Source of the DNA: Pseudomonadota bacterium | GTDB taxonomy: Bacteria > Desulfobacterota > Binatia > UBA9968 | Length of the DNA: 64,000 bases | Direction: 5' to 3' | NCBI GenBank assembly: GCA_021324155.1 | Contig: JAJPJQ010000013.1 | Coordinates: 62,001 to 126,000 of the forward strand | Shown here: positions 1 through 64,000 of the stretch, one piece after another | Position numbering within the stretch: position 1 is the stretch's first letter | Layout: every line of letters starts with the position of its first letter | Made by a program: the position numbers and the translations under genes | The notes under the pieces: generated by a model | Told to the model about the DNA's origin: nothing | What the model saw: only the letters and a program-made list of their open reading frames with translations | Database searches by the model: none

Positions 1-263
1 TTCGGTGAACAGCTGTGCTGCGGGAAAATCTTAGGCGCGATTAATACTGCCCGCGTGTTTTTGCGCGCGCAGAAAATAACCGTGCGGCTGGTGCCTCGTT
101 GAAACGTCGTATATAGGAGAGGGATCTCTGCGGCAGGAACGAGCACGAACGCGCCCGTACGTTTATACTCGCGGTTCTCCACCACGCGATTGTAAGTTGC
201 TCACACTAGGATACAAGCCAGTGATTGCCTTATTTAGGAAGGAAAAGAACCTGAACGCTCGGC
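1..263. other. Window edge with no supported gene
   Basis: I see no RNA gene and no convincing coding region here. Plus-strand frame 1 is open from the window edge to a TGA at 100-102 (33 codons), which could be the tail of a gene starting outside the window, but its residues match no family I recognise. The stretch is less GC-rich than the genes around it, with AT-rich patches near 30-70 and 215-250, so it may hold the downstream end of the minus-strand unit that closes with the winged-helix gene at 264. No hairpin followed by a T-run was found for that unit. Confidence 0.4.
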
Positions 264-641
264 TCAAGCGCCGAATTTAATCCAATTGTAGAAGATGTCG
301 AAGCGGTAGCCGACGTTTTTGACGGTGAGTATATGGCCGCCTTCCGGCCCGAGTTTTTGACGCAAACGCTGAATATGAACGTCGATCGTACGGGAGTCGA
401 CCTCGGAGGCTTTTCCATAACCCCAGATCTTTTCCAGGAGAAATTCGCGGCTCAATACCTCGCCGCGCGTCTCCATCATCTCCCGCAAAAGCTCGAATTC
501 TTTAGTTGTTAGCTTGACGGGTTTGCCATGGACTGTCACGGAGGAGCGCTGAAGGTTGATTTCGATGGCTCCCGCTCGAAGCGTGCGCATTGGCGCGGTC
601 GGTGCCCCGCGGCGTAGTGGTTTAATATCTTTATCGTTCAT
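264..641 (-). CDS. Stand-alone OmpR/PhoB-type winged-helix DNA-binding protein
   Basis: The protein (about 125 aa) is essentially one Trans_reg_C winged-helix domain, as found at the C-terminus of OmpR/PhoB response regulators. Supporting motifs are LTTKEFELL (helix 1), VLSREFLLEKIWG, the recognition-helix segment RTIDVHIQRLRQKLG, and the wing GHILTVKNVGYRF. There is no receiver domain. It follows a free receiver gene (699-1073) by about 57 bases and probably shares its transcript. I start at the ATG at 639-641, because the upstream candidate at 680 lies directly against an inverted repeat and neither start has a clear ribosome site. By family it should bind DNA as tandem dimers on direct repeats; see the 11-bp repeats at 5270-5313. 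Regulation by the neighbouring receiver is inference. Confidence 0.8.
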   Translation of the reverse strand: MNDKDIKPLRRGAPTAPMRTLRAGAIEINLQRSSVTVHGKPVKLTTKEFELLREMMETRGEVLSREFLLEKIWGYGKASEVDSRTIDVHIQRLRQKLGPEGGHILTVKNVGYRFDIFYNWIKFGA

Positions 642-680
642 ATAGCGGGGCTGTTCAGGTCGACCGTCTTGCCGACACAT

Positions 681-700
681 GAAGCCGCAGCGGCGGCTTC
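681..700 (-). promoter_or_regulatory. Intercistronic hairpin
   Basis: A perfect 8-bp inverted repeat, GAAGCCGC (681-688) and GCGGCTTC (693-700), with a 4-base loop, overlaps the stop codon of the receiver gene. It lies just before the alternative start of the winged-helix gene. No T-run follows on either strand, so it is more likely an mRNA-processing or translation-modulating stem than an intrinsic terminator. Confidence 0.45.
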
Positions 701-1073
701 ATGCGTTCGCATGCGCCGCCCTTCTCATCGTCGAATTTAGATCCGTAAGGATCGTCTTCTTCAGGACGAAGCCGTCGGCGCCGCTTTCCGTAGCGGCGCG
801 CCGATAGGCTTCTTCTTCGTGAACAGAAAGGATGATGACTTTCACGTCGGGCCGGCGCGCTTTAATCCGCCGCGTTGCTTCCAGGCCGTTCAACCGCGGC
901 ATTGTGATATCCATGAAAATTATTTCCGGCCGGAGCTCGTGATCGAGACGCAGCGCTTGCTCCCCATTTTCCGCCTCGCCGACGAGATTAAAATTGTTTT
1001 CCCTTTCGGATAACCGCCTCACAGCCTTGCGGAACCCAGCATCGTCATCTACGAGCAGTACATTCACAGACAT
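699..1073 (-). CDS. Stand-alone response-regulator receiver protein
   Basis: A 124-aa CheY/NarL-like receiver domain with nothing attached. The acidic pair is in LLVDDD near residues 7-11, the phospho-acceptor is Asp55 in IIFMDITMP, the switch Ser is in VIILSVHEEE and the conserved Lys is in GFVLKK. It resembles the receiver half of NarL/FixJ regulators more than CheY, although a PhoB-type effector domain lies in the next gene. A terminator separates it from the upstream stressosome/two-component operon, and a promoter-like element lies just ahead of its ATG, so it is probably transcribed separately. The histidine kinase at 1894-2820 is the obvious phosphodonor candidate (inference). Confidence 0.85.
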   Translation of the reverse strand: MSVNVLLVDDDAGFRKAVRRLSERENNFNLVGEAENGEQALRLDHELRPEIIFMDITMPRLNGLEATRRIKARRPDVKVIILSVHEEEAYRRAATESGADGFVLKKTILTDLNSTMRRAAHANA

Positions 1074-1098
1074 GATAAACAGGTATAAAGGCAGAGCG

Positions 1099-1126
1099 TA
1101 TATACAACAATCAGGTAATCTCTCAA
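1099..1126 (-). promoter_or_regulatory. Sigma70-like promoter for the receiver/winged-helix unit
   Basis: On the minus strand, TTGAGA (1121-1126) and TATATA (1099-1104) are separated by 16 bases. The -10 lies about 25 bases before the ATG of the receiver gene. The leader is short and lacks a good ribosome site. Confidence 0.45.
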
Positions 1127-1176
1127 GTTTACGTCAGAAATTACTTGAGCGGCGTAACGCTTGACAAAATCAGCGG

Positions 1177-1215
1177 AAAAAACGACGGCCTGGAGCGAAA
1201 GCGCTCCAGGCCGTC
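1177..1215 (-). terminator. Strong intrinsic terminator ending the stressosome/two-component operon
   Basis: A perfect 14-bp stem, GACGGCCTGGAGCG (1184-1197) and its complement (1202-1215), has a 4-base loop. On the minus strand it is followed by a run of six T (1182-1177). It lies 27 bases past the stop of the NarL-type regulator, so it should end transcription of the rsbR-to-regulator operon and isolate the downstream receiver and winged-helix genes. Confidence 0.9.
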
Positions 1216-1241
1216 TTGAGACACGCGCGGTTTCGAGTGAA

Positions 1242-1874
1242 TTAAGGCTGGATGAGGCCTGTTCGTATGGCGTAGCGCACAAGGCTCGCCGTCTCATGTA
1301 CGTCGAGCTTTTCCATGAGTCGGGTGCGATGCGACTCAGCGGTTTTGACGCTCACGCCAAGGACGACGGCGATCTCTTTGGTTGTCTTTCCCTCCGCGAC
1401 GAGCTGCAGGACCTGCCGCTCGCGCGGCGTCAGCGGGTCCGAGGGCAAATGCGTTTTGGACAGATACGCTTCGACGAGCGCGCGCGATACGCCCGGACTC
1501 AAATAGACCGTTCCACGATAGACTTCCTGCACGGCCTGGATGAGATCCGGCGTCGCTTGCGACTTGAGCACGTAGCCGCGGATGCCGGCCCGCAGCGCCT
1601 CGATGACGTACTGGTCTTCAGTATGCATCGTCAGCAGAATGGTCTTCGTTTTCGGCGAGCTCTGAATGATCTCGCGCGCCGCATCGAGCCCGTTCAGGTT
1701 GGGCATCGCTAGATCGAGCACGGCAACATCGGGATGAAGCGTCCGGGCCAAGCGAATCGCCTCGTGGCCGTCCGACGCCTCCCCGACGACCTCGAGGTTC
1801 TCGCGCTCGAGGACCGCCTTTAATCCCTGGCGAAACATCAAATGATCTTCCGCTAACAACAATCTCATCCTCAT
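1242..1874 (-). CDS. NarL/FixJ-family response regulator
   Basis: A 210-aa two-domain regulator. The receiver domain has an acidic pair in LLLAEDH, phospho-acceptor Asp54 in VAVLDLAMP and Lys in GYVLKSQ. The LuxR-type helix-turn-helix lies at about residues 148-195 (LTPRERQVLQLVAEGKTTKE, then VSVKTAESHR). The start is the ATG at 1872-1874, with AGGAGG five bases upstream; the open frame extends further but is antisense-like. It lies 19 bases after the histidine kinase and is the expected phosphorylation partner. A terminator follows at 1177-1215. It is the only regulator in this operon with both input and DNA-binding domains, so it is the likely transcriptional output of the stressosome. Confidence 0.93.
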   Translation of the reverse strand: MRMRLLLAEDHLMFRQGLKAVLERENLEVVGEASDGHEAIRLARTLHPDVAVLDLAMPNLNGLDAAREIIQSSPKTKTILLTMHTEDQYVIEALRAGIRGYVLKSQATPDLIQAVQEVYRGTVYLSPGVSRALVEAYLSKTHLPSDPLTPRERQVLQLVAEGKTTKEIAVVLGVSVKTAESHRTRLMEKLDVHETASLVRYAIRTGLIQP

Positions 1875-1893
1875 TGTGACCTCCTCGATGCCT

Positions 1894-2820
1894 TCACGCC
1901 TCGATAGGCACCGTAATAATGATTTCCGTTCCTTTTCCCGGATGCGAATTAATTTGAACAGTCCCGGCCAGCACGGCGACGCGCTCGCGGATTCCGAGCA
2001 GCCCGAGTCCGCTACCGCCTTTTCTTGCGAGCATGGCGGCTGCATCGAATCCAACCCCGTCGTCGCGCACGGAGCAGACGACCGTTTTCTCGTTCCGCTT
2101 GACGCGCACCGTTACGCCGCTCGCCTGCGCGTGTTTCGAGGCGTTGTTAAGCGCCTCCTGAACGGCGCGATAGATCGCGGTCTCGATGGCTGGTGGAAGC
2201 CGCCCGCCGCGTTCGCCCTCGACGGCGATCGGAACGCCGGAGCGCTTGGAAACGCCTTCGGCGAGAAATTCGAGCGCCGGTAGAAGTCCGAGATCGTCGA
2301 GAATCGTCGGTCGCAGCTCGTGCGAGAGCCGCCGCAACTGTCCTTCGACTTGATTTAAAAGCTGGCGAATCTCCTCGAGATGTTTGCGCGACTTCGGCGG
2401 CAGTTCTCGCGCCACCTCCTCGAGCGCGATGTGGACGCAGGCGAGGAATTGTCCGGCTTCGTCGTGAATCGAGTGCGCGATGCGCTTCGCCTCGTCTTCC
2501 AACTTTTCGTTCAGGCGGCGGAGTGCGCTGGTGGCGTCATGAAAGCCACGATACGCCATTTCGAACGGAGTGAGACTTTCCACGAAAAAGTTCTTGGCTT
2601 CCTTTACGACGTGCAGCGCATCCTCGCCCGATTCGCGCAGCAGACCGGACAGCGCGTCATGATGGAGCATCGCCATTTCGAGCGGCCCGAACTCCTCCGC
2701 GAGCGCCCGGCGTCCGACTGCATAGGCCCGATGCAGCCCGTCCTCGCCGGGATGAATCAGATAGTTTTTCAACGCCGAGGTGTATTCTTCCTGCAACACG
2801 TTCTGTACCGATTCCTTCAT
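1894..2820 (-). CDS. Histidine kinase with RsbU-like N-terminal domain
   Basis: A 308-aa cytoplasmic histidine kinase without membrane segments. Residues 1-85 look like the N-terminal domain of RsbU phosphatases (YTSALKNYL, then AYAVGRRALAEEFGPLEMAM and HHDALSGLL), the part that binds RsbT. A helical linker follows. The HisKA_3 dimerisation domain has the phospho-acceptor His119 in RIAHSIHDEAGQFL, and the HATPase domain has N225/N226, the G1 box DDGVGFD (253-259) and the G2 box GSGLGLLGIRER (269-280). Its ATG overlaps the rsbX stop by 4 bases (ATGA), so translation is coupled to the stressosome genes. RsbU normally carries a PP2C phosphatase; here that module is replaced by a kinase. The inference is that RsbT released from the stressosome binds and controls this kinase, which then phosphorylates the NarL-type regulator. 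Confidence 0.9.
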   Translation of the reverse strand: MKESVQNVLQEEYTSALKNYLIHPGEDGLHRAYAVGRRALAEEFGPLEMAMLHHDALSGLLRESGEDALHVVKEAKNFFVESLTPFEMAYRGFHDATSALRRLNEKLEDEAKRIAHSIHDEAGQFLACVHIALEEVARELPPKSRKHLEEIRQLLNQVEGQLRRLSHELRPTILDDLGLLPALEFLAEGVSKRSGVPIAVEGERGGRLPPAIETAIYRAVQEALNNASKHAQASGVTVRVKRNEKTVVCSVRDDGVGFDAAAMLARKGGSGLGLLGIRERVAVLAGTVQINSHPGKGTEIIITVPIEA

Positions 2821-3419
2821 TCCCGTCTGCCGTCGGTCCCTATGTAACGCGCGACCAAGACGAGCGAATCGTCGGTTCCTTTGGAGTCCTGCGTCAAAAT
2901 TTGATCGGCGATCTCTTGCGGCGATACATGGTACTGCCGGCTCGAGTCGAAGTTGTGGCGAATGCCGTCGGTCGTGAAGATGAGCGTGTCTCCCGGCGTC
3001 ACGGGCACGACCGCCGAATGAAGCGCCGGCAGCTGGTGACCGAGAACGCCGGCGCGAAGCAGCAGGGATTCACGCGGCGGAGTGAGGGGCTCCGAGCGCA
3101 CCAGCAATCCTTCGACATTGCCGACGCCGCACCAAGCCATCATCCGCTGCGGGAAATTGAACGATGCCACACTCATGACGACTCCGCGCGTTCCGCGCAG
3201 CGCTTCATGGCAGCGCTTGACCAGCGAAACGATGCTTTCGTACGGTCGTTCCGCAAGAATTACGGCCGCTGTCTCGGCTGCGCGGCAAGCCTCCGCGCCG
3301 TGTCCGATTCCGTCTAGCACGGCGACGAGCGCGCCACCGGGAAAGTCCTTGACGACATGGCTATCGCCGCATTTCGGCTCGCCGGCAAACGCGGCATGCG
3401 CGACACCCCATTCGATCAC
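2817..3419 (-). CDS. rsbX: RsbX-like PP2C phosphatase (stressosome feedback)
   Basis: A 200-aa single-domain SpoIIE/PP2C-type serine phosphatase. Metal-binding acidic motifs are visible in CGDSHVV, VAVLDGIGHGAEA, IFTTDGI and GTDDSLVLVAR. In Bacillus, RsbX dephosphorylates RsbS and RsbR to reset the stressosome, and the gene position here (R-S-T-X) is the same. The start is a GTG at 3417-3419, six bases after rsbT, without a strong ribosome site. The 3' end overlaps the kinase start by 4 bases. Confidence 0.88.
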   Translation of the reverse strand: MIEWGVAHAAFAGEPKCGDSHVVKDFPGGALVAVLDGIGHGAEACRAAETAAVILAERPYESIVSLVKRCHEALRGTRGVVMSVASFNFPQRMMAWCGVGNVEGLLVRSEPLTPPRESLLLRAGVLGHQLPALHSAVVPVTPGDTLIFTTDGIRHNFDSSRQYHVSPQEIADQILTQDSKGTDDSLVLVARYIGTDGRRE

Positions 3420-3425
3420 CGTCGG

Positions 3426-3830
3426 TCACAGCCTCCACTTCTTGACCGTCACGGTGGTGCCGTTGCCAACCTCCGAGACGATGTCGAATTCGTCCATCAG
3501 TCGCCGGACGCCGGAAAGCCCCAGGCCCAGGCTGCGCGACGTGCTGAATCCCTCCTCAAGCGCGCGCTCGATGTCGGGGATGCCCGGACCGTCGTCGCGC
3601 GCGACGACTTTGAGACCGCGGCGGCTGCCGTTTTCGACAACGCTCAAAACGATCTCGCCGCTATTGGCATACAAAATGATGTTGCGGGCGAGCTCGGATA
3701 TCGCCGTCGCGATGAGGGCGAGGTCCGTGGATGTGAAGCCGAGATCGCGCGCCAACTCGCGGCCTTTCTGGCGAGCGGTTACGATGTCGATATCGGCGTT
3801 TACCGGCACGGTTGTTTCTTGGCTGTGCAA
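3426..3830 (-). CDS. rsbT: RsbT serine/threonine kinase (switch protein)
   Basis: A 134-aa GHKL-fold kinase. The N-box ISELARN (Asn50), the G1 box DDGPGIPD (79-86), EGFSTS, and the glycine-rich GLGLSGVRRLMDEF match RsbT closely across its whole length. In known systems RsbT is held in the stressosome, phosphorylates RsbS and RsbR upon stress, and is released to bind RsbU. The best start is a TTG at 3828-3830 with AGAGG six bases upstream; it lies two bases after the rsbS stop. The likely partner here is the kinase at 1894-2820, since no RsbU phosphatase gene is present. Confidence 0.92.
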   Translation of the reverse strand: MHSQETTVPVNADIDIVTARQKGRELARDLGFTSTDLALIATAISELARNIILYANSGEIVLSVVENGSRRGLKVVARDDGPGIPDIERALEEGFSTSRSLGLGLSGVRRLMDEFDIVSEVGNGTTVTVKKWRL

Positions 3831-3832
3831 GA

Positions 3833-4219
3833 TCAGCCTCTTTTTTTGACCGACGGGGGAGCGGTGATTCTTAATTTTTTATCCAGGTACGCGAGCCCTT
3901 CCTCGAGATCGAGAGCGGTGGAAACGCCCTCCAGGGTTAGACCCAACTGAACCATCGCGAACGACACCTCCGGTTGAATGCCGACGATGACCGTTTCGGC
4001 TCCGCGAAGCCGGATCATATGGGCGAGATCGCGGAGCGTTCGCACGGCGAACGAGTCCATAACGTCCAGCGCCGTCACATCGACGATGACGCCGCGCGAG
4101 CGATAAGTGCCGACTTGGCTTACGAGCGCGTCGCGCAGCTGCAAGAGATCTGCGTCGGTGAGCGCGGCCTGAATGCTGGCGATCAAGTAATCGCGTTGCT
4201 TGAGTATCGGAACTTGCAC
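3833..4219 (-). CDS. rsbS: RsbS STAS-domain stressosome scaffold
   Basis: A 128-aa single STAS-domain protein. It contains IPILKQRDYLIASIQ-type N-terminal strands, the phosphorylation-site motif LDVMDSFAVR with Ser56 equivalent to the RsbT target, and the conserved VGIQPEVSFAMVQLGL. With RsbR it forms the icosahedral stressosome core that sequesters RsbT. It lies 11 bases after rsbR and 2 bases before rsbT. Slightly longer than Bacillus RsbS, it has a basic C-terminal tail ending KKRG. Confidence 0.94.
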   Translation of the reverse strand: MQVPILKQRDYLIASIQAALTDADLLQLRDALVSQVGTYRSRGVIVDVTALDVMDSFAVRTLRDLAHMIRLRGAETVIVGIQPEVSFAMVQLGLTLEGVSTALDLEEGLAYLDKKLRITAPPSVKKRG

Positions 4220-4230
4220 GGCATGGACTC

Positions 4231-5136
4231 CTACGCCTGAACGGGCGGCTCTTCGATCATCTGCACGACGCGGTAGCCGAGCTGTCGTTCGGCTTCCTCG
4301 ATGCCTCCTTGGAGGTCGCCGACGGTATTCATTTTGCTCAGATCAACGCCGATGTTTACTAGTGTCTGGGCGAGCTCGGGCGAGAGGCCCGTAACGATCA
4401 CGGTCGCGCCCAAGAGCCGCGACGCCTCGACAGTCTGCACGAGGTGATTGGCGACCGTAGCGTCCATCGCCGGCACGCCGGTGATGTCCATGACGACCAC
4501 GCGGGCCCGGTTGGTGCGAATACCGCGAAGAAGCTGCTCCGTCAACTGCCTGGCGCGCAGCGGATCGACCATGCCGATGATAGGAAGAATAAGCAGCCGC
4601 TCGCGCACGGGCAGAACGGGCGTCGAGAGCTCCCGGATCGCTTCCTGCTGTTCGCGGATGATTCGCTCGCGCTCCTGCACGAAGCTCACCGCGACGGTGC
4701 TGCCGATGCGATTGGCGGCGGGCTCGTAAGCGTCGAGGACGCGGCTGAGTTTATCGAAGTCCTGGCGATACTTGGCGAACAGCGAGCGCGCGAGAACGTC
4801 GCGCAGCAGCAGCACGATGCCGATAACCTCGTGGGTCTCGACCCCGCGTGGAATAATGCGCTCGGAAAGATTACGCGCGTAATCCTGCAGGGCCTCTACG
4901 GCGCCGGTCTCGAGAACGTCCACGTAGTTGTCGTAGACGGCGGTGGCTTCGGCAAAGATTTCCTCCTTGCTCATCGCGGTAAGCAGCTGCGCCTCGGTGA
5001 TACGCCGAGCCCATTCCTCACGGAGCTGGGTGCGAGACTGCCTGAGATGTGCCACGAGTTCGCGCAGCAGAACCGCCGTCGATTCCGGCCCGCCGACTTT
5101 TTGTAAAGGCACGGGGTGGGGATTAGCCTCGGCCAT
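4231..5136 (-). CDS. rsbR: RsbR-type stressosome sensor
   Basis: A 301-aa stressosome subunit. The N-terminal helical sensor region (about 20-160) resembles the RsbRD N-terminal domain rather than the globin fold of RsbRA. A linker carries RELSTPVLPV with Thr172, equivalent to the first RsbT phosphosite. The C-terminal STAS domain (about 180-290) has MDITGVPAMDATVANH, with Thr227 as the second site, and TGLSPELAQTLVNIGVDL. The start at 5134-5136 has AGGAGG six bases upstream; the alternative TTG at 5154 has none. The signal sensed cannot be read from the sequence. First gene of the rsbR-S-T-X-kinase-regulator operon. Confidence 0.93.
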   Translation of the reverse strand: MAEANPHPVPLQKVGGPESTAVLLRELVAHLRQSRTQLREEWARRITEAQLLTAMSKEEIFAEATAVYDNYVDVLETGAVEALQDYARNLSERIIPRGVETHEVIGIVLLLRDVLARSLFAKYRQDFDKLSRVLDAYEPAANRIGSTVAVSFVQERERIIREQQEAIRELSTPVLPVRERLLILPIIGMVDPLRARQLTEQLLRGIRTNRARVVVMDITGVPAMDATVANHLVQTVEASRLLGATVIVTGLSPELAQTLVNIGVDLSKMNTVGDLQGGIEEAERQLGYRVVQMIEEPPVQA

Positions 5137-5201
5137 GCTGTTCCTCCTCCTCAAGCAGTTTCTTCACCTAACGTAACTCTTGTCAAGACTCGTGGACATA
5201 G

Positions 5202-5229
5202 ATTTTGCGGTAAATACCGGAAAAGACAA
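5202..5229 (-). promoter_or_regulatory. Weak promoter candidate for the stressosome operon
   Basis: On the minus strand, TTGTCT (5224-5229) and CAAAAT (5202-5207) are separated by 16 bases, each matching 4 of 6 consensus positions. It lies about 65 bases before the rsbR start and downstream of the 11-bp repeats. A small palindrome, CAGGT-ATTA-ACCTG, lies at 5241-5254 just upstream of the -35. Weakly supported. Confidence 0.3.
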
Positions 5230-5269
5230 GGTTTCGGTATCAGGTATTAACCTGCATTTGATTAAGAAA

Positions 5270-5313
5270 AGACCGGAGAAAAACCGGTATGAAACCGGTC
5301 AAAAAGCGGTCTT
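5270..5313 (-). repeat. Four tandem 11-bp repeats, putative regulator-binding array
   Basis: Four consecutive 11-base units, read on the plus strand: AGACCGGAGAA (5270), AAACCGGTATG (5281), AAACCGGTCAA (5292) and AAAGCGGTCTT (5303), sharing the core AAACCGGT. The period is one helical turn, as in direct-repeat boxes bound by PhoB/OmpR winged-helix domains. A further AAATACCGG lies at 5212-5220. The array lies 134-177 bases upstream of rsbR and covers the stop codon of the gene at 5299-6243. That it is an operator is inference. Confidence 0.55.
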
Positions 5314-6243
5314 ATTTCCGGGTTTCGGGGTGGCTGCGACGGGGGGTAGCTCTGATGAGAATTCCTGAGCGATCGTGCCGACCCGCTGCTTGAATTCTGC
5401 GAAAGTCGCGTCGGGGGTCAACCGATTTTTGAGTTCCTGAAATTCCGCCGGGGTGGCATGGATTATTAACGTCCGTGTAGGCGGGTCGAAAGTGACTTGA
5501 AAGTCGCGACCGCTGCGTGCGCGGGTCGGTTTCGCTAGGCCCGCAATAGCCATTTGGGCAGCCTGTTCGGCTTCCTTCGATTCAAGCGGATAGACGTATA
5601 CCTGCCGCGGCGAGCCGCCGGGGCGGTCGATCTTTTGCAGCCAAATGCGCGCGTCATTCCATGCCTCCTCGTTTCTGCTGATCACTAGCAGAGCGTTGCC
5701 GATCGGCAGCGGCACGGCATACAACCCCAGCGGTGCCGACGGGAGGATGTGGTTACGCTGTAATTCATTAATTTCACGCGCCAGTTCGTCGACGCTTTCG
5801 CCTCGGGGTTGATAGACATTGAAGCGCGCATTAGCGAATGCCGGGACATCCAGCGCGTCCTTGATAATACTGAGACGGCGAAAGTTTTCGGGCGTATCGA
5901 CGATCATCAGCGACTTGCCGCCCGGTTGGTCGAGAACGGCCCCGCCCTGAGTTATCCACGGAAGGAGGACTTTTTTGATCTCCGCCGCCGGCGCGTTGTT
6001 TATCTGAACCGCCTGTCCGATAAACCCGCCCTGCGGTGTAGGCGCGCTCGGGGCAGTAGGAGGCGTCGGCGATTGTTCATCGGCGGCTGCGCTGGCATAA
6101 AAGAAAGGCAGGATTGAAATCGCGAGCGCGAGCGGCCGAACAGCGCGGCGCGCCGCCAAAATGGCCGCGTTGACGGCCGCTAGGCTATAGCAGCCTGACC
6201 CAGGCCTTTTGCAGTGACGTGGCATAGCCGAGCGCGGAGGCAC
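5299..6243 (-). CDS. Periplasmic protein with secretin N-domain-like repeats
   Basis: A protein of up to 314 aa. A basic, hydrophobic segment near residues 30-53 (RRAVRPLALAISILPFFYAS, then AAAD) looks like a Sec signal peptide. A Pro-rich linker and three segments follow that resemble secretin N1/KH-like domains (about 77-130, 137-205 and 213-285; for example RTLIIHATPAEFQELKNRL). There is no C-terminal beta-barrel secretin domain, and no type II/IV secretion genes are nearby. The start is uncertain: GTG at 6243, ATG at 6225 or TTG at 6159. The first two overlap the end of selD. It may tail the selenium operon by read-through. Function unknown. Confidence 0.6.
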   Translation of the reverse strand: MPPRSAMPRHCKRPGSGCYSLAAVNAAILAARRAVRPLALAISILPFFYASAAADEQSPTPPTAPSAPTPQGGFIGQAVQINNAPAAEIKKVLLPWITQGGAVLDQPGGKSLMIVDTPENFRRLSIIKDALDVPAFANARFNVYQPRGESVDELAREINELQRNHILPSAPLGLYAVPLPIGNALLVISRNEEAWNDARIWLQKIDRPGGSPRQVYVYPLESKEAEQAAQMAIAGLAKPTRARSGRDFQVTFDPPTRTLIIHATPAEFQELKNRLTPDATFAEFKQRVGTIAQEFSSELPPVAATPKPGNKTAF

Positions 6244-7246
6244 TTTTAAGCCCCGCGGCCTGAAGATCCGCTACCAACTTAGGAGCCGATTTTTGCGGCA
6301 CGGCAATCAGCAGTCCGCCCGAAGTCTGCGGATCAAACGCGAGCTCTACCAATCCGTCGCGTATCGATGGTTCCACGGTGATTTTGTCTTGCAGGTATTC
6401 TCGGTTTCGCTTGCAGCCCCCCGTGAGGTAACCCTTCTCGGCGAGGTGGCGGGCTCGGGGGAGAAGGGGCATCTTGGCCGATTCGAGGATGACGGTCACG
6501 CCGCTGCCGCTCGCCATCTCCAGCGCATGGCCGAGCAGGCCGAAGCCGGTCACGTCCGAGCATGCATGTACGGGATAGCCGCGCATGACCTTCGACGCCG
6601 TACGGTTGAGTTCCGACATGGAGGCGACGGCTTCCTGTAAGGCGCCTTTCACCGCTTTGCCCTTTTTTTTCAGCGCGGTCGTGATGATTCCCGTTCCGAG
6701 TGGTTTGGTCAGGATTAGGGCATCGCCGACCTGAACGCCGACATTGCGGAGTATTTTATCGGGATGGATGACGCCCGTGATCGCCATGCCGTATTTGATT
6801 TCCGGATCGATGATGCTGTGCCCGCCGACGATCGTCACGTCAGCTTCGTGCGCCTTATCGGCGCCGCCCTTCAAAACTTCGCCGAGTACCCTCATGTCGA
6901 GTTTTCCCTTCGGAAAACAGACGATGTTCATCGCGGTCTTGGGCTCGCCCCCCATGGCGTAGACGTCGCTCAAGGCATTCGCGGCCGCGATCTGGCCGAA
7001 CGTGTACGGGTCGTCAACAATGGGTGTGAAGAAGTCGACGGTGTTGACGATCGCGAGGTCGGGACGAAGGCGAAATACGCCGGCGTCGTCGGAAGTCTCG
7101 GTTCCCACGATCAAATCCGGATGGTCGAATTTCGGTAGGCTGTGCAATACTTGCGACAGGTCGGCCGGGCCGAGCTTGGCGGCTCAACCGGCGGCGGCGA
7201 CGTGTCGCGTCAGGCGCACTGCCTTGCGCTTATCCATCAATCCCAT
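6185..7246 (-). CDS. selD: Selenide, water dikinase (SelD), itself a selenoprotein with in-frame UGA
   Basis: SelD makes selenophosphate from selenide and ATP for Sec-tRNA synthesis. A plain reading opens only at a TTG at 7147 and would lose the N-terminus. In the same frame, upstream of a TGA at 7184-7186, the sequence encodes MDKRKAVRLTRHVAAAG, then after the TGA AAKLGPADLSQVL. This is the usual SelD N-terminus, with the TGA at the catalytic Cys/Sec position (residue 21 from the ATG at 7246) and the essential Lys three residues later. Downstream motifs include TSDDAGVFRL, NTVDFFTPIVDDPYTFG, ANALSDVYAMGG and GGHSI. The total is 353 aa counting Sec, normal for the family. It lies 42 bases after selB; the ribosome site is weak, and an ATG at 7237 is an alternative start. 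Confidence 0.9.
7158..7176 (-). promoter_or_regulatory. Candidate SECIS hairpin in selD
   Basis: Beginning eight bases after the UGA codon, the selD message can fold AGCUCGGC-CCG-GCCGACCU: seven base pairs around one C-C mismatch with a three-base loop. Position and size suit a bacterial SECIS element for SelB, but a loop match to a SECIS consensus was not established. Confidence 0.4.
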
Positions 7247-7288
7247 CGTCTCTGTCACTTTGCTCCGTACAGCGGGCGTCGAGAACTG

Positions 7289-9220
7289 CTATCGGGACGA
7301 CCCCGGTCTTGCCGCCGAGGGCGACTTAAGTCGCCTGGAATCTCCCACTCTGACGGTAATCCCTTCGCGGTCGAAATATTCAAGAAGGGCTATAGTGTAT
7401 TTGCGGCTGGAACCCAAAAGATCGCGAAAGCCGGCCGCCGTTATCTCGCCGTTTTCGGATAAATATCTATATAGAAGGGTCCGGACCTTGTCAACGGAAT
7501 CGGATAGATAGTAGAGATCGGTCGCCACCCGCACGATCGCCTTTTCGCGCTCCATGACGCGCACTATCTCTGTGATTTTCGAACGATCCGACCCGACCTC
7601 CTTCTCGACCTGCCGGAGATCCGGCGGCGCGAGCGGATCCGCGCCGAGCAGCCGCTTGATCTTCTCAGTCACCGACTGCTCGTCCGCGCCGAGCCGGACG
7701 CGATGGCCGGGCAGGCTCAAAATATTGCCCTCACGCTTGAGGCTTTTTTCTTTCTCCAAAAGCTCCACGACGACGCGAAAGAGGCGGGCTCCGATAGTGT
7801 AGGGGAGCCTTGCGCGCAACTCCTCCATATCCATTCCCGGAACGAGTGGATGCGCGGCGTGATGCTCCGCGAGCGCGCCGGAGACCCTGTCTTGAAGGCG
7901 CCGCCATTTGTTTTTCGTCGTGTAGAGTTTTTCGCCTTCAGCGCTGATCGCCATGACGCTCGGAGTCCGGCCGATACAATCGCGCGCTTCCTCTTCGCGG
8001 ACATTCAAGAATTGATAGATTTCCTCGATCGCAGGGGCGAACTCGTCGCTCTCTTCCATGAAGCGTTCGATCAGCTTGGGTGTGTCATCGCTGAGAAGCG
8101 ACTGAAGCCGCGCTTCGAGATCGGCTTCGCCGCGCTTGTGTTTGCCGGGCCAGGGATGGACGACCGTTCCGCCGCCGAGCGTTCGCCGCGCCGTCTCGTC
8201 GCGGACGATGAAGCGGTCGCCGCGGAGCGCGAGCAACGGCTCGCTGAGAGCGATTTGGCAGAAGCCGCTCTCCTTCGGCTCGAGCTTGTCCTTGGAGCCG
8301 AGCAGCACGAGCTTTCCGAGTCGCTCGGCGGTTCCGAGATGGATGCGGACGCGCTGGTGATTCTTGACGCCCTTCGCGGCGGCCGGCCGGACTTCGAGGC
8401 GTGCGTCGAACCGCTCGCTCGTGCGCGTGAGCTTTTCCTGACATATGACATGGCCGCGCTCGACGGAGGCCTTCTCCAAGCCGGCCAGATTCAGCGCGAC
8501 GCGCTGTCCCCAGCCCGCGGCTTCGACTGCGCGGTTATGTACCTGGATGCTGCGGACGCGGAAAGTCTGATTGCCCGGCAGCGCGCGCACATGATCGCCG
8601 GCCTTCACTTCGCCGCTCTGCGCCGTGCCGGTCACGACGACGCCATGGCCTTGCAGGATAAACGCGCGGTCGACCGGCAGCCGAAAATACCCTTTAGGAG
8701 CCGTACGGCCGACTTGTTGCAGCCGCCGGATGATTTCTTCGCGCACCTCGTCCAAGCCCTGGCCGGTGACGGCGGAGAAGGGAATCATCGGAGAATCTTC
8801 GAGCGCGGTACCGAAAGTCAGAATCCCGATCTCTTCTTCTACGTCGCGGATGCGCGACGGCGGCACGAGATCCGCTTTCGTAATGACGAAGATTGCCCGC
8901 CTTACGCCCAGGAGATGGACGATGTCGAGATGCTCTTCAGTCTGCGGCATGACGCCGTCGTCGGCGGCGACGGTGAAGAGCACGAGATCGATTCCGTGCG
9001 CGCCGGCGAGCATATTGCGGATGAAGCGCTCGTGGCCGGGAACGTCGACGATTCCCGCCTGACTGCCGTCGGGGAGATCGAGATGGGCGAATCCCAGATC
9101 GATCGATATGCCGCGCTCTTTTTCTTCTTTGAGGCGGTCGGTGTCCTCGCCCGTCAGCGCTTTGATCAGGCTCGTCTTGCCGTGGTCGATGTGGCCGGCG
9201 GTGCCGATGATGTACGGCAT
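7289..9220 (-). CDS. selB: Selenocysteine-specific elongation factor SelB
   Basis: A 643-aa translational GTPase that delivers Sec-tRNA to UGA codons and binds SECIS RNA. Motifs: G1 [11 protein letters not shown] (8-18), switch [17 protein letters not shown]3 [12 protein letters not shown], and G4 region [10 protein letters not shown]-Tu-like domains 2 and 3 follow, then about 270 residues of C-terminal winged-helix domains that bind the SECIS (for example the region around [16 protein letters not shown]). Length is typical. It lies between selA and selD on one strand. Confidence 0.95.
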
Positions 9221-9224
9221 AAAT

Positions 9225-9282
9225 AGCGGTCAGCTCTCAGCGATCAGTATTCAGCTTTTTATTTGCCTGAAAGCTGACCGCT
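9225..9282. repeat. Inverted AGCTGA-type repeat between selA and selB
   Basis: A perfect 11-bp inverted repeat (AGCGGTCAGCT at 9225-9235, AGCTGACCGCT at 9272-9282) with a nested inner repeat TCAGCTTT/AAAGCTGA (9251-9258, 9270-9277). It covers the selA stop codon. Related AGCTGA-rich, less GC-rich patches lie at about 50800-50935 and 52230-52300, so this looks like a dispersed intergenic repeat. As RNA it could form a long stem between selA and selB. Confidence 0.55.
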
Positions 9283-10695
9283 GACAGCTTCTTTGCTCCA
9301 ATTCGGAATCAAATCCTTTTCGTCGAACACGGCTCGTAAATCGAGAAGGAAGCGGCCGTCCTTGATGCGCCCGATGATCGGCGGCTCGGCGCGGCGAAAA
9401 TGTTCCGCGATGCGCTCGGCGCCGATGTTTGCGCTCTCGATCGCGATCACCTTGGTTGGGATCTCTTCGGTCGGCATCGCGCCGCTGCCGATCTGCGAGG
9501 TCGAGTCTTCGAGCGCCGCGTGAAATCCGCCTCCCAACGCCTTTTGGAGCGCCGGCAAAACGCGCGCGCCCGCGGCTTCGAGATCCGCGATGCTACGCGT
9601 GAAGGCCCGGAGTGTCGGGATCTCTGCAGCGACATCCGCGGATTGCTGATAGAGACGCAGCGTCGCTTCGAGCGCCGCGAGCGTCAGCTTGCCGCAGCGC
9701 AGCGCGCGCTGCAGCGGATTCTTGTTCATCTGCTGAAGATAATTCTTCCTCCCGACGACGAGTCCCGCCTGCGGCCCGCCGAGTATCTTGTCGCCGCTGA
9801 AGGTGACGACGTCGGCGCCGAGCGCGACGCGCTCCGCGACGAGAGGCTCTTTCGGCAGGCCGTGGCGGCTCAAATCGATTATTGCGCCGCTGCCCAAGTC
9901 CTCCATGACCGGGACATTGTGTTTCTTTCCGATCGCAACCATATCCTCCAGCGAGACTTCGGCGGAGAAGCCGACGATCTTGTAATTGCTGGTGTGCACC
10001 TTGAGCAGTAGCGCGGTATTTTTTCCGATCGCCTTCTCGTAATCCTGCGGATGCGTGCGGTTCGTGCTGCCGACCTCTTTCAGGATCGCGCCGCTTTTCG
10101 CCATGATCTCCGGAATGCGAAATGAGCCGCCGATCTCGATGAGTTCGCCGCGCGAGACGATGACCTCTCTTCCCTCGGCGAGCGTGTTGAGTCCGAGAAG
10201 CACCGCGGCGGCGTTGTTGTTGACGACGCTGGCGGCTTCGGCGCCGGTAAGATCGCGTAATAGGCTCTCGACCATTTCTTCGCGTTTGCCGCGCGCGCCT
10301 TTTTCGAGATCGTACTCGAGGTTGACCGGGCTCTGCCCGGCCCGGACCGCCGCGTCGATCGCCGCCTGCGGCAGCAGCGCGCGCCCGAGATTCGTGTGCA
10401 GGATCGTGCCGGTCGCGTTCACGACGCGCGTGAGTTTGGAGCCGCGCTCCAATGCAATCCGGCCGGCGAGCTTAGCCAGGAGCGATTCTTCATCGATGGT
10501 TTCAATGGCTTTGCCGGCGCGGATCGCGGCGCGCAATTCGTCGAGCAGCGCGCGGCACTGCCGGGTTACATAGTCGCGGCTTGCGCCCGCGAGCAGCGCG
10601 CGGCAGCGCGGATGATTGAGCAGCCGGTCGACCGACGGGAGCTCCCGGAGGAGATTTTTCCCTGCTTCCATCAAGCTGGAAGCTCGCACGAACAT
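9259..10695 (-). CDS. selA: L-seryl-tRNA(Sec) selenium transferase SelA
   Basis: A 478-aa PLP enzyme that converts Ser-tRNA(Sec) to Sec-tRNA(Sec) with selenophosphate. The PLP Lys is about residue 303 in [13 protein letters not shown]. Other signatures are [19 protein letters not shown] and the N-terminal LPSVDRLL helix that contacts the tRNA. The ATG at 10671 would give an N-terminus matching E. coli SelA in length, so the 10695 start may add eight residues. First gene of selA-selB-selD. The tRNA(Sec) gene is not in this window. Confidence 0.94.
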
Positions 10696-10757
10696 TACGG
10701 AAATTCAACCGCGCCATTGCGAAGCGCGCGCGACTGACTTATAACCTGCTATTTTCG

Positions 10758-11747
10758 ATGAAGGCTTGGACTCGGCGTCTTTCGACCATTCTTTCTTTCC
10801 TCTTATCGTTGGATGTCTGCGCTTCGTTGCCTTCACTGGCTGCGCAGCCGGCGCCCAAGACCGCCTACGAAGAGGAAGTCGCGTGGTATACGCTGGTTTC
10901 AATCGAAGACAGCCGGCGCCTGGCGCAGGCTTTCGAGAGAAAATACCCCGGCGTCAGCGTAAAAGTCTTCCGCAACCGCGAGGCCGCGCTGCTGCCGCGC
11001 ATCATCAGCGAAGCGCAATCGAGGCGGCCGATCGCCGATGTGGTCTCGGTCCGCGGCATTGGCTATCACCAGCTTTGGAAGCGCGACCTCATCCAGCCGT
11101 ATCTCTCGCCGGAAAGCCCATTCTACCCGGCCGGCTTCAAAGACCCGAAGGGATATTGGACCGACCTTTACGACAGCTACTATGTCTGGGGATATAACAC
11201 GCGAGCGATTACCGCGCCGCCGCGAAGCCATAGCGACGTCGTGCACCCGCGGCTGCGCGACAAGATCGGCATGGACAACGAAGAGACCGAGTGGCTCGCC
11301 GGCCTGACGCTATATTGGGGACGCGAGCGCGCGTTCAAATTCCTGCGCGAGCTTTCGGCGCGGCAGATTCGCTTCCGCGATGGGCACACGCTGATTGCCG
11401 AGCTCATGGCTGCGGGTGAATTCGATGTCGCGCTCACGTTCAGCGAGGCGATCGAGAGAATGAAGCGGAAAGGCGCCCCCGTCGAATGGGTGAAGTCGCT
11501 CGATCCGATCGTCGTCTCGCTTCATCCGGTAGCCATTGCCGCGGGAGCGCCGCATCCTACCGCCGCGCGCTTATTTGTCGATTTCCTGCTTTCCGAAGAA
11601 GGGCAGGGGCTGATTCGCGCATCGGGACGCATCGCGCCGCGATTCGGTCCGGACGGCGGTCCGTCGCTCAAGCTTCAGCCGGTCGATCCAGCCGCTGCGG
11701 CGGACTATGAGGGGCTGCAGCGCGAGTGGCGGGCGATCTTTAAGTAG
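10758..11747 (+). CDS. Orphan Fe(III)/polyamine-type periplasmic substrate-binding protein
   Basis: A 329-aa family 1 extracellular solute-binding protein with an N-terminal signal peptide (about 1-30, ending ASLPSLAAQ). The mature part begins WYTLVSIEDSRRLAQAFERK and shows the two-lobe pattern of iron(III)/2-aminoethylphosphonate/thiamine binders (DVVSVRG, then WGYNTRAI, then HPTAARLFVDFLLSEEGQGL). No permease or ATPase lies beside it. It is divergent from selA, and its 3' end overlaps the convergent gene at 11740 by 8 bases. Substrate unknown. Confidence 0.82.
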   Translation: MKAWTRRLSTILSFLLSLDVCASLPSLAAQPAPKTAYEEEVAWYTLVSIEDSRRLAQAFERKYPGVSVKVFRNREAALLPRIISEAQSRRPIADVVSVRGIGYHQLWKRDLIQPYLSPESPFYPAGFKDPKGYWTDLYDSYYVWGYNTRAITAPPRSHSDVVHPRLRDKIGMDNEETEWLAGLTLYWGRERAFKFLRELSARQIRFRDGHTLIAELMAAGEFDVALTFSEAIERMKRKGAPVEWVKSLDPIVVSLHPVAIAAGAPHPTAARLFVDFLLSEEGQGLIRASGRIAPRFGPDGGPSLKLQPVDPAAAADYEGLQREWRAIFK

Positions 11748-13368
11748 TGCGGTCGTTCCGCGCGATGTGCAGCGGGAGAATTTTTCCACGAGCGGTCGCG
11801 TGCGGCGTTCGTCTTACGACCCGGAAAGTCCCGGCATTGGCCCACAGGCGAGCCGTCGTACTGTTCCAGCGATTCCCGGCCGCGAACTCCGCCTGCAAGC
11901 GCGCGACCAGACGTGCTTCGTCCAAGCCGCCGATCGCGGGATCGACCACCAGGCTGAGCCGCGTCTGCCCGACTCCGTCTTCTTCCTCGACGAGCTGATA
12001 AGAGCCCGGGCCGCCGCCGAATTCGGCGGGCAAGATCTTTTCGAACAGCTCGTAAAGATCGCCGTAAAAATAATTCATGCCTTCGCTCGTGAGCTTTTCG
12101 AAGCTGCGAATGCCGTAGAGATGACGCGTGAGTCCGAGACGTTCCAGCGGACAGCCGCAGTTGCGCTCGATCGATTCGGCGTAATCGCCGTTCTCGACGT
12201 TCAAGAGAAGCCGCACCTCGTGCGGCGCGAAAGTCGTGAAGAGAAGCGGGCGGATGGCGCTGTTTTCTGCCCGCTCTGGCCTGCGAATAAGCGCGAGGCG
12301 ATGCGCGCTCACATGGACCTCATCGGCGTACATCGGCGATGCGCAGCCGAGTCCGACGCTGCCGCCTTCGCCGAACGAATAGCGCGGAATCGCGGCGGCG
12401 CCGGCGCGCTCGATAATTTCCCGCTTCGCTTGTGTGAGCGGCTCGCCGCCGACGAGAAAGCGCGTTCCTGCGAGCGATACGTTTCTGGCGGTTGCCGCGC
12501 CGGCGACGCGCGCGGCGTTGCCGGCGCCGCACTTGACGCAGCACGAGATGCCGCGTCGATTTTCCGCATCGATCCAGTCGACGATGCGATCGATATCGGC
12601 TAGTTCCGTCGGCTCGGGGCGCGGGAATGTTGGCCCGCACCGGCTGCCGGCGAAAACAATCGCGCGTGTAAGCCAGCGGTGCGACCACGCGGCGGCGCGG
12701 GTATTCGCCGGCATCGCTCGCGCAAACCAGCGCTCCACGCGCACACCCATCTTCGCGTAGATTAACAAAAACTTGATGCCGCCGCTTGACGGTAGCGGCG
12801 CATCATAGACGGCATGCGCGTAATCGCCGAGGCCGTGGGCAGCGAAGAGAACCGCGAGCTCGGGGGTCTGCTCCGCGAGCCGTTCGGCCGAGAGAAAAGA
12901 GCGCAGCGGCGCGTTGCGCGACCCGCCGGTTTGAATCGCGAGGCCGGCAGGCGTGTCGCTACGGAGAAAGTCCGCCGGCACCGCGTGGAATCGCAAAGCG
13001 CCGCGGACGATATCGGTTTTGCCGCGAAACTCGGCGGCGGTTAAATAGACGCCCTCGGCGGCGAGACGCTCGAGCGTCGGCTCGAGCCCATGCCGCCGCA
13101 CAGAGGAGGCGAGATCGGAAAAAGTGCAACCCGCGTTATTCAGCAATCGCTTGTACGGATTGTCACGCGGCGCGTAGATCTCCGCCTCGGCGACGCGGAG
13201 AAAATCCTCCGATCGTCGTGCGAGATCGCGCCGGATTTTCTCTTCGGCTTGGCGGACGTCGATGCGGTCGCGGAGAAAGCTCTTTATGCGCGACGTCAGC
13301 AGCGTGCGTTCGGCGACTGCTTTAACCCAGGTATCGAAGCGGGAATACGCGGCGCGGAGAGATTGCAA
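11740..13368 (-). CDS. Adenylate-forming enzyme (phenylacetate-CoA ligase/acyl-protein synthetase-like)
   Basis: A 542-aa protein resembling the PaaK/LuxE branch of the ANL superfamily. Recognisable pieces are a degenerate P-loop AIQTGGSRNAPLRSF near 145, an adenine-binding region ending YSFGEGGSVG near 340, and PLLFTTFAPHEVRLLLNVENG. CCVKCGAGN is a small Cys cluster that could be structural. The canonical TSGSTG motif is altered, so activity on an acyl substrate is plausible rather than certain. The start is a TTG at 13366-13368; an in-frame stop lies just upstream. It follows the cupin gene by 21 bases. Substrate unknown. Confidence 0.65.
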   Translation of the reverse strand: MQSLRAAYSRFDTWVKAVAERTLLTSRIKSFLRDRIDVRQAEEKIRRDLARRSEDFLRVAEAEIYAPRDNPYKRLLNNAGCTFSDLASSVRRHGLEPTLERLAAEGVYLTAAEFRGKTDIVRGALRFHAVPADFLRSDTPAGLAIQTGGSRNAPLRSFLSAERLAEQTPELAVLFAAHGLGDYAHAVYDAPLPSSGGIKFLLIYAKMGVRVERWFARAMPANTRAAAWSHRWLTRAIVFAGSRCGPTFPRPEPTELADIDRIVDWIDAENRRGISCCVKCGAGNAARVAGAATARNVSLAGTRFLVGGEPLTQAKREIIERAGAAAIPRYSFGEGGSVGLGCASPMYADEVHVSAHRLALIRRPERAENSAIRPLLFTTFAPHEVRLLLNVENGDYAESIERNCGCPLERLGLTRHLYGIRSFEKLTSEGMNYFYGDLYELFEKILPAEFGGGPGSYQLVEEEDGVGQTRLSLVVDPAIGGLDEARLVARLQAEFAAGNRWNSTTARLWANAGTFRVVRRTPHATARGKILPLHIARNDRTT

Positions 13369-13389
13369 GCGAAGCTCGATCGCAAAATG

Positions 13390-13713
13390 CTATTTCACCG
13401 GCATCATCATATAAAAGCGCGGCACGCTGCTCACCACGCGCGTGATGTGGCCGCGGCCGCTGGTGTCGTCGGCGAGCATGATGTCGCCGGCGCCGAAGCG
13501 CCGCTTGGTGCCGTCGCTGATCTCTATCTCGGCCTCGCCTCGCAGCGTGACGACGTATTGGCGCCGCGGCGCGGGATGCCAGTCCTGTTTTTGTCCCGGC
13601 GGCTCGTGGCGGAAGACGACGCCGTCGCCCGGCTGGAGCTTGCCGATCTCGACCTCGACCTCATCGAAATGCGAGTGGCCGTCGGATCCTGTGTAGATTC
13701 GTGTGACTTTCAT
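13390..13713 (-). CDS. Small cupin-fold protein
   Basis: A 107-aa single cupin domain: GVVFRHEPPGQKQDWHPAP supplies one His-containing strand, followed by QYVVTLRGEAEIEI and FGAGDIMLADDTSGRGH. Metal binding is possible but the His set is incomplete compared with classical dioxygenases. It lies just upstream of the adenylate-forming enzyme on the same strand, so the two are probably cotranscribed. No specific role can be assigned. Confidence 0.65.
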   Translation of the reverse strand: MKVTRIYTGSDGHSHFDEVEVEIGKLQPGDGVVFRHEPPGQKQDWHPAPRRQYVVTLRGEAEIEISDGTKRRFGAGDIMLADDTSGRGHITRVVSSVPRFYMMMPVK

Positions 13714-13784
13714 GCCTCGCTTCTAAGAAAAGCCCGCGCGAAAAGCAAGTTGATATTTTACATCGGGTCGGATACCGAGACGTA

Positions 13785-14510
13785 ATGCTTTCGACCGCTT
13801 TTCGCGAGGGCGTCAGAGCCGCAGTGCCGGTGTGGATCGCCTTCATTCCTTCTTCGTTCGCGCTCGGCATGGCGGCGAAGAGCTACGGCCTCAGATGGGA
13901 GGAGATCGTGCTCATGTCGGCGTTCGTGTACGCGGGACCAGCGCAGTACGCGGTCGTCGAGCCCCTGGCTGCGGGAAGGCCGGCGCTGCAGATTCTGATC
14001 GCGACGATCCTGATGAACCTACGCTTTCTTCCTATGAGCGCGGCGATGGCGCCGTATTTCCGCCGCGTCAAGCGCACGCGGCTGCTCTGGGCGTCGCATT
14101 TCATCAGCGCGAGCAGCTTCGTCATTCCTTACATTCGCTTTCAAGGCGAGGCGCGGGGCGGCGCCGCGAGCGATGACTCGGCAAAAAAGAGCGAGGCGAA
14201 CCTGGATTTCTTTCTCGGCATCGGCACGACCGCGTGCTGCGTCTGGGTCGCAGGCACCGCGCTCGGCTACTGGGCTGCGCTCAAGGTGCCTGCGGGATAC
14301 GAGGAGGGGCTGCGATTCATTCTGCCGGCCTATTTTGCTTCGGTGATCGCGATGGATTTGCGCGACTGGCTGGCCGGCATCGTCTGCATCACGGCGTTCG
14401 TGACAGCGGTGCCGGCGGCGCTGTGGAATCAGGATTGGGGCTGGATGATCGCCGCGATCGCCGTCGCGACCATCGGCTGGAGGATCGACGAGTGGCGTCG
14501 GAAAGACTGA
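13785..14510 (+). CDS. azlC: AzlC-family branched-chain amino acid exporter, large subunit
   Basis: A 241-aa integral membrane protein with about seven hydrophobic segments. Family signatures are WIAFIPSSFALGMAAKSYG near the N-terminus, SAFVYAGPAQYAVV, and ILMNLRFLPMSAAMAPY. AzlC with AzlD exports branched-chain amino acids or analogues. A soluble insert near 125-145 carries EARGGAASDDSAKKSE. The gene overlaps azlD by 19 bases. Confidence 0.9.
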   Translation: MLSTAFREGVRAAVPVWIAFIPSSFALGMAAKSYGLRWEEIVLMSAFVYAGPAQYAVVEPLAAGRPALQILIATILMNLRFLPMSAAMAPYFRRVKRTRLLWASHFISASSFVIPYIRFQGEARGGAASDDSAKKSEANLDFFLGIGTTACCVWVAGTALGYWAALKVPAGYEEGLRFILPAYFASVIAMDLRDWLAGIVCITAFVTAVPAALWNQDWGWMIAAIAVATIGWRIDEWRRKD

Positions 14511-14818
14511 CGATTGTTGCCGCCATGGCGCTCGTGAGCTACCTGCTCCGCGTAGTGCCGCAGATCGTGCTCACGGGCTGGAGCTTTCCCGCAGCATGGG
14601 ACCGCTACTTGCGGCTCCTCGCCTACGCGCTTGTGGCGGGCATCGTCTCCGTCGCGCTTTATCTCAGCGCCGGTCATCTCGATGTAGCTGCCGTTCCGCG
14701 CCGCAGTCTCGCTCTTGCAATCGCCGTTTTCGTTACCGTTAAAACCCGCAGCGCCGTCACGGGAATGATCATCGGCACCGTCGTCGTGCTGTTTATCTCG
14801 TGGTACGCGCGTTATTAA
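14492..14818 (+). CDS. azlD: AzlD-family small membrane subunit
   Basis: A 108-aa protein with about four hydrophobic segments ([53 protein letters not shown]). It is read from a GTG at 14492 with GGAGG eight bases upstream, inside the end of azlC. The longer open frame in the same phase runs antisense-like through azlC and is not real. Partner of AzlC in amino-acid export. Confidence 0.85.
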
Positions 14819-14823
14819 GACTC

Positions 14824-15732
14824 ATGCCCGAACTACCCGACGTTACCGTCTATATAGAAGCGCTGGAGCGGCGGATCGTTGGGCAACGGCTCCAGCGCAT
14901 TCGACTGGGAAGTCCCTTTCTTCTCCGCTCGGTCGAGCCACCGATCACTGAAGCCTTTCGCAAAAAAGTCCTTGGCCTTCGACGGCTCGGCAAGCGCATC
15001 GTGATCGAACTCGAAGACGATCTCCATCTCGTGATTCATCTGATGATCGCCGGCAGGTTCCATTGGAAACCGCCGAACGCGGCGATCGCGCGTAAGCTCG
15101 GTCTCGCCGCGTTCGATTTCGCGACCGGCACGCTGCTGTTGACGGAAGCGGGGACGAAAAAGCGCGCGTCGCTGCATTTGATCCGCGGCGAAGAGGCTCT
15201 GAAGGAGCACAGCCGCGGCGGCCTCGAGGTGCTCGAATCCGAACTCGCCACTTTCCGCGAGGCCCTGACGCGCGAGAACCACACGCTCAAGCGCGCGCTC
15301 ACCGATCCGCGGCTCTTCAGCGGGATCGGCAACGCCTATTCCGACGAGATTCTCCACGCGGCGAAGCTTTCCCCAGTGAAGCAGACGCGGCAGCTGAGCG
15401 ACGAAGAAATCGAGCGGCTCTATTACGCGACGCAAAAAACGCTCGTCGAATGGGTCCAGCGGCTGAGAAACGAAGCGTCAGAAAAATTTCCCGAGAAGGT
15501 AACTGCGTTCCGCAAGGACATGGCCGTACACGGCAAATACAAAAAGCCGTGCCCCGTGTGCGGTTCGCCGGTGCAGCGCATCGTTTATGCCGAGAACGAA
15601 ACTAACTACTGCGCGAACTGTCAAACCGGCGGGCGGCTGCTCGCCGACCGCGCGCTATCGCGCCTGCTCAAGGCCGATTGGCCGAAGACGCTCGAGGAGA
15701 TGGAAGAGGATAGAGTAAGCCGCAAGAATTAA
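14824..15732 (+). CDS. mutM: Fpg/Nei-family DNA glycosylase
   Basis: A 302-aa base-excision glycosylase/AP lyase. The chain starts [14 protein letters not shown], leaving the catalytic N-terminal Pro and Glu after Met removal, so the ATG at 14824 is certain and the open frame upstream is not used. It has the helix-two-turn-helix region ([20 protein letters not shown]) and a C-terminal zinc finger, CPVC then CANC with 16 residues between. It excises oxidised bases such as 8-oxoguanine or oxidised pyrimidines; which class is not decidable here. It follows azlD by five bases. Confidence 0.9.
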
Positions 15733-15741
15733 ACGGCGGCG

Positions 15742-16215
15742 TTATTTTTTTCTCGGATCGTCCGCCGCATTCACGTAAGTGATGCCCCACGGTCCCACCC
15801 CGTGGACCTGAACGACGGTCTCTTCCTTGGTCCAAAGAAAATGGTTCGTTTTCGGCTGCATGATCGCCACGCCTCCCGCGGGCAGCGGTTTGGTTTTTTT
15901 CATGTCGAGCTTGTCGCCGACCCCCACATTCGCCGTGCCGGAAATGACGGTCACGTGCTCGATCGCCGGATGCCAGTGAGCCGGAAGCTTGTAGTCCGCG
16001 GGAAACTTAAACCGGAACGTAACGGGGCCTGCTTCGTTCAAGGGACCTTCGATCACGGCAATCTTCGCGCCGGGCGGCAGGGAAGGGACATCGGCCCATT
16101 TGAGATCACCCGACGTGACTATGGTATGCGCAGCGTTCTGCGCCCAAGCGCACGGAGCGCTCATACACACTGCGCAGACGAGAATAGCCGATGCCGTATT
16201 TTTAAGTAGCTTCAT
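15742..16215 (-). CDS. Secreted cupin-domain protein
   Basis: A 157-aa protein with a signal peptide (MKLLKNTASAILVCAVCM, cleavage after CAWAQ or nearby) and a single cupin domain: LPAHWHPAIEHVTVISGT, then GVAIMQPKTNHFLWT. The HWH...E...H pattern could bind a metal. The ATG at 16213-16215 has AGGGGG five bases upstream, better than the ATG at 16233. Possibly a periplasmic sensor or small-molecule binding protein; role unknown. Confidence 0.7.
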   Translation of the reverse strand: MKLLKNTASAILVCAVCMSAPCAWAQNAAHTIVTSGDLKWADVPSLPPGAKIAVIEGPLNEAGPVTFRFKFPADYKLPAHWHPAIEHVTVISGTANVGVGDKLDMKKTKPLPAGGVAIMQPKTNHFLWTKEETVVQVHGVGPWGITYVNAADDPRKK

Positions 16216-16340
16216 GACATCCCCCTGTGACAAGCGGGATTAAATGCGATGAGAGATGGTTTGTCAATCGAACTGCCGAAGTTGCGGCAGCATTCCCTGA
16301 GGCGCGACGGCAACGATGTTGACTCCGATGTGGTGACTAT

Positions 16341-16826
16341 TTAATGCGCCGGCGCCGAAGCCAGCCCGCTCGCCTGCGCGACGATCTCGTCCACGCTCTT
16401 GTCGAGATCGAGCGGCCGATTCATGCGCTCGGCAGCGCGCTCGGCGACGAGCGCGTAAACTTCGAGGCGGTTGCCCTCCGGATCGAGAAAATAGCACGAG
16501 ACAGTATTGCCCATCTCTTCATAAGCATGGCTCACGCAGTGATGGATCGGCACGCTATGCGCTTTGAACTTTTCGTAGAATGCTTTCACGTCGGCGGGCG
16601 TCTCCACCTGCCAGGCGATATGCGCCACAATCTTGGCATCGCCCTCGCGTCCTTTGGCGAGCGCGAGCTGATGATCGTCGAGCTCGGGATCGGGCGTCAT
16701 GAAGACCATGCGTCCGGGATGCTCGTGATATTTCACTAGCCCGAGGACGTCCCGGTAGAAGGCCGTCATTTTCTCCAGATCGTTCACGTACAGCACGACG
16801 TGGCTCAACCGCTTGATCTTCGGCAT
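16341..16826 (-). CDS. VOC-family dioxygenase/glyoxalase-like protein
   Basis: A 161-aa vicinal-oxygen-chelate protein. It has LSHVVLYVNDLEKMTAFYRD (first metal His), VAHIAWQV (second His), and a C-terminal FLDPEGNRLEVYALV with the Glu ligand. The set resembles extradiol-dioxygenase-type VOC proteins. The ATG at 16826 has AGGAGG five bases upstream. A weak promoter pair (TTGACG at 16884-16889, TACCCT at 16861-16866, spacing 17) lies ahead. Substrate unknown. Confidence 0.82.
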   Translation of the reverse strand: MPKIKRLSHVVLYVNDLEKMTAFYRDVLGLVKYHEHPGRMVFMTPDPELDDHQLALAKGREGDAKIVAHIAWQVETPADVKAFYEKFKAHSVPIHHCVSHAYEEMGNTVSCYFLDPEGNRLEVYALVAERAAERMNRPLDLDKSVDEIVAQASGLASAPAH

Positions 16827-16894
16827 AAGACCTCCTCGGGGTATTTGAGCTTTCGGCAGAAGGGTATCGAAGGCAGACATTTGCGTCAACGGCT

Positions 16895-17485
16895 TTAGAT
16901 CATCGTCACGAAGCCGGGCTGTTGTCTTACGCGGCCGACCCACGCGCGAATATTGGGAAACTCGTCGAGCGGAAAGCCGCCTTCGTCGGCGACGTGCGTG
17001 TAGGCGAAGAGCGCGATATCGGCGATGCTGTAATCGCCGACGAAATATTCGTGTTTGGCGAGATGCTGCTCCATGACTTTCAATGCGGCCCAGCCGCCGC
17101 CGCGGCGCACGGCGAGAGCCTGCGTGCGCTCGGTCGTATCAGGTCTATGTTGCAGCAGAAACCGCGAGGTCGCGATGTACGGCTCGTGACTGTATTGCTC
17201 GAAGAACATCCATTGAAAAATCAAAGCCCACTGCCGTTTGTCTTTGGGCAGAAATTTCGTGCCGCGCGCGAGATAGGCCAGAATGGCGTTGGACTCGGCG
17301 AGAATGAAACCGTTGTCGTCGAGCACGGGTGTGCGTCCGTTCGGATTGAGCTTTAGAAATTCCGGCGTGCGGCTCTCGCCTTTGAGGATATCCACCTCGA
17401 TGACCTCATACGAAATGCCGAGCTGCGCGAGAAGGAGACGAATTTTATAGCAATTGCCGGAGTAAGAGACGTTATAGAGCCGCAT
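16895..17485 (-). CDS. Glutathione S-transferase family protein
   Basis: A 196-aa two-domain GST. The thioredoxin-fold domain starts MRLYNVSYSGNCYKIRLLL and includes NPNGRTPVLDDNGFILAESN, with the cis-Pro and the Glu-Ser glutathione contact. The helical C-terminal domain has YFVGDYSIADIALFAYTH, the N-capping box. It may conjugate or isomerise small electrophiles; substrate unknown. It is upstream of the VOC gene by 68 bases on the same strand. Confidence 0.88.
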   Translation of the reverse strand: MRLYNVSYSGNCYKIRLLLAQLGISYEVIEVDILKGESRTPEFLKLNPNGRTPVLDDNGFILAESNAILAYLARGTKFLPKDKRQWALIFQWMFFEQYSHEPYIATSRFLLQHRPDTTERTQALAVRRGGGWAALKVMEQHLAKHEYFVGDYSIADIALFAYTHVADEGGFPLDEFPNIRAWVGRVRQQPGFVTMI

Positions 17486-17525
17486 TGCGTCATCCTAACA
17501 TGCGGACCGTCGGAAATCGCCCGTC

Positions 17526-18062
17526 TTGACACTCGCGGAGCACGACCCTATTCGTTTTATGGGGGCGGCGGCGATGGCGAAAGCTTGGGATCACGAGGAA
17601 AAAGAAGAGCTTTCCCTTTCGAAAGCCGCGGAATATCTGCTGGAAGAGTGCCGCATGGTACTCCCCGGCATCCAGGCGCTCTTCGGCTTCCAGCTCATCG
17701 CGGTGTTCAATCAGCGATTCGGGGAAAAACTGTCGCCATTCGAGCAGACGCTGCATCTGGCTGCGATAGCTCTAGTCGCCATCGCGGTCGCGCTCGTCAT
17801 GGCGCCCGCGGCGTATCACCGGCAGTCCGGCGCGCGCGTGCTGACGGAACATTTCCTTGACATCTCGACGCGTCTCTTGCTCTGGAGCATGCTGCCCCTG
17901 GCGCTCGGCATTTGCATCGATTTTTACCTGATCGCGCGCATTATTCTCGACACGTCTACTGTGGCGTTCTTGGCCGCATTGCTATTCGCGATCTTCATTC
18001 TTCTTTGGTTCGCGCTACCGCGCGTCGCGAGCCTGAAGCGGCTCATCACGCGGGGCGAGTAG
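17526..18062 (+). CDS. DUF6328-like small membrane protein
   Basis: A protein of up to 178 aa (more likely from the ATG at residue 12 or 17) with a charged N-terminus, LEECRMVLPGIQALFGFQL and about four hydrophobic segments (for example AIALVAIAVALVMAPAAYH, LAALLFAIFILLWFALP). The pattern matches the uncharacterised DUF6328 membrane family. It overlaps the convergent MFS gene by 17 bases. Function unknown. Confidence 0.6.
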   Translation: MTLAEHDPIRFMGAAAMAKAWDHEEKEELSLSKAAEYLLEECRMVLPGIQALFGFQLIAVFNQRFGEKLSPFEQTLHLAAIALVAIAVALVMAPAAYHRQSGARVLTEHFLDISTRLLLWSMLPLALGICIDFYLIARIILDTSTVAFLAALLFAIFILLWFALPRVASLKRLITRGE

Positions 18063-19215
18063 AAGTTATCCCCGGCTTCTCTCGAACCGCCGCGATCAGG
18101 CTTCCGTAGATGACTAAAGGCACGCAGGCGGTAAGCACCATGGAAAGTATCATGTCGCCGGTGCCGGAGATGAACGCTCCGGCGACGAGCGGCGCGACCA
18201 CGGCGGAAAAATAATGCATCGACATGATCGCGCCGGCGGCGGCGCCGGCCGCTTCGGGCGCGGCGGACTCCTGCGCGAGCGGAACGATGAGCGTCGGCAC
18301 GCTGGCTTTCAAGATGCCGAACAACACCAGCCCCGCCGCGAGCGCGTACGGCGTCGCGAGCCATTGGTAAGAGATGAAGGCGGCAACGGCGGCCGGAAAC
18401 GCGGTTGAAAGAATCACCGTCTTCCGCCCGAAGCGGTCGGAGAGCGGGCCCAACAGCAACGCACCGATCATCGGTGTCAGTCCCCACAGCCCCATGACGA
18501 AGCCGGTCTCGCCGATTGTGAGGCCTTTCGCCGCGCGCAAGACCGACGGGGTCCAGGCCGCGGAGCTGAAAAAGACCGAGCCGCCGAAAAATTCCGCGAC
18601 CGCGAGCAGCGCGACGGCGGGATTGAAGACGGCGGAGTAGGGGAGTTTTTTCTCCGCCGGGGACGGTACGAAGTTGCGGATCGTTGCGCCTTCGACGATC
18701 GCGATTAAGAATCCGAAAGCGCCGACTGCGAGAAACGCCGCGGGCCAATGTGCGCGCGCGAGCATCCAGCTCGTGACCGCGGCGCCCGCCGACAGGCCGA
18801 GGCCGTAGGCGACGGAGACGAGGCTCGCGCCGAAGCCGCGCCGCTCCGGCAGGAGGTCGGACATGAGCGCGTAAAGCGAAGGCGTGGTGAAGCCGTAGCC
18901 GGTTCCGGTCAACGCGAGACATAACGCGATTATCAAATGGGACGGCGCGAAGCTCGCGAGCGAGAAGCCGCTTGCCAGCATCGTGACGCCCGCGACGAGC
19001 ACGCGCTTGCGGCCGACGCGGTCGGAAAGACGGCCTGCGAAAGCGCTGCCGATCGAGGCGAAAATAAAAATGATGGAGAAAAGTCCGCCGGCCCTGACCT
19101 CGGAGAGCGCGAGGGATTGTCTCAGCTCGGGGAGCGCCACGCCGAGGGTCGCGACGCTCATGGAAGGAATGAGGTTCGCCAGCGGAGGAACGAAGACGCG
19201 AAGACGGTTCAGCAT
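18046..19215 (-). CDS. MFS transporter
   Basis: A 389-aa, 12-segment major facilitator. The loop 2-3 motif A is AGRLSDRVGRKRVLV, repeated in the second half as LGPLSDRFGRKTVILS. Substrate not predictable; it has the length of drug/sugar/organic-acid carriers. The start codon at 19213-19215 abuts an inverted-repeat element (19215-19288), so the gene's leader is made of that element and has no clear ribosome site. Confidence 0.85.
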   Translation of the reverse strand: MLNRLRVFVPPLANLIPSMSVATLGVALPELRQSLALSEVRAGGLFSIIFIFASIGSAFAGRLSDRVGRKRVLVAGVTMLASGFSLASFAPSHLIIALCLALTGTGYGFTTPSLYALMSDLLPERRGFGASLVSVAYGLGLSAGAAVTSWMLARAHWPAAFLAVGAFGFLIAIVEGATIRNFVPSPAEKKLPYSAVFNPAVALLAVAEFFGGSVFFSSAAWTPSVLRAAKGLTIGETGFVMGLWGLTPMIGALLLGPLSDRFGRKTVILSTAFPAAVAAFISYQWLATPYALAAGLVLFGILKASVPTLIVPLAQESAAPEAAGAAAGAIMSMHYFSAVVAPLVAGAFISGTGDMILSMVLTACVPLVIYGSLIAAVREKPGITSTRPA

Positions 19216-19288
19216 GTCATTCTGAGCGCAGCGAAGAATCTAAATTTGAAGAGAGATTCTTTGACGCCTTCGGCTCCTCAGAATGACA
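19215..19288. repeat. Palindromic intergenic element (TGTCATTCTGAG type)
   Basis: A perfect 12-bp terminal inverted repeat (TGTCATTCTGAG at 19215-19226, CTCAGAATGACA at 19277-19288) encloses a second perfect inverted repeat (AAGAATCT at 19234-19241, AGATTCTT at 19254-19261). It fits the class of short dispersed palindromic elements seen in many environmental genomes. It fills the space between the MFS start and the LVIVD gene stop and could fold into a stem in the MFS leader. Confidence 0.75.
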
Positions 19289-19301
19289 GATCGACGAAGC
19301 G

Positions 19302-20438
19302 CTAAACCTGACTCTCCAGGATTTCCAATCCGTTGAAGCGGTCGATCAGATAGAGCAGGCCGTCCGCGCTGCGGAACACGTCGTTGCTCTGGACGGTGTT
19401 CTGGTTTTTACCGGGAAGCGGCAGATAATAGCCGACCTCCTTCGGCTGATACGGATTCGATACGTCGACCGCGCGGAGCCCACCGGCGAACCAGGTGACG
19501 TAGAGAATATTGTCATAGACCTGCTCGGCCGGCTGGTGCGCGCCGAAGCGGCTCGCCGCCGTCGAATCGCCGTCGTACGGCACCATGAAGGTCGAGACGG
19601 GCGTCGGCCGCGTCTCGTCGGTGATATCGACGACCCAAAGGAAGGCGAAAGGCTTTTCGGTGAGCTTCTCGCCGACCTCCTCGTCGGTCACGATCATGAT
19701 ATCGCGACCCATGATTCTATCGTTCATCGGCAAGGTCGTGTGCGTCGGGCAGGGGTAAGGCGGACTCCAGTCGAGCGCGCTCACGAGCTTAGGCTTGCTC
19801 ATGTCCGAGATATCGAGGATGACGAAGCCGCCGTGCCAGTAGCTGACATAAAGCCGATCGCCGCGGCGGATCGGATGATGGCACCGGTGGTCCGTTCCAT
19901 GCCAGGTCGGTGTCTCGCCGCCGGCGGTCCATTGTCCCGGCATCCACCAGCGCCCAGCCTCCTCGGGCTGCGTCGGATTTTTCACGTCGACGATCATGAC
20001 GATGTTGCCGACGTAGCCTTCCATCACCGGCGAGATGTACGCGTAGCGCCCGTCGAAGGTGAAGCGGTGCACGCCTTTGCCGGCCGCCTTGAAAAAGCCG
20101 ATCTCGCGCGGCCGCGCTTTATCGGATACGTCGAAAATCTTTAGTCCGCCCTGAAGCTCTTTCTTGGTCTTGTAGCGCTCGTAATTGACGAGCATCACGT
20201 CGCCGGCGATGCGCACTTTGTGCGAGTGAATGCCCTCCGGCACCTCGAGCTGCGAGACGAGCTTCGGGTGCTTCGGGTCGCGCACGTCGACGATCGACGT
20301 GCCGTAGGGCGGGTCCATATGGCCGACGTAGGCATAGCCGTTCTCGACGGCCACCAGGCCGCCGCCGGGAATATCCATGCGGCCGACCTGTTTGATCTTA
20401 TGGCTGGTGCCGAATTTTACGTGACCGTTAGAGGACAT
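19302..20438 (-). CDS. LVIVD-repeat beta-propeller protein
   Basis: A 378-aa protein made of LVIVD-type blades: YGTSIVDVRDPKHPKLVSQL, LKIFDVSDKARPREIGFF, IVMIVDVKNPTQPEEAGRW, FVILDISDMSKPKLVSAL and LRAVDVSNPYQPKEVGYYLP. There is no obvious signal peptide. Such propellers usually bind partners or scaffolds rather than catalyse. It is the last gene of the carboxylase operon, ten bases after the isochorismatase-like gene, which suggests a part in the same pathway. Blade number is about six to seven. Confidence 0.8.
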   Translation of the reverse strand: MSSNGHVKFGTSHKIKQVGRMDIPGGGLVAVENGYAYVGHMDPPYGTSIVDVRDPKHPKLVSQLEVPEGIHSHKVRIAGDVMLVNYERYKTKKELQGGLKIFDVSDKARPREIGFFKAAGKGVHRFTFDGRYAYISPVMEGYVGNIVMIVDVKNPTQPEEAGRWWMPGQWTAGGETPTWHGTDHRCHHPIRRGDRLYVSYWHGGFVILDISDMSKPKLVSALDWSPPYPCPTHTTLPMNDRIMGRDIMIVTDEEVGEKLTEKPFAFLWVVDITDETRPTPVSTFMVPYDGDSTAASRFGAHQPAEQVYDNILYVTWFAGGLRAVDVSNPYQPKEVGYYLPLPGKNQNTVQSNDVFRSADGLLYLIDRFNGLEILESQV

Positions 20439-20448
20439 GGTTCCTCCT

Positions 20449-21105
20449 TCAGCGCTTCGCGCTCTCGATCAGGTTCAGGACTTCATCCGTCGTTCGCACG
20501 CGCGCCATGCGCGGAAAGATCAAATTCATCAAGACGTCGTGCGCCTGCTGCTCGTGCGAGCTCGCGCACGCGTCGCGCACGACGATCATGTTGTAGTCGA
20601 GGTCGCGACCCGCGTAGACGGTCGAGGCGACGCCGACGTCGGTCGAGCCGCCGGAGATGATCAGCGTATCGACGCCGCGCGCGCGAAGCGCAAGGTCGAA
20701 GTAGGTCTGGTGGAACGTGCTCCAGCGGTATTTCGGAATGTAATAATCGTCGGCCTTGGGCTCTAATTCCGGAATCACGTCGGAATTCTTGTCGCCGCCG
20801 ACGATGTGCGGGCGGAACTTGCCGACCTCGCCGCCGGGCCAGGGCTTCAGCGCCATATCGGTGTCGGTGACGAGCGTCCTCGAGGTCGCGCCGTCGCGGC
20901 GGTGGTTGCCCTTGCCGAAAAAAATCGGCAGGCCCGCCGCGCGCCCGGCCTTCATCACGCGAACAGCGTTGTCGATCCACGGCTTCATCTTCGCCTTTTT
21001 ATCGGGCGCGGCGTCGTGGTAGTACCCGTTCAGAATGTCGAAGAAGAGCACGCCGGTCTTTTTGAGATCGAGGTCGTTGACGTTCACGTCTTTCTCCTTA
21101 GACAT
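20449..21105 (-). CDS. Isochorismatase-fold protein lacking the catalytic Cys
   Basis: A 218-aa alpha/beta hydrolase of the isochorismatase/nicotinamidase family. The catalytic Asp23 (VLFFDILNGY) and Lys125 (IPKYRWSTF) are present. At the place of the usual T-x-x-C-V-x-x-T nucleophile motif the sequence is STDVGVAST, putting Gly158 where the Cys should be. True isochorismatases also lack the Cys, but their motif and size differ. Amidase activity by the Cys mechanism is therefore unlikely; a hydrolase with water as nucleophile or a binding role is possible. It overlaps the amidohydrolase by 8 bases, so it is tightly linked to the carboxylase operon. Confidence 0.8.
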   Translation of the reverse strand: MSKEKDVNVNDLDLKKTGVLFFDILNGYYHDAAPDKKAKMKPWIDNAVRVMKAGRAAGLPIFFGKGNHRRDGATSRTLVTDTDMALKPWPGGEVGKFRPHIVGGDKNSDVIPELEPKADDYYIPKYRWSTFHQTYFDLALRARGVDTLIISGGSTDVGVASTVYAGRDLDYNMIVVRDACASSHEQQAHDVLMNLIFPRMARVRTTDEVLNLIESAKR

Positions 21106-21952
21106 TCAGACCGAAGAAGCTCTTCGCGTTGTCGAGCATCACCTTTTTTCTGACTTCCGGCTTGATGTTGATCTGCTGGAATTCTTCCAGCCAGCGCTCG
21201 ACGCCGATCGCCGGCCAGTCCGAGCCGAACATGCATTTATCCTGGAGCAGCGTGTTCACGTTGTGCACGAGCTCGGCGGGAAAATATTTCGGCGCCCAGC
21301 CGGAGAGATCGATGAAATAGTTCGACTTATGCCGCGCGATCGCGAGGCTTTCGGCCGTCCACGGCCATGTCGGGTGCGCGGAGATGATTTTCAGCTCCGG
21401 GAAATCCGCAGCGACGTCGTCCAGCAGGATGGGCTGGCTGTATTTGAGCTTGGTGCCCATGCCGCCCGGCGTGCCCGCGCCCGCCGCCGCCATGCCGCCG
21501 TGAAAAAGCATCGGCATGCCGAGCTTCTGGCACTGCTCCCACAGAGGATAGAAACGCGTGTCGTTTGGAAAGAAATGCTGCCGCGCAGGATTCAATTCGC
21601 CGATGCCGGTGAGGCCCAATTCTTCCTTGCAGCGCTTGATCTCGTTCAGCGCGAGCTTGCCGGTCCAAGGGTCGATCGCGCCGAAGCCCAAAAACAGATC
21701 GGGGTATTTTTTCACGTACTCAGCCACGTGATCGTTCGGCACCGGCTGCAGCCCGGTGACGGTCTCATCGCGCGTGTTCATGATGACTGCCATCATCTTG
21801 CGGTTGTGATACTGCTCGGCCATCTCCTCCATTGGCACGGGCTTGCGCTCGCGGCCGAAGTATTTGGCCATCTGCTGCGTGCGCGGCCCTTTCGCCTTGA
21901 GCGTGAGCTCATCGCAAAGGTGCACGTGCACGTCGATCGCGGTGACTTCCAT
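21098..21952 (-). CDS. Amidohydrolase-2 family metal-dependent hydrolase/decarboxylase
   Basis: A 284-aa TIM-barrel amidohydrolase related to ACMSD and gamma-resorcylate decarboxylase. Metal motif AIDVHVHL near the N-terminus, FHGGM (third His), SAHPTWPW (fourth His) and FGSDWPAIG (Asp ligand). Members hydrolyse or decarboxylate small acids using one divalent metal. It starts one base after the carboxyltransferase and overlaps the next gene. In this operon it may act on the carboxylated product (inference). Confidence 0.85.
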   Translation of the reverse strand: MEVTAIDVHVHLCDELTLKAKGPRTQQMAKYFGRERKPVPMEEMAEQYHNRKMMAVIMNTRDETVTGLQPVPNDHVAEYVKKYPDLFLGFGAIDPWTGKLALNEIKRCKEELGLTGIGELNPARQHFFPNDTRFYPLWEQCQKLGMPMLFHGGMAAAGAGTPGGMGTKLKYSQPILLDDVAADFPELKIISAHPTWPWTAESLAIARHKSNYFIDLSGWAPKYFPAELVHNVNTLLQDKCMFGSDWPAIGVERWLEEFQQINIKPEVRKKVMLDNAKSFFGLNV

Positions 21953-21953
21953 T

Positions 21954-23414
21954 TCAGCTCCCCCTTTTTTCCAGCGTCAAAGCAAAATCTGGTTTTTCCA
22001 CGTGAATGCGGCTCAAATCCGTTCGCTGCGCCATCTCTTCGATGAGCGAGACGAGAGGATTGATGGCCGTGATATATTCGCGGATCGGGCCGGCGGCGCG
22101 CATCGCGGCGATCTCTTCCTCATGCAGCAGCCAGCGGAGCAGCAGTTCCTCGTCCGAGACGCCGGGCCCGCCGATCTTCTGCCGCACTTCGTGCAGCGAC
22201 GGCTCCGGCGGCACCCACTTGGCCAGCTCCTTCGCGCGCGGGCGGTTGAGAATCTTATCCTTCACGTTCGGGTCCATGTCGCGCGCGCCTTCTTCGCCCC
22301 AGATGCCGAGCGCGTAGTTGATCACCTGATCGGTCACCTGCTTGTAGCGCTCGCCGGCGATTACGTTGATCGCCGCCTGAGAGCCGACGAACTGCGAGAG
22401 CGGCGTGACCATGATCGGGTAGCCGAACTCGGAACGCACGCGCGCGGCTTCTTCGAGCGCGGCGTCGATGCGGTCTTCGAGGCCGACTTTCTTCAATTGA
22501 TGGCGCAGGTTGCTCACCATGCCGCCCGGCACCTGATGCTGGTACTGCGCGTAATCGTACTCGACCGGCGCGCCGATCTTGAAGCCTTCGCGCTTGGCAA
22601 TGATCGTGAAGTGGTCCGTCACCGGCTTGAGCGACTCTTCATCGATCGCTGTCCCGTAGCCCAGCGCGCGCGCGTTCGCCGCGACATTATACAACGAAGG
22701 ATTCGACGAAGCGTTCGCGAGCGGAGGAATAGCGGTGTTGATGCATTTAACGCCGAGCTTGACGGCTTCGAGCGCGCAGAGTCCGCCGAGGCCCGTCGTG
22801 CAGTGCGTGTGCAGTTCGAGCGGAATGCCCGGCGCGGCTTTGTACATGATGGGAATGAGCGCGCGCGTGCGCTCCGGCGTGAGCAGGCCGCCGGGATCTT
22901 TGAGACAGAGCCGCCACGGCTTCAGCGACGCCGCCTGGCGCGTGCGCTCGGCATAATATTCATCGGTATGCTTCGGCGACACGGAGTAGATCAAGTTGAT
23001 GATCGACTGCATGCCGTACTCATGCGCGCCCTGGACCTTGTAGCGCCAGTTCTCCAGCTCGTTCCATTCCGACGAGATACGCGCCTGGCGCAGGCCGTTC
23101 GCGGCCATGCGCTCCATGAAAAGCATGTAGATCGAGCGCGGCGAGATCTCGAAGGTGCTGACCCGTCCGGCGATGAGCCGCAGCGGCGTTTTCTTTACGC
23201 GCTTGGCGACCTGGCGGACGCGTTCCCACGGGTCTTCCTTCAGCTCGCGCACGCATTTCTTGATGTGCGAGCTGGAGAGCAGCTCGATCGCCTCGAATCC
23301 CGCGTTGTCCATCCGCTCGGCAACCGGCAGCATCATGCCGGTCGTCATGTTCTCGGCCCAGAGGCTCTGGTGTCCGTCACGGATCGTGGTGTCGACGAAT
23401 TTGATTTCTTCCAT
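21954..23414 (-). CDS. Biotin-dependent carboxyltransferase, pyruvate-carboxylase-B-like, altered pocket
   Basis: A 486-aa DRE-TIM protein like the carboxyltransferase of pyruvate carboxylase, oxaloacetate decarboxylase alpha and transcarboxylase 5S. Conserved: FVDTTIRDGHQSL (Arg12, Asp13, metal), CLKDPGGLLTP (Lys172, the carboxylated Lys), LELHTHCTTGL (His202, His204, metal) and YSVSPKHTDEYY. Not conserved: the Q-M-L-L-R-G-x-N loop is replaced by LRLIAGRVSTFEI, the F-D-A-L-N-D loop by SSEWNELEN, and the region after TAIPPLA reads NASSNPS. No biotinyl domain is fused; the carrier is a separate gene. The metal and biotin chemistry should work, but the acceptor may not be pyruvate. Confidence 0.82.
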   Translation of the reverse strand: MEEIKFVDTTIRDGHQSLWAENMTTGMMLPVAERMDNAGFEAIELLSSSHIKKCVRELKEDPWERVRQVAKRVKKTPLRLIAGRVSTFEISPRSIYMLFMERMAANGLRQARISSEWNELENWRYKVQGAHEYGMQSIINLIYSVSPKHTDEYYAERTRQAASLKPWRLCLKDPGGLLTPERTRALIPIMYKAAPGIPLELHTHCTTGLGGLCALEAVKLGVKCINTAIPPLANASSNPSLYNVAANARALGYGTAIDEESLKPVTDHFTIIAKREGFKIGAPVEYDYAQYQHQVPGGMVSNLRHQLKKVGLEDRIDAALEEAARVRSEFGYPIMVTPLSQFVGSQAAINVIAGERYKQVTDQVINYALGIWGEEGARDMDPNVKDKILNRPRAKELAKWVPPEPSLHEVRQKIGGPGVSDEELLLRWLLHEEEIAAMRAAGPIREYITAINPLVSLIEEMAQRTDLSRIHVEKPDFALTLEKRGS

Positions 23415-23425
23415 TGGCGAAATTC

Positions 23426-24811
23426 CTATACGAGAGCCGATTCCCTCTGCGCCGGCTGAAACGGCGAGCGCGCAAGCAACTCCTCCAGCCAGCGCGTGTT
23501 CACTTCGCCTTTGACGTATTGCAGCCGCTGCGTCAAGTAGCGCAGGAAGGGTATCGTCGTGTCGATGCCGGAGACGTGAAAATCGTCGAGCGCCTGCTGC
23601 ATGCGTCCGACGGCTTCGATACGGTGGTCGCCGCCCACGATCAATTTTCCCAACAGCGAATCATAGAAGGGCGGCACGCGGTAGCCCGCGTAGCAGTGGG
23701 TATCGAGACGGATGTACGGTCCACTAGGGGCATCCCATTCCGATATGAGGCCCGGCGAAGGCCGGAAGCCTTCCGCCGCCGATTCGGCCGTGATGCGGCA
23801 CTCGATCGCATGGCCGGAAAATCTAATATCCGATTGTTTGCGGCTGAGCTTCTCTCCGCCGGCGATGCGGATCTGCTCCTGAACGAGATCCATGCCGGAG
23901 ATCATCTCGCTCACGGGATGTTCGACCTGGATGCGCGTGTTCATCTCCAAAAAATAGAAGCGGCTCGCGCCCTGGTCGAGGATGAACTCGATCGTCCCGG
24001 CGTTCTCGTAGCCGCTTTTTTGCGCGATGGTCACGGCGGCTTTGTGAATCGCCGCCCGCAGCTCGGGATCGAGCGAATAGGCCGGCGCCTCCTCGACGAC
24101 TTTCTGATGGCGGCGCTGGAGCGAGCAGTCGCGCTCGCCGACGTGAATCACGTTGCCGAAGCTGTCGCCGACGATCTGGACTTCTATGTGGCGCGCGTTG
24201 GAGATGTATTTCTCGAGGTAGAGTGTCGAATCGCCGAACGCGGCGCCCGCTTCGGCGGCGGCGGTCTCGAACGCGCGCTTGATCTCGCTCTTGGCGGCGA
24301 CGACTTTCATGCCGCGGCCGCCGCCGCCCGCGGCCGCTTTGATGAGCACGGGAAAGCCGATCTCCTCGGCCCGCGCCTCGGCCGCCTTTGCGTTGTCGAT
24401 TTTCTCCGATCCCGAGCCGACCGGCACGCCGAATTCCTTCGCGAGAGCGCGCGCGGCGAGCTTGTTGCCCATCCTGCGGATGCTCTCGGCGGAGGGGCCG
24501 ATAAATTTTATATGGTTTTTGGCGCACGCCTCGGCGAGTTCGGGGCGCTCGGCCAAGAAGCCGTAGCCGGGATGGAGCGCGTCGGCCTTGTTCTCTTTGG
24601 CGGCGGCGACGACGCGCTCGACGTTGAGATAGCTTTCGCTCGCGCGCGCGGGGCCGATTACGACCGCGCGGTCGGCGGCGCGGGCGAAGCTGCTGTCCTG
24701 ATCGGCCTCGGAGATTCCGATCGTCGTCTCCACGCCGAGCGCGCGGCAGGCATTGATCACGCGCAGCGCGATCTCGCCCCGGTTGGCGACGAAGACGCGG
24801 GAGAGGCTCAT
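23426..24811 (-). CDS. accC: Biotin carboxylase subunit (AccC-like)
   Basis: A 461-aa ATP-grasp biotin carboxylase that carboxylates the biotin on the carrier using ATP and bicarbonate. N-terminal domain RVFVANRGEIALRVINAC, glycine-rich ATP loop KAAAGGGGRGMKVV, catalytic region FLEMNTRIQVEHPVSE. The start is the ATG at 24809-24811 with GAGGAAAGG just upstream; the longer frame reading back over accB is not real. It lies between the biotin carrier and the carboxyltransferase, ten to eleven bases from each. It could also serve acetyl-CoA carboxylase if the genome has no other copy. Confidence 0.92.
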   Translation of the reverse strand: MSLSRVFVANRGEIALRVINACRALGVETTIGISEADQDSSFARAADRAVVIGPARASESYLNVERVVAAAKENKADALHPGYGFLAERPELAEACAKNHIKFIGPSAESIRRMGNKLAARALAKEFGVPVGSGSEKIDNAKAAEARAEEIGFPVLIKAAAGGGGRGMKVVAAKSEIKRAFETAAAEAGAAFGDSTLYLEKYISNARHIEVQIVGDSFGNVIHVGERDCSLQRRHQKVVEEAPAYSLDPELRAAIHKAAVTIAQKSGYENAGTIEFILDQGASRFYFLEMNTRIQVEHPVSEMISGMDLVQEQIRIAGGEKLSRKQSDIRFSGHAIECRITAESAAEGFRPSPGLISEWDAPSGPYIRLDTHCYAGYRVPPFYDSLLGKLIVGGDHRIEAVGRMQQALDDFHVSGIDTTIPFLRYLTQRLQYVKGEVNTRWLEELLARSPFQPAQRESALV

Positions 24812-24821
24812 CCTTTCCTCT

Positions 24822-25307
24822 TCACTTCGCGGGCTCGACGACAAAGAGCGGCTGACCGTACTCGACGAATTGGCCGTTCTGCACGAGCACTTCGACGACC
24901 TTGCCACGCACGCGCGACTGCACGGCGTTGAAGACTTTCATGACTTCGATCAGCCCGACGGTCGTCTCCTCGTCGATCTCGGCGCCGAGCTCGACGAAAG
25001 GCTTCGCGCCGGGCTCGGGCGCGGCGTAAAAGGTTCCCACCATCGGCGCCGTGATCTCGTGACCGCTCGTGGTTTTCTCGCGAGCCTTTGCCGCTGCGGG
25101 TGCGGCTTTCGGAGCGGCGGGCTGTGGTTGCGGCGTGGGCTGCGGTTTCGGCTGTTCCTTCGTCGGCTCCGATGCCGGCGCGGCGCCGATGAAGCCGCCT
25201 TTGCTGACGGTGAGCTTCAGCTCGCCGACCTGGAGCTGCATGTAATCGAAATTCGATTTCTCGATGATGCTCAGAATCTTGAGAACTTCATCCTGCGTGA
25301 GATCCAT
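24822..25307 (-). CDS. accB: Biotin carboxyl carrier protein (AccB-like)
   Basis: A 161-aa carrier. An AccB-type N-terminal helical segment (MDLTQDEVLKILSIIEKS), a long Pro/Ala/Gln-rich linker (about 43-75) and a biotinyl domain with the biotinylation Lys124 in GLIEVMKVFNAV. The usual sequence is E-A/V-M-K-M/V, so it fits. It carries carboxybiotin from the AccC-like subunit to the carboxyltransferase. First gene of a six-gene operon. Confidence 0.92.
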   Translation of the reverse strand: MDLTQDEVLKILSIIEKSNFDYMQLQVGELKLTVSKGGFIGAAPASEPTKEQPKPQPTPQPQPAAPKAAPAAAKAREKTTSGHEITAPMVGTFYAAPEPGAKPFVELGAEIDEETTVGLIEVMKVFNAVQSRVRGKVVEVLVQNGQFVEYGQPLFVVEPAK

Positions 25308-25362
25308 GTTGTCTCCGTAGATTGCGGGGCCGATGATGCCGCGCGACGATCCAGATCGTTTA

Positions 25363-25389
25363 CTTATAAGATGGGGTTTACGGCGTCAA
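25363..25389 (-). promoter_or_regulatory. Promoter candidate for the carboxylase operon
   Basis: On the minus strand, TTGACG (25384-25389) and TATAAG (25363-25368) are 15 bases apart, a little short. The -10 lies about 55 bases upstream of the accB ATG. This is the only good candidate ahead of the operon. Confidence 0.4.
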
Positions 25390-25411
25390 GAATGACTGCG
25401 GAAGCGGCTGG

Positions 25412-26170
25412 TTAGCGGACCTTCACTCCGCGCTGTTTTTTCTCCGCTGCGACTTTCCAGCCTTCCTTTGCGTACCAGTCGATCTGGCGGAAGAGGCCGA
25501 TCAGGATGCGCACGTCCTTCTCTTCCAGACCGCCGCGGCCGAAGATGCGGCGGAAGGCGAAGAGGATGTGCTCGGGGTTCTGCGGGTCGAGGTAGCCGAT
25601 CTCCAGCAGCGACGTTTTCATCTTGTCGAAAAGCCGCTCGACGTCTTCGGCGGCCGCGCGCTCGATCGCTTCGCCGGCGATGTCGCCGAGCGCCGCAACA
25701 AAAATCTCATAAAGGCAGACAGTCGCCGCCTGCGCGAGATTCAGCGACGGATACTCGGAGTCGGTGGGAATCGTGATGATCTGCTGGCAGTGTTTCAAAT
25801 CCTCGTTCGATAAGCCGTGGTCTTCGGGGCCGAAGACGAGCGCGCATTTCGCTTTTTCCGCCGCCGCGGCGATCGCCGGCGCGATGTCGCGCGGCGGCCG
25901 GCTGTGCTCGCGGTACAATCCGCCGCGGCAGGTCGTGCCGACGACGAGGGCGCAATCGGCCACCGCTTCGCGCAGCGAGGCGAAACGCCGCGCCGACTTC
26001 AGCACGTCGCGCGCGTGCGATGCCATCGAGCGGGCCAGAAAGCTTTCGGTGCGCCCGCCAGCGACGATAGCGAGATCGCGTACGCCGAAATTCTTCATTG
26101 CGCGCGCGACCGAGCCGATGTTGCCCGAGCCTTTCGGGCGGACGAGCACGACTCTTATGTTAAGTAACAT
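25412..26170 (-). CDS. trmJ: TrmJ-type tRNA/rRNA 2'-O-methyltransferase (SpoU family)
   Basis: A 252-aa SPOUT methyltransferase. Motif 1 VRPKGSGNIGSVARAMKNFG, motif 2 LVFGPEDHGLSNEDL, motif 3 YPSLNLAQAATVCLYEIF, forming the trefoil-knot SAM site. TrmJ methylates tRNA position 32. The C-terminal helical part (FGRGGLEEKDVRILIGLFRQ) matches TrmJ length. A 63-base AT-rich spacer with short inverted repeats (TTTTGAATTT region) precedes its start. It is upstream of the carboxylase operon but probably separate from it. Confidence 0.88.
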   Translation of the reverse strand: MLLNIRVVLVRPKGSGNIGSVARAMKNFGVRDLAIVAGGRTESFLARSMASHARDVLKSARRFASLREAVADCALVVGTTCRGGLYREHSRPPRDIAPAIAAAAEKAKCALVFGPEDHGLSNEDLKHCQQIITIPTDSEYPSLNLAQAATVCLYEIFVAALGDIAGEAIERAAAEDVERLFDKMKTSLLEIGYLDPQNPEHILFAFRRIFGRGGLEEKDVRILIGLFRQIDWYAKEGWKVAAEKKQRGVKVR

Positions 26171-26233
26171 AATGTTGAATGCTTCATTTTGAATTTTGAA
26201 TTCAATTCAAAACTCAACATTCCAAACTCAACA

Positions 26234-26905
26234 CTATCTTTGAAAGGGGCAAAGCTTGTTTTTCGCGATGATGGCGCGGTTCTTGGGGTCGAAGTCGTCG
26301 CGGTAGTCGAAGGGAACGTGCATAATCGACTTGATATCTTCGGTATGCTCGGCGCCGAATATATGACCGAACTCGTGAATCAGGGCGACCAAGTCCGAGT
26401 TCGAAGGCCGAGGAGCGTTGCCATCCGGCGGCTCCACAGGTTCCGTGTCTCTGCCGCTGTAGCGGAACGGGTCGGTGACAGAGCTCACGAGATAAGTTCC
26501 GAGGCCCTTCTCGCAATTGCCGAGAAGCGCGAGGCCCCGGCCGCCCGCATAGAACGCCACGCGCTGCCCCGTGAGCCCGACGACGACGTCGTAGGGCTCG
26601 CCGGCCAATGGATAGCGTCGCATCAAATCTTTAAGCAGCGCGGAGACCAGCGGAGTGTCCTCGTCGTAGTCCCACCCATCCAGCGACACGCCGACGAGCT
26701 TGACATCGAACTCGCGTTCGTAGAAATCCGACGCGGCGCGGATGAGCCCCGAGGCGGTGTCGCGCCAGTACGGATCTTTCGCGCGGAGCTTGGCGTCGGC
26801 GACGACGCGCAGGCGCACGGCGCGCTGCGGCGGCGCGTCGCGCAGCGCACTGCAGCCCGATAAAAGAAATAGGCTAAGGATGAAGCAGCTTGTCAGTTGG
26901 CGCAT
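26234..26905 (-). CDS. Zinc metallopeptidase lipoprotein (matrixin-like)
   Basis: A 223-aa protein from the ATG at 26903-26905. It begins with a lipoprotein signal (MRQLTSCFILSLFLLSGC) with the lipidated Cys in LLSGC. The zinc motif is HEFGHIFGAEH, matching HExxHxxGxxH of metzincins, followed by SIMH with the Met-turn. The start lies inside the last 32 bases of the spermidine-synthase-like gene, suggesting coupled translation. It may process an envelope protein or be a secreted peptidase; substrate unknown. Confidence 0.82.
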   Translation of the reverse strand: MRQLTSCFILSLFLLSGCSALRDAPPQRAVRLRVVADAKLRAKDPYWRDTASGLIRAASDFYEREFDVKLVGVSLDGWDYDEDTPLVSALLKDLMRRYPLAGEPYDVVVGLTGQRVAFYAGGRGLALLGNCEKGLGTYLVSSVTDPFRYSGRDTEPVEPPDGNAPRPSNSDLVALIHEFGHIFGAEHTEDIKSIMHVPFDYRDDFDPKNRAIIAKNKLCPFQR

Positions 26906-28391
26906 AATCATCCGTGAGGACAGGGACGTCGTCGTCGATGATCTTTCCATCGACGTATGCGACGGCGATATCGTTGAGGGCCTTTGGAAACAGGGTCGCG
27001 CTCAAGCCGCCGGCGCGCTTGACGATATCGCGAATCTCGACGCGCTGCGGCTCTTTCGTCGCGACGATAATGACATTCTGGATCGTTTCGAGGCTCGCGT
27101 TCTCCGGTCGGCGCACGGCGAAGATGTAAACCTGCGGGAAAACGCCGCGCAGCGTCTTCGCGACCGAGCGCGTGATCTTTCCGCCCGGGCCGGTGACCGC
27201 GCCGATGATATTCATCACGACGACGCCGTTGGGCGCGAGCTTTTGGCTCGCGACGGTAAAGAATTCTTTTGTCGTTAAGTGAAAGGGTATGGAGTCTTTG
27301 AAATAGGCGTCGAGCAAAATGACGTCGTAGCGCTGCGCGGAGCGCGTAAGGAAAAGTCTCCCGTCCTGCGCATGCGCCCGCACGCTGCCGCCTTCCTGAA
27401 AGGAGAAATATTTTTTCGCGATTTGAACGACTTCCGGGTCGATCTCGGCGACATCCATATCGAGCGACGGAAATTCCTTTTGCCATTTTTTAGGCACGGA
27501 GCCGCCGCCGAGTCCGACGACGAGCGCTTTCTTCGCGTCCGGCCTGAACGCAAATCCGAGGGACACGTACTTCGAATAGACGAGCCTTAGCGCGGTAGGA
27601 TCGTCGAGGTTCATCGCGCTCTGGAGCGTCTGATCGAAGTACAGATAGCGCGCCTCGTTGTCCTGCTGAACGCGGATGTGATGATAGAAGGTGTCTTTTT
27701 CGAGCAGCGTCTTGTAAATCGGCCACGCGTCGAGCGGCATTAAAGCGAGGATGCCGACAACGGCCGCCGCTCCCGCTTTCGCTGATGTGCGCTGCCGCCC
27801 TTTGCGCTCGCGCGTGAGTGGCCACATGGTGATCGCTAGCAGCGCGAGCGTAATGCCGAGCGCATGGATGATATTGGCGACGCCGAGGACGGGAATCAGA
27901 TAGAAGGCCGTGAACAGCGTGCCGAAAATGCTGCCGCACGTCGAGAGCGCGTACAGCGTGCCGGCTGTGGAGCCGACAGTCGAGAGCGCCGTCGCGGCGA
28001 GGCGGATTGCGTACGGCGAAACCGCGCCTAAGAAGACGCCGGGCACGAGAAAAAATATCGCTCCTGCGATCAGCGGATTCAGCCGCGGGCCGAAATCGTT
28101 CTCGGCGATCCAGAGATTTACAGACGGATAAAAGAAGGGAAGGACGAAAATCATCGCGCCGGGTAAGACCAACAGGAGCAGCAGCCGGGAGAACGAAGGA
28201 TTTGTCTCCGACAGCAAGCCGCCCCAATAATAGCCGGCGCTGAGCGCCGCGAGCACGACCGAGATGAGGCTACCCCAGACGAAGATCGAGTTGCCGAAGT
28301 AGGGCGCGAGCACGCGGCTGCCGACGATCTCTAGCGACATCAGCACGGCGCCGCTCACGAACACGATGACGTTGAGCAGAGTTCTCGCCAT
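26874..28391 (-). CDS. Membrane spermidine-synthase-like protein
   Basis: A 505-aa protein. The N-terminal half has about six to seven membrane segments (VIVFVSGAVLMSLEIVGSRV and following), and the C-terminal half a spermidine/spermine-synthase methyltransferase fold: ALVVGLGGGSVPKKW (cofactor loop), DVAEIDPEVVQIAKKYF, and VILLDAYFKDSIPFHL. The E-I-V-G-S-R-V-L-A-P start is typical of the fused membrane class. Whether it makes polyamines is not certain for that class. It starts two bases after the helicase gene stop and overlaps the metallopeptidase lipoprotein by 32 bases. Confidence 0.82.
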   Translation of the reverse strand: MARTLLNVIVFVSGAVLMSLEIVGSRVLAPYFGNSIFVWGSLISVVLAALSAGYYWGGLLSETNPSFSRLLLLLVLPGAMIFVLPFFYPSVNLWIAENDFGPRLNPLIAGAIFFLVPGVFLGAVSPYAIRLAATALSTVGSTAGTLYALSTCGSIFGTLFTAFYLIPVLGVANIIHALGITLALLAITMWPLTRERKGRQRTSAKAGAAAVVGILALMPLDAWPIYKTLLEKDTFYHHIRVQQDNEARYLYFDQTLQSAMNLDDPTALRLVYSKYVSLGFAFRPDAKKALVVGLGGGSVPKKWQKEFPSLDMDVAEIDPEVVQIAKKYFSFQEGGSVRAHAQDGRLFLTRSAQRYDVILLDAYFKDSIPFHLTTKEFFTVASQKLAPNGVVVMNIIGAVTGPGGKITRSVAKTLRGVFPQVYIFAVRRPENASLETIQNVIIVATKEPQRVEIRDIVKRAGGLSATLFPKALNDIAVAYVDGKIIDDDVPVLTDDYAPTDKLLHP

Positions 28392-28393
28392 TG

Positions 28394-30394
28394 TCAGCTG
28401 TCCCAGCTCTGGTTGTCTTCTTCGTCGACGAGGGTGACCGGTTCGAGCATCTGTTCCGAGATGCCTTCGAGAAACTGCGACGGCCGCGACAGCACCGTCC
28501 CCATGCCGCGGTCGAAGATCTTGACCGGATAGGTGATGTAGAGATTTTCTTTCGCGCGCGTCGCCGCGACGTAGAGGAGCCGCCGTTCCTCTTCCAGCTC
28601 TTCGGGCGTGTTGATGTTGTAGTAGGAAGGGAATCTTCCTTCCAGCGCCCAAATAATGAAGACCGAATGCCATTCGAGGCCCTTGGCCGAATGGATCGTC
28701 GAAAGCACGAGCGGCCCTTCGTCGGGATCGACCGCAAGCACGGAATCGACGCTGTCGTTCGGCGGCTCCAGCGCCATGTCGGTGATCAGTCGCTCGAGGC
28801 TGCGGTAGCGCTCGGTCATACCGAGAAAATGCTCGAGGTCTTTCATCCGCTTGGGATAATCCTCGGGGTGGTTCTTTTTGAGAATCGGCCCGTAGTATTG
28901 CATCAAATACTGCGCGCTCTCGGCCGGCCGCTCGGGTTCCAGCGCCGCTTCGAGCACCTGCGCGAGTGTTTTTAAGCCGTGCGCGACCTTGCCCTTCGCG
29001 TCGAACGACCGCAAGCGACCGATCGGATTGGAGGCGTCCATGATCCAGTTGGTAATTTTCTGGCTCGCCTGCGGCCCGACGCCTTCGAGCAGCGACAGCA
29101 CGCGGCCCCACGAGATCGCGTCCTGCGGGTTGGCGAGCACGCGAAGGTGAGCGAGCAGGTCTTTGATGTGCGCCGTCTCCATGAATTGGAAACCGCCGCG
29201 CTTCACGAACGGAATGTTATGGCGCGTGAGCTCCATTTCGAGATCGAAGGAGTGGAAGCTCGAGCGGAACAGCACGGCGATGTCCCAGAGCGGCACGCCT
29301 TCTTCGCGGAGCTCCAGAACTCGCTGGCAGACGAAGCGCGACTGCATCTGCTCGCTCTCGGCCTGAATGAGCAGCGGCGGATCGCCTTCCTTCTTGCTCG
29401 TGAAGAGGTGCTTCTCGTATTTTTCCGACGCTCGGCTGATGATCTCATTTGTAAGATCGAGGATCGGCTGCGTGCTACGGTAGTTTTCCTCGAGCGAGAT
29501 GATCGTCGCGCCGGGAAAGTCCGTCGGAAAGTCCATGATGTTGCGGAAGTTCGCGCCGCGAAACGAATAGATGCTCTGCGCGTCGTCGCCGACGACCATG
29601 ACGTTGTCGTGCGCCGCGGCCAGGAGCCGCACGATGTCGGCCTGGAGGCGGTTCGTGTCCTGATACTCGTCGACCATGATGAAGCGATAGGTCTCGGAAA
29701 GGCGCTTGCGCGTCGCCTCGTCGCTCGACAAGAGCTCCTTCAGCTTGATCAGCAAGTCGTCGTAGTCGAGAAGGCCGCGCGTCTTTTTGTACTCGACGTA
29801 ACGCTCGTAGAGCCGCAGCAGGTCGTCGAGGAAATCGTAGAGGTGCGGGTAATCGCGCTCGATCAGCTCCGCGATAGTTACCTGCTTGTTGAGCGCCATG
29901 CTGAAGATCTCGCCGACGGTCTGCTTGCGCGGGAAGCGCTTCTCCTTGGCGTTGAGGCCGAGCTCGGTGCGGATCATCTGGATCAGGTCCTCGCTGTCCG
30001 AGCGGTCCATGATGGAAAACGACGGCTCGAGCTCAATCTTGCGGCCGTAGTGGCGCAGGACCGTGTTGGCGAAGGAGTGAAACGTCCCGCCGGACACCTT
30101 GTCGCAGCGATTGTCGATCAATAGGCTGGCGCGCCGGAGCATCTCCTCCGCCGCGCGGCGCGTGAATGTGAGCAGCAGGATGGTTCTTGGGTCGACGCCG
30201 ATGTCGATCAGCCGCGCGACGCGGTAAACGAGCGTGCGCGTCTTGCCGGTGCCGGCGCCTGCGATGACCAGACAAGGCCCCTCGACGGTCGTCGCCGCCG
30301 CGTATTGCGCGTCGTTCAGCTCTTTACGATAGTCGATACCAGAGAGGGAACGCGATGGAAGGTCGCTGCGCTTGAGGACGTATTTCTGGGCCAA
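28394..30394 (-). CDS. UvrD/PcrA-family superfamily 1 DNA helicase
   Basis: A 666-aa SF1A 3'-5' helicase. Motif I VIAGAGTGKTRTLVYRV, motif Ia LLTFTRRAAEEML, motif II MVDEYQDTN, motif III VVGDDAQSIYSFRGA, motif IV LEENYRSTQ, motif V STIHSAKGLEWHSV and motif VI LLYVAATRAKENL are all present in order. It is complete, slightly shorter than E. coli UvrD and without its C-terminal tail. It probably acts in repair or at stalled forks. It is transcribed with the two genes after it. Confidence 0.92.
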   Translation of the reverse strand: MAQKYVLKRSDLPSRSLSGIDYRKELNDAQYAAATTVEGPCLVIAGAGTGKTRTLVYRVARLIDIGVDPRTILLLTFTRRAAEEMLRRASLLIDNRCDKVSGGTFHSFANTVLRHYGRKIELEPSFSIMDRSDSEDLIQMIRTELGLNAKEKRFPRKQTVGEIFSMALNKQVTIAELIERDYPHLYDFLDDLLRLYERYVEYKKTRGLLDYDDLLIKLKELLSSDEATRKRLSETYRFIMVDEYQDTNRLQADIVRLLAAAHDNVMVVGDDAQSIYSFRGANFRNIMDFPTDFPGATIISLEENYRSTQPILDLTNEIISRASEKYEKHLFTSKKEGDPPLLIQAESEQMQSRFVCQRVLELREEGVPLWDIAVLFRSSFHSFDLEMELTRHNIPFVKRGGFQFMETAHIKDLLAHLRVLANPQDAISWGRVLSLLEGVGPQASQKITNWIMDASNPIGRLRSFDAKGKVAHGLKTLAQVLEAALEPERPAESAQYLMQYYGPILKKNHPEDYPKRMKDLEHFLGMTERYRSLERLITDMALEPPNDSVDSVLAVDPDEGPLVLSTIHSAKGLEWHSVFIIWALEGRFPSYYNINTPEELEEERRLLYVAATRAKENLYITYPVKIFDRGMGTVLSRPSQFLEGISEQMLEPVTLVDEEDNQSWDS

Positions 30395-30459
30395 ATGAAA
30401 TGATCTCCGGGCTTTCTTAAGCTACTAATTTTCGCTCCAACCCGCAAGCATTCTTTCAT

Positions 30460-31218
30460 TTGCCGGTGAACGTGATACGAAGGTGTACCATTCGTTTTAT
30501 GCTGCGCCGGCCAATTACCGCGATGGGTTTTTATCTGCTGCTTGCGCTTCCCGTAGCGGCCGGAGCGGCCGATATGTCACGGCTCAACGCCGACGTCATC
30601 CGCACGGCGAGCGAATACCGCGATCAGCTCATACTTCAACAAAAGCTTGAAGATCTGGAGGTATATCGTCGCCAGCGCGAGGTCGACTCGCGCGCCGGGA
30701 TGCTGGACAAGGGTTATATCTCGAAATCCGAATTCGAGCAGAGCAAAACGGCGCTCGCGCGCGCGCAGGCGAAGCTCGCCGACACGCAGCAGCGTATCAG
30801 GGACGCGGAGACGATCATCGGCGAGGCCGAAGCGCGCACGAAGCTCGCATCGCTCCCGCCGCTGCCTTCCGGAGGCTACAGCGAGGCCGGCGGCTTCGTG
30901 CGTTTCAACGGGACCGCCGCGTGGTCGCTGTCGAACGCCGGACAGATCGAGCAATTCTTCGCCGCGCGCTTCGGACGCCCGCTGCCGGTCAGCGCGCGCG
31001 GCGAGAGCGAGGTGCACCGGCAGATGCACTTCGACCATCGCAATGCCATGGATGTGGCGCTCCACCCCGACAGCCCCGAAGGGCGCGCCCTGATGGAATA
31101 CTTGCGCAAAGAAAACATCCCGTTTCTCGCGTTTCGCGGGAGAGTCGCCGGCTCTTCGACCGGCGCGCACATCCACATCGGCAATCCGTCGCTGCGCCTG
31201 ACCGGCGTCAAGCGATAG
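30460..31218 (+). CDS. Exported protein with coiled coil and M15/DD-peptidase-like domain
   Basis: A 252-aa protein with a signal peptide (FYLLLALPVAAGAAD near residues 24-38, from an internal Met), a helical region at about 40-130 (SEFEQSKTALARAQAKLADT, of efflux-adaptor flavour) and a C-terminal domain with HFDHRNAMDVALHP and GAHIHIG. These His/Asp motifs resemble the zinc-binding set of M15 (VanY/D-Ala-D-Ala peptidase) enzymes. The likely role is a periplasmic peptidoglycan peptidase or binding protein. The assignment rests on the motifs only. It is divergent from the UvrD-like helicase. Confidence 0.55.
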   Translation: MPVNVIRRCTIRFMLRRPITAMGFYLLLALPVAAGAADMSRLNADVIRTASEYRDQLILQQKLEDLEVYRRQREVDSRAGMLDKGYISKSEFEQSKTALARAQAKLADTQQRIRDAETIIGEAEARTKLASLPPLPSGGYSEAGGFVRFNGTAAWSLSNAGQIEQFFAARFGRPLPVSARGESEVHRQMHFDHRNAMDVALHPDSPEGRALMEYLRKENIPFLAFRGRVAGSSTGAHIHIGNPSLRLTGVKR

Positions 31219-31273
31219 GTGATCTTGATCGCTGCCGTCGGTCGCACTAAGATCGCGCCTGCGGGAGGCACGT

Positions 31274-31783
31274 ATGAAAGAATTGATCGCCGTGGACATC
31301 GACGAGTCGATTCGAGGCGTGCGCGACGCCGGCAAGGGACGCCGGGTGTTGTGGCAGGATTCCGAATCGATCGCGTTCCTGAGCCGCGGTCGGAAGCTGC
31401 GGACCGACTTTCACGTTGATCCGAGCGACGAGGTGACGCTGCAGATCGCCGGCGAGCAGCGATTGCATTATCTCACGCCCGAAGGGGAGGAGAAGGTCGC
31501 GCTGATCCGCCCCGGCCAGATGCTCCTCTGCCCCGGCGGCGTGCCGCATTCGCCGCGGGTCACCGAAGACGCGTGGTTTATCGTCATCGAGCGCAAACGC
31601 CGCGCCGGCGAGCAGGACCGGTTTCTCTGGCGCTGCGCCGGCTGTAGCGATCAGGTTTACGAGGTCGCGGTCGAGGTCGGCGACTACAGCCAAGACCCGG
31701 TCTCGCGCGTGCACGAGCGCTTCTACGGCGACGAGCGGCTCCGCACCTGTAAAAAATGCGGCAGCGTCGTACCGAAGCCGTAG
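31274..31783 (+). CDS. 3-hydroxyanthranilate 3,4-dioxygenase-like cupin enzyme
   Basis: A 169-aa protein matching bacterial 3-HAO. It has the iron motif TDFHVDPSDEVTLQI with His and Glu, IRPGQMLLCPGGVPHSPR with the second His, and a C-terminal rubredoxin-like site CAGC then CKKC. 3-HAO opens 3-hydroxyanthranilate to 2-amino-3-carboxymuconate semialdehyde in tryptophan breakdown or NAD synthesis. No other kynurenine-pathway gene is near, so the true substrate is open. GGAGG precedes the ATG. The next gene starts three bases later. Confidence 0.8.
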   Translation: MKELIAVDIDESIRGVRDAGKGRRVLWQDSESIAFLSRGRKLRTDFHVDPSDEVTLQIAGEQRLHYLTPEGEEKVALIRPGQMLLCPGGVPHSPRVTEDAWFIVIERKRRAGEQDRFLWRCAGCSDQVYEVAVEVGDYSQDPVSRVHERFYGDERLRTCKKCGSVVPKP

Positions 31784-31785
31784 AC

Positions 31786-32610
31786 ATGCAATCTCGCCTC
31801 GACGCGCTTCGGCGTCTTGCGAACGGCTACCGGCGCGCCGAACAGGAGATCGTTCGCCGCTATTTTCAAAAACCGCGCAGCCGCCGCGAGCACATCCGGT
31901 GGCTGAAAGCCCAGGCGTTCAAAGAACACGCCGCGATTCGGCCGCTCCTTAATATCCTCGCCGTTTACCATGGCCGCATCGACCGCGAGATCGGCCGGCG
32001 CGAGTTCGAGGAGGTCGCCGAGAAATTCGCCGAGGAAACCAAGCACGCAAGACTCGTGATGGACCTGATCGAAGACATCGGCGGAACAAGTATCAAGCCG
32101 CGCGATCTCGTATGGCTTCCCGAGGACAAGAAGCTTGCGCGCGTGCGCGCGCGGTATTCGAAAACTTTTGCCGCGCTGCTGCACGGATCGAAATCCCCCA
32201 GCGAAAAGGAAATGCGCCGCAAAGACGAGGAGATCGAGCGCGCCGCCGTCACGTTGACCGAAGGCGGCGGCGGGGCGCTTTACGAGGTCTGCATCGGACT
32301 CCGTAAAGGGATCGCGGAGCGAAAGATCGCCGCGGCGTTCAGGGCGATCCATGCCGACGAAAAAGACCATAAAGACGCCGGCGCGCGCCGCCTCGCCGGA
32401 TTGTTGCGCACTGCGCGCGATTACGAGCGCGCCGCCGAGATCGTCTGTGAAGTGAGTGCGCAGCGTCTGCGCATGCGCAACGAGCAGTTCGGCTTTCCGC
32501 TGACGGACGCGGAGCTCAAAGAGCTTGAGCGCCGCTGTCGCACCCCGTTTCGCAGTGATGGAATCGGAGCCGCGACGCGGCGAAGCGTCAATTCGCGACC
32601 GAGAAGATGA
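31786..32610 (+). CDS. Ferritin-like helical protein, unknown function
   Basis: A 274-aa mostly helical protein rich in Arg and Glu. Two ExxH-type motifs, FAEETKHARLVMDL and IHADEKDHKDAG, with further Glu residues around FEEVAEKF, suggest a ferritin-like di-iron four-helix bundle. The start is the ATG at 31786, two bases after the dioxygenase stop, so the two are co-translated. The 3' end overlaps the convergent methyltransferase by 23 bases. Possible roles are iron handling or di-iron oxygenase; the evidence is the motif pattern alone. Confidence 0.5.
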   Translation: MQSRLDALRRLANGYRRAEQEIVRRYFQKPRSRREHIRWLKAQAFKEHAAIRPLLNILAVYHGRIDREIGRREFEEVAEKFAEETKHARLVMDLIEDIGGTSIKPRDLVWLPEDKKLARVRARYSKTFAALLHGSKSPSEKEMRRKDEEIERAAVTLTEGGGGALYEVCIGLRKGIAERKIAAAFRAIHADEKDHKDAGARRLAGLLRTARDYERAAEIVCEVSAQRLRMRNEQFGFPLTDAELKELERRCRTPFRSDGIGAATRRSVNSRPRR

Positions 32611-33211
32611 GAAAGTGCTGCCGAGGCAGAAAGCCGTAGTCCTGTTTCATCACGTACTCCGCCTCTTTCATTTCACCTAGGATCACGTCCTTCGGAGTAT
32701 GGTGTCCCATGCTTTCGAACCATCCCGCGCCGTTGAACTCGACGATGGCGACGCGGCCGCCAGGCTTTAGATACTTCTTCACATTGGCGAAGTACCGGGC
32801 GCGGTTTTCCAGGTGATGGTAGGTGTTGCTCGTGAAAATCAAATCCACCGTCGATGGCAGCAGCGGATCGTCGGCTTTGGCGAGGATCGCCTCGACATTC
32901 GAATAGCCTTCGTCCTTCGCGCGGCGGGCCAGCGCTTCGTTGAGCCCTTTATCGACGTCGACGGCGTAAACTTTGCCCTCCGGCCCGACGGCATTCGCCA
33001 GTCGGAAGGTGAAATAACCTCCGCCCGAGCCGAGATCCGCGACACGGTCGCCCCGCTTGATCGCGAGCGCGCGAATCACCTCGTCGGGCTTCTGCCACTC
33101 GTCTCTGCCGACGCCCTCGTAGGCGCATTGCTTGAGGCGTGTGCAGCCGGCAAGCGTGAAGAAAACGAGCAGCGCCGTTAACAGTCGTCGATTATCAAAA
33201 TGAGGTTTCAT
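32588..33211 (-). CDS. Exported SAM-dependent methyltransferase-like protein
   Basis: A 207-aa protein with an N-terminal signal containing a lipobox (LLTALLVFFTLAGC). A class I methyltransferase fold follows: GDRVADLGSGGGYFTFRLAN (motif I), VYAVDVDKGLNEALAR (motif II), and DLIFTSNTYHHLENR (motif IV). Periplasmic or lipid-anchored methyltransferases of this type occur in many Gram-negatives but are uncharacterised. The gene ends inside the convergent ferritin-like gene. Confidence 0.75.
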   Translation of the reverse strand: MKPHFDNRRLLTALLVFFTLAGCTRLKQCAYEGVGRDEWQKPDEVIRALAIKRGDRVADLGSGGGYFTFRLANAVGPEGKVYAVDVDKGLNEALARRAKDEGYSNVEAILAKADDPLLPSTVDLIFTSNTYHHLENRARYFANVKKYLKPGGRVAIVEFNGAGWFESMGHHTPKDVILGEMKEAEYVMKQDYGFLPRQHFLIFSVAN

Positions 33212-33281
33212 GGAGGCACGCGTGGAAGGCGGCTTAACGGAATTGATCTTATCGGGCCCGATGATAAAAATCTAATCAGCC

Positions 33282-33563
33282 ATGCCGCGAGTGGACCGGG
33301 AACAGATTGAGAAGGACTGGGCGGCGCGGGGTTTTTCCTGCGGTCTGTGGACCGATCCGCCGGGTCGAGTCTGGGCTGACTTCGTTCACGACACCGACGA
33401 GCTTGTCCTGCTGCTCGAAGGCGAAGAGGAATTCGAAATGAGCGGAGAGGCGCGCCGGCTTGCTGCCGGTGAGGAGCTTTTGATCCCGGCAGGCACGCCG
33501 CACACGGCGCGGAACGTCGGAAAGGTTACGTCTAAATGGCTTTACGGTTATAAAAGAAAATAG
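33282..33563 (+). CDS. Small cupin-domain protein
   Basis: A 93-aa single cupin domain: VWADFVHDTDELVLLLEGEE, then LAAGEELLIPAGTPHTARN. This is the short cupin class; the metal His set is partial. No function can be assigned. It is convergent with the gene at 33576, 12 bases apart. Confidence 0.7.
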   Translation: MPRVDREQIEKDWAARGFSCGLWTDPPGRVWADFVHDTDELVLLLEGEEEFEMSGEARRLAAGEELLIPAGTPHTARNVGKVTSKWLYGYKRK

Positions 33564-33575
33564 CTGCGGTAGACT

Positions 33576-34661
33576 TTACTTTCCGATAAACGTCTTCAGA
33601 TAATCACTGCTCGTCTGCGTGCAGTAGGCGTTTTCTTCCTTCAGCGCCGCGCAGAACGGCGTGGCATAGGTCAAATCCCAAGTATTGTCGATCAGCGCAT
33701 AGACCGCGCCGCGGATACATGCGCGGAGCGCATCGCCCTTGCCGCGCTCGCATTGCGCCGCGGCAAAGAGGCTATTCCCGCCGCGCGATAGGTTGGATAC
33801 GTCCCTGCCGACCGATTGCGCGCAGTCGAGCGCGAAGGCGCCCGCGTTGCGGCATTCCTGCAATTGCTGCTCGGTCGTGAGACCCATCTCCTGCATGCGC
33901 GAGGTCTGCATCCAGTAGCACGCGCGGCGATATTTTTGCGCGACGTCATCGCAAGGATAATGCGGGTCGGTCGCGCTCATCTTCCGTCGGTCGGTCAGCG
34001 CCGAGACGACGTTTTCCATGAAGACGCCCCCGTAGCACGATTCTTGGCTCCAAGCACCGGACAGCGCGTCGCAGCCTTTGAGCGACGTGTCGACGTCGTT
34101 TTCCGTGAAAAACATGAGCGCGTGCCCAAGGCCGTGGAGGCACTGGAAGTAAACGCGCCGCTCCACGGTGACGTCGCATGCGCTCGGCGCCTTGCGTACG
34201 ATCTCGCTTTCCGTCACGTGTCGCGCCGGCGCCTTGCTGTCGCCGCGGAGAAACCGCTCGACCGCGCCGTGATAGCAGCCGGAGTGACACGTCTGGTCGC
34301 AGGCCAGGAACGCGTCGTGGATATTGCCTTTGACGCGGAAGATCTCGCGCCCGAGCGCGTGGACCACCGGATGGCAGGCGAGCCGTAGGCCGGCATCCTC
34401 TTCTTCATATTGATGAACCGACTTCAGCAGCGCACCCGGCGCGTGCTTCTCCAGCTCGCCGCGAAAGAGCAGGTCCAGGCATTCGTCGCCGCCGGGCGCC
34501 TGTCGCGCGAGGCATTCTTTGAGCGCGTCAAGCGGCGGAGCGGGCGGAGGCAATTCGACAGCGGGTGTAACGCCTGCCGGTGGTCCGAGCGACTCGGCGG
34601 CTCGCGCCGGCAAGGCAGCGCATAAGCCGAAGATCATCGTTACGGCGAGGACAGTTTTCAT
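33576..34661 (-). CDS. Secreted Cys/His-rich repeat protein, unknown family
   Basis: A 361-aa protein with a signal peptide (MKTVLAVTMIFGLCAALPAR, start at 34661; the open frame to 34727 is not needed). The mature part holds repeated motifs around paired Cys and Gly-His: CHPVVHALGRE, CHSGCYHGAVE, CLHGLGHALMF, CYGGVFMENV, CIRGAVYALID. Around 20 Cys suggest a disulfide-stapled or metal-binding periplasmic protein with about 40-residue repeat units. I do not recognise the family. CxHG(L)GHA-type motifs could bind heme or metal but are not a canonical c-type heme site (no CxxCH). Confidence 0.65.
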   Translation of the reverse strand: MKTVLAVTMIFGLCAALPARAAESLGPPAGVTPAVELPPPAPPLDALKECLARQAPGGDECLDLLFRGELEKHAPGALLKSVHQYEEEDAGLRLACHPVVHALGREIFRVKGNIHDAFLACDQTCHSGCYHGAVERFLRGDSKAPARHVTESEIVRKAPSACDVTVERRVYFQCLHGLGHALMFFTENDVDTSLKGCDALSGAWSQESCYGGVFMENVVSALTDRRKMSATDPHYPCDDVAQKYRRACYWMQTSRMQEMGLTTEQQLQECRNAGAFALDCAQSVGRDVSNLSRGGNSLFAAAQCERGKGDALRACIRGAVYALIDNTWDLTYATPFCAALKEENAYCTQTSSDYLKTFIGK

Positions 34662-34753
34662 GAAACCGTAAAATACCACAGGAGGTGCTTCGCGAGCGAA
34701 CTCTTTACCGTCGGCCGCGCGCGGCATAAAATGGTCGGCGACAAGGAGGCTTT

Positions 34754-35125
34754 ATGAAAGCGCCGCTCAAGACTACCGGCATCGATCACGTCGTGCTGCA
34801 CGTGAAGGACCTCGCGCGCGCGAAGAAATTTTACGTCGACTTCCTCGGTATGGAGGTGGAGCACGAGCGCTCGTGGCAGCTCTTTCTAAAGTGCGGCGCG
34901 CAGGGCGTCGCGCTCTTCGAAGCCGAGGACGGAGACAATATCCACGGCGGCAGCGAGATGAACCACATGGCGCTGCGGCTGAAATCCGGCGAGTACGCGA
35001 AAGTAAAGGCGCTGCTGGAAGAGCAGGGGATCGAGGTCACTGGCCGGACCGGCGATGCGCATTGCGTGTATTTCTCCGATCCCGACGGGCACCGGCTACA
35101 ATTGCTGATGCCGGGCGAGGAATAA
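34754..35125 (+). CDS. Glyoxalase/VOC-family protein
   Basis: A 123-aa single-module VOC protein. First metal residue in GIDHVVLHVKDLARAKKFY, second in MNHMALRLKSGEY, and Glu/His near YFSDPDGHRLQLLMPGE. AAGGAGG lies just before the ATG. Similar proteins include glyoxalase I-like and antibiotic-resistance VOCs. Substrate unknown. It is convergent with the isochorismatase-like gene by one base. Confidence 0.82.
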   Translation: MKAPLKTTGIDHVVLHVKDLARAKKFYVDFLGMEVEHERSWQLFLKCGAQGVALFEAEDGDNIHGGSEMNHMALRLKSGEYAKVKALLEEQGIEVTGRTGDAHCVYFSDPDGHRLQLLMPGEE

Positions 35126-35126
35126 A

Positions 35127-35762
35127 TCACCTGCGCCAGACGGCGCCGACTTCCTCGCACGTCGCGAGGTCGAGGAACATGCGTTCCATTAATTTAATCG
35201 CCAGGTCGTGGTTCTCGCGGCTGCGCGAGCCGGAGCCGTCTTTCAAAACGACCATATCGTAGCCCAGGTTACGTCCTGTTCGCGCCGTCCCCTCGACGCC
35301 GCCCTCCGTAGCCACACCGCCGATGACGATCGCGCGGACACCGCGGCTTCTGAGCATCAAATCGAGATCCGTCCCGATGAACGCGTCGGGACGGCGCTTC
35401 TGAAAAACCGTGTCGCCGGCTTCGGGCTTGAGCCCTTCGACGATCTCGCGCCCGTGCGGATCATCCTTTTCTTTCGCCGCGAGCGCGTGCGGATCGCTGG
35501 CGTTGCCGCGCTTCATGCGCACGCGAATCCACGGCGCCGCTTCTTCGTGCACGGAATAGTTCGTTTGCACGGAATAGAAAACCGGCACGCCGGCGGCGCG
35601 CGCCGTCGCGGCGAGCTTTTTCAAATTCGGCACTAGCTCGCTGTAATTGAAAGCATTGGGTGCGATTGCGTTTTCGAGGTCCCAGATGAGCAGCGCCGTC
35701 CGGCCCGGCGCGGCGATCTCCGCAAGCGTCGTGGGGATTTGTTTTCCTTCGAATTGCAGCAT
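35127..35762 (-). CDS. Second isochorismatase-fold protein lacking the catalytic Cys
   Basis: A 211-aa isochorismatase-family protein. Catalytic Asp28 (LLIWDLENA) and Lys122 (VFQKRRPDAF) are conserved, but the nucleophile motif reads ATEGGVEGT, with Gly155 where Cys is expected. This is the same type of change as in the protein at 20449-21105, though the two sequences are only distantly alike. It may be a hydrolase that does not use Cys, or an inactive paralogue. It follows the dehydrogenase gene at 35798-36748 by 35 bases on the same strand. Confidence 0.78.
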   Translation of the reverse strand: MLQFEGKQIPTTLAEIAAPGRTALLIWDLENAIAPNAFNYSELVPNLKKLAATARAAGVPVFYSVQTNYSVHEEAAPWIRVRMKRGNASDPHALAAKEKDDPHGREIVEGLKPEAGDTVFQKRRPDAFIGTDLDLMLRSRGVRAIVIGGVATEGGVEGTARTGRNLGYDMVVLKDGSGSRSRENHDLAIKLMERMFLDLATCEEVGAVWRR

Positions 35763-35797
35763 AAGTCCTCCTAGCAGCGAGAAGCTGTGCTCAAGCG

Positions 35798-36748
35798 TTA
35801 CTTTAAATATATGACTTCAGGCGCCTGCGGCTGAGGCGAAGCCTTGTCCGGCGCGACGACGGCGGCCGAGAGGTCTTGTCCGGTGATGATCTCGTAAAGC
35901 CTGCCCATCGCCGCCGGCGTGTTGACGCGCGTCAATCCCAGCGCGCGGCCCATCTCCTGCAGCTGGCTCACCGCCGTCATCAGCGGCAGCGGCATACCGA
36001 GCTCGGCGGCGGTCGCGAGCGCCTGGCGGATGTCCTTGTAGCTGTTGCTGAGCGCGCCGCCGTGGGAATTGTTGCGCTTCAGAAAATCCTCCATGCGCCC
36101 GGCCGTGGCGCGCGAGCCCGTGCTTTTGAGCAGGTTGTGGAAAAGCTTTGGGTCGAGGCCCTGCGCCATGAGCCAGCTCGATACTTCCGCCGCTGCGACC
36201 GCGCTCGATGCGGCGAACATGATGACGGCGATCTTGAGCGCCTTCGGCATCCACGCCTCGGGCACGCAGATGATCTTCTGCGCCATGTCTTTGAGCAGCG
36301 GCAGAGCACTTTCGACAGTTTCATTCTTCCCGCCGATGACGATCGATAACAAGCCGTTGGGGATCGTGACGGCCGGCGCGCCCGCGGCGTGCAGGGTCGC
36401 GCCCAAAAATCCGGCGCCTCTCTTTTCTGTTTCCGCGCTCAGCTCACGTGTGAAGCTTGGATCCGTGCCGCTCAGGTCGATAAGTATTTGGTCCGACTTG
36501 AGCGCCGCGAGAACGCCGTTCGTGCCGAAGCTCGCGGATTTAAGCTCGATGCTCGACGGTAGAACCGTCAGCGTGATCCCGCTGACGGCGGCGCCCGCGG
36601 AGTCGGCCTTCACGGCGCCGCACCGAACGACTTCATCCATTACTTGAGGATTTAAGTCGTAGACTCTGAGCCGATATCCCTTATCGATGAGGCGCAGCGC
36701 GAGCGGCTTGCCCGCGTTGCCGAGCCCGATGACGCCGATGTCTTTCAT
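35798..36748 (-). CDS. 3-hydroxyisobutyrate dehydrogenase-family NAD(P)-dependent enzyme
   Basis: A 316-aa two-domain beta-hydroxyacid dehydrogenase. The Rossmann motif DIGVIGLGNAGKPLALRLID is at the start, and the catalytic Lys region is KALKIAVIMFAASSAVAAAE with the Asn of the usual K-x-x-N pattern replaced. The ATG at 36746-36748 overlaps the stop of the upstream binding-protein gene (ATGA), so these genes are coupled. The altered Asn suggests weaker or different chemistry. Substrate unknown. Confidence 0.8.
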   Translation of the reverse strand: MKDIGVIGLGNAGKPLALRLIDKGYRLRVYDLNPQVMDEVVRCGAVKADSAGAAVSGITLTVLPSSIELKSASFGTNGVLAALKSDQILIDLSGTDPSFTRELSAETEKRGAGFLGATLHAAGAPAVTIPNGLLSIVIGGKNETVESALPLLKDMAQKIICVPEAWMPKALKIAVIMFAASSAVAAAEVSSWLMAQGLDPKLFHNLLKSTGSRATAGRMEDFLKRNNSHGGALSNSYKDIRQALATAAELGMPLPLMTAVSQLQEMGRALGLTRVNTPAAMGRLYEIITGQDLSAAVVAPDKASPQPQAPEVIYLK

Positions 36749-37854
36749 TGAGCTCTCTTTCGCAGCGCTTCTTCCGCGACCTTGTACATCGCCTTGACCT
36801 TGGCGGGATCCTGGTTCTGCGACGCGCTCAGCATAAAATAGTCGACGCCTTTTTGCGGCACGCCCCACGGCGGCAGATCGTCTTTCGGGATATCAGTGCG
36901 CAGCGAGTTCGTCTCGCTGTATTTCTGCCAGGCGATCTGCCCTTCGCGCGACATGACCCAGTTGATGAAAAGCTTTGCCGCGTTCGGATGCGGCGCGCGG
37001 TTGAGCATCGCCATGCAGCAGGCGCCGCCGCCCATAATTTCGCCTTCCTTCAGCGGATGCGGGAGGAGATCGACGGGAAGACCCTGCTGCTTCGCGCGCA
37101 CGACCGGCTGCGCGCTGCCGATATAAAAGTGAATTTTTCCCTGACCGAGCCAATCGGTGCCTTGTTCGAGGTGTCGCGTGATGAGAATATCGGTCTCGGT
37201 CAAAAGCCGCGTGATGAAGCGCGGGCCGAGCGCCGGCGAGTTGTAAAAAAATACGAACGTCTCGCCGCCGCCGCCGGCGGTCTGCGGATCGAAGGTCCCG
37301 AGCTTGCCTTTGAATCGCGGCTTCAGCAGATCCCACCACGATTGGACCTCGTTAGGATCGAGAAGGCGCGTGTTGTAGGAGCCGCGGCGCGTCCCGACCT
37401 CGCCGCTCAGCAGAACCGCGCTCTGGTTCTGCGCGTCGGCGAACCAGAGTTTTTTCTGCCACCAACTCGACTCGTCATAGGTCTCCGGTAGAACGAGATG
37501 CGGCTGGAGCCGCTCGAGCGCGCCCACGGGAAACACGACGAAGCTCGACGATCCGCCCATAAGCAGATCGGCGAGATATTTTCTCGCGCGCCGCTCGTTC
37601 AAAATCTTTTGCGTAAGGTCGGCGCCTTTCCCGGGCTCGAAGTTGATCTTCACGCCGGGAAACGATTTCTGAAACAGCTCCCACAGCGGGCGGTACATGG
37701 GATTGTGCGGCCCGTAAATGGCAACTTCGCCCTCACGCTTTGCCGCCTGGGCGGTTTTTTCCCAGTCCTGCTTCCAGTCTTCCGCGGCGCGGGCAGAAGA
37801 TAGAAACGCGCAAAGAGATACAAAGACAATTATTAAGTGCGCGCTCCGCTGCAT
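36745..37854 (-). CDS. Orphan periplasmic substrate-binding protein (Fe(III)/polyamine type)
   Basis: A 369-aa family 1 solute-binding protein from the ATG at 37854 (MQRSAHLIIVFVSLCAFLSS, signal peptide ending ARAA). Mature N-terminus KREGEVAIYGPHNPMYRPLW, then SFPGVKINFEPGKGADL. No permease gene is near; a lone ABC ATPase lies divergently at 37928. The coupling to a dehydrogenase (36748) and an isochorismatase-like gene suggests import of a small organic acid or amide rather than iron (inference). Confidence 0.82.
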   Translation of the reverse strand: MQRSAHLIIVFVSLCAFLSSARAAEDWKQDWEKTAQAAKREGEVAIYGPHNPMYRPLWELFQKSFPGVKINFEPGKGADLTQKILNERRARKYLADLLMGGSSSFVVFPVGALERLQPHLVLPETYDESSWWQKKLWFADAQNQSAVLLSGEVGTRRGSYNTRLLDPNEVQSWWDLLKPRFKGKLGTFDPQTAGGGGETFVFFYNSPALGPRFITRLLTETDILITRHLEQGTDWLGQGKIHFYIGSAQPVVRAKQQGLPVDLLPHPLKEGEIMGGGACCMAMLNRAPHPNAAKLFINWVMSREGQIAWQKYSETNSLRTDIPKDDLPPWGVPQKGVDYFMLSASQNQDPAKVKAMYKVAEEALRKRAQ

Positions 37855-37927
37855 CACTTTCAGTTTTCCGCCGATTGGGTTACATTCGCCGCTCAACAGC
37901 CTTTACTTCGCCAACGTGCCTTCGTCA

Positions 37928-38722
37928 ATGAGAAAAGTCCCCGCTCTGGAGCTTCGCAAAGTTTCCTACGCGCTCGACGGGCGGAAAATTCTCGACGCGG
38001 TCGATTGGACCGTCCGCGCCGGCGAGCACTGGGCGATTCTCGGACCGAACGGGTCGGGGAAAACGACCTTGCTGCGGATCGCGTGCGGTTTTCTCTGGCC
38101 GAACGCGGGCGGAGAAGTGCGGCGCAACGGCGAAACGCTCGTCAATCTCCCGGAGCTCAGGAAAAGCATCGGCTGGGTGACCGCTTCGCTCGCCGCCGAG
38201 ATCCCGCGGCGCGAGCCGGCGCTCGAGACCGTCGTTTCCGGCAAGTATGCGCAGATGGGACTTTTTTCCTGGCCGTGGGACAAGCCCACGCGCGGCGACT
38301 ATAAGCGCGCCGAGCGGTATCTCGCGCAGATGGGCGCGGCGCGGCTGAAACATCAGGCATTCGGCACGCTCTCACAAGGCGAGCAGCAGAAGGTGATGAT
38401 CGCGCGCGCGCGCATGACGCGGCCTTATCTCGTGCTGCTCGACGAGCCGTGCGCGGGCATGGACCCCGGCGCGCGAGAAAATTTTCTCGCGAGCCTGGAA
38501 AAGCTCGGCAAAAACATAAAAGTGCCGGCGCTCGTCTACGTGACGCACCACATCGAAGAGATCCTGCCGATGTTCAAAAATATTTTAATCTTGAAGAACG
38601 GCCGCGTCCTCGCGGCCGGGAAGACCGACGCGCTGCTGCGGAGAGAGATGCTCAGGAAATTATACGGCGTCGATTTCGACCTCGAAAAGAAGAAGCAGCG
38701 CTACTGGCCGATCCCTCGATAA
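37928..38722 (+). CDS. ABC transporter ATP-binding protein
   Basis: A 264-aa single NBD from the ATG at 37928; the open frame further upstream lies antisense to the binding-protein gene. Walker A GPNGSGKTTLL, Q-loop region, signature LSQGEQQKV, Walker B YLVLLDEPCAGMDP, H-loop THH. It resembles ModF/iron-type ATPases (long linker after Walker A with W/P residues). No permease or partner NBD is present, so its transporter is unknown. It is divergent from the binding protein at 36745-37854. Confidence 0.88.
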   Translation: MRKVPALELRKVSYALDGRKILDAVDWTVRAGEHWAILGPNGSGKTTLLRIACGFLWPNAGGEVRRNGETLVNLPELRKSIGWVTASLAAEIPRREPALETVVSGKYAQMGLFSWPWDKPTRGDYKRAERYLAQMGAARLKHQAFGTLSQGEQQKVMIARARMTRPYLVLLDEPCAGMDPGARENFLASLEKLGKNIKVPALVYVTHHIEEILPMFKNILILKNGRVLAAGKTDALLRREMLRKLYGVDFDLEKKKQRYWPIPR

Positions 38723-38744
38723 CGATCCTCCCCGAATACTTTTA

Positions 38745-40214
38745 ATGCTCCAACATTTGAAGCAGATCGTCTTCGGCGCCAATCACCGGTGGTGGGCGCT
38801 TTCGGTAGCGGCGCTGGCGACCTTCATGGTGACGACCGACGCGGGGCTTTTGAGTATCAGCCTTCCTGTCGTTCTCGCGGAATTCAAAGCCGATCTGGCG
38901 ACCGGTGGCTGGCTGCCGTTTGTGTACGCGCTCGTCACCGGGTCCCTGTATCTGCCGTGCGGCCGACTCTCGGACCTCCTCGGACGCAAACGCACGTTGA
39001 GCGCGGGATTCGTGATTTATACGGCGACATCACTTCTGGCCGGTTTCTCGCAGACAATAGGGCAGGTGATTTTCTTCCGCGGTCTCCAGGCGGCGGGCAG
39101 CGCGTTGATGATGGCGAATACGTTCGCGCTCGTGACCGCGCTGTTCGCTCCCGCCGAGCGCGGCCGCGCGATGGGACTCTCCGGCGGCATGATTTCAGCA
39201 TTGGGCTTCGTCATGGGCCCGGCGCTCGGCGGCTTCATCACGTATACGTTCGGATGGCGGTCGGTCTTTTACGTGAGCTGCTGCCTCGGCATCATCGGGC
39301 TCATCGGCGCGCGCTTCATACTGCTTGACGACAAGCCGGCGCGTGCCAAGCGTGGCGAGCCTTTCGATTACGTCGGCACCGCCACGTTCGCCATCGGCCT
39401 GACAATGTTGCTGCTGGCGCTGACGGCGGGCCAAAAAGGCCTATGGCAGGATCCGCTCGTGCAGGCCGGGTTTCTCCTGGCGGCGCTTTTCATCGGCGGG
39501 TTCGTCGTATGGGAGGCGCGGACACCGCATCCGCTGCTCGACCTCGCGCTTTTCCGCATTCGCCTGTTCGCGGCGGGCAACATCGCGCGCCTGGCGAGCT
39601 TTGTCAGCGTGAGTATGAATCAGCTGCTCATGCCGTTCTTTCTCCAGCTGGCGCTCGGGCTCGACACTTTTCAATCCGGCCTGTTGGTCGCGACGGCGTC
39701 GATCGGCCTCGGCGTGCTCTCGCCGTTCACCGGCTATTTGTCCGACCGCATCGGCGCGCGGCTGCTTTCGTCGGCCGGTCTTACGTTGATGGCGTTTGCG
39801 TACTTTTCTCTGGGCCGCCTCGACCTTGACGCATCGCGTCTCGATGTCGCGCTCAGACTGGGATTCGTCGGTGTAGGCTTCGGCTTATTTCAAACGCCCA
39901 ACAACAACGCGCTCATGAGCTCGCTGCCGCCCGACCGTCTGGGCGTCGGCTCTTCGTTCCTGTCGATCGTGCGAAGCCTGGGGCTGTCGGTCGGCGTTGC
40001 GACGGCCAGCGCGATCGTGAACGCGCAACTCATCGCCGTCAGCGGCCGGACGTCTCTCGACGCACTCCGAAAAGTTGGCGCAGCCGAAAACAGCGCCGCG
40101 CTGTTGTCCGCATTTCTTTCGGGATACCATTATGCTTGTTGGACTTCCGCCGCGATATGTCTCATCGGCGCCGTAGCCGCGAGCCTGCGCGCTACGCGCC
40201 CCGGCGATGACTAG
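38745..40214 (+). CDS. DHA2-type 14-segment MFS drug exporter
   Basis: A 489-aa EmrB/QacA-like proton antiporter. Motif A is CGRLSDLLGRKRTL, and a Gly/Ala/Met-rich motif C-like segment ALGFVMGPALGGFITYTFGW follows. Length fits 14 transmembrane segments. The TTG/ATG context is clean (ATG at 38745, 22 bases after the ABC ATPase). It is convergent with addA, with 23 overlapping bases. Substrate unknown. Confidence 0.88.
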   Translation: MLQHLKQIVFGANHRWWALSVAALATFMVTTDAGLLSISLPVVLAEFKADLATGGWLPFVYALVTGSLYLPCGRLSDLLGRKRTLSAGFVIYTATSLLAGFSQTIGQVIFFRGLQAAGSALMMANTFALVTALFAPAERGRAMGLSGGMISALGFVMGPALGGFITYTFGWRSVFYVSCCLGIIGLIGARFILLDDKPARAKRGEPFDYVGTATFAIGLTMLLLALTAGQKGLWQDPLVQAGFLLAALFIGGFVVWEARTPHPLLDLALFRIRLFAAGNIARLASFVSVSMNQLLMPFFLQLALGLDTFQSGLLVATASIGLGVLSPFTGYLSDRIGARLLSSAGLTLMAFAYFSLGRLDLDASRLDVALRLGFVGVGFGLFQTPNNNALMSSLPPDRLGVGSSFLSIVRSLGLSVGVATASAIVNAQLIAVSGRTSLDALRKVGAAENSAALLSAFLSGYHYACWTSAAICLIGAVAASLRATRPGDD

Positions 40215-43200
40215 ACGGAAGCGCTTCGACCGACTCGCCGAGGCGCAAAAAAATGAGCTTGAAACCGGCAACGTCCTTGCCGAGTGTCCGGCGCACGGCT
40301 TCCGAATAGATTGCAACTTGATGATGATACCGCGAGACGGCTTCAATGACTTCGTCGCGTTCGACGCGGTCGCTCTTGTAGTCGGCGATGAAAATCTTTC
40401 CGTCCTTCTCGTAGAGAAGGTCGATAATGCCTTCCATGACGGCCGCGTCGTCCCATTCAAGGAGGAGCGGAACCTCGCGTCCGAGGATACGCGCGGCGGC
40501 GAGCTCGCGATACGCCGTTGACGGGAAAAACGCGCCGAGGATGTCCCGCATCTCGCTTTCGATCTCGACGCGGTTGGTTTTCCATTTTCCCGCCAGCCAG
40601 CGGTCGAGGAACGGCGCGATTTCGGATTCGAATTCCGCCAGCGGCCGGCCGAAGTCCCAGTATTCGAGAAACCTGTGCGCGAGCTCGCCGATGCGCAGCG
40701 GCAGTTCCGCGAGCGCGAGCCTTTCCTTTTCGACGACGGCTTCCGTCATCTCAGCTTCGCGCTGCTTGAGCAACGTCGGGCTTAAGAACAACAATCGCTC
40801 GCGGGCGGCGTTCATTTGCTCGGCGCGCGCCGACCACGTGCTCGCGTATGCCGGCCAATCGATCGCCGGACCCGCATCTTCGACCGGCGTACGCCTGCGC
40901 ATCGGCGGCTGCAGACTCTCCTCGACCGCCTGGAGGTGCATCTCTCCGGCGCCGGCGCGAATAATTCGCGATTGGGCGCTGCGCACCTCATCCCCGACGG
41001 TTTCGCCGAGCAAGCCGAGATAGCTCGCCCGGGACGGCCTATCCACCGCCGCGCACGAGATCGTCAAGTGCTCGCGGGCGCGCGTCATCGCGACGTAGAG
41101 CACGCGCTTTTGCTCTTCGCGCTCGCGTCGCCGCGCTTTCTCGGCGATGAAGACAGCCGGAAGGCTCCACCACCTACCGACGCGGAACCCCGCCATACCC
41201 GTAGACCAATCCTGCAGCACGCACGAATCGCGCTCGCCGCCTTGATTCGGCACGCTGTGGCTGCCGGCGAGCACGACGACGGGAAACTCGAGCCCCTTGG
41301 ATTTATGTATGCTGAGCAGCCGGATCGCGTCGAGATTTTCCTCGGCGAGCGCGCTCTCGGCTTCTTCGTCGACCCGCAGCACTCTGGATTCCAGCCGCGC
41401 GATGACGCTCTTGAAACTGCTGAGCGCCTCGCGGCCCATGATTTCGGCCTGGAGGCGCAGTTTTTCGAGATTCGCGACCGCCTGCTCGCCGTGGAAGGCG
41501 GCGGCGGCCAGCAGCCGCACCGGCGCGCTCTCGAAGACGCGCGCGACCGCCTCGCCGACGGGCAGCCCGCGGACTTCGCGGTTCAGGCGCGCAAGTATGG
41601 CGTAAAGTTCGCGCACATTCTCGGGCGTCAGCAGGTCCACCGCAACCGTATAGTCGAGCAGGCGCCGGCGGTTGAGCTCGTAAATCTCCGCGTCAGTGAG
41701 GCCGCCGAGCGGCGAGCGCAGGACGCCGACAAGCGCGAGCTTGTCGTGCGGATTGTCGACGGCGCGCAGCAGATTGACGGTGTCGATGACCTCCTGGACG
41801 GCGTAAAAGTGTCTTTCGCCCTCGACCACGTAGCGAAGTCCGCGCCGCCGGAGCGGCTCGATATAATAATGGATGTCGGTCAGTTTCCGAAAAAGAAGCG
41901 CCACGTCGCCGGAGCGAACAAGCCGCGGCTCTCCCGCATCGATGATCTCCGCTTTGCCGAGCACTTCTTCGTCCAACCAGCGGGCGAGATTCTCCGCTTC
42001 GAGCCGCCGCGCCCGGTCGTTATCGGTTTTCTCCGCGCCGCCGGATACTTTACGGATCGCGACCTTGCGGAAGGGAGCGCCGTCGGTCGGATCTTCCGGC
42101 GCCGGCGCAATAGCGACGTAGGGCGGCTGAAGCCCTTCCTTCGGCTGCATGAGCCGTTCGAAGACACCGTTGACGACATCGAGAATCTTCGCGTGACTGC
42201 GGAAGTTGGTCGTGAGCCGGCACTCGATGCCGTCTTGCGCCTTGATCATTTTTTCCACGACGTCGAGATATGCCTCGATATCGGCGCGGCGGAAGGCGTA
42301 GATGGATTGTTTCGGATCGCCGACGACGAATATCTTCCCGCGCTCGAGCCGGACGTCTTTCCAGATCGTTGCGCTCCGGCCCGCCTCCTCGGCAAGGTAG
42401 AGGAGGATCTCGTATTGTACCGGATCGGTGTCCTGGAACTCGTCGATGAGAATCGCCTTAAAGCGGCGCTTCAGCTGCTCGCGGACCTGCGGATGGTCGC
42501 GCACGAGCGAGCGCGCGCGCGTCAAGAGTCCGTCGAACGAAACAAATCCCGCGGCGGCATAGGCCTTGCGAAAGCGTTCGGCAAACGGCAGCAGCAGCGC
42601 GACGACCGCGCGCGCGAAATCGTCGTTCACCTGAAGCAAAGCCTTGGCGGTGCGGATGATCTGCTGCGCCGTGTCGGCGTCCTCTTCGTTCCAGCCTTTC
42701 AGGTTTCTGTTGAACGAGCCGGCGAAAACTTCCTCCGCTTTAATTTCGGCGAGACCGGAAGCGCCCGCGCGTAGAAACGTCTGTAAAACGTCGCCGGCGC
42801 CCCGGAGCTGCTTTTCATTGCTGCGGTTCTCCGGATGCCGTTCGAGTAGAGCGGAAGCGTTCCGCTCCACAGTCTTAAGCCAGTCAAGAACAGCGGTCGC
42901 CGCGCCGTCGGCGGCGCCCGTTATGCGAGAGAGGTCGACGCTTTCGGAGCAGAGCGAGTGCGCCAGCTGTCGAATTTCTCGCAGATCGACTTTACGCAGC
43001 GTGCGCTTCCAGAGCTCCGGCTGCGTCGATCTCCGCGAAAGCTCTTCATCGAGCCAGACGGCCCATAGTTCGTCGAACAGAAGGTCGAAGCGCCTGCCGT
43101 CGTCTTCGACGAACTGCGGATCCACGCCGCTCTGCATCGGGTACAGGCGCAGGAGCGTCGCGGCGAAGCTGTGGATCGTGCCGATCTCGCTTCGCTCGAG

Positions 43201-43566
43201 ACGGCGGAGCGCGTCGATCGCACGCCGATTCAACTGCGCTTTGGAGAGACGGTAGCGCTCCATGAGCGAGCGGACCTCGTCTTGCGTCTCCTCCGAGCTT
43301 TCCGACGCACTGTCGAGCCGCGCGTCGACGCAGGCCTCCAGGCGCTCGCGCAGCCTAAGCCTTATCTCAGCGGCGGCTTTGTTCGTGAAGGTAAGCGCGA
43401 CCACCTCGGTCAGCTTAATCTCCGGCTCGCGCATGAGGAGATGCATCAGCCGCTCGACGAGCAGGCGCGTCTTTCCGGTGCCGGCCCCGGCGGTGACGAC
43501 CACGTTACGGTCGAAGGTCGTCGCCGCGCGCTCGCGATCGGCCGCGTCCGATAGTATCGAGATCAT
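40192..43566 (-). CDS. addA: AddA-like double-strand-break repair helicase/nuclease
   Basis: A 1124-aa UvrD-type helicase with a C-terminal RecB-family nuclease. Walker A VVTAGAGTGKTRLLVERLMH near the N-terminus, motif II IDEFQDTD, motif III VVGDPKQSIYAFRRAD, motif VI VLYVAMTRAREHL. Nuclease PD-(D/E)xK motif: MEGIIDLLYEKDGKIFIADYK, with Q in the following YHHQVAIY helix. It acts with AddB to process double-strand ends for RecA. The start at 43564-43566 overlaps the addB stop (ATGA); an ATG at 43572 is an alternative. Confidence 0.9.
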   Translation of the reverse strand: MISILSDAADRERAATTFDRNVVVTAGAGTGKTRLLVERLMHLLMREPEIKLTEVVALTFTNKAAAEIRLRLRERLEACVDARLDSASESSEETQDEVRSLMERYRLSKAQLNRRAIDALRRLERSEIGTIHSFAATLLRLYPMQSGVDPQFVEDDGRRFDLLFDELWAVWLDEELSRRSTQPELWKRTLRKVDLREIRQLAHSLCSESVDLSRITGAADGAATAVLDWLKTVERNASALLERHPENRSNEKQLRGAGDVLQTFLRAGASGLAEIKAEEVFAGSFNRNLKGWNEEDADTAQQIIRTAKALLQVNDDFARAVVALLLPFAERFRKAYAAAGFVSFDGLLTRARSLVRDHPQVREQLKRRFKAILIDEFQDTDPVQYEILLYLAEEAGRSATIWKDVRLERGKIFVVGDPKQSIYAFRRADIEAYLDVVEKMIKAQDGIECRLTTNFRSHAKILDVVNGVFERLMQPKEGLQPPYVAIAPAPEDPTDGAPFRKVAIRKVSGGAEKTDNDRARRLEAENLARWLDEEVLGKAEIIDAGEPRLVRSGDVALLFRKLTDIHYYIEPLRRRGLRYVVEGERHFYAVQEVIDTVNLLRAVDNPHDKLALVGVLRSPLGGLTDAEIYELNRRRLLDYTVAVDLLTPENVRELYAILARLNREVRGLPVGEAVARVFESAPVRLLAAAAFHGEQAVANLEKLRLQAEIMGREALSSFKSVIARLESRVLRVDEEAESALAEENLDAIRLLSIHKSKGLEFPVVVLAGSHSVPNQGGERDSCVLQDWSTGMAGFRVGRWWSLPAVFIAEKARRREREEQKRVLYVAMTRAREHLTISCAAVDRPSRASYLGLLGETVGDEVRSAQSRIIRAGAGEMHLQAVEESLQPPMRRRTPVEDAGPAIDWPAYASTWSARAEQMNAARERLLFLSPTLLKQREAEMTEAVVEKERLALAELPLRIGELAHRFLEYWDFGRPLAEFESEIAPFLDRWLAGKWKTNRVEIESEMRDILGAFFPSTAYRELAAARILGREVPLLLEWDDAAVMEGIIDLLYEKDGKIFIADYKSDRVERDEVIEAVSRYHHQVAIYSEAVRRTLGKDVAGFKLIFLRLGESVEALPSSHRRGA

Positions 43567-46500
43567 GGGCATGGCAAAGCGCCGGTTTTCTTCACCGCGA
43601 TATGAGCGATGCGCGTCGCATCGACCTCGGCGCGCCAGAGGGTCGGCAGATGTTGCTTGCGGCAGACTTCGGAAACTTGACAATACCGACAGTGATCGCC
43701 GGGCAGGATGAAGAAGTTGCCGCGCCGCATGGATTCGGCAAGGAATGCGAGATTGGCTTTGAGCGCGCCGCCGCTTTCGCCGTCGCAGACGTCGCCGGCG
43801 ATCGATTCCAGCGCCAGCGGCCCGTCATCCCAAGCCGGCGCGAGAAAATAGAATGCCACATCGATAGAAGCTTCCGGATGATGAAACTGCGCTGCGGCCT
43901 TCTTGCCCAACAGCGCGTAAAACGGCGGCTGAAGCCGCTGGGCGCGAAGCGCCGAACGCACGAGGTCGTTATCGGCAGCGCTGCGCGCGCGCTGCAATTT
44001 AAGCTTGTAGTCGACGATCCGTATGCGGTCCGCGTTGCGATCGTAATCGATGCGATCCATGCGTCCGTGCAGCAAGGCGCCGTTAAGCGGCGGGGGCCAG
44101 TCTTCCGGCAGCTTCACCTCCGCCGGGTGTTCGGTCGCGAGCGGGCGGTATCCAGAGGCTTCGAGATCGGCGAGGTCGCGATTCACGACTTCGACGAGCA
44201 GCGTCTCGATCTGTTCTTTCAAAATTTCCCACGCCAAGAGATAGCCGACGGCATTGTCCCGCTCGAAAGCGAGGAACGCTTTGCGCGCCGCCGCCCGGAG
44301 CAGCGCTTGCTTGTCGGGGCGACGCCGCGAAGACGCGGCTTCAAAATAATCCGCTTCGATTAATTCTTGATAGAACGAGGCAAGGACCTCGTGGACAATG
44401 AGACCCATCTCCGCCGCCGCGGGACCCTCGAAATCCTCCGGCCGCTCCAGCCGTTCGAGAGCGAGAAGGTTATGCGCGAAAAACTGGAAGGGACAGCGCG
44501 CGTACGCTTCCAACGACGTCGGAGAAAGACCTCCGGCCGCGGCGCGCGCCCAATACGAGCCGGCGGATTTTACAATGCCGTCGTATTCTCCCAAAGCGGC
44601 GGAGAACTCCTCGAGGCGGTCGAGCGCGTCACGTCCGCGCGTGTAAAGCGAGGGCGCCGGCAGGCACAGATCGATGAGCGGTTTGGGATCGTTTCCCGTG
44701 AGGGTAAGCCGTACCGCGAGCTCTTCCGGCGGTACCAGCTCGAACCGGTCGAAGGGACCGACGCCGGCCTTGTCTACGTCGCTCCGCGGCACATCGATAT
44801 ATTCAATTGATCGATCGGCGGCCGCGCGGCAAAGCTCCTCGACGTACCACGACGCCGCGAGCGGACGGCCGTCGCCGTCGTTGCGCGCGTGCAGAGCATA
44901 GAGCCGCTCCTTCGCCGAACCGACGAGCAGCGTGAACAGAAGCCGCTCTTCGTCGAAGCCGCCGAGCTTGGTCGCCACTTTGTAGCCGAGAACCGTTTCG
45001 AAAAGCTCGCGCTCGCGGTCGCGGAGGAATGCGTCTTCGCGAATCGTCCGCGGGAACATCCCTTCGTTCAGTCCCACGACAAAGACAGCGCGGAACGAAC
45101 TCCCGCGTGCGGCCATCGCGTCGAGCACTACGACGCTGCGCGAGTTTGTCTGCGCTTGCCGGAGCGATCCGCGTTCGAGCCGGCGCTGGTAGGTTGCGAG
45201 AAAATGCGCCAGCGGAACTTTCTCGCAGACCGCATCGAGCGCCGACAACCGCTGCAGCGTGTCGTCAACCGCTTCCAAGGCGGCGGCGGACCTTTCGTCC
45301 GGAGCCAGCCATTTCTTCTGCAGCGCGCCCCAAACATTCGCATAGCGGCTCCAGCTCGCTTCCCGCGGCACCGATTCGAAATCCGCGTGCAGCGACGAGA
45401 AAATGCGCCACAGCATGCGGACCTGAGCCGCGGGTATGATGATTTCGCGCCGGCGCGGGTTGTCGTCGTCTTCGGCGCGCGCGATGCCGCGGCCGAGGTA
45501 TTTTTCCAGCCGGCTCCACTCGTCGGCGCCTTTGCCGATGCCGAGCAGCCGGCTGGCGAGATCCCACAGATCCGGCCGTCCGTCGTCCTCGATCCCGGCG
45601 GCTCGGCAGTTGAAAAAAGGCGAGTCGAAGAGGTCGATGACGTGCGCGCGAACGTAGCTCTTGAGCGGTAGATTCAAGAGCAGGACCGCCGCCTTCGCCA
45701 GCGGGTGCTCGGCCAGCGGCGGTTCCGCGGAAGTCGTGAAAGGTATTCGATGGCGGATGAAAATCTCCTGCATCCACGGGCGATACGGCTCTAGCGAGCG
45801 GGCGGCGATGCCGATCTCGTCGAAGGCGTAACCCTCCTCATCGACGAGACGCAATATCTCTTTCGCCGCCGTATCGATCTCTTCGCGCGCGCCGAAGCAG
45901 GAAAACACCTTTATCGACGCATGCTTCTCGTTCAGCTGCCGTATGCCGGGCGATTCTTCCGCGAAGAGCGGCAGCAGTGAAAGATGTGTGCCGTTATTCG
46001 GAGATGTCACGAGATTTCGCGGTATGTCAGTGCCAGCAAGGCCGTGGACGTAGCGCTCGTAAAATCGCGCCGCAAAGGTCCACGCCGGATGCTTCGATTC
46101 GCTCAGCAGCGGGAAGAAAGTCGTCACGGAATACCGGCGCGCGACTGCAAGAAAAACATCGAGCTGAATCTGAGTCAGATCGTAGAACCCGTAATAAAGA
46201 ATGCGCCCGAACGTCCGGAGATAAGTCGATGTCGCGACTTGCTCGAGCGCCAGTAAGTCCAAGTCGGCGTAATCCCGGAGATTCCAATTCTGCAAGCCGG
46301 TAAGAAACGTCTCATACACAGTCAGTAGTGCCTCGACGCTCTCTGTCGACTCCTCGAAAAGTCCGGCGCGCGCCGCTTCGAGCGCAGTCGCAGGATCGAC
46401 CGAGCCGTCCTTTAAATCGCGGATGGTCTGCCATAGAGCGCCCGCGCCGCCGGCTTTCTCTTCGAGCCCGGTGAAAGCATCCGCGCCCGGAGTCTTCATC

Positions 46501-46796
46501 CGGATCGTTTCGCGCAAGACCTCTTCCAATTGCCCGTTTTCTTGCAGCGGCGGCGGCTGCCCTCCGTACCGCTCTTCCAACAAACGCCGCGACAATTGGA
46601 AAAACGTCAGCATGTGAAGGTTGATAAAATTCAGGCGGCGCTCCCGCGAGAGGAGAATCTTCAGCCGGCGTCGCAGAGAGTTGGAGGGAACGAGGATCAA
46701 AACGGGCGCGAGCGCGTCGGCGCTCTTCAGGCGGATAATCTCTTCTACCAGAGCGTCTTCGAGGTAGGGGTGGAACGGGCCGAGTAGGATTTGCAT
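43563..46796 (-). CDS. addB: AddB-like subunit with Fe-S nuclease domain
   Basis: A 1077-aa protein. The C-terminal nuclease has HGRMDRIDYDRNADRIRIVD (with K after YK) and an iron-sulfur Cys set: one in AYARCPFQFF and three in CRYCQVSEVC, matching the AddB staple. The N-terminal helicase-like half does not show a Walker A motif at the usual place (GPFHPYLEDALVEE), so it is probably an inactive motor, as in several AddB. Motif V-like VVLDAMAARGSSFRAVFVVG is recognisable. It is the first gene of addB-addA. Confidence 0.88.
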   Translation of the reverse strand: MQILLGPFHPYLEDALVEEIIRLKSADALAPVLILVPSNSLRRRLKILLSRERRLNFINLHMLTFFQLSRRLLEERYGGQPPPLQENGQLEEVLRETIRMKTPGADAFTGLEEKAGGAGALWQTIRDLKDGSVDPATALEAARAGLFEESTESVEALLTVYETFLTGLQNWNLRDYADLDLLALEQVATSTYLRTFGRILYYGFYDLTQIQLDVFLAVARRYSVTTFFPLLSESKHPAWTFAARFYERYVHGLAGTDIPRNLVTSPNNGTHLSLLPLFAEESPGIRQLNEKHASIKVFSCFGAREEIDTAAKEILRLVDEEGYAFDEIGIAARSLEPYRPWMQEIFIRHRIPFTTSAEPPLAEHPLAKAAVLLLNLPLKSYVRAHVIDLFDSPFFNCRAAGIEDDGRPDLWDLASRLLGIGKGADEWSRLEKYLGRGIARAEDDDNPRRREIIIPAAQVRMLWRIFSSLHADFESVPREASWSRYANVWGALQKKWLAPDERSAAALEAVDDTLQRLSALDAVCEKVPLAHFLATYQRRLERGSLRQAQTNSRSVVVLDAMAARGSSFRAVFVVGLNEGMFPRTIREDAFLRDRERELFETVLGYKVATKLGGFDEERLLFTLLVGSAKERLYALHARNDGDGRPLAASWYVEELCRAAADRSIEYIDVPRSDVDKAGVGPFDRFELVPPEELAVRLTLTGNDPKPLIDLCLPAPSLYTRGRDALDRLEEFSAALGEYDGIVKSAGSYWARAAAGGLSPTSLEAYARCPFQFFAHNLLALERLERPEDFEGPAAAEMGLIVHEVLASFYQELIEADYFEAASSRRRPDKQALLRAAARKAFLAFERDNAVGYLLAWEILKEQIETLLVEVVNRDLADLEASGYRPLATEHPAEVKLPEDWPPPLNGALLHGRMDRIDYDRNADRIRIVDYKLKLQRARSAADNDLVRSALRAQRLQPPFYALLGKKAAAQFHHPEASIDVAFYFLAPAWDDGPLALESIAGDVCDGESGGALKANLAFLAESMRRGNFFILPGDHCRYCQVSEVCRKQHLPTLWRAEVDATRIAHIAVKKTGALPCP

Positions 46797-46869
46797 GAAC
46801 CTGACGAAATTACCACAATCGTTACGGCCGGCAAAGGAAGATTTCGGCGCGAGAGGAGAGATAAAATTC

Positions 46870-46898
46870 TTGCAAATCCACGGTCAAAGCTTTAAACA
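46870..46898 (+). promoter_or_regulatory. Promoter candidate for gamma-glutamyltransferase
   Basis: TTGCAA (46870-46875) and TAAACA (46893-46898) are 17 bases apart and lie about 19 bases before the ATG. The short leader carries no strong ribosome site. The 120-base spacer has nothing else recognisable. Confidence 0.35.
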
Positions 46899-46916
46899 GG
46901 TACGAGAACTTCCTGC

Positions 46917-48650
46917 ATGTTTTTCCGTCGAAAAATCCTCCGGTTGATTCTTTTTCTCTCGTTCGTTCTGTTCGCCGCCCCGGGCTCTTCCGGCGCTCAG
47001 CAGGGCGCCGTCGTCGCCGACAACGAACTGGCGGTGAGGGCCGGGACCGACATTCTGAATAAGGGCGGCAATGCCGTCGATGCCGCCGTCGCGACGGCGT
47101 TTGCCCTCGCGGTCGTCGATCAATCGGCTTCGGGGCTCGGCGGCGGCGGCTTCATGGTGATGTATCAAGCGAAAGAAAAAAAGGCGCACGCGCTCGATTT
47201 TCGCGAGACGGCTCCCGCGGCGGCGAACCGTGAGCAATATGTCAAAAACGGCAAACCCGTACCGAGCCTCAGCTTAACGGGCGCGCTCGCGGTCGCCGTG
47301 CCCGGCGAGGTCGCGGGCTTGGCGGAGGCGCAAAAGCGCTTCGGCACTATGCCGCTGCCGGCGGTCATGGCGCCGGCGATACAGCTCGCGACAGAAGGCT
47401 TTACGCCGCAGGTGCGGCTCCGTTATGCGCTCGAGCGCCAGCTGCAGAACATTCGAAAAAATCCGGAACTCGCGCGCGTCTTGTTGGCGAAAGATGAGCT
47501 ACCGTCCGAGCCGATTCGCCAGCGCGAGCTCGCGGAGAGCCTGAAGGCGATCGCCGACCAGGGCCCGAAGGTTTTCTACGAAGGGTGGATCGGACAGGCG
47601 ATCGCCGAGCGGATTAAAAAAGACGGCGGAACGCTCACGCAGGACGATTTGAAAAATTACAAACCCGTCTGGCGCGAGCCGATCATCGGCCGCTATCGCA
47701 AATGGACGGTGCTGACGATGCCGCCGCCGAGCTCCGGCGGCATCGCCGTGATCGAGTCCCTAAATGTTCTGGAGCACTACAGGCTCGGCTCGATGCCGCA
47801 CAACTCCGCCGCGTACCTTCATCTCGTCGCCGAGAGCTTGAAGCACGCGTTCGCCGACCGCGCGCAGTATCTCGGCGATCCCGACTTCGTGCAGGTTCCG
47901 ACCGCAAGGCTCACCTCGAAGGATTATGCCGATTGGGTGCGGAGTAAGATCTCGAAGGCGAAAACCTTCGCGCCGAAATATTACGGCCTCGCGGCATACA
48001 ACGCCGAGAAGGGCGGCACGACGCATTTAAGCGTCGTCGATAAGGCGGGCAATGCGGTCGCCATGACGCTCACGATCAACACCCAGTTCGGCTCGAAGAT
48101 CCTGGTCGGTGAGACTGGCATTGTGCTCAACAACGAAATGGACGATTTCGCGATCCATCCGGGCGGCGCCAACGTCTTCGGGCTTGTCGGCAATGACGCC
48201 AACTCACTGCAGCCGAAAAAACGGCCGCTCAGCAGCATGGCGCCGACGATCATTCTGGAAAACGATCGTCCCGTGCTCGTGGTCGGAGCGGCGGGCGGTC
48301 CGCGCATCATCAGCGCGACACTACAGACCATTCTCAACGTGCTCGACTTCCGCATGCCCCTCAAAAAGGCGCTCGCCGCGCCGCGCATCCATCACCAGTG
48401 GATGCCCGACGAGCTCGCCGTCGAGAGCGCGATTCCGCCGCTGACGCGAAAATCGCTCGAAAAGCTCGGTCACAAAGTTCCGGAGAAAAATTCGCTGGGC
48501 CTGGCAGAAGCGGTCGGCGTCAAGGCGGGGAAGGCTGTTGCGCAGCCGGACCCGAGAAGAGAAGAGCCGGCGGCGGTCGGCGAGCGGGGCGAGCGCTCAG
48601 CGACGCCGGTTCGTACGAACGGCGCGGAAAATAGACCAGCCCAGCGATAG
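46917..48650 (+). CDS. ggt: Gamma-glutamyltransferase
   Basis: A 577-aa periplasmic Ntn-hydrolase. A signal peptide (ILRLILFLSFVLFAAPGSSG) is followed by VVADNELAVRAGTDILNKGG and NAVDAAVATAFALAVVDQ, typical of the large subunit. The autocleavage/nucleophile Thr is at codon 368, in GGTTHLSVVDKAGNAVAMTL, and Gly-loop residues LSSMAPTI follow. It cleaves glutathione and other gamma-glutamyl compounds. A long charged C-terminal tail (after 545, EERGERSATPVR region) exceeds the usual length and overlaps the convergent small gene by 54 bases. Confidence 0.92.
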   Translation: MFFRRKILRLILFLSFVLFAAPGSSGAQQGAVVADNELAVRAGTDILNKGGNAVDAAVATAFALAVVDQSASGLGGGGFMVMYQAKEKKAHALDFRETAPAAANREQYVKNGKPVPSLSLTGALAVAVPGEVAGLAEAQKRFGTMPLPAVMAPAIQLATEGFTPQVRLRYALERQLQNIRKNPELARVLLAKDELPSEPIRQRELAESLKAIADQGPKVFYEGWIGQAIAERIKKDGGTLTQDDLKNYKPVWREPIIGRYRKWTVLTMPPPSSGGIAVIESLNVLEHYRLGSMPHNSAAYLHLVAESLKHAFADRAQYLGDPDFVQVPTARLTSKDYADWVRSKISKAKTFAPKYYGLAAYNAEKGGTTHLSVVDKAGNAVAMTLTINTQFGSKILVGETGIVLNNEMDDFAIHPGGANVFGLVGNDANSLQPKKRPLSSMAPTIILENDRPVLVVGAAGGPRIISATLQTILNVLDFRMPLKKALAAPRIHHQWMPDELAVESAIPPLTRKSLEKLGHKVPEKNSLGLAEAVGVKAGKAVAQPDPRREEPAAVGERGERSATPVRTNGAENRPAQR

Positions 48651-48878
48651 CGCTTTGCCGATCCGACGGAATTTTCCCGGACCAGCGATAATCGTCGCCG
48701 CCGGTCCGATCAGTGCGACCGGGTGCTCCTTGATCTGCTGCAGAAATCCCTTCGCGAGGCTCGCCCACCTGAGCGAGTTCGCGAGCTGCGCGTAACTCTC
48801 GGCGAGACGCTCGCGCTGACCGCCGCAGCGGATGATCAGCGTCTCGCGTCTGCGCGCCAACTGCTCGAGTTTGCTCAT
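48597..48878 (-). CDS. Small YqjK-like protein
   Basis: A 93-aa basic protein. Pattern MSKLEQLARRRETLIIRCGG, then helix ESYAQLANSLRWAS and a hydrophobic segment VALIGPAATIIAGPGKF. It resembles YqjK, which in enterobacteria follows yqjD and yqjE in one operon. Its ATG overlaps the end of the YqjE-like gene (ATGA at 48875-48878). Function unknown; linked to envelope stress or membrane association by context. Confidence 0.65.
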   Translation of the reverse strand: MSKLEQLARRRETLIIRCGGQRERLAESYAQLANSLRWASLAKGFLQQIKEHPVALIGPAATIIAGPGKFRRIGKALSLGWSIFRAVRTNRRR

Positions 48879-49276
48879 GGCTGCGACATCCTCTCGCGAT
48901 CCTTGTCGAATTCCGCTAGCGTGGCGGAGAGAAATTTCGGCATCCGGGCCATTTTATTTTTTGCCGCCAGTCCGACAACGATGCCGATCACAATGTAGAA
49001 GACCGTCACGGCGCCCAGCGCCGCCAGCCGGTGCGTATCCCAAAACAGGACGACGATAAAGAGCGTGAGTAAAATAACGCCGATGGCGAGAAAGAAGAGG
49101 GAGATAGCGCCCAACAAAAGCGTCTGTTTGAGGCGCTCCGCCTCCTCTTCGAATTCCGTGGTCGCAAGCTCGAGCCGCGTCTGCAGCAGTGCCGCAAAAT
49201 CCGACAGAACGTTTCCGAGGGACTCGAAAAAGCCCGGCTCATTGGCCGGGCCGGGATCGCTGATTTCACCGGCCAT
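48875..49276 (-). CDS. YqjE-like phage-holin-family membrane protein
   Basis: A 133-aa protein with an amphipathic N-terminal helix (FESLGNVLSDFAALLQTRLE) and two membrane segments (LLLGAISLFFLAIGVILLTL, AVTVFYIVIGIVVGLAA). It matches the DUF1469/Actinobacterial holin-like group that includes YqjE. It sits eight bases after the DUF883 gene. It probably forms an inner-membrane partner of the DUF883 protein. Confidence 0.8.
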   Translation of the reverse strand: MAGEISDPGPANEPGFFESLGNVLSDFAALLQTRLELATTEFEEEAERLKQTLLLGAISLFFLAIGVILLTLFIVVLFWDTHRLAALGAVTVFYIVIGIVVGLAAKNKMARMPKFLSATLAEFDKDRERMSQP

Positions 49277-49284
49277 GGAGCGCG

Positions 49285-49578
49285 TTATTCGCGGCGGATC
49301 AAAAGTCCGAGAATCAGCCCGACGCCGGCCGCGATGCCGACCGCGCTCCAGGGGTTTTTCTGAATGTAAGTCGATGCCGCCTCAGCCGCGTCTTTGGTGG
49401 TGTCTAAGAAGATTTCTTCCGCGTCGGCGAGCGTTTCTTTTCCTTCCCTGAGGCTCTCCTCGATGCGTTTTCTCAATGCGGCCACCTGCTCGCCGGCCTG
49501 GTTTGCGGTCGCTTTGAGAAGTTCTTCCGCGTCGCCGATGAGCGCCCTCAAGTCCGATACGAGCTTATCCGTTTCCAT
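49285..49578 (-). CDS. DUF883 (ElaB/YqjD-like) membrane-anchored protein
   Basis: A 97-aa protein with a long charged helix (VSDLRALIGDAEELLKATAN, VAALRKRIEESLREGKETL) and a C-terminal membrane anchor WSAVGIAAGVGLILGLLIRR. The ElaB/YqjD family binds ribosomes and the inner membrane in stationary phase. The ATG at 49578 has AAGGGGG eight bases upstream; the GTG at 49587 would lie on top of the ribosome site. First gene of a three-gene DUF883-YqjE-YqjK operon. Confidence 0.85.
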   Translation of the reverse strand: METDKLVSDLRALIGDAEELLKATANQAGEQVAALRKRIEESLREGKETLADAEEIFLDTTKDAAEAASTYIQKNPWSAVGIAAGVGLILGLLIRRE

Positions 49579-49655
49579 GCGCGCCACCCCCTTTTGCCTC
49601 CCTTATGATAGTGTCAGCCGACCGCACATTCAAGCTTGCCGCGCGTGAGCCAGAG

Positions 49656-49684
49656 TTGACTTCGGCTGCTTGTTTCCATATAGA
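49656..49684 (+). promoter_or_regulatory. Sigma70 promoter of the binding-protein gene
   Basis: TTGACT (49656-49661) and TATAGA (49679-49684) with a 17-base spacer, 84 bases upstream of the ATG at 49768. Matches are 5 of 6 for the -35 and 5 of 6 for the -10. A GAGGAGAG ribosome site precedes the start. Confidence 0.7.
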
Positions 49685-49767
49685 ACACTTCACCGCGATT
49701 CCCGCAGACCTCATCGTCGTGAATATTCGTGAATATCGCAGCGTATTTTTGAAGAGGAGAGAAGAAG

Positions 49768-50799
49768 ATGACGCGTTGTAGAAAAATATTCGCCGGCCTG
49801 GCTTTCGTCGCCGCGCTTGTAGCGGCGGGGGAATTATCTCAAGCGGCACAACCCGCAGACTCTACGGCGAAGCTTATCGAAGGTGCGAAGAAAGAAGGTC
49901 AGGCGGTTTGGTACACGACGACAACGTTGGACCAAAGTCAGCAAGTGGTCCAAGCGTTCGAAAAAAAATATCCGTTTGTCAAAGTCACCCTTTTTCGGAC
50001 CGGCGGCGGACCGCTGCTGAATAAGATCTTGACCGAAAGCCGCGGCGGCTTGAACGGATGGGACGTTACGGTCGGACGAGGAGAAATGGTTCTCCCGCTG
50101 ATCGATAAGAAGCTCCTCGCCACCTATATCTCGCCCGAACGCAGTGGTGTCTATCCGGACCTGATGGATAAAAGAGGCTACTGGACGGCCTGGTATGTCA
50201 ATGGCTACGTCCTCGGCTTTAATACGAAGCTCGTCAAGAAAGACGATGTTCCGAAAACTTACGAAGCGCTGCTCAATCCCAAATGGAAGGGCGGTCAGAT
50301 CTCCGTCGATACCGAAGCCTTCGGCATGCTGCAGGGATTGATCGGCGCATGGGGCAAAGAGAAGGCGGTCAATTATTTCAAGCGGCTCGCGGCGATGGAT
50401 CCCGTGCCCAAGCGCGGCAACACCGAGCGCGTTCAGCTCGCTGTCGCCGGCGAATATCCGCTCATCCTCGCCTACAACCAGACCATCGAGCGCATGACGC
50501 AGCGTAAAGCGCCGATCGACTGGGTCCCGCTCGAGCCCGTCGTCATGCAGGTGAACCCCGCCATGCTCGCCGCCAAGGCGCCGCATCCGAACGCGGGCCG
50601 GCTGTTCATGGACTTCCTCATTTCGAAAGAAGGCGGCGAAATGCTGCGCAGCTTCCAGCGCATCCCGGTCCGCAAGGACGTCGAACCCGATCCGCCGAGG
50701 CTGTTTCGTGGCTTCAAATACGTGATCGAAAGCCCTGAGGGATACAAAAACTTCGACGAGACGGTGCGTCTCTACAACAGCATCTTCAAGCTGCGATAG
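49768..50799 (+). CDS. Orphan periplasmic substrate-binding protein
   Basis: A 343-aa family 1 binding protein with a signal peptide (CRKIFAGLAFVAALVAAGEL). Mature start KLIEGAKKEGQAVWYTTTTL, then VKVTLFRTGGGPLLNKIL, DVTVGRGEMVLPL, and a family-typical LVKKDDVPKTYEALLNPKWK. No permease or ATPase gene is close. It has a good promoter. Similar proteins are found in multiple copies in related lineages. Substrate not predictable, possibly Fe(III), a polyamine or an organic anion. Confidence 0.83.
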   Translation: MTRCRKIFAGLAFVAALVAAGELSQAAQPADSTAKLIEGAKKEGQAVWYTTTTLDQSQQVVQAFEKKYPFVKVTLFRTGGGPLLNKILTESRGGLNGWDVTVGRGEMVLPLIDKKLLATYISPERSGVYPDLMDKRGYWTAWYVNGYVLGFNTKLVKKDDVPKTYEALLNPKWKGGQISVDTEAFGMLQGLIGAWGKEKAVNYFKRLAAMDPVPKRGNTERVQLAVAGEYPLILAYNQTIERMTQRKAPIDWVPLEPVVMQVNPAMLAAKAPHPNAGRLFMDFLISKEGGEMLRSFQRIPVRKDVEPDPPRLFRGFKYVIESPEGYKNFDETVRLYNSIFKLR

Positions 50800-50934
50800 G
50801 CAGGAAGCGAGCTAGGAAGCGATCAGCTGCAAAGATAGAATTCAGCAGAACTAGCGTGTTTCTTCTGACTCGCGAATACTGCCTGCTGTTTTTTTGGGTT
50901 AGCTGAGTTGCTGACGCTTCTTAGCTGACAGCTA
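50800..50934. repeat. AGCTGA-rich intergenic region between convergent genes
   Basis: The spacer between the binding protein and purA is less GC-rich than the genes and contains short direct and inverted copies of AGCTGA/TCAGCT (for example GATCAGCTGC near 50820 and TTAGCTGACAGC near 50920) plus GCTGTTTTTTTGG. It is related to the element at 9225-9282. No gene is seen; it may serve as a bidirectional terminator. Confidence 0.4.
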
Positions 50935-52242
<1,308 letters not shown>

Positions 52243-52299
52243 TCAGCCGGTTACCCGTCAGCTACAACTCCCAAAGCTGAGAACTTACTGCCGACCGGC

Positions 52300-53895
52300 T
52301 CATAATTTTACCAGCTCGGCCGAGACGATGCTCGGCAGCGCGCGAAGCGCGTCCAGGGTCTCTTTCGGTGCCGCGTCGTCGATGTGGATGCACGAGATCG
52401 CCATGCCGCCGGCCTTCTGGCGGCCGAGCTCCATGCCGGCGATATTGATGCCTTTCTCGCCCAGCAGCGTGCCGACGGCGCCGACCACGCCCGGCACGTC
52501 GCGGTTGTGGAGTATCAGGATATACCCTTCGGGCACCGCTTCGAGATAGAAGCCGTCGATCTTCACGATGCGCGCGATGTCCCGGCCGAACATGGCGCCG
52601 GCGACCTCGAGCTGCTTGTCTTTCGTCTTTACCCTAACGCTGATCGAGCTCGCGAAATCGCCCGGGCGGCTGCTCTTCGACTCGACGACCTTGATGCCGC
52701 GGTCGCGCGCGACGAGCGGCGCGTTCACGTAGTTGACGCTTGACTCCATCACCGGCGTCAGAATGCCTTTCAATACGGCGAGCGTGAGCGGCGCGACGTC
52801 GTATTGCGTCACGTCGCCGGAGTATTCGATCTGTACTTCTTTGGGCAGCTGCATCGACTGCATCTGCACCTGGAGGCTGCCGAGTTTTTCCGCAAGCGTC
52901 AGATAAGGCCGGAGCGTAGTTAAAAGCTCCGGGCTCACCGACGGCATATTGACGGCGTAGCGGATGACGCCGCGAACGAGGAAGTCGACCATCTGCTCGG
53001 CGACGGCGATCGCGACGTTTAGCTGCGCCTCGTCGGTCGAGGCGCCGAGGTGCGGGGTCGTGATCACCTGATCCAGCTTGACCAGCGGGTGATCGGGGCC
53101 GGGCGGCTCGTCGACGTAAACATCGAGCGCGGCGCCGGCGACTTTCCCTTCGCGGATCGCCTCGGCGAGATCTTTCTCGTCGACGATGCCGCCGCGTGCG
53201 CAGTTGATGATGCGCACGCCTTTCTTCATTTTCGCGAACGTCTTCTTGTTGATGAGCCCGCGCGTCTCGGCCGTGAGCGGCACGTGAACGGTGATGAAAT
53301 CCGAGCGCGCGTAAATCTCATCGAGCGTCGCCATCTCGACGCCCATGCGCGCCGCCGCCTCGGGCTGCACGAACGGATCGTAGCCGAGGACTTTCATCCT
53401 GAGGCCGATCGCGCGCTCGGCGACGATGCGGCCCACGTTGCCGAGGCCGATGATGCCGAGCGTCTTGTTGCACACCTCGACGCCGGTGAATTTCTCGCGC
53501 GACCACTTGCCGGATTTCAGCGACGCGACCGCCTGCGGGATGTGGCGCGCGAGCGACAGCATGAGCGAGATGGTGTGCTCGCCGGTCGTCACGTTGTTGC
53601 CGCCCGGCGTGTTCATGACGACGATGCCGCGCTTGCTCGCCGCGGCGACGTCGATGTTCTCGACGCCGATGCCGGCGCGGCCGATCACTTTCAGATTGTC
53701 GGCGGTTTCGAGAATATCCTCGGTGACCTTCGTCCCGCTGCGAAGCACCCAGCCGTGGTAATCTTGAATAATCTTTTTGATCTCCGGCGGCTTGATGCCG
53801 ACGCGAACATCGACGACGAAGCCGGGGGTGCGCTCGAAGATCTCCATCCCTTGAGGCGCGAGCGGGTCGGTCACGAGAATCTTCGTTTGTTCCAC
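52300..53895 (-). CDS. serA: D-3-phosphoglycerate dehydrogenase, long form
   Basis: A 531-aa PHGDH that starts serine synthesis. NAD-binding motif GLGNVGRIVAERAIGLRMKV, catalytic Arg/Glu/His in NCARGGIVDEKDLAEAI, PGPDHPLV and TPHLGAST. The C-terminal part has an intervening (ASB) domain (about 315-450) and an ACT domain (about 455-531, with LILHNRDVPGVVGAVGTLL), so serine feedback is likely. It follows the aminotransferase by 28 bases. Confidence 0.95.
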   Translation of the reverse strand: MEQTKILVTDPLAPQGMEIFERTPGFVVDVRVGIKPPEIKKIIQDYHGWVLRSGTKVTEDILETADNLKVIGRAGIGVENIDVAAASKRGIVVMNTPGGNNVTTGEHTISLMLSLARHIPQAVASLKSGKWSREKFTGVEVCNKTLGIIGLGNVGRIVAERAIGLRMKVLGYDPFVQPEAAARMGVEMATLDEIYARSDFITVHVPLTAETRGLINKKTFAKMKKGVRIINCARGGIVDEKDLAEAIREGKVAGAALDVYVDEPPGPDHPLVKLDQVITTPHLGASTDEAQLNVAIAVAEQMVDFLVRGVIRYAVNMPSVSPELLTTLRPYLTLAEKLGSLQVQMQSMQLPKEVQIEYSGDVTQYDVAPLTLAVLKGILTPVMESSVNYVNAPLVARDRGIKVVESKSSRPGDFASSISVRVKTKDKQLEVAGAMFGRDIARIVKIDGFYLEAVPEGYILILHNRDVPGVVGAVGTLLGEKGINIAGMELGRQKAGGMAISCIHIDDAAPKETLDALRALPSIVSAELVKL

Positions 53896-53923
53896 TTTTC
53901 GCTGTCTCCGATTTGGTGAAGGG

Positions 53924-55066
53924 TTAGCGGAGCGTCTCCATCAAGACTTCCTCAGCCGCCGCCACGCCTTGGCCGAATTTGACCTCGGCGCCGAATTTTC
54001 TCAGTCCCATCTCGAGCGCCGCGATCGCGGTCACGACGTCGAACGCGCCCATGTAGCCCACGTGCGCGATGCGGATCGCCTTGCCGCGGAGCTGGTCCTG
54101 TCCCTCGGCAAAGGTGATCAACATCTTGTCGCGAAAGAAATCGAGCAGATGGTCCGCGTTCATGCCTGGCGGAGTCCAGATGCCGGTCGCCGCCGGGCTC
54201 GGGCTCTCGGGCGCGAGCAGCTTCATGCCGAGCGCCGTCGCCGCCGCGCGGGTCGCGCGCGCCATGCGCTCGTGGCGCGCATAAACATTGTCGAGGCCTT
54301 CTTTGCGCATGAGCTGGAGCGAGGCGCGCAGGCCGAAGATCAGCGAGACCGCCGGCGTGAATGCGCCGCTGCCTTTCTGCTGGTTCTTCCGCTCCAGATT
54401 CAGGTTGAAATAAAACCGCGGCAGCTTCGCCTTGGCGGTGCGCGCCCACGCGCGCTCGCTGAGCGCGACGAAGCCGAGGCCGGGCGGCAGCATCATGGCT
54501 TTTTGCGAGCCGGTCACAAACGCGTCGACGCCCCATTCGTCCATCGGAACCTTTTTGACTCCGACGGCGGTGACGCCGTCGACGATGAGAAGGGGACCGT
54601 TCCGCGTCAGCTTCGCGATCTTCTCGATCGGGTGCCATGTCGTCGTCGAGGTCTCGCTCGCCTGCACCAGGATCGCCTGAATGTCGCGGTGCTCTTTGAA
54701 TTTCTGCTCGATCGCTTCAACGGCGACCGGTTTGCCCCATTCGACTTTCAGATCGATCGGATCGAGGCCGAATGCTTTGCCGATCTCGAGCCAGCGCTCG
54801 CCGAATTTGCCGCCGTTTACGACGAGGACTTTTTCACCCGGCGAGAAAAGGTTCGTCACGGCGGCTTCCATCGCGCCGGTGCCGGAGGACGCGAGCACGA
54901 TGACGTCGTTTTTCGTGCCGAAGACCTCCTGGAGCCCGTCGCGCACCTCGAAGAAGATTTTATTAAACTGGGGCGTACGATGGTGGATCATCGTCTCCGC
55001 CATGGCTAAAGCGACTTCGTTCGGGATAGGGGTGGGGCCGGGAGCGAGGAGATACTGTTTGATCAT
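53924..55066 (-). CDS. Class V aminotransferase (alanine-glyoxylate/serine-pyruvate type)
   Basis: A 380-aa PLP aminotransferase. PLP-lysine in TGSQKAMMLPPGLGFV, phosphate-binding and Asp in VDGVTAVGVKK, PGPTPIPNEV at the start. In this group, members act as serine-pyruvate, serine-glyoxylate or, next to serA, phosphoserine aminotransferases. Its position as the first gene before serA makes a role in phosphoserine formation likely but not proven. Its leader contains the ZTP riboswitch. Confidence 0.9.
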   Translation of the reverse strand: MIKQYLLAPGPTPIPNEVALAMAETMIHHRTPQFNKIFFEVRDGLQEVFGTKNDVIVLASSGTGAMEAAVTNLFSPGEKVLVVNGGKFGERWLEIGKAFGLDPIDLKVEWGKPVAVEAIEQKFKEHRDIQAILVQASETSTTTWHPIEKIAKLTRNGPLLIVDGVTAVGVKKVPMDEWGVDAFVTGSQKAMMLPPGLGFVALSERAWARTAKAKLPRFYFNLNLERKNQQKGSGAFTPAVSLIFGLRASLQLMRKEGLDNVYARHERMARATRAAATALGMKLLAPESPSPAATGIWTPPGMNADHLLDFFRDKMLITFAEGQDQLRGKAIRIAHVGYMGAFDVVTAIAALEMGLRKFGAEVKFGQGVAAAEEVLMETLR

Positions 55067-55117
55067 TTTTTACAGCCTCTTAGCTGCGATCAGCGTCGAT
55101 GCAACCGACCAGGCAAT

Positions 55118-55154
55118 AAAAAAGCCTGGACTCTTAGAGATAAGAGACCCAGGC
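55118..55154 (-). terminator. Regulated intrinsic terminator of the ZTP riboswitch
   Basis: On the minus strand, GCCTGG (55154-55149) pairs with CCAGGC (55129-55124) and CTCTTA (55146-55141) with TAAGAG (55136-55131), around loop TCTC, followed by six T. The 5' arm uses bases of the conserved aptamer 3' strand CGCCUGGG, so aptamer and terminator exclude each other. Confidence 0.85.
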
Positions 55155-55214
55155 GTTCGGCCTACTTATGGTTTTGCACTCCCTCGTGGTCAATTCCACG
55201 TACGCCAGTCGCGC
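55148..55214 (-). ncRNA. ZTP/ZMP (pfl) riboswitch aptamer
   Basis: The leader reads, 5' to 3' on the minus strand, GCGCGACUGGCG, then a P2 hairpin CGUGG-AAUUGA-CCACG, then AGGGAGUGC, a variable linker, and CGAACGCCUGGGU. These are the conserved parts of the pfl motif, which senses ZTP and ZMP, the purine intermediate that builds up when 10-formyl-THF is short. It sits between a promoter and a terminator that share its last strand, upstream of aminotransferase-serA-purA. High ZTP should stabilise the aptamer and permit transcription. Recognition was by eye. Confidence 0.85.
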
Positions 55215-55228
55215 AAACCGATGAAATT

Positions 55229-55257
55229 TAACTAGCCCACAAGGGAGATTTTGTCAA
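55229..55257 (-). promoter_or_regulatory. Promoter of the serine/purA operon
   Basis: TTGACA (55252-55257) and TAGTTA (55229-55234) on the minus strand with a 17-base spacer, about 15 bases upstream of the riboswitch. The -35 is perfect. Confidence 0.7.
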
Positions 55258-55329
55258 CGGGCTTTTCGGAAACGATCTGCTTGTGACGAAACCGACGACC
55301 GGATAAACTCGTCATCTACGGAAACATTC

Positions 55330-55848
55330 ATGAAGGCTGCTCTCGCGCTTTTACTGCTGTTGGGCCTCGTAGGCTGTGCATCGACCCGCGTCGAAAATCG
55401 ATCCAGAAACTTCACTCAGCTTCCGCCGGAGCTTACCGCCGTTAACTGGAAGCAGAGTCCCAGAGATATTCTCGCTAATGCGAGCGTAGGCGAGCCGCTC
55501 GTCTGGGTCGGTCTCGTCAAGGAAGTACTCGTCTATCGTAACGCCGGAAGCATCGAAATCGATTGGGTATGCCAACACCTGAGATTCATCGACGCTGGTC
55601 CCGCCGCTATAACGAAACGGCCGATCACCGTGAGAGAAGGGACGGGGGTCTTCGGGGTATCGCTTGTAGTCGAAGATATGCCGATCGATGAAGCCAAAAA
55701 ATTCCAGGTCGATCACACCCACGTTCCGCATTATCTCCTCGTCGGCGGAACGCTTGCAGCAGTGCGCGATTGGAAAGGCGAGAAGATCCCTTTCGTAAAA
55801 GCGTTGCGAATGGCGCTGGGCCCACAGCTCGTCTCTTTATCCGAGTAG
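55330..55848 (+). CDS. Small lipoprotein, unknown function
   Basis: A 172-aa lipoprotein with signal MKAALALLLLLGLVGCAS, lipidated Cys16. The mature part (about 155 aa) has no cysteine-rich or catalytic motif; a Slp-like beta fold is possible (EPLVWVGLVKEVLVYRNAGS, VREGTGVFGVSLVV). It is divergent from the riboswitch-controlled operon, and the DUF488 gene starts three bases after it. Function unknown. Confidence 0.7.
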   Translation: MKAALALLLLLGLVGCASTRVENRSRNFTQLPPELTAVNWKQSPRDILANASVGEPLVWVGLVKEVLVYRNAGSIEIDWVCQHLRFIDAGPAAITKRPITVREGTGVFGVSLVVEDMPIDEAKKFQVDHTHVPHYLLVGGTLAAVRDWKGEKIPFVKALRMALGPQLVSLSE

Positions 55849-55851
55849 TCC

Positions 55852-56241
55852 ATGTCCCTCAGCGTCGTCCGCTTAGGAACTCCACGAAAACGTGACGAGG
55901 GCCTCCGCATCGGCACGGTGCGGCGTCCGCCGCGCGGCGTGAAGAAGCAGGATTACGCCAAGCGCGATTACTTCGATTTGTGGCTGCCGGAGCTGGCGCC
56001 GAGCGCGCCCCTCGTGAAATTTGCTTTATCGCAGCCGTTCACGCCGAAGCGCTGGGCGAGCTATTCGCGCCGCTACCGCGCCGAGATGAAGCAGCCGGCG
56101 GCGGAGCGGCTCATTGCTCTCCTCGCGGCGCTTTCGCGGCGAACCGATTTAGCCATCGGCTGTTATTGCGAAGACGAATCGCATTGCCACCGCTCGCTCT
56201 TAAAAGAACTCCTAGTCGAGCGCGGTGCAAAGCTCGTCTGA
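55852..56241 (+). CDS. DUF488-family protein
   Basis: A 129-aa protein of the DUF488 family. Conserved are the IGTVRRPPRG N-terminal strand, KRDYFDLWLPELAPS, WASYSRRYRAEM, and the C-terminal CYCEDESHCHRSLL. DUF488 proteins are small, often linked to nucleic-acid or redox genes, and their function is undefined. The Cys/His end is characteristic. Confidence 0.82.
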   Translation: MSLSVVRLGTPRKRDEGLRIGTVRRPPRGVKKQDYAKRDYFDLWLPELAPSAPLVKFALSQPFTPKRWASYSRRYRAEMKQPAAERLIALLAALSRRTDLAIGCYCEDESHCHRSLLKELLVERGAKLV

Positions 56242-56318
56242 AGATCGAAAAAATATTCTTATGCCCGCATCACGTCCGCGGCGGAGCCCATCACAAATCC
56301 GTCAAGAAAGCCACCCGT

Positions 56319-57404
56319 ATGTTTTGCGCCGATTCTCCATTGACCGCGGCCTTCTCTCGACGATACATTACGGCGCTCGAACGGCGGTGCGATGTGAACG
56401 ATTCCCCAATCTTTATCGTCGGCTGCGCGCGCAGCGGTACGGCGCTGCTGCGCGATCTGCTGCGCTCTCATCCGCGCTTGACGTTTCCGGGCGAGTCCCA
56501 CTTCATTCCCGCGCTTTACCGGGGCTACGGCGACCCGAAGAATGAGCGCGAGGCATGCGCTTTGGCGGCGCGGATTCTCGGCACGAGCTGGGTCAAAGCA
56601 TGGAGTTTGTCCCTCGATCCGTCGGCATTTGCCGGCGACCGTTCCTTCGCTCAGGTCGTCGCGCGTCTCTATGAGGCGTGGGCTGAAAAAGAGCACAAAC
56701 CGCGCTGGGGCGACAAGACGCCGCGCTACGTGCTCGAAATTCCTCTTCTCGTGAAACTGTTTCCCGACGCGAAAATACTTCACATCATCCGCGACGGCAG
56801 AGACGTCACCCTATCGTGGCTGCGCGTGGGGTTTGGCCCGCTGAACGTCTACACCGCCGCGCAGGATTGGCGCGAGATGGTTCAAGCCGGACGGCGCGAC
56901 GGAGCCGCCCTCGGCGGCGAGAAGTGCCTTGAAGTCCGATACGAATCGCTTCTCTCCGAACCGGACGCTACGATGCGTAAGGTGTGCGCTTTTATCGAGG
57001 AGCCGTTCACCGAAGCGGTGCTGCGGCCGAGCCCGCTCGAACCGGGGCATTACAGCGCCCCGATCATCGGCAAACCGTTATCGGGCCGGCGGCGGCCGAA
57101 TGAGATCGTCCGGGACAACGCGGGCAAATGGAAAAAGGCGATGACGCCATCCCGGCGTGCGCTTTTCGAATCGATAGCGGGTGACCTCCTTAGGGAGCTC
57201 GGGTATGAAACCGAACGCCGAGCCCGGAGCATATCAACGCTCGAACGATGGCTGTGGCGGACGCACCATCGGCTCCGCTGGATGCGCCGACGATTGAATC
57301 GAAAAGACTATTACGGAGAGGTGAGAGAAGCGCTCGTCAAACACGGATCGATTCTTGCGCACCGATTGCGCGCGAAGCTTACCGACGTGCGCAAACCACG
57401 GTAG
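56319..57404 (+). CDS. Sulfotransferase family protein
   Basis: A protein of about 361 aa from the ATG at 56319; a GTG at 56394 (V-N-D-S-P) is also plausible. The PAPS 5'-phosphosulfate loop is FIVGCARSGTALLRDLLRSH, the 3'-phosphate motif is LHIIRDGRDVTLSW with Arg/Ser, and VRYESLLSEPDATM follows. It transfers sulfate from PAPS to a hydroxyl or amine of an unknown acceptor. The C-terminal 50 residues are Arg-rich. The frame continues upstream as an artefact. Confidence 0.85.
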   Translation: MFCADSPLTAAFSRRYITALERRCDVNDSPIFIVGCARSGTALLRDLLRSHPRLTFPGESHFIPALYRGYGDPKNEREACALAARILGTSWVKAWSLSLDPSAFAGDRSFAQVVARLYEAWAEKEHKPRWGDKTPRYVLEIPLLVKLFPDAKILHIIRDGRDVTLSWLRVGFGPLNVYTAAQDWREMVQAGRRDGAALGGEKCLEVRYESLLSEPDATMRKVCAFIEEPFTEAVLRPSPLEPGHYSAPIIGKPLSGRRRPNEIVRDNAGKWKKAMTPSRRALFESIAGDLLRELGYETERRARSISTLERWLWRTHHRLRWMRRRLNRKDYYGEVREALVKHGSILAHRLRAKLTDVRKPR

Positions 57405-57558
57405 CGTTGACAGCGATTGCGCCGATATCGCACATACCGTCTTACGGCCGCGTTACGCCGCGTTGATCGGTCGCCGGACAATTGGCATCGGCCGCGCCGC
57501 GTTGGCCCATTGACGCGTCGCCGCTGTGCTTTTGAAATCCTTCATGTAAGAGTTCTCT

Positions 57559-58314
57559 ATGCCTAATCGCTCCCGGTCCGGCGTGAAGCGGCTGCCCGGA
57601 GGACTTTCGATCCTTTACGAGGACGCCGACATTCTCGTGGTGGACAAGCCGGCAGGGCTCCTCACGATCGCCACCGATAAAGAGAAGTCCCGCACGGCTT
57701 ATTTCATCCTCACCGACTACGTTAGAAAAGGCTACAGCAAGTCGCACAATCGGATCTTCATCGTACACCGGCTCGACCGGGAGACCTCCGGAATCCTCGT
57801 GTTCGCCAAGACCGCCGAAGCAAAGCTCGTTTTGCAGAGACAGTGGAAAACGACCGAGAAGAAATATCTCGCGGTGGTTCGCGGCCGGTGCGAGCGGCAA
57901 TCCGCGACCATCACAACCCATCTGACGGAGAACCGGGCGCACTTCGTTTACTCCACTTCCGATTTTAAAATCGGAAAACTCTCGCAGACCGCTTACAAAG
58001 TGCTGAAGGAGGCAAAAGGCCTTAGCCTTCTCGAAGTGCGCTTGCTGACGGGGAGAAAGCACCAGATACGCGTCCACCTCGCGGATATCGGCCACGCAGT
58101 CGTGGGCGATCAAAAATACGGTAAGGATGAGCGCGGCCACCACCGACTGGCGCTTCACGCCTTCTCGCTTTCTTTTAACCATCCCCGCAGCGGGAAGCCG
58201 ATCGCATTCGAAACCGGAGTGCCGGCATACCTCACGCAACTGGTCGGAAGCTGGAGCGGCAGCATCTCGAAAATAGAGGAGCCTAACGCCGGGCTCGGTT
58301 CGAGCGTTAGATAG
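57559..58314 (+). CDS. RluA-family pseudouridine synthase
   Basis: A 251-aa RNA pseudouridine synthase. The catalytic Asp lies in VHRLDRETSGILVFAK, with SILYEDADILVVDKPAGLLT at the start and LLTGRKHQIRVHLADIGH near the C-terminus. No S4 domain is present, so it is nearer to RluA/RluE-like single-domain enzymes. The target rRNA or tRNA is unknown. It is preceded by a 154-base region without another gene. Confidence 0.9.
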   Translation: MPNRSRSGVKRLPGGLSILYEDADILVVDKPAGLLTIATDKEKSRTAYFILTDYVRKGYSKSHNRIFIVHRLDRETSGILVFAKTAEAKLVLQRQWKTTEKKYLAVVRGRCERQSATITTHLTENRAHFVYSTSDFKIGKLSQTAYKVLKEAKGLSLLEVRLLTGRKHQIRVHLADIGHAVVGDQKYGKDERGHHRLALHAFSLSFNHPRSGKPIAFETGVPAYLTQLVGSWSGSISKIEEPNAGLGSSVR

Positions 58315-58339
58315 GAAGAAAGAATCCGAGGAGGAAATT

Positions 58340-58759
58340 ATGCCGGCAACTTTTTCCGGCGGCTGCGCCTGCGGCGCGATCCGCTACGAATGCTCCACCG
58401 AACCGATGCTGATGGGCAACTGTCACTGCCGCGACTGCCAGCGCGCGAGCGGCACCGGCTACTCGTCCGCCGCGCTGGTCCCGGCGTCGGCCGTCAAGAT
58501 CGTGAAGGGCGAGCCCAAGTATCATTCCGTCACGGCCGCGAGCGGGCGCACGGCGCGGCGCGGCTTTTGTGCCGAGTGCGGCTCGCCGCTGTTCGCCGAT
58601 AACTCTTCCGGCAGCGGCATGATGGCGATCAAGCCCGGCAGCTTCGACGATCCGAGCTGGTTCAAGCCGATGGCGGATATCTGGACTTCCAGCGCGCAGC
58701 CCTGGGATCACATGAATCCCAACCTGCCCAAATTTCCCAAAGACCCGATGGGCGGCTGA
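58340..58759 (+). CDS. GFA/CENP-V-type zinc protein
   Basis: A 139-aa protein of the glutathione-dependent formaldehyde-activating (GFA/DUF636) fold. Zinc motifs GGCACGAIRYEC, NCHCRDCQRASG and CAECGSPLF are in order. Members bind zinc through these Cys; formaldehyde activity is not general. GAGGAGG precedes the ATG. It is 25 bases after the pseudouridine synthase and 52 bases before the aldo/keto reductase, on one strand. Confidence 0.88.
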   Translation: MPATFSGGCACGAIRYECSTEPMLMGNCHCRDCQRASGTGYSSAALVPASAVKIVKGEPKYHSVTAASGRTARRGFCAECGSPLFADNSSGSGMMAIKPGSFDDPSWFKPMADIWTSSAQPWDHMNPNLPKFPKDPMGG

Positions 58760-58811
58760 GCCGGCGTTTTCTGTTCCAAAATTTTCTCGTCTGCGGTAAA
58801 AAGGGGCCGCC

Positions 58812-59810
58812 ATGCTTTACCGCGATCTGGGAAATACCGGCCTCAAAGTCTCCGAGATCGGCTTCGGCTGCGGCAACAATGCCGTCTTGATGGTCCGCGC
58901 GACCTACGAAGAGCAGCTGCGCGCGATCAAGCGCGCGCTCGACCTCGGCATCAATTACTTCGACACGGCCTTCGCCTACGGCCTGGGAAAATCCGAGGAG
59001 AATCTCGGCCGGATTCTCAACGCGCTCGGCGCATCGCCGGTCGTATCGACGAAAATCCGGCTCGAGCCGGCGGCCGATCTAAAGGCGGCGACGATCCATG
59101 CGGTCGAGTCGGCGCTCGCGCGCTTGCAGCGAAAATCGGTCGACTTGATTCAACTGCATAACCGCGTGACTTCGGCGCGCGCTCCCGGCAAGCGCTTCAG
59201 CCTCGCGCCGGAAGACGTGCTCGAAGCCGGCGGAGTGCTGGACGGCTTCAAGGAAATGCGCGCGCTGGGGAAAGTCAAATGCTTCGGCTTCAGCGGCCTC
59301 GGCGATCCCGATGCGCTGCACGAGCTCATCGACAGCGGCGAATTTCATTCCGTGCAGGCTTACTACAATCTTTTGAACCCGAGCGCCGGCCAGCCGGTGC
59401 CGCATGACTTCAGCGCGCTCGATTACGGGCTGCTCATCGATCGCGCGATGCAGAAGGGCATGGGCGTGGCGGTGATTCGGGTTCTCGCAGCGGGCGCGCT
59501 GACATCGCATCCCGAAGTGGGCGGCGGCAGCAGCCCCGAGCCTCTGTCGCCCGGCTCCGACTATGCACGCGACCTCGAGCGCGCCGAGAAGGTCAAATTT
59601 CTCGTCGGCAAGGAGGTGAAGCGCCTGACGCACGCGGCGATTCGCTTCGCGCTCATGAAGCCCGGCGTCTCGACCGTGCTCGTGGGCTTCTCGAACACGG
59701 CGCACATCGACGACGCGGCGGCGTGCTCCGGCGAAGGCGCATTGCCGGACGAGGCGATGAGGCGGCTCCGCCGTCTCTGGGACACGGATTTCGGAAACGC
59801 CGCCGCATAG
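58812..59810 (+). CDS. Aldo/keto reductase
   Basis: A 332-aa TIM-barrel NADPH oxidoreductase. Catalytic Asp/Tyr/Lys: FDTAFAYGLGKSEENLG (Tyr), STKIRL (Lys), IQLHNRV (His). The C-terminal HAAIRFALMKPGVSTVLVGF is typical. Substrate unknown. It lies 52 bases after the GFA gene and is likely cotranscribed with it. Confidence 0.9.
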   Translation: MLYRDLGNTGLKVSEIGFGCGNNAVLMVRATYEEQLRAIKRALDLGINYFDTAFAYGLGKSEENLGRILNALGASPVVSTKIRLEPAADLKAATIHAVESALARLQRKSVDLIQLHNRVTSARAPGKRFSLAPEDVLEAGGVLDGFKEMRALGKVKCFGFSGLGDPDALHELIDSGEFHSVQAYYNLLNPSAGQPVPHDFSALDYGLLIDRAMQKGMGVAVIRVLAAGALTSHPEVGGGSSPEPLSPGSDYARDLERAEKVKFLVGKEVKRLTHAAIRFALMKPGVSTVLVGFSNTAHIDDAAACSGEGALPDEAMRRLRRLWDTDFGNAAA

Positions 59811-59860
59811 CTTTCGAAGCTCCCGCCTCGAAAGAAATCGCTAAGCTGCTGCGCGAGGAA

Positions 59861-60391
59861 TTATTTCTTGGACTGTTTGTATTTTTCCCAGGCCGCGAGT
59901 CCGGCCTTCGACGCCTTCTCGTCCACGCCCGGCGGCAGCCCGGAGATTCCGACCGCGCCGACGAGCTTGCCGTCCACGACCAGCGGCAGGCCGCCGGAGA
60001 CGATGTAAACTTTTCCCGGCCACAGGTTCATGATGCCGTGGAAGCGGTCGGGCGCGGTTTTTACCAGCTCCGCCAGCTCTGCGCTGGGACGGCGGTACAG
60101 CACCGACGTAAATGCCTTGCCGATCGCCTGATTGACGGAGTTGAACGAGGTTCCATCCATGCGGTCGACCGAGACGGTGTAGCCGCCGTCGTCGAGCACG
60201 GCGACCGCCATGCGCATGTTTTGGCTGCGCGCGAACGCGATCGCGCCTTCGATAATCGCGCGCGCTTCGGGAAGCGGAATCGAAGAGGGCGCGAGGACCG
60301 AGGCCCGGGCGGGCGCCGCCTCCTCGGCGGCGGAAGCGGCGGTCGCGGCGAAAATACCGATCAGGAGAAAAACGATGAGCGGGCGTCCCAT
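59861..60391 (-). CDS. Exported GlcG/HbpS-like heme-binding-family protein
   Basis: A 176-aa protein with a signal peptide (GRPLIVFLLIGIFAATAASA) and a DUF336/GlcG-HbpS domain: ARSQNMRMAVAVLDDGGY, GKAFTSVLYRR, PLVVDGKLVGAVGISG. HbpS in Streptomyces binds heme; GlcG is uncharacterised. The ATG at 60389-60391 has GGAGG four bases upstream. It follows the ornithine-cyclodeaminase-like gene by 26 bases, so they are probably cotranscribed. Confidence 0.82.
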   Translation of the reverse strand: MGRPLIVFLLIGIFAATAASAAEEAAPARASVLAPSSIPLPEARAIIEGAIAFARSQNMRMAVAVLDDGGYTVSVDRMDGTSFNSVNQAIGKAFTSVLYRRPSAELAELVKTAPDRFHGIMNLWPGKVYIVSGGLPLVVDGKLVGAVGISGLPPGVDEKASKAGLAAWEKYKQSKK

Positions 60392-60417
60392 GCCGCCTCC
60401 TTTTGGGGCCGTAAATT

Positions 60418-61479
60418 TTACGGCTTGATGCTTTGCATAAACCAGTCGCTGGGAATTTCTTTGCCTAGACCTTTTTCCTTGCACGCCTTATACGCCGCGA
60501 AGCCCATGCCGGCGAACTGCACGCCGGCGCCGACGTTGTTCAAGAAGAAGGTGATCTGCTGCGGGCTCGTCCGCCCCTTCGCCTTGCCGACGATGAGGTC
60601 CTGAATCTCGGGATAGCGGCTCCAGTCGCGCTCCCGCTCGCGGCGCACGCCGGGCAGGTCCTTCTCCGTGCCCGGCGGCTGGCAGTGGAGATAGCCGCCG
60701 AATTTGGAATGGATCGCGACGACGTCGCATTTCTCCAGCGATGCCTCGTCCATCTCGAACTCGCGGATGGAATTATAATGCATGCCGGGCTGAAGCCATT
60801 GTGCGCGCACGACGGGACGCGAGGAATTCGTCGCGCTGCAGACGATGTCGGCGTCGGCGACGGCGGTCTCGGCGCTTTCGACGGGCTCGGTCGGGATTTC
60901 GTTTTCCCGCTCCATCTCGGCGGCGAATCTTTTTCGGTTCTCCGGATTCGGGCTGTAGATTTTTACCCGCTTGATCGGCCGCACCGCCGTCATAAACCGG
61001 AAATGCGAGCGCGCCTGACCGCCCGAGCCGATGAGCGCCATCGTTTCCGAATCCTCGCGCGCCATCGCCTTGGCGCCGAGCGCGCTCGTCACGCCGACGC
61101 GGGTCTGCTGGATGAAGCCGTCGGGCATGATCGCGAGCAATTCGCCGGTCTCGATGCTGTAGAGCTGGACCAGTCCCACATAGCGATTGCCGCCGGCGAG
61201 CGGCAGCTTTTCGAGCCGGATGGATTCGCCGACTTTTCGCTCGCCCAGGATATCCGACGTAATGCGGAGCGCGAGGACGCCCAGCGTTTTGACGCCGCCG
61301 TTGACGGACTTGAAGCTGTAGCTCGTCTGCGGCAGCGAGTGCGGCAGGTACGTCTGGCTGATCGGGCAATTGACGGCGCCGCTTTGCGCCAGCTCGCGAT
61401 AGGTTTCCTCCAGCGCGTCGAGGCTGTTTTTGATCGTCAGCGCCTGCTGGATTTCATCGTTATTCAGTATGAGCGTCAT
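60418..61479 (-). CDS. Ornithine cyclodeaminase/mu-crystallin-family enzyme
   Basis: A 353-aa NAD(P)-dependent protein of the OCD/mu-crystallin group. The Rossmann loop is IGSGGQARSHFRFM, and SIETGELLAIMPDGFIQQTR (with the Lys/Arg pocket) and ADIVCSATNSSRPVV follow. Members include ornithine cyclodeaminase, alanine dehydrogenase and ketimine reductase. The ATG at 61477-61479 is the true start; a longer open frame upstream is antisense to the amidohydrolase. Divergent from that gene. Confidence 0.85.
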   Translation of the reverse strand: MTLILNNDEIQQALTIKNSLDALEETYRELAQSGAVNCPISQTYLPHSLPQTSYSFKSVNGGVKTLGVLALRITSDILGERKVGESIRLEKLPLAGGNRYVGLVQLYSIETGELLAIMPDGFIQQTRVGVTSALGAKAMAREDSETMALIGSGGQARSHFRFMTAVRPIKRVKIYSPNPENRKRFAAEMERENEIPTEPVESAETAVADADIVCSATNSSRPVVRAQWLQPGMHYNSIREFEMDEASLEKCDVVAIHSKFGGYLHCQPPGTEKDLPGVRRERERDWSRYPEIQDLIVGKAKGRTSPQQITFFLNNVGAGVQFAGMGFAAYKACKEKGLGKEIPSDWFMQSIKP

Positions 61480-61554
61480 GCGGTCTGTATACTGCACCTC
61501 GTGTTGACCTGCAATGTTCGATTCGCTACGCTCGGAAAAACTCCCGGAGGCAAA

Positions 61555-62361
61555 ATGATAACCGTCGAAGGAGAACAAATCGAAGTCATCGACGCGCACT
61601 CGCACATGGGCGCGCGCAAGAAGCTCGCGATCCACCAGATTCCGCCGATCATGAAGTGGATGGCTGAGGACATGCTGGGCTCGATGGACAACGCCGGCGT
61701 CGACGGCGTGGTCACTTTCGCGATCGGCGTCGGCGAGCCGTCGGACTATCGCGAAACGAATCAATACATCGCCGACGCGATGAGAAAACATCCCGGGCGC
61801 ATTCACGGCTTCATGCGCCTGAGCCCGGGCATGGGGCCCAAGGACACGCTGCAGGTTCTGGAAGAGGGCGTGAAGCTCGGGCTCAAAGGCATCAAGATCC
61901 ACCCGCTGATCGAGCACTGTCCGGCCAACGACCGGGAGAAAGTCTATCCGCTGATGGAAGCGGCGCAGCACCACAATCTCACCGTTCTCATTCACTGCGG
62001 GCTCGGCGAGGACGCGAGCCCCGCGCGTCTCGGCGAGATCGCGCGCGATTTTCCCAAGCTCAAGATGATCTTCGGCCACTCGGGGCTCGTCGAAGGCGTG
62101 CGGCAGGTCGTCGAGATCGCCAAGAAGCACGATAACGTCCACATGGACAGCTCGGGCGTCGGCTGGCTGCCGTTTTTCTGCGAGTCGATCTCCTGGGCGG
62201 GTCCCGAGCGCGTGCTCTACGGCTCGGACCATCCGTTCAATCCGATGGAGTGGGAGATCGAGAAGATCGTGAAGCACGCGCAGCGGCATCTCAAGCTCAA
62301 GATCGAAGACTTGAGGCTCATCATGGCGGGAAACATCAAACGGCTGGTGGGCATCGGCTGA
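61555..62361 (+). CDS. Amidohydrolase-2 family protein
   Basis: A 268-aa TIM-barrel metal-dependent hydrolase. EVIDAHSHMGAR (first metal motif), VLIHCGLGED (third), IFGHSGLVEGV (fourth), and LYGSDHPFNP (Asp ligand). It is a second member of the family represented by the gene at 21098-21952. GGAGG lies four bases upstream of the ATG; it is divergent from the OCD-like gene with a 75-base shared region. Product unknown. Confidence 0.88.
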   Translation: MITVEGEQIEVIDAHSHMGARKKLAIHQIPPIMKWMAEDMLGSMDNAGVDGVVTFAIGVGEPSDYRETNQYIADAMRKHPGRIHGFMRLSPGMGPKDTLQVLEEGVKLGLKGIKIHPLIEHCPANDREKVYPLMEAAQHHNLTVLIHCGLGEDASPARLGEIARDFPKLKMIFGHSGLVEGVRQVVEIAKKHDNVHMDSSGVGWLPFFCESISWAGPERVLYGSDHPFNPMEWEIEKIVKHAQRHLKLKIEDLRLIMAGNIKRLVGIG

Positions 62362-62405
62362 CGAGACGATGTGCTATGATGTAGAGCGCGGAAGGGAGGA
62401 TTGTC

Positions 62406-63155
62406 ATGAGCATGCCGACGACGATTTTGGCTCGCACGATGTCCGATACGGTCGAGAGCGACATCAAGCGCGTGCACGTAATCGCGAATGAAATCCTCCC
62501 GCGCTACAACAAGCCGACGCTGAGCTTCGAGCGGCTGCGCAAGCTCGCCGACGGGCCGTTCGACCTGTTCTTGATACCGCTCGTCTTCGCCGACGAATAT
62601 AAGAAAGATCCTTCGATCGTGTTCAACGAGGCGAAGCGTCAGGAGATCAGGGGCCACGCGCTCGAGATCGCGAGGAAGCACGGCTTCGATACGACTCAGC
62701 CCGACCTCATGCCGGGCATCGAAGAATCGTTGCGCTCCGCGCAGAACGCCGGGTTTATCAACGTTCTCGTAACCACCGGGGGGCGGCGCTTCAAGCATGA
62801 GGCGATGGAGGAGCGCGGGCTGGGAAAATATTTCGCCGAGATCATCGACCGCGAGCAGACTTACTTCAGAAAAGAGCAGGGGATTTATCATCTCTTCCGC
62901 CAGCGGCAGGATAAATTTCTCCGCGTCGTGCTCGTCTCCGGCACCGCGACTTACATCCGCGCGGGAAATAATCTCGCGCATCTCAAAGTCGTCGGCAAAA
63001 CGCTCGAAGTGCTCACGGTCGCGCTCGCGACCGAAGCTTCTTATAACGACGAGGAGACGCTCGCCGCGGCGCAGCCTTCCATACTGATCCGCTCGCTTGC
63101 CGAGCTCCTGCCGGCGCTGAAGCAGCGCGCTTTGCTGCCGGCTTCCGCCGCATAA
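62406..63155 (+). CDS. HAD-superfamily-like protein, unknown function
   Basis: A 249-aa protein. MPGIEESLRSAQNAGFINVL, followed by VTTGGRRFKHEAMEERGLGK, resembles the cap-to-core transition of HAD phosphatases, with Thr/Ser motif II in VLVTTGG. The canonical DxDxT motif I is not evident (DGPFDLFLIPLVFADEY at 50-63 is different), so the assignment is tentative. GGAAGGGAGG lies upstream of the ATG. It lies 44 bases after the amidohydrolase and two bases before the MFS gene. Confidence 0.5.
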   Translation: MSMPTTILARTMSDTVESDIKRVHVIANEILPRYNKPTLSFERLRKLADGPFDLFLIPLVFADEYKKDPSIVFNEAKRQEIRGHALEIARKHGFDTTQPDLMPGIEESLRSAQNAGFINVLVTTGGRRFKHEAMEERGLGKYFAEIIDREQTYFRKEQGIYHLFRQRQDKFLRVVLVSGTATYIRAGNNLAHLKVVGKTLEVLTVALATEASYNDEETLAAAQPSILIRSLAELLPALKQRALLPASAA

Positions 63156-63157
63156 TT

Positions 63158-64000
63158 GTGGAGCGAACCGAAACCCAAACTCCCGCTTTATCTGTCACGG
63201 CGCCGGGGTGGACGCGGCTTGTTGCGACCTCCGTCGCGCATATGACCGAGCACGTCTATATCGGCGTGCAGACGGTTGCGCTTCCCGTCATCGCGGCCGC
63301 CATGGGCTTCAGCATGACCCAGGCGGGCCTGCTCGTCTCGACGCGCTATTTCGTCGCCGGGCTCACGAACCTGCCGTCGGGGTTCTTGGCCGATGCGACG
63401 AAGCGCCGCAGCACGGCGCTGGGATTTTGTCTCGTCTGTCTGGGACTCGGAAGCCTGCTCATGAGCTTCGCGCCGACCTATTGGCCTTTGCTCATTTTCA
63501 TGGGCATCAGCGGCATCGGGACCGGCGGCTTTCACCCGCAGTCGATCTCGATTTTATCGGCGGCCTACAAGGAGCGCCGCGCTTTTGCCCTCGGCATTCA
63601 CGACAGCGCGGCGAATTTAGGCGAGGTCATCGCGCCGCTCACGATCGGCGCGCTGCTGAGCTTCACCGACTGGCGCACGACGCTGCAGATCTGGGCGCTG
63701 CCCGGACTTCTCGCGGGTCTCTCCTACGCGCTGTTTTTTCCCGAGCGGAATCGACTTGTGGAGCACGCCGGCCGCGCGAAGGGATCGTTCTGGCACGACG
63801 TGGTGAAAGACCGCTCGGTGCTCGCGATGTTCTTCGTTTCCGTCTTTCGCACGCTCGGCCAGAGCGCGACGACGGTTTTCCTGCCGCTTTACATGACGAT
63901 TTATCTGAAACTCCCCGTCGCGACGATGGGTTTTTACATCTCGACCGTGTTTCTCTTCGCCGGCATCTCGCCGACTTTTTCAGGCTGGGTTGCGGATAAG
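63158..64000 (+). CDS. MFS transporter, truncated by window end
   Basis: Reading from a GTG at 63158 (VERTETQTPALSVTAPGWTR) or the ATG at 63242 gives a hydrophobic protein with typical loop 2-3 motif (SGFLADATKRRSTALG) and GGFHPQSISILSAAYKERRA. It includes at least 281 residues and runs past 64000. The frame differs from the shifted open frame at 63208, which is only a shadow. Resembles Fsr-like or sugar MFS carriers. It probably forms a unit with the amidohydrolase and HAD-like genes. Confidence 0.85.
   Translation, partial: MERTETQTPALSVTAPGWTRLVATSVAHMTEHVYIGVQTVALPVIAAAMGFSMTQAGLLVSTRYFVAGLTNLPSGFLADATKRRSTALGFCLVCLGLGSLLMSFAPTYWPLLIFMGISGIGTGGFHPQSISILSAAYKERRAFALGIHDSAANLGEVIAPLTIGALLSFTDWRTTLQIWALPGLLAGLSYALFFPERNRLVEHAGRAKGSFWHDVVKDRSVLAMFFVSVFRTLGQSATTVFLPLYMTIYLKLPVATMGFYISTVFLFAGISPTFSGWVADK

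Follow-up and report, generated by a model that had tools for sequence, protein, structure and literature searches.

A ZTP riboswitch with an overlapping terminator ahead of an aminotransferase–serA–purA operon: a predicted transcriptional ON switch for serine and purine synthesis genes

The ZTP riboswitch class was reportedly validated by Kim et al. in 2015. The ON logic of its members, in which the terminator shares a strand with the aptamer, has been worked out experimentally for the switches of C. beijerinckii, F. ulcerans and T. carboxydivorans (PMC10085676, PMC7484762, PMC7337938). In the C. beijerinckii pfl switch, strand invasion opens P3 first and the pseudoknot second, a bound ligand prevents this by stabilising the aptamer, and the response is tuned by wobble pairs and bulges that occur naturally in the invader (same sources). 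Weinberg (2010; PMC2864571) describes many pfl RNAs whose 3′ portion overlaps a terminator, and the genes named there for the motif are those of purine and formyl-THF metabolism, purH, fhs, pfl, glyA and folD; serA is not among these five commonest genes. A whole-switch covariation model for the class is presented in a 2026 study (PMC13273304). Control of serine synthesis genes by RNA, the feature shared with the locus described here, is known from the serC motif, an orphan candidate listed separately from pfl (PMC7266159), and from the glycine/T-box-Ser tandems upstream of serC/serA, which sense glycine and uncharged tRNA-Ser (PMC9481103), but both are RNA classes other than the ZTP switch. 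Within the open-licence literature, no paper was found that links a ZTP riboswitch with serA, the related papers concerning other RNA classes, or with Rnf or NADPH. Since the search was limited to open-licence papers, the regulons below are not claimed to be unreported.

The 64-kb stretch of DNA analysed here (the window) carries a switch with the architecture of C. beijerinckii pfl and its F. ulcerans and T. carboxydivorans relatives, a P1-J1/2-P2 element and a P3 joined to it by an H-type pseudoknot. It differs from the C. beijerinckii switch in lineage, in standing ahead of aminotransferase, serA and purA instead of pfl, and in being predicted from sequence. Minus-strand positions 55222–55140 match the complete ZMP/ZTP aptamer model (RF01750, pfl RNA; cmscan, model positions 1–86 of 86) at 59.5 bits, with an E-value of 4e-7 for the 64-kb window and 4227 families. 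The comparison with the Rfam pfl covariance model, which an earlier note had proposed as a check, is passed with 20 bits to spare over the gathering score of 39. This is the sole Rfam match above gathering score in the window, and the surrounding 4.8-Mb assembly has no other ZTP aptamer match at E ≤ 0.001.

The aptamer parts that the earlier note had named all lie on the minus strand, at the positions that follow. P1 pairs its 5′ strand (55211–55220) with its 3′ strand (55170–55179), and two of its ten model pairs are non-standard in the window. P1 encloses the P2 hairpin (55185–55200), in which CGUGG and CCACG close an AAUUGA loop; both helices are given by the RF01750 alignment and by the minimum free energy fold, as is the P3 stem-loop (55140–55169), extendable to ten pairs between 55169–55159 and 55149–55140. 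The conserved J1/2 is represented by GACUGGCG (55210–55203) and the GGGAG junction, and AGGGAGUGC (55184–55176) and CGCCUGGG (55155–55148) can be read directly. The pseudoknot is formed by four pairs between GGCG in J1/2 (55203–55206) and CGCC in the P3 loop (55152–55155). The features that define RF01750 are thus present, P1 with an internal P2 and the conserved J1/2, and a P3 hairpin whose loop pairs back to J1/2. ACUGGCG, the GGGAG junction, CCGA and CGCCUGGG are all retained, while three residues written as capitals in the consensus deviate: A for G and U for C near the P1/P2 junction, and GGGU for GGGC past the P3 loop. Judged by its sequence, the segment is a ZMP/ZTP aptamer, an added member of a known riboswitch class.

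The 3′ end of the aptamer is shared with an intrinsic terminator (55124–55154, minus strand). Its 5′ arm (55154–55141) lies inside the aptamer and consists of three bases of the pseudoknot strand followed by the P3 3′ strand, the arrangement characteristic of the C. beijerinckii type. The 3′ arm, or invader (UAAGAGUCCAGGC, 55136–55124), forms 13 pairs with it around one bulged U, and the U6 tract (55118–55123) follows. Positions 55153–55111 fold with −14.9 kcal/mol (z −3.1); for the shared strand, the terminator reaches −19.3 kcal/mol, closing pairs included, against −9.7 kcal/mol for P3. When the 60 downstream bases were shuffled with dinucleotides preserved, a hairpin of any kind preceded a U5 run in 132 of 2000 shuffles, and one in 2000 placed a hairpin as stable as the real one beside a U run. 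In step-wise folding, by a model that contains neither pseudoknot nor ligand, P3 persists until half of the invader is made, and the terminator is complete when the U tract begins. ViennaRNA likewise does not model pseudoknots, and its prediction for the full leader favours folds that break P1. A simple terminator scan listed only a piece of P3 and missed this hairpin because of the bulge; consensus scanning for promoters and terminators was replaced by direct folding and a comparison across relatives. Since the terminator reuses the P3 3′ strand and pseudoknot bases, aptamer and terminator are mutually exclusive, as in a transcriptional switch of the ON type. An invader that would take P3 first and the pseudoknot next, a terminator with wobble pairs and bulges and, as a prediction here, the ON logic are all shared with the C. 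beijerinckii pfl switch. The element very probably controls the aminotransferase–serA–purA operon as a transcriptional ON switch, with predicted ligand binding and ligand-dependent read-through.

The first gene of the operon (53924–55066, minus strand), whose start codon lies 73 bases beyond the aptamer match, encodes a class-V aminotransferase (PF00266, 92.1 bits). It is followed after 28 bases by serA (52300–53895), a phosphoglycerate dehydrogenase with an ACT domain (TIGR01327, 674.8 bits, cut-off 454), and after a further 72 bases by purA (50935–52227), adenylosuccinate synthetase (NF002223, 641.5 bits, cut-off 402; TIGR00184, 562.1 bits, cut-off 395.55). The aminotransferase is not SerC by score (TIGR01364, 20.4 bits against a cut-off of 443.6). 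Its best NCBIfam model is BhcA, at 321.5 bits under a cut-off of 650, and its nearest solved relative by sequence is 6pk1, a serine–glyoxylate aminotransferase. PF00266 finds ten places in the genome, of which two were typed, the first gene and L092, and the latter is likewise not SerC. TIGR01364 is passed nowhere in the whole genome; its cut-off is strict, being reached in 4 of 14 control genomes. The conserved position next to serA suggests that the first gene may nevertheless be the organism's phosphoserine aminotransferase. The description of these genes as a serine operon in the earlier note is right for serA and too narrow for the set, which also includes PurA of purine synthesis and opens with a gene that does not score as SerC. 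A small divergent ORF (55330–55848, plus strand) with a lipoprotein-like start, LVGCAS, faces away from the riboswitch and matches nothing in Pfam or NCBIfam.

The aptamer was searched for in 58 genomes, the window's own counted. It occurs in 41 of them with 44 matches, 43 above the cut-off, and all 44 loci were fetched. The match at L087 (37.6 bits, below the cut-off) lacks CGCCUGGG and the expected genes, and was rejected as false. The aminotransferase lies directly downstream of 38 of the 44 matches, and in 37 of these SerA is also visible. A glyA gene stands behind three others (L049, by NCBIfam; L070 and L072, by reading the sequence), and L065 stops at a contig edge. The switch thus stands ahead of purine and one-carbon genes, as is usual for RF01750, and the aminotransferase-serA-purA set and glyA are the only genes identified behind above-cut-off matches in the class. 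In the window's own family and order (G000–G034), 32 of 35 assemblies have the switch. Two of the others, G010 and G024, are incomplete assemblies in which the close aminotransferase was not found, and in G034 this gene begins 88 bases from a contig end, so the leader is taken as not assembled in these three. Farther out in the class, 14 of the 58 genomes have no aptamer match; 13 of them retain the aminotransferase at 51–58% identity. A permissive Rfam search of 15 loci (those 13 together with G034 and G040) found nothing, and serA is beside the aminotransferase in all 15. Because the aminotransferase-serA pair persists without the aptamer in 13 genomes, this control is dispensable for the pathway and the gene pair is wider than the riboswitch. 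Thirteen named relatives were found through the aminotransferase, ten under the name 'Deltaproteobacteria bacterium' and one each as 'Candidatus Binatia', Syntrophobacter and Mariprofundus; they appear to coincide with several genomes already among the 58. Twelve of them carry the switch, the one without being the Mariprofundus locus L043 (53% identity).

The persistence of the pair in other families without a switch, together with the 72-base gap between serA and purA, would fit an arrangement in which the switch controls the aminotransferase and serA alone, with purA served by its own promoter and kept adjacent by old gene order. This is unlikely, since purA comes next in 34 of the 38 loci with a visible serA, the remaining four breaking off before that point, and since in a scan of 50700–55060 the gaps between the genes contain no minus-strand sigma-70-like promoter or terminator-like site. 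That scan gave two sites in all, against 5.6 in shuffles; within the aminotransferase gene it picked up one weak terminator-like site on the minus strand, at 54157–54145. Co-transcription of purA with the other two genes is accordingly the presumed state of the operon.

The overlapping terminator that the earlier note had described, reusing the last strand of the aptamer, is borne out by the relatives: a U-tailed hairpin on the P3/pseudoknot strand, the arrangement of the studied ON switches, is found in 37 of the 44 matches, the window included. These 37 loci form the alignment A1, from which L087 was left out, as were L049, L061, L068, L070, L072 and L074 because they have no U-tailed hairpin. 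Throughout A1, ACUGGCG and CGCCUGGG do not vary. The pseudoknot strands GGCG and CGCC are complementary and invariant in all 37 loci, and they are replaced by GACG and CGUC in other clades of the phylum, which reads as a compensating change for the pseudoknot. Of the 444 cells of the terminator helix, 97.3% are paired; with the partner offset by 1–3 columns the figure drops to 13.9–65.4%. The variation in this helix is nearly all one-sided, with a two-sided change in one of the 444 cells, a count reached in 30 of 500 shuffles; so few two-sided changes are expected if the aptamer freezes one arm, and the helix therefore does not prove pairing independently. For the aptamer, the paired share is 92.2% of cells, compared with 33.5–52.3% for a slid partner. 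P1 has both-sided changes at three pairs, and P2, with 97.3% of its cells paired, has one pair at which UA changes to CG. Two-sided changes fall at four pairs and in 10 cells, a cell count reached in none of 500 shuffles and a pair count reached in 27, while sliding by +1 gives four pairs and 11 cells. The covariation score is 0.092, compared with at most 0.057 when slid and a mean of 0.068 when shuffled, and the 12 pair types are no excess over the 12.1 of shuffles. Since the aligned sequences are related, all of these shuffle tests exaggerate significance. Covariation was rejected as a proof of pairing, the terminator having too few changes and the aptamer counts being no better than those of the +1 slide, and the case therefore rests on the Rfam score, the retention of pairing and the U tract. 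Several members of the class have enlarged switches. In L084, L085 and L086, from one genus, the switch is 129 bases long and the P1-P3 linker contains an additional stable hairpin (about 44 bases, −21.2 kcal/mol); L080 and L083 have shorter linker insertions. The insertion-bearing switches have lower Rfam scores and retain the conserved parts.

Of the promoter proposed in the earlier note, the candidate −35 box TTGACA (55252–55257, minus strand) starts 35 bases upstream of the aptamer match, and an exact TTGACA is found within the 60 upstream bases of 38 of 42 related loci, 28–51 nt from the aptamer match; two of the 44 matches, with too short an upstream sequence, are left out of this count. 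The remaining loci have TTGACA with one mismatch in three cases and with two in L087. The candidate −10 box TAGTTA (55229–55234), separated from it by a 17-nt spacer and lying 6 nt before the aptamer match, is a weak match to the consensus, though TA occurs at equal spacing in most relatives. A sigma-70 scan found no promoter at the riboswitch leader, on account of this poor −10 candidate.

Some switches in the class seem to have a different expression platform. The switches L061, L068 and L074, which come from three genomes in a single family, lack a U tract. In each, the start region shows complementarity to part of the aptamer, the conserved CACGACUG in L068 and L074 and P1 in L061. For the glyA loci L049 and L070, predicted folds allow pairing between the Shine-Dalgarno region and the area of the P3 loop, and the L072 leader is the same as that of L070. 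The folds make this look like a change from terminator to translational control in these three switches and in those of glyA. Two of these loci also have altered genes: L061 (G041) retains the switch with serA-purA while its aminotransferase is reduced to about the first 15 codons, and the aminotransferase of L074 (G047) is without about 33 residues near its start, which is either real or an assembly fault.

The three U-less switches, the apparent burial of the Shine-Dalgarno region in L049 and L070, and the OFF ZTP switches predicted for moeA (PMC9481103) give some ground for supposing that the window's aptamer is real yet acts mainly on translation or as an OFF switch. In the window, however, U6 comes immediately after the hairpin, the start codon is 73 bases away and the part that ligand would stabilise is incompatible with the terminator, all of which makes such an action improbable. 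Ligand changes occur in other riboswitch classes and three consensus residues differ here, but an RNA that has kept its shape for a different ligand or none is very improbable given the motifs retained in the window, ACUGGCG and CGCCUGGG without variation in 37 loci, and the restriction of the genes identified behind above-cut-off matches in the class to the aminotransferase-serA-purA set and glyA.

A transcriptional ON switch is supported by the aptamer, in both sequence and structure model, by the overlap and its conservation, and by the gene order, and it would work as follows. RNA polymerase would initiate just upstream of the aptamer, at the putative promoter, and P1, P2, P3 and the GGCG/CGCC pseudoknot would fold first. 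With ligand absent, the emerging 3′ arm would invade P3 from its base and then the pseudoknot, and the completed terminator would halt transcription at the U tract. During a shortage of 10-formyl-THF, ZMP/ZTP would accumulate and bind at the pseudoknot, and the bound ligand would block invasion, so that the operon is transcribed. Raised flux through SerA, with the aminotransferase as a possible partner in the pathway, would supply serine, the usual source of one-carbon units and of glycine for purine synthesis, and PurA would pull IMP on to AMP. Serine synthesis fits as a target because serine feeds GlyA and hence 10-formyl-THF, the metabolite whose shortage ZTP signals. For Binatota, to which the window presumably belongs, formaldehyde assimilation is described as running through the serine pathway (PMC8262859).

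In a wider sample of the phylum (297 genomes, including the window's), the aptamer occurs in 17 genomes with 28 matches, and 24 newly fetched loci (L099–L122) were classed by the downstream gene. This is a monomeric NADP-isocitrate dehydrogenase in seven, rnfC in five, an aminotransferase in three, glyA in two and fhs in two; kup, sucC, a benE-like gene, a PntA-like gene and an NADP-isocitrate dehydrogenase of another kind occur once each. Apart from glyA, every kind had one representative scored against NCBIfam. Those of rnfC, benE, PntA, the other isocitrate dehydrogenase and sucC are above the cut-off; those of kup, fhs and the monomeric isocitrate dehydrogenase, cut by the locus end, are under it, and so is the aminotransferase, like the window's gene. 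The rest were placed by blastp against these representatives, while the two glyA were recognised by tblastn and by reading the sequence. In 21 of the 24 loci a U-tailed hairpin reuses the P3/pseudoknot strand, and these loci therefore also look like ON switches. The switch precedes an NADP-isocitrate dehydrogenase or rnfC in 13 of them (L100, L101, L103, L107, L110, L111, L112, L115, L116 and L118–L121), and in all 13 the terminator overlaps the P3/pseudoknot strand; these switches would link ZTP to the supply of reductant or 2-oxoglutarate. Each of these 13 loci spans about 3.1 kb, with the switch at its centre. In L099, an aptamer of 68.1 bits (1501–1587) is followed by kup, a potassium transporter, from 1698. 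Above-cut-off aptamers also stand ahead of a benE-like benzoate-type symporter (L104), a PntA-like transhydrogenase (L105) and sucC, succinyl-CoA ligase (L122).

Being arranged like the C. beijerinckii pfl switch, the window's switch adds a member and not a mechanism: the sensor is ordinary and the gene set somewhat unusual. With the riboswitch class and its mechanism well established, it is the regulon that carries the advance, with serA–purA in the window and NADP-isocitrate dehydrogenase and rnfC elsewhere in the phylum. The 37 natural variants of the aptamer–terminator overlap are material on how the invader sequence tunes the switch. The alarmone ZTP would be tied to serine synthesis, a step ahead of its usual folate genes, in a little-studied lineage. 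That ZTP acts across the phylum as a general signal to supply more one-carbon units and reductant, beyond its part as an alarmone of folate genes, is a tentative and on balance rather doubtful extension. If true, ZTP would turn on serine synthesis, the entry of one-carbon units, in the window's class, and the same overlap architecture would govern an NADP-isocitrate dehydrogenase, the Rnf complex and a transhydrogenase-like gene in other clades.
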